The translations under genes and the position numbers were made by a program. Under the pieces are notes generated by a model. The model did no database searches, was not told where the DNA came from, and was given only the letters and a program-made list of their open reading frames with translations. This document shows, one piece after another, positions 1-27,139 of a DNA stretch of 27,139 nucleotides; positions within the stretch are counted from its first letter, which is position 1; the number at the start of each line of letters is the position of its first letter. Source of the stretch: Gracilaria vermiculophylla (Eukaryota; Rhodophyta; Florideophyceae; Gracilariales; Gracilariaceae); the NCBI GenBank assembly GCA_019155205.2, contig JAHNZQ020000004.1, positions 3,206,068 through 3,233,206 on the forward strand, read 5' to 3'.

Positions 1-169
1 GTATAGTATAGTATAGTTATTAGTGTATAGAGTATAGTATAGTATAGTTATTAGTGTATAGAGTATAGTATAGTATAGTTATTAGTGTATAGAGTATAGT
101 ATAGTATAGTTATTAGTGTATAGAGTATAGTATAGTATAGTTATTAGTGTATAGAGTATAGTATAGTAT
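1..169. repeat. 31-bp tandem repeat array, left end
   Basis: Period of 31 bases: TTATTAGTGTATAGAG followed by AGTATA-type repetition ending in TATAG. Units start at 17, 48, 79, 110 and 141, the last being cut to 29 bases by the start of the tRNA-Arg flank. Each unit is itself built from GTATA pentamers, which suggests slippage or unequal recombination. The same array recurs at 26243-26592 and 26964-27139 in the same orientation. It lies in the divergent region between the two transcription units, where a control function is possible but not shown. Confidence 0.95.
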
Positions 170-181
170 GGAGGAATGGTA

Positions 182-254
182 GCGTTTTTAGTTTAATGGA
201 TAAAACATCAATCTTCTAAATTGATCATTGAAGGTTCGAATCCTTCAAAACGCA
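182..254 (+). tRNA. trnR(ucu): tRNA-Arg (UCU), copy A
   Basis: Acceptor arms GCGTTTT / AAAACGC pair fully. The anticodon stem TCAAT/ATTGA encloses loop CTTCTAA, giving anticodon TCT. The T arm is GAAGG-TTCGAAT-CCTTC. An identical second copy lies at 26605-26677. It reads AGA/AGG as Arg, and a second tRNA-Arg with anticodon ACG lies at 25804-25878. Confidence 0.95.
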
Positions 255-277
255 AAGTTGTTAAGCTTTATCATAAT

Positions 278-364
278 TGAGAAGAATGGGATTCGAACCC
301 ATGATACTTTTTTAAGCATGACGATTTAGCAAACCGTTGTTTTAGACCACTCAACCATCTTCTC
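278..364 (-). tRNA. trnS(gcu): tRNA-Ser (GCU), copy A
   Basis: On the reverse strand the acceptor arms GAGAAGA / TCTTCTC pair. The anticodon arm ACGGT-TTGCTAA-ATCGT gives anticodon GCT. A long variable arm (class II tRNA) is followed by the T arm ATGGG-TTCGAAT-CCCAT. An identical copy is at 26701-26787. Together with tRNA-Ser(UGA) at 10855 it covers the serine codons. Confidence 0.93.
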
Positions 365-390
365 CAAGTTTATAAAATTTGTTGAGGAGG

Positions 391-510
391 GGTTTTCCCC
401 TTATATAGGTGTTTTTTTTGCATAGGTCCCCCAAAGTTGGCACTGAACGCGCGTTCAGTGCCAACTTTGGGGGACCTATGCAAAAAAAACACCTATATAA
501 GGGGAAAACC
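391..510. repeat. Perfect 120-bp palindrome, 60-bp arms, no spacer (copy A)
   Basis: The centre lies between bases 450 and 451 in GAACGC|GCGTTC. All 60 bases on each side are exactly complementary; the match fails at 390/511. The arms include a run of eight T/A, a CCCCC/GGGGG block and the outer segment GGTTTTCCCC. It is much richer in G+C than the surrounding AT-rich DNA. Copy B at 26809-26938 has 65-bp arms. A palindrome this long can extrude a cruciform or fold as a hairpin on one strand. It could be a replication or transcription signal or a mobile palindromic element; the sequence does not decide. Confidence 0.97.
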
Positions 511-529
511 TTTTATATCAAAAATACGC

Positions 530-700
530 ATGGTATTAAAAGTGTACAATTTTCGGGTAAATAAACTATTTTTCATTATAGTTCAATTCGATAGTGTAAC
601 AAGTATTCCACTATTGCCAGATCTTATATACTTTACTAAAACTCTTTTTAGCCATAATATTAAAAATATAGCAACTATGATAACATATGAAGTATCATAA
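530..700 (+). CDS. Small ORF, possible divergent ribosomal protein uS10
   Basis: 56 codons from ATG to TAA. The tentative match is to uS10, the small-subunit protein of the ribosome head. The block I-P-L, six residues, F-T, five residues, H, two residues, K has the spacing of the uS10 signature (IPLP...FTVL.SPH..K in bacteria). The in-frame stretch KIRMVLKVYNF resembles the uS10 N-terminal strand RIRIRLKAF. The KIR part lies upstream of the ATG, so the true start could be upstream, where the frame stays open back into the palindrome (437, with TTG). It is only about half the length of bacterial uS10: helix 1 and the C-terminal strand are missing. It may be a minimal gene, a fragment truncated by the palindrome, or a chance ORF. 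It starts 19 bases after the palindrome and ends 7 bases before tRNA-Tyr. Confidence 0.33.
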   Translation: MVLKVYNFRVNKLFFIIVQFDSVTSIPLLPDLIYFTKTLFSHNIKNIATMITYEVS

Positions 701-707
701 CTAATCA

Positions 708-793
708 GAAGAGATGGCTGAGTGGTTAAAAGCGATAGATTGTAAATCTATTTATAAAATATATAATCGTAGGTTCAAATCCTACTCTCTTCA
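708..793 (+). tRNA. trnY(gua): tRNA-Tyr (GUA)
   Basis: Acceptor arms GAAGAGA / TCTCTTC pair. The anticodon arm ATAGA-TTGTAAA-TCTAT gives anticodon GTA. A long variable arm, typical of bacterial-type tRNA-Tyr, precedes T arm GTAGG-TTCAAAT-CCTAC. Confidence 0.95.
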
Positions 794-803
794 AAATTAA
801 AAT

Positions 804-878
804 GGGAGCATAGTTTAATTTTGGTAAAACGTATGTTTTGCATATATAAGATTATGGGTTCGAATCCCATTGTTTCCA
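804..878 (+). tRNA. trnA(ugc): tRNA-Ala (UGC)
   Basis: Acceptor GGGAGCA pairs with TGTTTCC using G-U pairs. The anticodon arm TATGT-TTTGCAT-ATATA gives anticodon TGC. T arm ATGGG-TTCGAAT-CCCAT is canonical. A register shifted by one base would give TTG, but tRNA-Gln(UUG) is encoded elsewhere (14446), which supports Ala. Confidence 0.88.
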
Positions 879-908
879 AATTAGTTGAAAATTTTTTAAG
901 TATTAATA

Positions 909-1352
909 ATGAACCAACCTAGATTATATTACCAATACAACTCCACTGACGCATTTGATTTTTTGGATAATAATTTTTCAAATACACAAAATTTCTTAAT
1001 TTTTAATTTCAAACAATGTCTTAAAATTTATAGTAAAGTTGAAAAAACGCAAAAGAAAAAGCATTTTCAAAGTAATCTGCTTTTAGAAGCGTTAAGTTGT
1101 CAAAAATTATTTGTGTCGCATACCCAAAAACGCAAACTACAGTTTTTTTTATATAAAATAACAATTAGAAAGAATAAAATTTTCTACTTTATAGAAACGT
1201 TATTACATAGTTTATTTATGATTTGACAGTCCACTATAAATACTCAAAAAGTGAAATTTCCTCAATTAGATTTCTTTTTTCATAAACAAATCTTTAATAA
1301 ATTGTTTTTACAAACTTTTACACATAATTATTTTACAATTATTAACAAATAA
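909..1352 (+). CDS. rpl5: Divergent ribosomal protein uL5-like gene
   Basis: 147 codons, ending TAA, with one in-frame UGA (Trp) at 1224. uL5 is a large-subunit protein that binds 5S rRNA. Residues about 59-72 (LLLEALSCQKLFVS) resemble the uL5 block L.LI.GQKP..T. Residues about 82-102 (K-I-T-I-R-K-N-K-I-F-Y-F-I-E then LL) resemble KVTLRGE.MYEFLDRLI. The segment carrying the usual GFK.REG.PIG loop is missing, and the C-terminus is short compared with about 180 residues in bacteria. A 444-base open frame in DNA this AT-rich is unlikely by chance. It sits between tRNA-Ala and tRNA-Trp. Florideophyte mitochondrial genomes are not, to my knowledge, annotated with rpl5, so the name is a hypothesis; coding status is much surer than identity. 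Confidence 0.55.
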
Positions 1353-1359
1353 GTTTGTA

Positions 1360-1433
1360 AGGAGAATAGCTTAATTAGGTAGAGCTTTGGTTTTCAAAAC
1401 CAATGGTTGTAGGTTCAAGTCCTTCTTCTCCTG
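1360..1433 (+). tRNA. trnW(uca): tRNA-Trp (UCA), reads UGA
   Basis: Acceptor AGGAGAA / TTCTCCT. The anticodon arm TTGGT-TTTCAAA-ACCAA gives anticodon TCA, which reads both UGA and UGG. This is direct evidence for UGA = Trp in this genome, matching the many in-frame UGA codons at conserved Trp positions. Confidence 0.96.
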
Positions 1434-1470
1434 GTTTATAATTTATGTTTGAATTAGTATACTAAAAATT

Positions 1471-2232
1471 ATGTTGACATTTACTTTAATTGCAAGTCCA
1501 TTAGAACAATTTGAGATTGTTACACTAGTACCTTTAACATTTTTTGGATTGAATATCTCAATAACAAATTCAGTATTATTCATGTTATTTTCTTTTTTAA
1601 TAGCAGTATTTTGAATTAGTTTAAGTTTTTATAAAAATACTGTAATACCTAATAATTGACAATTATTAAACGAAATGGTTTATAATGTTACCGTAAATAT
1701 GGTTCAAGATAATTTAGGACAAAAAGGAGAATTTTATTTTCCATTTATTTTTACATTGCATTTATTCCTTCTCTTTTGTAATTTGATAGGTATGATACCT
1801 TACAGTTTTACTGTAACAAGTCACATTACTTTTACATTTGGCCTAGCATTGTCAATTTTTCTAGGTATTAATATTATTGGTATTCAAACACATGGATTCA
1901 AGTTTTTTTCGCTTTTTTTACCACGAGGAGTACCTTTAGCAATTGTACCATTACTGATTACAATTGAGTTTCTTTCATACATAGTTAAAGTTTTTACCTT
2001 ATCAATTCGATTATTTGCAAATATGACCTCGGGTCATACGTTATTAAAAATTATTGCCGGTTTTTCTTGAACTATGCTATCTGCTGGAGGTTTATTAGCA
2101 GTTTTTCACTTGATTCCTTTAGGACTTTTGTTAGCACTTATAGGACTTGAACTAGCGATTGCGGGTTTGCAAGCTTATGTTTTTACATTATTAACATGTA
2201 TTTATCTAAACGATGTTTTAGAATTCCATTAA
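1471..2232 (+). CDS. atp6: ATP synthase F0 subunit a
   Basis: 253 residues. This inner-membrane protein forms the proton half-channels against the c-ring of F0. The protein is very hydrophobic. The family block around residues 175-190 (IEFLSYIVKVFTLSIRLFAN) contains the essential Arg, followed by M.SGH.LL. The C-terminal part AGLQAYVFTLLTCIYL is also typical of subunit a. In-frame UGA codons encode Trp. The ATG is the first after tRNA-Trp (37-base gap), and the N-terminus MLTFTLIASPLEQFE matches mitochondrial ATP6. atp8 follows after 12 bases, and both belong to the + strand unit. Confidence 0.98.
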
Positions 2233-2244
2233 CAGAAATAAAAA

Positions 2245-2652
2245 ATGCCTCAATTAGATCGTATTATTGTATTTTCTCAAATTTTTTGATTATTTTTGAT
2301 TTTCTCAATTTTTTACGCAGTATTAACCCATTATTTTTTACCGAAATTTCTTAAATCTTTAAAGTTACGTAAACAAACTATTAAATCGAATACTCAAGAA
2401 ATAGTAGCTAAAACTGAAAAAACGTTAGACAAACAAAACTTGTTAAGAAAGATTCTACTCAAAAACTTAGAAACGACTTCAAATTTGTTAACTCATTACT
2501 TTACCCAATTAGTTACAGATAAAAAAGAAATAAACACTTTATTTATTGATCAAAAAATTAGTTTTATGATTTTGAATACAATAAAATTTTGTGACTTAAA
2601 GTTACTAAATTCAATACTTATATATCCAAAGTCAGTAAAATTTAAATATTAG
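2245..2652 (+). CDS. atp8: ATP synthase F0 subunit 8
   Basis: 135 residues, a protist/plant-type Atp8 (formerly orfB). It starts MPQLDRIIVFSQIFWLF, containing the conserved MPQLD opening, then one membrane helix (about residues 8-33) and a long charged C-terminal tail reaching into the peripheral stalk region. One UGA encodes Trp in the helix. It lies 12 bases after atp6 and 13 before nad5, so the three are probably co-transcribed. Confidence 0.95.
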
Positions 2653-2665
2653 TTAAAAACATATT

Positions 2666-4642
2666 ATGTATTTACTTATCTTGTGATTACCATTATTAGG
2701 ATCTATTTTAACAGGGTTTTTAGGCCGATTTTTAGGCCACAAAGGTTCAAGTATCATTTCGATAATTTGTGTTTTTTTATCAACATTATTATCGATTTTA
2801 GCGTTCTATGAAGTGGGTCTTTTAGGAATAAATCATTATATTACAGTTAGTCCATGAATAGAAGTAGGTCTTTTAAAAATTTCTTGAAGTTTTTTGTTTG
2901 ATAGTATTACTGTAACAATGTTAGTTGTTATTACATTGATATCTAGCTTGGTGCATTTGTACTCTTTAGAATATATGCAAAATGACCCTCATTTACCTCG
3001 TTTTATGGCTTTTTTAGAAATTTTCACTTTTTTTATGTTAGTTTTAGTTACATCTGATAATCTCGTGCAAATGTTTGTAGGATGAGAAGGTGTTGGTTTA
3101 GCTTCATATCTCTTAATTAATTTTTGATTTACAAGATTAGCAGCAAATCAATCTGCTATTAAAGCTTTAGTTGTAAATAGAATTGGTGATTTTGGATTAA
3201 GCTTGGGTATATTAACGACTTTTTATATTTTTCAATCCGTTGATTATTTAACAATATTCTCTTTAATTCCTCTTTACACCGAGTACTATTTAAATTTTGG
3301 TGGATTCTATGTATCTGGTTTAACATTAATCGGTATATTTCTATTTATAGGAGCTGTAGGTAAATCCGCGCAATTAGGATTACATACTTGATTGCCTGAT
3401 GCAATGGAAGGCCCAACACCAGTTTCAGCATTAATTCATGCCGCAACTATGGTTACTGCGGGTGTTTTTTTATTAATAAGATTTTCGCCTTTAATTGAGT
3501 TTTCTTCAACTGTTTTAAATATTTTAATCGTATTTGGATCCTTGACAGCTTTTTTTGCGGGAATGACTGGTGTATTCCAAAATGATTTAAAAAGAGTTAT
3601 TGCATACTCTACCTGTAGTCAATTAGGATACATGGTGTTTTCTTGTGGAATCTCATGCTATAATATTAGTATGTTTCATTTAGCAAATCATGCTTTTTTT
3701 AAAGCATTATTATTTTTAAGCGCTGGTTCAGTAATACATGCTTTGGCAAATGAGCAGGATATGCGCCGTATGGGATCACTAGTTAAGTTTTTACCATTAA
3801 CTTATTCTTTAATGTTAATAGGATCGTTAGCGCTAGTTGGTTTTCCCTTTTTAACTGGATTTTATTCGAAAGACTTTATATTAGAAGTAACACAAATTAC
3901 ATTAAATAATAATCTGCAAAATATTCAAGGCGCATTCGCATGCTGATTGGGAAACTTATCTGTTTTTTTTACAGCATTTTACTCTTTTCGTTTAATTTAC
4001 TTAACTTTTATAAATTCAGTTAATACTACAAAAAAAATCGTTCTGACAAGCCACGAACCGTCTTTATTGATGTTAGTTCCTCTAATTATCTTAGGTTTGG
4101 GCAGTATCTTTATAGGTTATCTTGGAAAAGATTTGTTTATAGGACTTGGAACAGATTTTTGAAAATCTGCTATTTTTATTTTACCTTCAAATTCTTATTT
4201 TATAGAGGCTGAATGACTGAGTGTAAATTTAAAATGACTACCTTTTTTACTTAGTAGTTTAGGAATTTTGTTAGCAAGTTTTATCAACACCACGAAAATA
4301 CACGTTTATTTATATAATACCTTTTATCGTAATATGTGTTTTTTGGTTAATAAAAAATGGTATTGAGATATTTTGTATAACAGATTTTTTGTTTATCCTC
4401 TTTTAAATTTTGGTTATTTAGTATCGTTCAAAAATCTAGATAGAGGATTTATTGAACTTAGTGGACCCTATGGTTTATCTAGAGTAGTAACGACGTGATC
4501 GCAATTATTTTCAAATATACAAACAGGACAATTAAGTCATTATTTATTTTTTATTGTTTTAGGTGTTTGTTTATTTTTAATAACTATTTTTAATCAAATT
4601 GAGTTAATCATTTTTTATTCAGTATTAATTTTTTTCATATAA
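2666..4642 (+). CDS. nad5: NADH dehydrogenase subunit 5
   Basis: 658 residues. This antiporter-like subunit of complex I forms the distal proton channel of the membrane arm. The N-terminal domain includes [25 protein letters not shown]. The core includes [45 protein letters not shown] and the Lys-containing motif [18 protein letters not shown]. The C-terminal amphipathic arm is present. Many UGA codons encode conserved Trp, for instance in GWEGVG. Length is normal for the family. No intron is present. Confidence 0.99.
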
Positions 4643-4667
4643 AAAAAGATAACTAAAATGATTTCAA

Positions 4668-5234
4668 GGGTCTATAGCTTAAGGGTTAGAGCGTACGCGT
4701 GTGACATGATATGTACTTTGTAATTTTTAATATATTGCTTAGTCCTCGTATTGTCTTAAGATACGAATTAATTTTTTATATAAGTGAAAATCTTATCATT
4801 TTAAGCTTGAATGCAAAATTTAATTTATGATTTTTATCAAAGCTAAATTAAATTAGTAAATTTATTGAGTACATATAGAAACTTGTTGAAAATATCTTAA
4901 CTCTAAAAATGAAAAGATGATGTTAAACTTAATAGCGTGCATTAAGTTTAAGCTTAAAAATATCTCAGGTATAAAACAAGGCTCTACAAATTTAAAATAT
5001 AAAAAATTGAAACATGAAATTGAGGAAAAATATAGAAGCGAATGTTTTTTTGTAATGAAAAAAATATGCTTATTATATTTTATATCAGTAAACTAACTAC
5101 TACATGAAAGCTGTATGATAAGAAATTATCACGTACAGTTTTAAGCAAAGATATATTTTTAGTTATGTCTAAATGAATATATCGATTGTAACTTGATAAG
5201 CGTAAAGTTGATTGTTCGAATCAATCTAGACCCA
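4668..5234 (+). tRNA. trnI(gau): tRNA-Ile (GAU), split by a group II intron
   Basis: Exon 1 (4668-4698) holds acceptor GGGTCTA, the D arm and the 5' side of the anticodon stem, TACGC. Exon 2 (5193-5234) holds loop TTGATAA with anticodon GAT, the 3' stem GCGTA, T arm TTGATTGTTCGAATCAA and acceptor TAGACCC. Joined, they give a complete cloverleaf. The intron interrupts the tRNA exactly between the anticodon stem and its loop. The gene sits between nad5 and nad4. Confidence 0.95.
4699..5192 (+). other. Group II intron in tRNA-Ile, no ORF
   Basis: 494 bases. It begins GTGTGAC, fitting the group II 5' consensus GUGYG, and ends GTAAC, fitting the terminal AY. A domain V hairpin is visible at about 5107-5145: AGCTGTATG ... 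GAAA-type loop ... CACGTACAG, with the expected AGC triad and bulge. It is followed by a domain VI-like stem (GATATAT / ATATATC). No maturase ORF is present, so splicing would need proteins supplied from elsewhere. A group II intron in this tRNA is known from florideophytes such as Chondrus, and it helps assign the lineage. Confidence 0.9.
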
Positions 5235-5252
5235 ATTTAATGATAAAATTTT

Positions 5253-6728
5253 ATGATAAGTTTAGAATTTTTCAATCCTTTAATTTTAACATCTATAACA
5301 CCACTTTTTGGTATTTTAATTTTATTTATTATTCCTAAGACTAATGAATATTTATGTAGATTGATAGCATTAAATATAGCATGTCTAACTTTTTTACTTT
5401 CACTTTTTTTATGAATACAATTTGATAGTACGACCTCGTTATTCCAATTTAGTAGTACATACAATTGAATTCCATCAATTAATCTGTACTATACAATTGG
5501 TATAGATGGTATATCTCTATTTTTTATTTTATTGACGACATTATTGACAGTCTTATGTGTCTTAGTCAGCTGAGGATCGGTGCAAACATTAGTTAAAGAG
5601 TATTTAATCTGTTTTTTATTGTTAGAGTTTTTTCTAATTCAAGTATTTTGTGTCTTAGATTTATTATGATTTTATATTTTTTTTGAAAGTGTTTTAATAC
5701 CAATGTTTTTAATTGTTGGTATATGAGGATCTAGAGAACGTAAAATTAGAGCTGCATATCAATTTTTTTTGTACACATTAATAGGATCTTTGTTAATGCT
5801 GTTAGCTTTACTTACAATTTATTTTGAGGTTGGTACTACTGATTTACAAAGTTTATGATATTATAATTTTACCGAATGAAAGCAGATTATTTTTTGACTA
5901 GCATTTTTTTCAAGTTTTGCTGTGAAGATTCCAATGATTCCATTTCATATATGACTACCTGAAGCGCATGCAGAAGCGCCAACTGCTGGATCTGTAATTT
6001 TAGCAGGTGTTTTATTGAAAATGGGCGGTTATGGTTTTTTACGTTTTTCAATACCGTTATTTCCGGAAGCATCAATTTACTTTACGCCTCTCATATTTAC
6101 TCTGAGTATCATCGCAATTTTATATGCGTCCTTAACGACACTGAGACAAATTGACTTGAAAAAGATAATAGCTTATTCTTCAGTTTCACATATGGGGTTT
6201 GTAACTATTGGTATTTTTACTTTAAATTTGCAAGGAATTGAAGGAAGTATACTACTAATGTTAAGTCATGGATTGGTATCAAGTGCATTATTTTTATGTG
6301 TTGGAATTTTATATGATCGTCATAAAACTCGTATTTTAAAGTATTATAGCGGTTTAATGCAAGTAATGCCTATTTTTGGTATTTTTTTTTTGTTTTTTAC
6401 TTTCGCAAATTTAGGATTCCCGGGAACAAGCAGTTTTATCGGAGAATTACTCGTATTAATAGGAGCTTTTCAAATTAACCGAATTTTAACATTTTTTGCT
6501 TCTATAGGAATGATATTAGGAGCTGCTTATTCGATTTGACTTTTTAACAGGGTAAGTTTTGGTAGTTTAAAAATTCAGTATTTTACAACTTTCCAAGACG
6601 TTTCGCGAAGAGAATTTTGAATTTTATTACCTTTAACACTTGTAATTTTGTGAATAGGAATATATCCTGTGATATTTTTAAATGAATTACATTTTTCGGT
6701 AGCTAGTTTAATAGAACAGTTACACTAG
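5253..6728 (+). CDS. nad4: NADH dehydrogenase subunit 4
   Basis: 491 residues, an antiporter-like proton-pumping subunit of complex I. Visible family blocks are YTIGIDGISLFFILLTTLL (about 80), [26 protein letters not shown] (about 145), the channel block [36 protein letters not shown] (about 235-270), and DLKKIIAYSSVSHMGFV. The start at 5253 gives MISLEFFNPL. An ATG 13 bases upstream (5240) is in another frame. The gene begins 18 bases after tRNA-Ile. The stop is TAG, and sdhD follows after 15 bases. Confidence 0.98.
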
Positions 6729-6743
6729 TATTAAAATAAAAAA

Positions 6744-6983
6744 ATGTTTGATATAACTTGAATTTTTATCCGTTTAGGTGGATTCTTTTTACTCGGTGGA
6801 GTTGTACTAGATGTAGAATTAACTATGTTTATTATTGGTTTGGTATTATTACATATGAATTTTGGCTTAAAAACAATTTTAAACGATTACATTCATATTA
6901 ATAAAATAAAAATAGCTCTGTTACTTTTAATACGTCTTTCTAGTATTGAAATAGGTAGGTATATCCTTGAGCTGTTATTGTAA
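6744..6983 (+). CDS. sdhD: Succinate dehydrogenase membrane anchor subunit D
   Basis: 79 residues, one of the two small membrane anchors of complex II that carry heme b and ubiquinone. The N-terminal half has a hydrophobic segment (residues about 8-25), then HMNFGLKTILNDYIH around residues 36-50. This matches the SdhD pattern H...G.....DY, where the His and Asp-Tyr lie near the heme and quinone sites. It is shorter than bacterial SdhD, as usual for red algal mitochondria. The overall sequence is weakly conserved, but sdhC and sdhB elsewhere in the same unit and the place between nad4 and nad2 support the call. Confidence 0.85.
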
Positions 6984-7004
6984 TTATAAAATAAAGTTTA
7001 AGTT

Positions 7005-8501
7005 ATGTGTAACTTTTTATACAACTTCTATTCTATATTAACAGAAACTTATATTATACTTAATGTTTGTTTATTACTTATGTATGGGGTCTTTTTAAGT
7101 ACACATTCAATGTTAGGTTTTCCCTTATTAAGTAAAAATTTTACTTTATTGGTCTTGCAGATACTAATTTTTAGTTTTCTTTTAACATTTTTACAAGTTC
7201 CTATCAACATTATAAGTTGAAATCACTTTTTAATAAGTGATTTATTTACTTATTATTCTAAATTAATTATAATTTTAACAACAATAAGCTGATTTTTATT
7301 ATCATTTGACTATTTAGTAGAAAAAAAATTAAATTATTTTGAGTTTTGAATTTTAATCTTATTAGCTGTTATAGCGATGTTATTTATTTTACAGTCTTAT
7401 GATTTATTAACTATCTATTTAGCAATAGAATTTCAAAGTTTAATATTTTACGTTTTAACGAGTATAAATCGTACATCTGAATTCTCAACTGAAGCAGGTC
7501 TAAAATATTTTATCTTAGGCGCTTTTTCTTCAGCATTTTTATTATGTGGTTCTTCAATTATATATGGTCTCACAGGTTTAACAAATTTAAATGATTTAGC
7601 ACTATTTTTTTCGGGAATTTTATTAAATGAAAATTTGTTTTCTTACAATTTAATGATAGGATTTGTTTTTATCTTAGTAGCATTTTTATTTAAATTAAGT
7701 GCAGCTCCTTTTCATATATGATCTCCTGATGTTTATGAAGGAGCCCCGTTTGTTGTAACAGCTTTTTTTTCAATTTTACCAAAAATTGCAATTATTGGGT
7801 TATTGTTTCGATTCTTATTGTATACATTTTACGATTTAGTTTCAGTTTGACAAACTATAATTTTAATATCTACTTTTTTTTCAATTTTAGTAGGTACATT
7901 TGGTGCATTTGCTCAATATAAATGGAAACGTTTTCTTGCTTATAGTTCAATTAATCATGTTGGCTTTCTTTTATTAGCAATGTTAGGAGGTGATTTAAGT
8001 AGTATTTCGAATATAATTTTTTATTTAATTATTTATATACTTACAATGCTTGGAATTTTCGCATTTGTAATCAATAGCAAAATGTATAGTTATCCTTCTT
8101 TTTACCAAATACGCTATTTAGATGATATAAATAGTTTGATGAAATCTAACACTTTTTTAGCAGGGGCTGTTGTTATCTTACTTTTTTCAATGGCAGGTAT
8201 TCCACCCACGGCCGGTTTTTTTTCAAAATTATTTGTTTTGCTATCTGCACTACAAGTTAAATCATTTGGTATAAGTTTGTTTGCAGTGTTAATGAGTTGC
8301 GTAGCTTGTTTTTATTATATTAGACTAATAAAAAGCATGTATTTTGATTTATCATTGTCTAGATGAAAAGTAATTAAACCTATAAGTAAATCGAGCTCTT
8401 TAATTTTAGGAATCTCTTTATTAAGCATTTTATTCTTATTTATTGATCTAGAAATCGTTTCTTTAATTTCTGTCGCAATGTCATTGCCATTTATATACTA
8501 A
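7005..8501 (+). CDS. nad2: NADH dehydrogenase subunit 2
   Basis: 498 residues, an antiporter-like subunit of the complex I membrane arm. Family blocks are [80 protein letters not shown] and [19 protein letters not shown] in the expected order. In-frame UGA codons supply conserved Trp, as in FHIWSPDVYEG. The ATG is the first after the sdhD stop (21-base gap). Confidence 0.98.
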
Positions 8502-8510
8502 ATTTTTAAA

Positions 8511-9491
8511 ATGTTTTTTATAAATATAATTCTAAAAATAGTAATAATAATATTACCTTTACTAATTGCAATTGCTTATATGACATTAGCAGAACGTAAA
8601 GTTATGGCTGCTATGCAACGTCGTAAAGGTCCTAATATCGTAGGTGTTTTTGGTCTTTTACAACCGTTAGCAGATGGTTTAAAGTTATTTGTTAAAGAAA
8701 CAGTGTTACCTTCTAGTGCTAATTTAAGTATGTTTATTTTAGCTCCTATATTAACATTTTTGTTAGCTTTAATTGCATGATGTGTATTACCTCTCGGGGA
8801 AGGCATGGTTTACTCGGATATAAATATGGGTATATTGTACTTATTAGCAATTTCTTCATTAGGTGTATATGGAATCATAATTTCAGGTTGATCTAGTAAC
8901 TCTAAATATGCCTTTTTAGGAGCATTACGTTCAGCAGCACAAATGGTTTCCTATGAAGTTTCAATTGGATTAATCTTAATCAATATTTTATTGTGCGCTG
9001 GTTCATTAAATCTAACAGAAATAGTATTAGCGCAACAACAAATTTGATACGCGATTCCTTTATTTCCCGCTCTAATTATGTTTTATATTTCAGTATTAGC
9101 CGAGACAAATAGAGCACCTTTTGATCTTCCTGAAGCTGAAGCTGAACTAGTAGCCGGATATAACGTGGAATATTCTGCAATGGGATTCGCTCTTTTTTTT
9201 TTAGGAGAATATGCCAATATGATATTGATGTGTGGATTAACTACAATTTTATTTTTAGGTGGGTGATTGCCTATTTTCAATTTTGTAATATTTCATTGAA
9301 TACCCAGCACTATTTGATTTGGATTAAAAACTGCGTTTCTCCTTTTTGGCTTTGTTTGAATAAGATCTGCGTTTCCCCGATATCGCTATGATCAATTGAT
9401 GAGATTGGGTTGAAAAGTTTTTTTACCTTTATCTTTAGGCTGAGTTTTATTTATCGCTGGAGTCTTACTAAGTTTTAATTGATTACCTTAA
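8511..9491 (+). CDS. nad1: NADH dehydrogenase subunit 1
   Basis: 326 residues. This complex I subunit lines the quinone-binding chamber at the joint of the matrix and membrane arms. Diagnostic blocks are [19 protein letters not shown] (about 28-46), [15 protein letters not shown] (about 143), [21 protein letters not shown] (about 200-220, with the charged residues of the E-channel) and [13 protein letters not shown] near the C-terminus. It starts 9 bases after nad2 and ends 6 bases before nad3. Confidence 0.99.
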
Positions 9492-9497
9492 ATTACT

Positions 9498-9863
9498 ATG
9501 AAATTAATTTTCGCTGAATATTCAATAATACTAATATTTTTATGTATTTCTTTTTTTTTGTCAATACTAATTTTTAGTTTATCTTACTTTTTAATTCCTC
9601 AAAAAGCAGATCAAGAAAAAATAAGTGCATATGAATGTGGATTTAATCCTTTTGATGATGCACGCTCAACTTTTGATATAAGATTTTACTTAGTTGCAAT
9701 TTTATTCTTAATTTTTGATTTAGAAATTAGTTTTCTATTTCCTTGGTCATTAGTTTTAGGTAATATTTCTATATTTGGATTTTGAAGTATGATCATTTTT
9801 TTAATAATACTAACAATAGGTTTTATATATGAATGATATAAAGGAGCATTAGAATGAGAATAA
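9498..9863 (+). CDS. nad3: NADH dehydrogenase subunit 3
   Basis: 121 residues with three membrane helices, located near the quinone site of complex I. The loop between helices 1 and 2 carries the conserved KISAYECGFNPFDDARSTFDIRFYLVAILFLIFDLE stretch, including the Cys of the ECGF motif whose exposure marks the active/deactive transition in mitochondrial complex I. UGA encodes Trp near the C-terminus. It begins 6 bases after nad1 and ends 9 bases before the 5S rRNA gene. Confidence 0.99.
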
Positions 9864-9872
9864 TTTAAAAAG

Positions 9873-9981
9873 TTTTTAACTAAAAAAGTAGATATTAAAT
9901 ATCTGATCCCATGCCGAACTCAAACATAACTCTATCTTTGCTAAAACTACTATTTTTATGGAATTCTTAGACAGTTAAAAA
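9873..9981 (+). rRNA. rrn5: 5S ribosomal RNA
   Basis: The conserved 5S core GATCCCATGCCGAACTC occurs at about 9905-9921; bacterial 5S has almost the same string at the helix II-III junction. The ends TTTTTAACT (9873-9881) and AGTTAAAAA (9973-9981) pair over nine bases as helix I. AGATA (near 9890) and TATCT (near 9933) can form helix II flanking the core. At about 109 bases it is slightly shorter than bacterial 5S (about 120). The distal part (helices IV-V) is divergent. The gene fills the nad3-rps11 gap, with 9 and 2 bases to spare. The uL5-like gene at 909 would encode a 5S-binding partner. Confidence 0.87.
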
Positions 9982-9983
9982 TA

Positions 9984-10337
9984 ATGAAAATAAATAATTT
10001 AAAATCTGTTAGATTAAATGTATTATTTACATCTAATAATATTTTATGTGCTATAACAGACTTAAAAGGTGAAGTCCTGTTTTGAACATCTACAGGATCT
10101 AAAAAAATACGGGGTACTAAAAAAGTAACATTAACGACAATTACTTCAATTTTAAACTTAATTTTTGGATACTTAAGTAAATATAAAGTTAAGTATATAC
10201 ATTTGAATTTAAAAGGATTCGATAAATATAAAAAAATTGTATTAAAATACTTTAAAAATTCTTTTTTACATATTTTATCAGTTACAAATAATTCGAAAAT
10301 ACCTCATAATGGATGTAAGAATCTTAAATGAAAGTAA
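9984..10337 (+). CDS. rps11: Ribosomal protein uS11
   Basis: 117 residues, a small-subunit platform protein near the mRNA exit and E site. The N-terminal strand NNILCAITDLKGEVLFWTSTGSKKIRGTKK matches the uS11 pattern (N.....TD..G....WSS.G...F.G..K). The C-terminal block SVTNNSKIPHNGCK matches the conserved T..PHNGCR tail. Two UGA codons encode Trp (FWTS, LKWK). Length is close to bacterial S11 (about 129). It starts 2 bases after the 5S rRNA gene. Confidence 0.95.
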
Positions 10338-10343
10338 ATATAA

Positions 10344-10417
10344 GACGGAGTAGTTCAATTGGTAAGAACGTTGGAATCATAATCCAAAAGTTATAGGTTC
10401 AAGTCCTATCTTCGTTA
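10344..10417 (+). tRNA. trnM(cau): tRNA with CAU anticodon (elongator Met, or Ile-CAU)
   Basis: Acceptor GACGGAG pairs with CTTCGTT including G-U pairs. The anticodon arm TTGGA-ATCATAA-TCCAA gives CAT. T arm ATAGG-TTCAAGT-CCTAT. Position 1-72 is paired, so it is not initiator-like. Only one other CAU tRNA exists (24445, initiator-like), so this one must be either the elongator tRNA-Met or the lysidine-modified tRNA-Ile that reads AUA. The sequence alone does not decide. Confidence 0.85.
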
Positions 10418-10420
10418 AAA

Positions 10421-10492
10421 GGCTAGATAGCATAGCGGTTGATGCAAAAGATTGCAAATCTTTTTACATTGGTTCGAATCCAATTCTAGCTT
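10421..10492 (+). tRNA. trnC(gca): tRNA-Cys (GCA)
   Basis: Acceptor GGCTAGA / TCTAGCT, D arm GCAT...ATGC. The anticodon arm AAAGA-TTGCAAA-TCTTT gives anticodon GCA. T arm ATTGG-TTCGAAT-CCAAT. Confidence 0.95.
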
Positions 10493-10525
10493 TAATGAGA
10501 GGCTAATTAAATAAAAACTTCTTAA

Positions 10526-10759
<234 letters not shown>

Positions 10760-10775
10760 TTAATTTTGAAAATTT

Positions 10776-10849
10776 TAGGGTATAACGTAAATGGTTAACG
10801 TGTTTGCTTTGGGAGTAAAAAACTGCAGGTTCAAGTCCTGCTACCCTAA
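10776..10849 (+). tRNA. trnP(ugg): tRNA-Pro (UGG)
   Basis: Acceptor TAGGGTA / TACCCTA. The anticodon arm TTTGC-TTTGGGA-GTAAA gives anticodon TGG. T arm GCAGG-TTCAAGT-CCTGC. Confidence 0.94.
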
Positions 10850-10854
10850 TTTTA

Positions 10855-10942
10855 GGATGAATGGCTGAGTGGTTGAAAGCATCAATTTTGAAAATTGACG
10901 TAAGAATTAAACTTATCGTGGGTTCGAATCCTACTTCATCCG
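10855..10942 (+). tRNA. trnS(uga): tRNA-Ser (UGA)
   Basis: Acceptor GGATGAA / TTCATCC. The anticodon arm TCAAT-TTTGAAA-ATTGA gives anticodon TGA. It has a long class II variable arm, and T arm TGGG-TTCGAAT-CCTA. Confidence 0.94.
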
Positions 10943-10994
10943 ATCTTTTACCTAATTTCAATTAAATTTTTATCTATTGTCATAACTAAATTAA

Positions 10995-11067
10995 GTCTAG
11001 ATAGCTCAGTGGTCAGAGCATAGGGTTGAAAACCCTTGAGTCATGGGTTCAAATCCCATTCTGGACA
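10995..11067 (+). tRNA. trnF(gaa): tRNA-Phe (GAA)
   Basis: Acceptor GTCTAGA / TCTGGAC, D arm GCTC...GAGC. The anticodon arm TAGGG-TTGAAAA-CCCTT gives anticodon GAA. T arm ATGGG-TTCAAAT-CCCAT. Confidence 0.95.
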
Positions 11068-11087
11068 TACTAAATTATATAATTTTT

Positions 11088-11462
11088 ATGTACAATCGTC
11101 CGATTTCACCTCATATTACAATTTATTCAGTTCAAGAAACATCTTTATCGTCTATTTGACACAGAATTTCCGGTCTTTTATTGACTTCATTTTTAGTGTT
11201 TTTTATCATTTATTTACAATTGATAATACATGCTAATTATAGCAAATTTTTACTAAATTTAGAAATACTTACTGTTTTTCTTTCTTTTTCGTATAAAATT
11301 TTGTACACATTTGCTATACTGAGTTTTTTTTACCATGCATTAAATGGTTTAAAACAATTACTATGAGATTTAAGTTTTTTTATAAATGTTAAAATTATAC
11401 GTTCTTATCTTATAATCATTAGTTTTTTTATTTGTTGTATTATTTTAAGATTAATTTTTTAA
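11088..11462 (+). CDS. sdhC: Succinate dehydrogenase cytochrome b subunit C
   Basis: 124 residues, a membrane anchor of complex II that binds heme b and ubiquinone. The N-terminus MYNRPISPHITIY is the SdhC signature (RP.SPHL.IY). It is followed by SSIWHRISGLLL (residues about 23-34; the S..HR.SG motif near the quinone site). In the second half, SFFYHALNGLKQLLWD matches the H..NG.RHL.WD heme-ligand region. Three hydrophobic segments are visible. sdhB follows after 6 bases, forming an sdhC-sdhB pair. Confidence 0.95.
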
Positions 11463-11468
11463 ACAAAA

Positions 11469-12221
11469 ATGTTTTTACAAAAAAGTTCAAACAAAATTAA
11501 TTTATTTCATTTACAAAAAAGTTCGCAAAAATATTTACGTGTTTATAGATGAAATCCTTTTTTATATAAAAAACCTTGATTTAACATATATCCCATCTCT
11601 CTTAATACGTGCGGTCCTATGATTTTAGATGCATTAATTCAAGCGAAAGATTTACAAGATTCAACTTTAACATTTCGTCGCTCTTGTAGAGAAGGTATTT
11701 GTGGAAGTTGTTCAATGAATATAAATGGAGTGAATAGTTTAGCCTGTTTGCAGCCGTTAAATACAAAAGAAACATTTATAACTATTTATCCACTACCTCA
11801 TATGTATATAATAAAAGATTTAGTTCCAGATTTAACACATTTTTATGCTCAATATAAAATGATTAAGCCTTGATTAATAAATAAGTATGTACATTCTAAG
11901 AATGAATATTTACAATCAAAAAAAGACCGAGCTGAATTAGATGGTTTATACGAATGTATCTTGTGTGCTTGCTGTTCCGCTAGTTGCCCTAGTTATTGGT
12001 GGAATCATGATAAATATTTAGGGCCCGCTGTTTTATTGCAAGCTTATCGATGAATTTTGGATTCGAGAGATTCTAATACCGATACTCGTTTAAAGTTTTT
12101 AAATCATAAAATGAGATTATTTAGGTGTCATACGATTATGAATTGTAGTAAAACTTGCCCTAAAAATTTAAATCCAGGGAAAGCAATAGCATCTATAAAA
12201 TATAAAGTTTCAATATTGTAA
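11469..12221 (+). CDS. sdhB: Succinate dehydrogenase iron-sulfur subunit B
   Basis: 250 residues. It carries electrons from the flavoprotein SdhA to ubiquinone through three Fe-S clusters. The 2Fe-2S ligands are in [22 protein letters not shown] (residues about 74-95). The 4Fe-4S ligands are in [18 protein letters not shown] (about 159-176). The 3Fe-4S region is [22 protein letters not shown] near the C-terminus. All cluster cysteines are present. The N-terminus ([14 protein letters not shown]) is typical, with UGA for Trp. The flavoprotein partner SdhA is not in this window and is presumably nuclear. The stop codon abuts tRNA-His on the other strand. Confidence 0.98.
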
Positions 12222-12296
12222 GGCGAAAAATGGGATTCGAACCCATGACCTCTAGATTCACAATCTATTGCTCAACCAAACCGAGCTCCTTTCGCC
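12222..12296 (-). tRNA. trnH(gug): tRNA-His (GUG)
   Basis: On the reverse strand acceptor GGCGAAA / TTTCGCC pairs. The anticodon arm ATAGA-TTGTGAA-TCTAG gives anticodon GTG, with the outermost stem pair mismatched (A-G). T arm CATGGG-TTCGAAT-CCCATT. It is the only - strand gene inside the + strand unit and directly abuts the sdhB stop codon. No G is encoded at position -1. Confidence 0.9.
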
Positions 12297-12310
12297 TCCA
12301 TTTTTTGGAA

Positions 12311-12386
12311 AGCGAAAATAGCTCAATAAGGTAGAGTATAATCTTGCCAAGATTATGGTTGAGGGTTCGAATCCCTTTTTTCGCTT
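12311..12386 (+). tRNA. trnG(gcc): tRNA-Gly (GCC)
   Basis: Acceptor AGCGAAA / TTTCGCT. The anticodon arm TAATC-TTGCCAA-GATTA gives anticodon GCC. T arm GAGGG-TTCGAAT-CCCTT. The opposite-strand acceptor sequences of the neighbouring tRNA-His are similar (GCGAAA), so the two genes form an imperfect inverted pair. Confidence 0.94.
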
Positions 12387-12402
12387 TTTATAATTAAAAA
12401 AT

Positions 12403-13011
12403 ATGCAAGTAGACATTTTATTATTTATAACTTTTTCACTTTTGGCTTTATTAGCTTCTTTAATGGTTATAAGTTTATCCAATGCTGTACATTCGGTTTT
12501 ATTTTTAATTTTAGTTTTTTGTAATGTTGCTAGTTTGCTACTTTTGTTTGGCGCAGAATTTTTATCTTTTATGTTACTAATTGTTTACGTTGGAGCAATC
12601 GCAGTTTTATTTTTGTTCGTTGTAATGATGTTGAACGTCAAAAAAAGTTCTATAAATCGGGATCTCTTTTCTGTTCTACCTATTGGGATCAGTATATTTT
12701 TCGTATTATTTAGTCAACTATTCGGTGTATTTAATAAATTAAATATATCTACTTTGAAACAAAATAAACTTATTTGAGTTTCTTGAATTTCTGAAAGTAA
12801 TAACTTAATGAACATACAAGTAATAGGTAGTGTTTTATATACAAAATATTGTTTTCTGTTTATTTTATCAGGTTTAATTTTATTAGTTGCTATGATAGGC
12901 GCTATTGTACTCACCATGCATCAAAGAACTGATGTGAAAAAACAAAAAATTGAATTACAATTAAATCGAGACTTTAAAGGTTCCGTAAAATTTATTGACT
13001 TAAGAAGTTAA
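12403..13011 (+). CDS. nad6: NADH dehydrogenase subunit 6
   Basis: 202 residues, a membrane subunit of complex I at the start of the proton-transfer path. Visible blocks are SNAVHSVLFLILVFCNVASLLLLFGAEFLSFMLLIVYVGAIAVLFLFVVMML (about 26-78), which includes the GAEFL..LLIVYVGAIAVLFLFVVMML signature with its pi-bulge region. The C-terminal helix ILLVAMIGAIVLT is also conserved. In-frame UGA codons supply two Trp at about residues 125-129. It is the last protein gene of the + strand unit. Confidence 0.97.
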
Positions 13012-13028
13012 TAAATAAAAATCTTCGC

Positions 13029-13112
13029 ACGGATATGATGAAATTGGTAGACATATTAGATTTAGATTCTAATGATTATAAAATCATGAGGGTTCGAATC
13101 CCTCTATCCGTA
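13029..13112 (+). tRNA. trnL(uag): tRNA-Leu (UAG)
   Basis: Acceptor ACGGATA / TATCCGT. The anticodon arm TTAGA-TTTAGAT-TCTAA gives anticodon TAG. Long variable arm. T arm GAGGG-TTCGAAT-CCCTC. Last gene of the + strand unit, 6 bases before the convergent hairpin. Confidence 0.95.
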
Positions 13113-13118
13113 GTTTAC

Positions 13119-13158
13119 AAATTATGGATATGTTAAAAATATAACATATCCATAATTT
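13119..13158. terminator. Hairpin between converging transcription units
   Basis: AAATTATGGATATGTTA (13119-13135) and its exact reverse complement (13142-13158) form a 17-bp stem with a six-base loop. It lies exactly between the 3' end of tRNA-Leu(UAG) on the + strand and the cob stop codon (13167) on the - strand, so it could serve both directions. A stem-loop at the equivalent place is known in Chondrus mitochondrial DNA. A role in ending transcription or processing 3' ends is inferred. Confidence 0.8.
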
Positions 13159-13166
13159 AAAAATCA

Positions 13167-14306
13167 TTAAAATTCTAACAAAAACTTTTCAATTTTTCCT
13201 AATAAAGGTAAAATTAGCAAAAAATAAACAAAGTAGTAAATACTTGCAATTTGTCCAATTAGTACAAAAGGCTCTTCAACTGGCATTCCACCAATTCATC
13301 CTAAGATTAAACAACAACTTATCATCGTTCAATATAGAAATCTATAAACAGGCCTGAAACGTGAACTTCTTACTTCAGTACTATGTATTCATGGCAATAA
13401 AGCTAAAACTAAAATTGCAGAAATCATAGCTAAAACTCCTCCTAATTTATGCGGAATGCTTCTTAAAATCGCGTAAAATGGTAAAAAATATCATTCTGGT
13501 ACGATATGTGCAGGAGTAACCATAGGATTAGCTTCTATATAGTTATCTGGATGACCTAAAAGATTAGGAAAGAAGTAAATAAAGAAAGAAAAAAATAACA
13601 CAAAAACTAATAATCCTAAAAGATCTTTATAAATAAAATATGGAAACATGCTTATTTTATCCACATTGGAATCAATCCCAAGCGGATTACCTGATCCATC
13701 TTGATGTAAAACTGCTAAATGTATCAAAGAAGCAGCTGCAATAATAAATGGCAATAAATAATGTAAACTAAAAAATCTATTTAATGTTGCGTTATCAACA
13801 GAAAATCCACCTCATAATCAAGTTACGATAGAATCTCCAATCAAAGGTATTGCAGAAACTAAGTTAGTTATTACAGTAGCACCTCATAAACTCATTTGGC
13901 CTCAAGGTAATACGTAGCCTATAAATGCCGTAATAATCATTAATAAAAAAATAATAACACCAATAACTCAGACTCAATGACGTGGTTTAGTATATGAACT
14001 AAAATACAATCCTCTGAAAATATGTATATAGACTACGATAAAAAACATTGAAGCACCATTAGAATGAATGTAACGTAACAATCATCCATAATTTACGTCT
14101 CGCATTATGTGTTCTACACTCGCAAAAGCTAATTCTACGTGTGGAGTATAATGCATAGCTAAAAAGATTCCAGTCAAAATTTGTATAATTAAACATATTG
14201 AAGCTAAAAAACCAAAATTTCAAGCGTAATGAATGTTAATGGGGGTAGGATAATCAATTAAATGATTATTTACTACTGAAATAATTGGGCGTTTAAGTAA
14301 GCGCAT
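13167..14306 (-). CDS. cob: Apocytochrome b
   Basis: 379 residues, the heme-bearing core of complex III that oxidises ubiquinol at Qo and reduces ubiquinone at Qi. Visible are the heme-ligand histidines in [38 protein letters not shown], the block [20 protein letters not shown], the second pair of histidines near [31 protein letters not shown], and the Qo [18 protein letters not shown] motif with UGA for Trp. Length is standard. It is the final gene of the - strand unit, and its stop faces the convergent hairpin. Confidence 0.99.
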
Positions 14307-14346
14307 TTTATAAAGATATTTTTGATAATTTTTTTAGAGTTTTTTG

Positions 14347-14432
14347 TACTCGCTACTGGACTTGAACCAGTAACTCTTAATTTGAGAATGGATTTTAAAT
14401 CCATCGTGTTTACCAAATTTCACCAAGCGAGC
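14347..14432 (-). tRNA. trnL(uaa): tRNA-Leu (UAA)
   Basis: Reverse strand: acceptor GCTCGCT / AGCGAGT (a terminal G-U pair). The anticodon arm ATGGA-TTTAAAA-TCCAT gives anticodon TAA. Long variable arm. T arm ACTGG-TTCAAGT-CCAGT. UUA is the dominant Leu codon here, so this is a heavily used tRNA. Confidence 0.95.
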
Positions 14433-14445
14433 TCGAAAAAATAAC

Positions 14446-14518
14446 CTGGTGTAAAAGGACTCGAACCTTTACATGATAGCGTCAAAAGCTAATGCCTTAC
14501 CTATTTGGCTATACACCA
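14446..14518 (-). tRNA. trnQ(uug): tRNA-Gln (UUG)
   Basis: Reverse strand: acceptor TGGTGTA / TACACCA. The anticodon arm TTAGC-TTTTGAC-GCTAT gives anticodon TTG. T arm AAAGG-TTCGAGT-CCTTT. Confidence 0.93.
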
Positions 14519-14527
14519 TTAAATATA

Positions 14528-14601
14528 AACGGGTAACGGGACTCGAACCCGTAGAGTTTAGTATGGAAAACTAATGAAGTTACCAATTTTTCTATACCCG
14601 C
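14528..14601 (-). tRNA. trnG(ucc): tRNA-Gly (UCC)
   Basis: Reverse strand: acceptor GCGGGTA / TACCCGT. The anticodon arm TTAGT-TTTCCAT-ACTAA gives anticodon TCC. T arm ACGGG-TTCGAGT-CCCGT. With tRNA-Gly(GCC) at 12311 there are two glycine isoacceptors. Confidence 0.95.
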
Positions 14602-14612
14602 TTATAACTAAT

Positions 14613-15155
14613 TTATATAGTTTCAATATACTCTCGTAATGCAATTTTATAGTTACATGTAAAAGTTGAAATCTTGATTTTAGTTATATAAAAATATTTT
14701 AAGAATGTAATTTTTTCAATTTTTTTGATTAATAATAAACTAATAAGTTTGCTTGTTTGTTGCTCCAAACGTCTCGTAAACGACAATTTTTTTAGATACC
14801 TTATTTGAATCTCTCGATTTGTAAGGTAAGGTAATTGTGTCGTTACTTTTAAGCTTAGATTTTTAAAATGTTTCTCTAATATATTAAAATTTTTTATTAA
14901 TATAGGGTAGATTTTTTGTCATTTTAAATTTGTATGTAGCAAACTTACAACTGAATTAAAAGATTCCGAAAATTCTGTTTCGATTCCAATTTTTTGGTTT
15001 TCAAAATCTTCTAAAATTGAATCCTTAAGTTTTATAAAACCTAGTCAACAAAAAGTAATAAAACATAACATAATTAAAGTTTCTTCATTTAATAAAATAA
15101 TATTTTTTGAAATTAGAATTAGAGATAAAACAATAACAACACTTAAATTCAACAT
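14613..15155 (-). CDS. atp4: ATP synthase F0 subunit b (Ymf39)
   Basis: 180 residues, the peripheral-stalk subunit b of ATP synthase. The N-terminus is hydrophobic (MLNLSVVIVLSLILISKNIILLNEETLIMLCFITFCWLGF), with the NEET..M.CF..F pattern typical of protist mitochondrial Ymf39. A long, mostly helical charged domain follows. The chosen ATG (15153-15155) overlaps the cox3 stop by nothing but one base of spacing (cox3 ends at 15157). An upstream in-frame ATG at 15246-15248 would overlap cox3 by about 90 bases and is less likely. The order cox3-atp4 matches known red algae. Confidence 0.9.
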
Positions 15156-15156
15156 T

Positions 15157-15975
15157 TTATATTCCGCCTCATCAATAAATAGATACAAATAAAAATAACC
15201 AAACGACATCCACAAAATGTCAATATCATGCTGAAGATTCAAAACCAAAGTGATGCTCTTGAGTTAATTGATATTTTAATAAACGTATTAAGCAAACACA
15301 TAAAGATATTGTTCCTATTAAAACGTGAAATCCATGAAATCCAGTTGCCATATAAAATGTAGACCCATAAATACCATCTGATAATCTGAAATCCGCCATA
15401 TTATACTCATAGGCTTGCAATAGAGTGAAAATAGTTGCTAAAAGTACGGTTAACGTTAAACTAAAAATTGCTTGCCTTCTAAGATTTGCTACTAATGCGT
15501 GATGGCATCACGTGACTGTACAACCAGAAAGTAATAAAATTAAAGTGTTCAGAAAAGGGATTTCTCAAGGATCTAAAACGCTAATTCCTTTAGGAGGTCA
15601 CGTTAAACCTATTTCTACTGTAGGAGCTAAACTACTATGAAAAAACGCTCAAAAGAAAGCAAAAAAAAACAAAATTTCGGATATAATAAATAAAATTACA
15701 CCATAACGTAATCCTTGTTGAACTATTCCTGTATGATGACCCTCAAAAGTAGCTTCTCTGATGACATCACGTCACCATACAAACATTGTAGTGAATAACA
15801 TAAAAAATCCACATATTAATATAATGCTTCCCTGCTTATATGCATGCATATACATCACCCCTCCTACAGCGCACGAAAAAGCAGATAAAGATGCAACAAA
15901 TGGTCAGGGGCTAGGGTCTACTAGGTGAAAAGGATGTCGTTGCACAGACTTTGATACTTGTGATAAATAAATCAT
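15157..15975 (-). CDS. cox3: Cytochrome c oxidase subunit III
   Basis: 272 residues with seven membrane segments, a core subunit of complex IV beside Cox1. It starts [26 protein letters not shown], with the conserved [12 protein letters not shown]. Further blocks are [63 protein letters not shown] and the C-terminal [23 protein letters not shown]. Many Trp codons are UGA. It starts 2 bases after the small TatA-like ORF. Confidence 0.99.
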
Positions 15976-15977
15976 AG

Positions 15978-16106
15978 TTATTTTAAAAAGTTTTTAAAAA
16001 ATTGCTTTGTTAATTCTATCGATTTTTTTACTATTGTAAAATTTGTAGAAAAAAGAATAAAAAAAACTAATAGTAATACGACTACTTGTGATAAAGAAAA
16101 CCGCAT
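15978..16106 (-). CDS. TatA-like 42-residue ORF between cox2 and cox3
   Basis: It reads MRFSLSQVVVLLLVFFIL, then FSTNFTIVKKSIELTK, then QFFKNFLK and a TAA stop. The layout is that of TatA/MttA, the pore subunit of the twin-arginine translocase: a few N-terminal residues with S.SQ, one membrane helix (about 8-19), a hinge at the place of the usual LFG (here LFS), then a basic amphipathic helix ending in a K..FK-type pattern. TatA is normally longer but its tail is dispensable in length. The ORF starts 4 bases after the cox2 stop and ends 2 bases before the cox3 ATG, the same tight packing as real genes nearby. tatC is in the same genome. The hinge Gly is replaced by Ser. The alternative is an unrelated small membrane protein or a chance ORF. 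Confidence 0.6.
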   Translation of the reverse strand: MRFSLSQVVVLLLVFFILFSTNFTIVKKSIELTKQFFKNFLK

Positions 16107-16110
16107 TTCA

Positions 16111-16902
16111 TTACTCGTTTAATTTGTTTGAAATTCATGAAATATAATTAGATAGTTTTACAGCTTCAATAACAATTGGCATAAATCCATGATTTATACC
16201 ACATATTTCACTACATTGACCATAATAAACGCCTTCTCTTTTGATAAAAATAGATGTTTGATTTAAACGACCAGGTACCGCGTCACATTTTATTCCTAAA
16301 GAAGGTATTGCTCAACTATGAAGTACATCCGCCGCAGATACAATAACACGAATATGTGTGTTTGTAGGTACTACCATTCGGTTATCTACTTCTAATAATC
16401 TTAGTTGTCCTAAATTCAAGTCTTCTTCTGGGATCATATAACTATCATACATAATAGACTCTCCTTCTTCGCTTAAGTAGTCCGAGTATTCGTAACTTCA
16501 ATATCACTGATGTCCCAAGGTTTTTATAGTAATAGCTGGCGATATTATTTCATCCATAGCATACAAAAGCGAAAATGAGGGTATTGCGATAATTAATAAA
16601 ATACAAGCAGGAGTAACTGTTCAAATAATTTCAATTAAAGTTCCATGGGTTAATGAGGAAGGTATATTATTTTGTGTGCTTTCGAAATGTCATAATGTAC
16701 GAATTAACATTCATGAAACAAATATAAAAATAACACAAATAAAATACATTAAATCATGATGTAAATTTATAATACCCTCCATAATAGGCGTAGCCGGGTC
16801 TTGAAAACCCAGCTGTCAATTTTCTGCAGCATCATTATACGAGAAAACGCTTGATGTAAATATAAATAAAGAAAAAGTTATAGATTTTAAGTTATTCAAC
16901 AT
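16111..16902 (-). CDS. cox2: Cytochrome c oxidase subunit II
   Basis: 263 residues. It holds the CuA centre that accepts electrons from cytochrome c. There is an N-terminal hydrophobic stretch (residues about 8-20, possibly cleaved), then two membrane helices (about 50-115). The intermembrane-space domain has the aromatic GHQWYWSYEYSD motif, [21 protein letters not shown] and the CuA site [15 protein letters not shown] (C, C, H, M ligands present). One base separates its ATG from the cox1 stop, so cox1 and cox2 must share a transcript. Trp is often UGA. Confidence 0.99.
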
Positions 16903-16903
16903 T

Positions 16904-18499
<1,596 letters not shown>

Positions 18500-18551
18500 T
18501 ATCTTATAATATTAAAATATTATTTAACTTTGTTAATCTGTATTTAACAAA

Positions 18552-18621
18552 CGAGAGAGACGGGATTTGAACCCGCAACTTTTAGTGCGACAGACTAACA
18601 CTCAACCTTTGAGTTTCTCCC
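18552..18621 (-). tRNA. trnD(guc): tRNA-Asp (GUC)
   Basis: Reverse strand: acceptor GGGAGAA with CTCTCTC (one weak pair at the base of the arm). The anticodon arm TTAGT-CTGTCGC-ACTAA gives anticodon GTC. T arm GCGGG-TTCAAAT-CCCGT. It sits between rpl16 and cox1. Confidence 0.9.
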
Positions 18622-18632
18622 CCCTTTCAATT

Positions 18633-19046
18633 CTAAATTAAAGATTTTGTTAATATAATTTGAAAAGAAATTTTTTTAAGAATATATTTAAAAAGATCCT
18701 TCATTTGATGTTCTGTTATATTATCGAATTCAAATAAAGTCATACCTGGCCTAATATAAACGGCATGAGTATAAATAGAGCCTTTACCCTTACCCATTCT
18801 AGATTCTAAATTTAATTTTGTTAGAGCTAAATTTAACGATAATATAGTTCAAAAACGGAAAGTTTTTTTATTACTAGATAATTTTTTCAGTTTTTTAAGA
18901 ATTGATCATTGTAAAGCATTTAGTTGTGTTTCTGTTAAACGGCTGAAAGAAAGTGACTTAATACCAAAACGTCCACAGTGTAATACATGATTAGACTGCT
19001 TTAATTTTAATGAATATTTGTTATGCGTCTTTTTATTTTTGAACAT
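18633..19046 (-). CDS. rpl16: Ribosomal protein uL16
   Basis: 137 residues, a large-subunit protein beside the A site and peptidyl transferase centre. Blocks such as FGIKSLSFSRLTETQLNALQWSI (compare bacterial G..G..A.....I...Q.EA.R..I), then ESRMGKGKGSIYTHAVYIRPGMTLFEFDNITE, match the uL16 pattern R.G.GKG....W...V.PG...FE. UGA encodes Trp. It follows rps3 with a 10-base gap, keeping the bacterial rps3-rpl16 order of the S10/spc operon region. Confidence 0.95.
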
Positions 19047-19056
19047 GTTAAAAAGC

Positions 19057-19752
19057 TTAATCTATCTCATAAAACAATCAAATTTGTAATCCACAACTTC
19101 CTAATTTTGTATATAAAGTTTCTTGTATAAACTCTACATGATTTTTTAATGAAACTAGAGACATTGGTCCTGAACTTTGTTGTATGCTTTTTGCCATTTG
19201 ACTTTTTGTATTATCAAATCGACCCACAATACGAACTTTAAATCCTTTTAAATAAATTAAGCGTATCCCCTGTGTAGAGTAAACAATTTTATAACTATTT
19301 AAATGTTTTTTAAGAAATAGACATATTTGTCATAAAACTTTATTTGGATTTTTGTTTTGCGCAAATAAATATAATGCATAATTTGTTATTAAATTTGTTG
19401 TTGTTATTAAATTTGTTCGTTTATAAATTTTAATACTAATTTTTACTAAAAATCAATTAAATATTACTTTTGACAACTTTTTTATTAAAGATAAATATTT
19501 ATCTAAATGATTTGTAGATAATTCCGTAAAATAAATATTTAAAAGAAGTTTATTTTCGATATATCAAAACTCTTGGTCATGTATTAAAAACTTATTCGAA
19601 TATATAATCCTGTTTATCGTTTTTTCGATTTGTAATTGTTTAAAAATAAACTTTACATAACAAGAATTAAATTTACCATAGCTTTGTATTGCAATTTCTC
19701 ATACTTGAGATAAACCAAGTCTGAGGCTTATAGGATTTATTTTTTTTGTCAT
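19057..19752 (-). CDS. rps3: Ribosomal protein uS3
   Basis: 231 residues, a small-subunit head protein at the mRNA entry. It starts MTKKINPISLRLGLSQVW, the conserved G.K.NP...RLG opening of uS3. The middle is divergent and Lys/Ile rich. The C-terminal domain GIRLIYLKGFKVRIVGRFDNTKSQMAKSIQQSSGPMSL matches the uS3 block (G.....G R..G.e.A). rpl16 follows directly. The gene begins 7 bases from the 3' end of LSU rRNA. Confidence 0.93.
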
Positions 19753-19759
19753 AATTTTT

Positions 19760-20044
19760 GGTTAAGTTAAATCAAAATTTTTCTGAATAATTCGGATTTG
19801 TTAAAAACTTTTAAGTTACTTATTACTAAAGACTATTTTCAAACCGATCTATCTAATGGTCTTTTAGACTATTCTTGAAAAATATAAAAAGAATACTTAA
19901 TACACTTGATGCATTCAGTATTTATTAAAAACTAACTTAACTACTTGACTATGCTATTGGCATAACAATCAATTCATCAGAGGTTAGCGTATTCTGGTCC
20001 TCTCGTACTAAGAATACACTTTGTATTTTTCTTTTCTTACAGTA

Positions 20045-20081
<37 letters not shown>

Positions 20082-22422
20082 ACTCACGTACCTTTTTCAC
20101 TAGCGAACAACTAGACCCTTGAAATCTACTTCAATTCCAGGATAAGATGAGTCGACATCGAGGTATCAAACCGTGACGTCAATATGAACTCTTAGTCACG
20201 ATGAATCTGTTATCCCTAGAGTTCCTTTTATCTGTTAAACGATATTAATTCCACACTTAAATATCGGGTCACTATGACTGACTTTCGTCCCAATTTGATT
20301 TATGAATCTTATTGTCAAGCAAGTTTTTACCATTATGTTCTTCATTATTTGTATAAAATAATTGCAACTTACTTTCGTACACCTCCGTTACTATTTAGGA
20401 GGTACTCGTCCCAAGTAAACTTTCTCTTTTAAACGGTCTTTATAATATTATTATATAAATCAAGTAAAAAATTAAGTTTAACGAGTGGTATTTCATAGAT
20501 ATGAAAAATCATTCCCACCTTTTCTTTACAATTTAACAATATTTTACAATTTAAAATTAAAGTAAAGGATCTAGGGTCTTTCCGTCTTACTGTAAGTAAT
20601 CTACATTTTCATAGATAATGTAATTTCGCTGAAGTTATATTGGAGACAGTGAAGTAATCGTTACGCCATTCATGCAGGACGGAATTTACCCGCCAAGGAA
20701 TTTCGCTACCTAAGGATTCTTATAGTTAGAACCGCCGTTTACTTAGATTTAAAAAGTAGGCTTTTTAACCTAAATTTTTTATTTTTAAGCACTGGGCAGG
20801 CTTCAGACCCTATACTTTTTTTTACAAATTTGCAGAGTCCTGTGGTTTTGTTAACCAGTCGTTACTTCTTATTTTATGCTACCCTTAAATAGGGCTCTCT
20901 TTCTAGCGAACATACAGAGTTAATTTGCCGAGTTCCTTCAATATAATTCTTTCATTCACTTTTAATTTTTTTAATTAAGTTACCTGTGTCGGTTTAAGTA
21001 CGGTTTGCTATTATTATAATTTTTTCTCGAAAATAGTTCAAATTAGTTTTTTTGCCTTAACTACTTATAAAAATATTTGTTCTATTTTTTTCATGTTTTT
21101 TAAAACACATATAAAAAGTTTAGAATTTTCTATTAATTCCTATCGAGTACAATTTTCATTCACCTCTTAAGGACCGACTAACTCAACGTATTCGAAATTA
21201 CGTTGAAACCCTTAAACTTTAAGCGATTACGATTTTTTAACGTAATTTTCGCTACTCATATCAGCATTAGCACTTCTGTTAATTTTAAAAATTTTACAAT
21301 CAGAAAAAGTTTACAGAACGTTTCACTACCATTAAACATAATATATATGTATTAATCCGCTACTTCGATATAAAACTTAAAGTTTCTTTAAATTTTAAAT
21401 TAAAGAAAGAAAAATAATGAGCTAAAACGCTTTCTCTAATGAAAGGCTGCTTCTAAGCCTAGCAAAGTTGTTATTTGTACTTTATTTAATTTTCTTCCCT
21501 AAGTTTTAATTTAGAAATCTTAGTATTCGATCTGGATTGTTTTCCTTTCGTCTATAAACCTTATCGCTCATAGACTGTCTGCTAATTCTTTGATGCTTTA
21601 ATTCGGAGTTAAAAAAAACTCAGTAAACTTTTACATCCCTTTATTTTTTTTGTACTCTAACTTAAGATTCAAAATAATTAACGTAGTACTAAAATACATT
21701 TCGTGAAAAACCGGCTATCTCCAGGTTTGATTAGTCTTTCGCTCCTAGCTATAAGTCATCTCTATATTTTGCTACATATACGAGTTCGGTCCTCAAAAAC
21801 ATTTTAAAGTATCTTCAACCTGCTCACAACTAGATCACCTGGTTTCAGGTTTAATACACATTACTTTTAATGCCTGTTTATTAATAATTAAGCTTGCAAC
21901 GTATATTAACTTGCTGATTCATTATGCAAAAGGCACTTCGTCGTTATACACTTCGAAAACTTTTAAACACCTAACTCAAATTGTTCTTTTTGAACGTCTT
22001 TACCTTTCCCTCACGGTACTCATTCACTATAGGTTGAAAAATTTTTTAAGCTTAGAAGGTGGTTCTCCTTTATTCATACAAATTAAAATTCGTATTACTT
22101 AAAAGTTTTATTAAAAAGTTTTCATCAATACAGGACTTATACCTTTTTCAGTAAATTGTAAATCTATACTTTTTACTAAGCTTTCATTCGCGTTCGTTCA
22201 CCATTACTAGCGAATTCTCGATTGATTTTAAATTAGTGTTACTTAGATGATTCAATTCACACTATTTTTAAAGTTATTTTTTTGTGAGTTTACTCTTAAA
22301 CTATGGAAATTTATAGATCACAGGCCTATGCCTCCTTATAACTTTTCGCAGCGCGGCGTCCAAAATTTTTCACCAAGGTTTTTATTAAGTGCTCGTTATA
22401 AAAATTTTGATATCCCTTAACC
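19760..22422 (-). rRNA. rnl: Large subunit ribosomal RNA
   Basis: About 2,663 bases. The ends pair as in E. coli 23S: 5' GGTTAAG (22422-22416) with 3' CTTAACC (19766-19760). Internal markers are the sarcin-ricin loop AGTACGAGAGGACC (complement at about 19996-20009) and GTAAGACGGAAAGACCC (complement near 20573-20590), with well-conserved peptidyl-transferase segments near 20100-20230. No intron is evident. Several small ORFs on both strands inside are chance frames. Confidence 0.95.
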
Positions 22423-22431
22423 AAGATATTA

Positions 22432-22737
22432 TTAGCCTTTCATTAAATGCATTAATTCTACAGTAATGACATTACGTATACGATAATAAATAACTAAAAT
22501 TGCTAAGCCTATTGAAGATTCAGCGGCTGCTACTGTTAAAATTAACAACGAAAAAATTTGGCCTGTAATATCATCCAAATAAATCGATGCAAAAATTAAA
22601 TTAAAACTTATAGATAAAAACATCATTTCTAATGACATTAACATAACAAGAATATTTTTTTGGTTTAAAAATATTCCCAGAACACTTATTAAAAACAATA
22701 AAATAGAAGTACTTGTATTATTTACAAAAGTTAACAT
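22432..22737 (-). CDS. nad4L: NADH dehydrogenase subunit 4L
   Basis: 101 residues with three membrane helices, a small complex I subunit next to nad6 and nad2 in the membrane arm. The central block NILVMLMSLEMMFLSISFNLIF carries the conserved Glu in helix 2, followed by TGQIFSLLILTVAAAESSIGLAILVIYYR with the second conserved Glu (AAAESSIGLA). It lies between the SSU and LSU rRNA genes, 9 bases from LSU. Confidence 0.98.
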   Translation of the reverse strand: MLTFVNNTSTSILLFLISVLGIFLNQKNILVMLMSLEMMFLSISFNLIFASIYLDDITGQIFSLLILTVAAAESSIGLAILVIYYRIRNVITVELMHLMKG

Positions 22738-22774
22738 ATTTTTAATTTTAATTATGGGATAGTAGAGTTATTTA

Positions 22775-22787
22775 AATTTTCCAGCCA

Positions 22788-22821
<34 letters not shown>

Positions 22822-23420
22822 CTCTAGTCCTTTTTTTACTATAAATCACCATTTTTAAAAAGTAATTTTCAAATAAAATAAATTCCCATAGCGTGACGGG
22901 CGGTGTGTACAAAACCCGAGAACATATTCACCGTAACGTTCTGATTTACGATTACTAGCAATTCCAACTTCATATTTTCGAGTTACAGAAAACAATCCGA
23001 ATTTTAATTTACTTTTTGAGAGTTGCTTGAACTTGCATTTTTGCTTCTTTTTGAATAAATTATTGTAGCACATGAAAGTAGCCCAATCTATTAGGGTCAT
23101 GAGGACTTGACGTCGTTCCTTCCTTCCTTTAAGATATCTTTAACAGTTTATATTCAAAAATATAGAAGAGTTTTGTCCGTTTATTGGAATGAACCAAACG
23201 CTTCACAGCACGGACTGACGACAGCCATGCAACACCTGTAATATATTCAAAGATTGGTAAGATTTCGCGCGTATTATCGATTTAAACCACATGCTCCACT
23301 GCTTGTGCGGGTTCCCGTCAATTCCTTTGAGTTTTAATCTTGCGATCGTAGTTCCCAGGCGGAGCGTTTCACGCGTTAGCTATATTTCTGAGTAATCAAA
23401 AATTAACGCTCATCGTTCAG

Positions 23421-23459
<39 letters not shown>

Positions 23460-24150
23460 ATGCTTTAATATCTCAGTGTCAGTTTTATTCTAGATTATTG
23501 TTTACACTATCGAGGTTCCTTTAAATATCAAAACATTTTACTGTTACATTTAAAATTCCATAATCTTTTCTTAAACTCTAGAAAATCAGTTTTTTAGTCA
23601 CTTTAAAAATAAAATTTAAAATTTAAACTAAAATTTAAGTTTCCACCTACATATGCTTTACGCCCAATAAATTGAAATAACGTTAGCCCTTCCCGTTTTA
23701 CCGCGGCTGCTGGCACGAAATTAGCCAGGACTTTTATTAATTTATCATTATTGTATTAATTTTAATGTTTTAAAACAAAAAGTTTTATTCACATATGTGA
23801 TTTAGCTGGGTCAAGCTTTCGCTCATTGCCCAAAATTCCCCACTGCTGCCTTTTAATAAAGTTTGGACCGTATCTCAATTCCAATGTGGTTGCTCATCTT
23901 CACAGACCAACTAAAGATCATAAGCTTGGTGCACTTTTTTTACACCAACAACTTAATCTTTTATAGACTTTTCTCAAAGCGATAAAATCTTTTCATGTAT
24001 TTAACAATTATTTGAGGTTAATTTCTATATTTTACTCACCCGTTCACCATTAATTTATAACTATTTAAATAAATTTATTTGATTTGCATGTGTTAAGCCA
24101 ATCACTAACGTTTATTCTGAGCCAGGATCAAACTCTTTTAAAAATTTATG
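22775..24150 (-). rRNA. rns: Small subunit ribosomal RNA
   Basis: About 1,375 bases; ends are estimated. The 5' region has GAGTTTGATCCTGGCTCAG. The 530 loop (GCCAGCAGCCGCGGTA), the 790 loop (GGATTAGATACCCCTGTAG), the 900 region (AAACTCAAAGGAATTGACGG) and the decoding region (GTACACACCGCCCGTCACG, then GAAGTCGTAACAAGGTAGCC) are all recognisable on the reverse strand. The 3' tail reads GGGGAACCTGTGGCTGGAAA and lacks the CCUCC anti-Shine-Dalgarno found in bacteria. Confidence 0.95.
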
Positions 24151-24210
24151 TTGTTTTTCTGTTGTTTTTCTAACTATCCCAATTTATACTGTTGAGTAAA
24201 AACAAGATTT

Positions 24211-24417
24211 TCATTGAATTAAACTGAAAGTTACACCACTTTCCGTAGAAATTAATTCAGCCAAAACTTTTTTATTTAATAATATGTTTTCTGTTGAAAT
24301 AAAAAAACTAAATAAGTTGTATTTTGATGTTAAAATGCGTATATGATTAATACTTTTTCTTCGAAAAGCACGTTTTTTGTTTTTACGACTTTTTGTTTTT
24401 AAAAGTTCTGTTTTCAT
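24211..24417 (-). CDS. rpl20: Ribosomal protein bL20
   Basis: 68 residues, a large-subunit assembly protein. The part KNKKRAFRRKSINHIRILTSKYNLFSFFI matches the bL20 block (KR..FR.LWI.RIN......G..YS.FI), and the end NKKVLAELISTESGVTFSLI matches the L.RKVLADLA..D...F..L tail. It is shorter than bacterial bL20 (about 118) because the basic N-terminal extension is mostly missing, as in other mitochondrial copies. It lies upstream of the SSU rRNA, a position also known in florideophytes. Confidence 0.88.
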   Translation of the reverse strand: MKTELLKTKSRKNKKRAFRRKSINHIRILTSKYNLFSFFISTENILLNKKVLAELISTESGVTFSLIQ

Positions 24418-24444
24418 AGTAGTTTCGTATGTAAAAATTGCTTT

Positions 24445-24519
24445 GTACGGGAATAGGACTTGAACCTATAGTTTTAGATCATGAGTCTAATGAGTTAACC
24501 ATATTTACTCCATCCCGTT
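24445..24519 (-). tRNA. trnfM(cau): tRNA-Met (CAU), initiator-like
   Basis: Reverse strand: acceptor AACGGGA with TCCCGTA. Six pairs form but the terminal 1-72 pair is an A-A mismatch, a feature of bacterial-type initiator tRNA. The anticodon arm TTAGA-CTCATGA-TCTAA gives CAT. T arm ATAGG-TTCAAGT-CCTAT. Confidence 0.85.
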
Positions 24520-24529
24520 ATCAAAAGAC

Positions 24530-24602
24530 TACTCCTAGTGGGACTCGAACCCACATTTATGCCACGAAAAAGCATTGTCTTTTACCCTTAAACGATAGGA
24601 GC
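24530..24602 (-). tRNA. trnE(uuc): tRNA-Glu (UUC)
   Basis: Reverse strand: acceptor GCTCCTA / TAGGAGT. The anticodon arm ATGCT-TTTTCGT-GGCAT gives anticodon TTC. T arm GTGGG-TTCGAGT-CCCAC. It begins right at the rps12 stop codon with no spacer. Confidence 0.94.
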
Positions 24603-24971
24603 TTAATTTTTTTTGCTGCCATATTTCGACCGACTTTGTTTTCGAGTATTTACCCCTGATAAATCAAAAGAACCTCTTACTAAATGATATTTCACCCCGG
24701 GTAAATCTTTAACTCGCCCTCCTCGAATTAAAACTATTGAATGTTCTTGTAATACATGACCTTCCCCAGGAATATATCCCGTAACTAATTTTCCTGTACT
24801 AAGTTGCACTTTAACAACTTTACGTTCTGCTGAATTTGGTTTTTTAGGATTCATGGTAAAAACTTTTAAGCAGACGCCTTTTTTTTGAGGACACTTCTCT
24901 AAAGCTGTAGATTTAGTTTTTCGTATTTTTTTTTGTCTATATGATTTTAATAATTGGTTAAATGTCGGCAT
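24603..24971 (-). CDS. rps12: Ribosomal protein uS12
   Basis: 122 residues, a decoding-centre protein of the small subunit. It begins MPTFNQLLK; the blocks [73 protein letters not shown] and the basic tail are all canonical, including the PKKPNSA and GRVKDLPG loops. The start overlaps the end of tatC by 25 bases in a different frame. The stop directly touches tRNA-Glu. Confidence 0.99.
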
Positions 24972-25714
24972 GGTTTATTAAACTCTTTATTATGTAATTT
25001 ATAACAAACTAACAAAAAAACTATCTCAAATATGCTAAATATCAGCATAATCAACAAAAATTGTAAAAAACCATCTGGAGGGGTTAATAAAAATAATATA
25101 CATAATATTACAAATATCAAAGACTTACGATAATGTTTAATTAAAAAATAAATTTGACTTATTTTTAGTAAAACTCAAGCATGGCGTAATAACAAAATTC
25201 CTAAAAAAGTGAAAGAACTTATCGAGTAACGAAATACAACTACTCATTGTATGTAACTTATAATTCTAAATTCAACCAAAATTGTAAATAAATGATTATT
25301 TTTTATTTCTCATTTTGTTAGTATATATAAAATAGATGGTAAGAAAAAGACATATACTAAACCTAAACTAATCAAGGCGGCAATAAAAGAAATATTAAAT
25401 GATTTTAAAAAAAATTTGAGTTGATATACGTATCAACCAGAGCTACTGAACTTATAAATATGAAAAGTTCAATAAGGAAAAACAAAAAAAGCGGATTTAG
25501 ATATAATTAAAAATCAAGCAACGTCAAACAAATCCATTACATTCGTAAGGATAAATTTTTTTGTTTCAAATTTTACGAAAGGGTAAGTTTCAAAAAAAAT
25601 TAAATAATATATGTTTAAACTAGCAATGGCAATACAAAACAGAAAACTTAAACTTACATAAAATAATCGGAAAAGTAGTTCTAAAGAATATATAAAAGCA
25701 AGCTTTTGGAACAT
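24947..25714 (-). CDS. tatC: Twin-arginine translocase subunit TatC
   Basis: 255 residues with about six membrane segments. TatC recognises folded Tat substrates; in mitochondria the likely client is the Rieske protein. The N-terminus [12 protein letters not shown] resembles the cytosolic HL.ELR.R motif. The segment [24 protein letters not shown] (about residues 80-104) corresponds to P...YQ.W.FI.PGLY..E.K; the usual Glu appears as Gln here. Near the C-terminus [24 protein letters not shown] matches the conserved TPPD...Q..L..P...LYE. Six or more UGA codons encode Trp. It overlaps rps12 by 25 bases. Also called ymf16 or secY-like in red algae. Confidence 0.95.
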
Positions 25715-25717
25715 AAC

Positions 25718-25791
25718 TGAGTGTATTAGGATTTGAACCTAAGATCTATAAATTAAAAGTTTACTGCTTTACCAAATTAAGCTATACACTC
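25718..25791 (-). tRNA. trnK(uuu): tRNA-Lys (UUU)
   Basis: Reverse strand: acceptor GAGTGTA / TACACTC. The anticodon arm GTAAA-CTTTTAA-TTTAT gives anticodon TTT. T arm TTAGG-TTCAAAT-CCTAA. It lies 3 bases before the tatC start. Confidence 0.94.
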
Positions 25792-25803
25792 TCTTTAGTT
25801 TAA

Positions 25804-25878
25804 CGTGTTTGGAAAGAATCGAACTTTCAATCTTTAAATTCGTAGTTTAATGCTTTATCCTAGTTAAGCTACAAACAC
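25804..25878 (-). tRNA. trnR(acg): tRNA-Arg (ACG)
   Basis: Reverse strand: acceptor GTGTTTG / CAAACAC. The anticodon arm TTAAA-CTACGAA-TTTAA gives anticodon ACG, reading CGN after wobble modification. T arm GAAAG-TTCGATT-CTTTC. Confidence 0.93.
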
Positions 25879-25897
25879 TTTGAAAAGTTATCTAAAC

Positions 25898-25970
25898 TGA
25901 GCAATAATGGATTTGAACCATTAACCTTTTCGGTGTAAACGAAATACTCTGCCTATTGAGTTAATTGCTC
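25898..25970 (-). tRNA. trnV(uac): tRNA-Val (UAC)
   Basis: Reverse strand: acceptor GAGCAAT / ATTGCTC. The anticodon arm TTTCG-TTTACAC-CGAAA gives anticodon TAC. T arm AATGG-TTCAAAT-CCATT. Confidence 0.95.
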
Positions 25971-25978
25971 AATTCGAA

Positions 25979-26050
25979 CTTCCTGAGTAGGACTCGAACC
26001 TACAATCTAATGGTTAACAGCCATACGCTCTACCTTTAAGCTATCAGGAA
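25979..26050 (-). tRNA. trnN(guu): tRNA-Asn (GUU)
   Basis: Reverse strand: acceptor TTCCTGA / TCAGGAA. The anticodon arm TATGG-CTGTTAA-CCATT gives anticodon GTT, with the outermost stem pair a U-U mismatch. T arm GTAGG-TTCGAGT-CCTAC. First gene of the - strand unit. Confidence 0.94.
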
Positions 26051-26242
26051 ATCTCTATATTAATTAAGTCGTAACAAAATAATCTTGCTTACTTTACTCT
26101 TTATTAACTAAATTTACATATAAGTTGTTGAAAGTTTAGATCATATTGACTAATAATTTGTCAAACTATATTTGAAGTTATACTTCGTTATCAAAAAATT
26201 ATATACTCTTAAATTACACACAGATTTTTAGTAAAAGATAAC
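26051..26242. other. AT-rich noncoding spacer upstream of the - strand unit
   Basis: About 190 bases without a usable ORF or tRNA, lying between the first gene of the - strand unit and the 31-bp array. It is the best candidate place for the promoter of that unit, but no consensus promoter could be recognised. It contains AAGTCGTAACAA (26066-26077), the same 12 bases as the conserved SSU rRNA 3' region. Confidence 0.6.
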
Positions 26243-26592
26243 GTATAGTATAGTATAGTTATTAGTGTATAGAGTATAGTATAGTATAGTTATTAGTGTA
26301 TAGAGTATAGTATAGTATAGTTATTAGTGTATAGAGTATAGTATAGTATAGTTATTAGTGTATAGAGTATAGTATAGTATAGTTATTAGTGTATAGAGTA
26401 TAGTATAGTATATTTATTAGTGTATAGAGTATAGTATAGTATAGTTATTAGTGTATAGAGTATAGTATAGTATAGTTATTAGTGTATAGAGTATAGTATA
26501 GTATAGTTATTAGTGTATAGAGTATAGTATAGTATAGTTATTAGTGTATAGAGTATAGTATAGTTATTAGTGTATAGAGTATAGTATAGTAT
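26243..26592. repeat. 31-bp tandem repeat array, main copy
   Basis: Units start at 26259 and every 31 bases to 26538 (ten units), then one at 26564. Two variants occur: a G-to-T change at 26413, and a unit at 26538 shortened to 26 bases by loss of one GTATA-type pentamer. Orientation and sequence match the arrays at 1-169 and 26964-27139. It is directly followed by copy B of the tRNA-Arg cassette. Confidence 0.95.
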
Positions 26593-26604
26593 GGAGGAAT
26601 GGTA

Positions 26605-26677
26605 GCGTTTTTAGTTTAATGGATAAAACATCAATCTTCTAAATTGATCATTGAAGGTTCGAATCCTTCAAAACGCA
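26605..26677 (+). tRNA. trnR(ucu): tRNA-Arg (UCU), copy B
   Basis: Identical to the tRNA at 182-254, with anticodon TCT. It is either a real second copy or the same gene seen twice because the contig ends overlap. Confidence 0.9.
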
Positions 26678-26700
26678 AAGTTGTTAAGCTTTATCATAAT

Positions 26701-26787
26701 TGAGAAGAATGGGATTCGAACCCATGATACTTTTTTAAGCATGACGATTTAGCAAACCGTTGTTTTAGACCACTCAACCATCTTCTC
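26701..26787 (-). tRNA. trnS(gcu): tRNA-Ser (GCU), copy B
   Basis: Identical to the tRNA at 278-364, with anticodon GCT and a long variable arm, on the reverse strand. Confidence 0.9.
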
Positions 26788-26808
26788 CAAGTTTATAAAA
26801 TTTGTTGA

Positions 26809-26938
26809 GGAGGGGTTTTCCCCTTATATAGGTGTTTTTTTTGCATAGGTCCCCCAAAGTTGGCACTGAACGCGCGTTCAGTGCCAACTTTGGGGGACCT
26901 ATGCAAAAAAAACACCTATATAAGGGGAAAACCCCTCC
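26809..26938. repeat. Perfect 130-bp palindrome, 65-bp arms (copy B)
   Basis: Centre between 26873 and 26874. It is the same as copy A, but the right flank continues CCTCC and pairs with GGAGG on the left, so the arms are five bases longer. This longer form may be the intact one and copy A the form trimmed at its right edge. Confidence 0.95.
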
Positions 26939-26956
26939 CCCCCCGTAGGGGGGGAG
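26935..26956. repeat. C-run/G-run hairpin next to palindrome B
   Basis: CT followed by eight C, then GTA, then seven G and AG: a nine-pair stem with a very short loop. It partly overlaps the right edge of palindrome B. Such a pure C/G hairpin is striking in this AT-rich genome and is absent beside copy A. Run lengths could be affected by sequencing error. Confidence 0.8.
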
Positions 26957-26963
26957 AAGAGTT

Positions 26964-27139
26964 TTAGTGTATAGAGTATAGTATAGTTATTAGTGTATAG
27001 AGTATAGTATAGTATAGTTATTAGTGTATAGAGTATAGTATAGTATAGTTATTAGTGTATAGAGTATAGTATAGTATAGTTATTAGTGTATAGAGTATAG
27101 TATAGTATAGTTATTAGTGTATAGAGTATAGTATAGTAT
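26964..27139. repeat. 31-bp tandem repeat array, right end
   Basis: A shortened first unit, then units at 26987, 27018, 27049, 27080 and 27111. The last is cut at the same phase as the unit at 141-169. Bases 26975-27139 equal bases 5-169, so the contig end overlaps its start. Closing the circle on this overlap gives a length of 26,970. Confidence 0.93.

Follow-up and report, generated by a model that had tools for sequence, protein, structure and literature searches.

Does the short spacer between cox2 and cox3 in the mitochondrial genome of Gracilaria vermiculophylla hold a gene and, if so, does that gene encode a TatA-type partner for the TatC of the same genome? Marker papers treat the spacer as non-coding (e.g. 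PMC3527623, in its accessible part, and PMC3483259). The first-pass annotation had instead placed a hidden tatA there. Our material was the whole stretch of 27,139 nucleotides, hereafter the window, which is a florideophyte mitochondrial genome whose ends repeat each other over about 505-510 bp, like a circle read past its start, and which has N on both of its flanks within a 5.16-Mb source scaffold. We conclude that the open reading frame (ORF) in the spacer is real and very probably coding, and we consider it likely, with appreciable room for doubt, that this protein gene specifies a very short mitochondrion-encoded TatA.

A reading frame in the cox2-cox3 spacer

The spacer measures 135 bp, and translation of its minus-strand positions 15978-16106 with table 4 yields a protein of 42 residues, MRFSLSQVVVLLLVFFILFSTNFTIVKKSIELTKQFFKNFLK*, running from an ATG start to a TAA stop (15980-15978), with 4 nt separating the cox2 stop from the ORF and 2 nt separating the ORF from the cox3 ATG (Table 1). 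The earlier description of a 42-codon ORF that fills the spacer was thus correct in coordinates, code and leftover bases; the ORF lies on the same strand as cox2 and cox3. Tight packing is typical of this genome, in which 40 of the 48 inter-feature gaps are of 54 bases or fewer, and the packing of the spacer ORF agrees with it.

Table 1. Coordinates in the window of the candidate gene, its neighbours and other features named in the text.
Feature	Position	Strand	Remarks
cox2	16111..16902	minus	ATG at 16902, stop 16113-16111; upstream neighbour of the spacer ORF
cox3	15157..15975	minus	ATG at 15975; downstream neighbour of the spacer ORF
candidate tatA	15978..16106	minus	42 codons plus stop, code 4, ATG start; fills the cox2-cox3 spacer
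residues 2-19 of candidate TatA	16050..16103	minus	polar start (S4, Q7) and membrane helix ending at F19
residues 25-42 of candidate TatA	15981..16034	minus	basic amphipathic helix
tatC	24947..25714	minus	Pfam TatC 8.1e-10; several database records label it SecY
rpl20	24184-24417		
small-subunit rRNA	includes 22855-23100		

Two kinds of evidence bear on whether the frame is more than an accident of composition. When the 135-bp spacer was put through 20,000 dinucleotide shuffles, an ATG-initiated ORF of 42 codons or more appeared three times on the coding strand (11 times when either strand was counted). The mean codon log-odds of the ORF over a dinucleotide background is 0.065 bits/codon, compared with a median of 0.146 bits/codon for windows from true genes (n=243), 64 of which lie below the ORF. 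Among ten small genes scored singly, five score lower (tatC, at 0.014, atp8, sdhC, atp4 and rpl16) and five higher (sdhD, rpl20, rps11, rps12 and rps3). In either of two wrong sense frames of genes none of 243 windows reaches the score of the ORF, and in three non-protein gaps a single window among 100 overlapping ones does, but the score has to be read with caution, since 92 of 243 windows in one antisense gene frame attain it. The one Rfam match to the spacer was to a miRNA and is attributable to chance (E 0.3; 19.7 bits vs. a gathering score of 62.6), and its fold z-score of -0.43 indicates no stable RNA fold. A structured RNA in the spacer was ruled out on these two results.

Other parts of the window hold features that are easily overlooked. 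The nad3-rps11 gap (120 bp) contains a weak 5S rRNA match at 9875-9980 (22.8 bits vs. a gathering score of 38), and the annotations of Ahnfeltiopsis and Grateloupia place rrn5 between rps11 and nad3, so that a gap in such genomes has already proved to conceal a gene. A group II intron piece lies at 5106-5192 in the nad5-nad4 gap (610 bp), and a 147-codon ORF of no assigned identity at 909-1352 may correspond to orf142, orf159 and orf173 in the annotations of other red algae. The window ends carry perfectly self-complementary stretches at 391-510 (120 bp) and 26809-26938 (130 bp), adjoining short tandem repeats, and these are perhaps the stem-loop reported at a transcription boundary in other red algae (PMC3386957).

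Spacer lengths could be compared with four other red algae, which are all the species for which a length was found, and these range from 131 to 170 bp: 131 bp in Fushitsunagia, 170 bp in Ahnfeltiopsis and 144 bp in Grateloupia turuturu (published tables), and 167 bp in Porphyra spiralis, where the accessible part of the source gives the same length for all 40 individuals. Measured from the cox2 start to the cox3 start, the distance is 927 bp in the window (16902 to 15975), 929 bp in Fushitsunagia, 932 bp in Ahnfeltiopsis and 942 bp in Grateloupia. The accessions are OR045827 for Fushitsunagia, PQ685980 for Ahnfeltiopsis, OQ972988 for Grateloupia and FJ147587-FJ147626 for Porphyra spiralis; red-algal mitogenomes are also published for A. 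chilense (MZ336082) and Gracilariopsis andersonii (KX687878). Long gaps are not unusual per se, as other gaps of more than 100 bp occur in the latter three genomes (up to 607, 580 and 650 bp, respectively). For Kappaphycus and Eucheuma, the accessible part of PMC3527623 describes 29 of 29 sequences of four markers as 'continuous and easily aligned', reports 20.8% informative sites for the cox2-3 marker vs. 20% for cox2, and finds fewer indels across taxa in cox1 and cox2 than in the cox2-3 spacer marker. The excess of indels that this implies for the spacer is not favoured by a conserved frame. Spacer length and marker data together fit a constrained element only in part, and they prove no reading frame.

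A cox3 scan of the viral contig collection confirmed no relative; a cox1 scan found five loci, 46-58% identical and not red-algal in look, one of which alone had a cox2 match (36%); and in a scan of the genome contig collection for relatives, 80 among the matches listed carry bacterial titles. Nothing close to the cox3 DNA turned up in the plasmid collection. Within the source assembly the cox2-cox3 region has 12 matches, and the window alone covers the spacer. The ORF itself found no match in a protein database search, a weak result, since a single candidate shared a word with the query.

We weighed these observations against the possibility that the spacer is non-coding (a promoter, a processing signal or leftover DNA) and that the ORF is a chance open frame. 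Such a reading would accord with the practice of the marker papers, with the implied indel excess and with the failure to match any annotated homologue, but it sits poorly with the rarity of such an ORF among the shuffles and of such codon use in the non-protein gaps, with the absence of an RNA family or stable fold, and with spacer lengths of 131-170 bp in the four other red algae. We regard it as improbable, and retain the view that the spacer ORF is a protein gene.

Likeness to TatA

The predicted protein carries residues at the spacing of TatA: S4 falls on the serine, Q7 on the polar residue and F19 on the hinge phenylalanine, counterparts that we take to be important in TatA. The N-terminus is short and polar and leads into a single membrane helix that carries a polar residue close to position 8; a basic tail comes next. 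Over residues 20-42 this tail has a moment of 0.47 and a net charge of +4 (1.2% of 20,000 shuffles are equally amphipathic), and over residues 25-42, a stretch picked after inspection, a moment of 0.63 (0.35% of 20,000 shuffles); for the six of the 18 reference TatAs that were measured, the moment is 0.345-0.42 and the charge +3 to +5. At the hinge, F19 is kept and the glycine is replaced by S20, while FG is present in 18/18 reference TatAs, and the AlphaFold2 single-sequence model is a confident, unbroken, straight helix over residues 5-41, without a hinge. A PDB fold search with this model gave no match, a result of little weight for a single helix. The order of parts first claimed for the protein is right as to the S.SQ polar start, membrane helix and basic amphipathic tail; the hinge is not visible in the model.

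Curated family models make no claim on the protein. In Pfam, PF02416 gave no match at E≤10, although HMMER filters discard most weak matches, and ExbD (0.17) and HemY_N (0.53) matched weakly. In NCBIfam the matches were ArlF (E 0.11), TatA_Rickett (NF047942; E 0.12) and PRK01470 (TatA; E 0.19), all of which start at residue 1, with bit scores far under the cut-off (12.1 vs. 90 for TatA_Rickett and 11.4 vs. 71 for PRK01470). Beside alphaproteobacterial TatA, as represented by PF02416, NF047942 and PRK01470, the spacer ORF protein is thus alike in its residues 1-21, which are in register, and in the basic amphipathic helix that follows, and differs in lacking the hinge glycine and the long acidic tail and in scoring below every curated cut-off.

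We built a TatA profile of our own from 18 alphaproteobacterial TatAs, excluding 12 TatB-type proteins among 30 loci, and on it the spacer ORF protein scores 11.4 bits, a figure that, like the other profile figures, is descriptive and no clean test because the TatA idea arose from the same sequence. At least 11.4 bits were reached by 2 of 20,000 random AT-rich Markov ORFs (2/1,427 of those with an N-terminal membrane helix) and, among shuffles of the protein, by 9/20,000 when shuffled in two segments, 245/20,000 in four segments and 0/20,000 in full. The ORF ranks first among the 102 window ORFs of at least 30 codons (next, 5.9 bits), and all 411 ORFs on other mitochondrial contigs score below it (best, 9.9 bits). 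Short ORFs in bacterial loci reached its score in 2 of 3,080 cases, both from one AT-rich Pelagibacter locus (13.1 and 12.3 bits) and neither TatA by eye. When 138 ORF N-termini with a membrane helix were scored (from bacterial and a few IMG/VR loci), 17 reached the score of the spacer ORF; by reading, these comprise 15 TatAs, largely profile members, and 2 TatBs, and the best non-Tat N-terminus had 9.9 bits. True TatBs obtain 2 to 15 bits on the TatA profile, so that 11.4 bits is what a distant relative would score.

The match is confined to the N-terminal half of the protein, positions 3-20 of our profile aligning with residues 2-19. In hhalign, residues 1-21 aligned with TatA in register from residue 1 (probability 61%, P 7.9e-5, a P value that is too favourable because 1/600 segment shuffles equals the score) and gave TatB 0.4%. 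The TatB profile returned 0.3 bits for the spacer ORF, a value reached by 5% of Markov ORFs on a profile that is not specific. TatB in place of TatA was ruled out on this profile score and the hhalign result.

The same protein might be a real small inner-membrane protein other than TatA (e.g. a lineage-specific respiratory-assembly protein or an unknown one), its TatA look stemming from the general plan of a membrane helix and a basic tail in an AT-rich genome. The silence of the curated families, a match limited to residues 1-21, the lost glycine and straight modelled helix, and the two Pelagibacter ORFs that outscore the candidate all suit this explanation. Against it stand the scarcity of equal scores among random AT-rich ORFs with a membrane helix, the in-register match to TatA and not TatB, and the presence of tatA in the same slot in cryptophytes (PMC5910586, in its accessible part). 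We judge this alternative unlikely, though with a real share of the probability, and prefer TatA.

TatC and the nuclear Tat genes

The proposal that the same mitochondrial genome encodes TatC was borne out (Table 1). Its 24 red-algal homologues comprise 22 from organisms named Gracilaria, Gracilariopsis, Hydropuntia or Gracilariophila and 2 from Grateloupia, and the protein is well conserved: when the window sequence is set beside 23 of these homologues (a chimeric one being left out), 39 positions are invariant in all 24 sequences. The nr SecY of Gracilaria chouae looks chimeric by eye, its start resembling the TatC of Gracilariopsis chorda and its remainder being identical to the window TatC. 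The structure model of TatC was poor (pLDDT 53.6) and was set aside.

We aligned 25 red-algal reads with 27 bacterial ones. The bacterial set includes duplicates, fragments and at least three non-TatC frames, and bacterial reads were used only for sites that are plain in individual rows. F89 of the window TatC aligns to the F94 site and is F in 25/25 red-algal sequences; Q98 aligns to the EcTatC-E103 site and is Q in 25/25; and at the E/Q170 site of TM4, at least 90% of red-algal sequences have F170, with E or Q in four bacterial rows. We assume here the E. coli TatC numbering and roles of these sites, namely F94 as signal-binding, E103, and a polar residue at TM4 position 170. With the hinge glycine absent from the candidate TatA and the E103 and TM4 sites changed in TatC, a red-algal system, if working, would be unusual on both sides.

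These departures could also mark a decaying tatA, once functional and now drifting because red-algal TatC acts alone (the TatC-only type). The lost glycine, the extreme shortness of the protein and the lost polar residue of TatC TM4 point that way, as do the repeated losses of tatA in diatoms (PMC12412971) and the Ka/Ks of secY (taken as tatC), which at 0.39 is the highest of 23 genes in Gelidiales (PMC5064358). A drifting gene would, however, hardly be expected to keep an intact frame fitted to the spacer within 4 + 2 bases, gene-like codons, and a tail more amphipathic than 98.8% (residues 20-42) or 99.65% (residues 25-42) of shuffles. We consider decay very improbable.

A nuclear TatA directed to the mitochondrion had been named in advance as a finding that would tell against an organellar one. 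An exon-by-exon search of the assembly for PF02416 found two loci (C14 and C27) and no third. By eye their proteins look like plastid-type TatA and TatB/Hcf106-type, respectively, which we presume to be the right types; the best matches of the C27 protein are in Gracilaria domingensis (61% over the full length) and Agarophyton chilense (74% over 79%). With two PF02416 genes that are plastid-type by eye, the organellar proposal was not overturned, in what is a weak test, since a mixed assembly was searched one exon at a time. Searches for proteins linked to a possible substrate gave 7 matches for Rieske and no match for BCS1, the alternative Rieske route, for which the controls were likewise silent.

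The source assembly does look mixed, the contigs concerned being C2, C6, C16, C17, C19 and C20. Its high-scoring TatC genes number four (plastid or bacterial), a further three TatC genes, one of them in the window, have in-frame TGA, and other mitochondrial sequences share 65-72% identity with the window along extended stretches. The mixture probably stems from epiphytes or other algae.

The cryptophyte slot and a candidate TatAC

According to the accessible part of PMC5910586, cox2-tatA-cox3-rpl12-rpl7-rps19 is one of twelve synteny blocks of cryptophyte mitochondria, and the window, with cox2, the ORF and cox3 all on the minus strand, matches this tatA slot known from other mitochondria. The block is not among the two described there as common to all cryptophytes; breaks in it are described in Cryptomonas and also between Hemiselmis and Chroomonas (blue-green lineage), where cox2 has moved. 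The same part of that source contains a 16-protein mitochondrial tree that unites cryptophytes with red algae, which its authors term curious. The cryptophyte gene thus shares with the spacer ORF the place between cox2 and cox3 and a tatC in the same genome, and differs in being annotated as tatA and in belonging to a block that is broken in some species; the two were compared by gene position alone, and from position we infer that they are homologous. This gene order came to light once the profiles had been run, owes nothing to the ORF itself, and is the main reason for the odds that we give to TatA. Hemiselmis orf45, whose name implies 45 codons vs. 42 in the spacer ORF, has marginal similarity to Rhodomonas tatA (PMC2397417, in its accessible part), so a mitochondrial TatA may be equally small and equally hard to recognise.

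The first-pass annotation had described mitochondrial TatA as recognised mainly in jakobids, a picture now outdated, as the accessible part of PMC6251230 also lists it in cryptists, ochrophytes and Ancoracysta. There the two-part TatAC of the jakobid Andalucia godoyi is described as mitochondrion-encoded and as partly complementing E. coli, an assay in which components of other mitochondria gave no rescue. The red-algal pair would resemble it in that TatA and TatC are both encoded in the mitochondrion; it differs in that this part of the survey, where it lists lineages with TatA, does not mention red algae. Plant mitochondrial TatB, per the same text, is likewise a TatA-type partner to a mitochondrion-encoded TatC, but it is nuclear and longer, and the spacer ORF protein fails the TatB profile, a comparison made with bacterial TatB.

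For the idea of a TatA-type partner, then, the cryptophyte slot and an N-terminus that is TatA and not TatB speak in favour, while scores under the curated thresholds and a missing hinge glycine speak against, and on account of these last two points formal membership in TatA is not established. If the assignment is right, the candidate TatA would be anchored in the inner membrane through its one N-terminal helix, with its basic amphipathic helix lying against the matrix face, and would form a two-part TatAC translocase together with the mitochondrion-encoded TatC. Such a TatAC would presumably carry proteins in their folded state through the inner membrane, starting from the matrix side, and the literature proposes the Rieske protein as a candidate substrate (PMC6251230, in its accessible part).

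Among the titles and abstract openings listed in a literature search, none reports tatA from red-algal mitochondria, though an earlier report is possible. The red-algal mitogenome papers checked for the word do not mention tatA, the mitochondrial gene list of Porphyridium lacks tatC (PMC8742464), and the accessible main text of the Tat survey PMC6251230 contains neither 'red alga' nor 'rhodophy'. Tentatively, and at a little under even chances, we suggest that most mitochondria of florideophytes and bangiophytes carry an unannotated tatA in the cox2-cox3 slot. If this is true, cox2-tatA-cox3 is an old gene cluster common to red algae and cryptophytes, which would supply a gene-order character shared by their mitochondria and would explain the similar length kept by the cox2-cox3 gap. 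The supposed 'TatC-only' status of red algae would then be an annotation artefact, and red algae would have a Tat system of two parts, not TatC alone. Most of the cox2-3 spacer, a widely used marker, would be protein-coding, and population studies would need to analyse it as a reading frame under selection, not as a neutral spacer.
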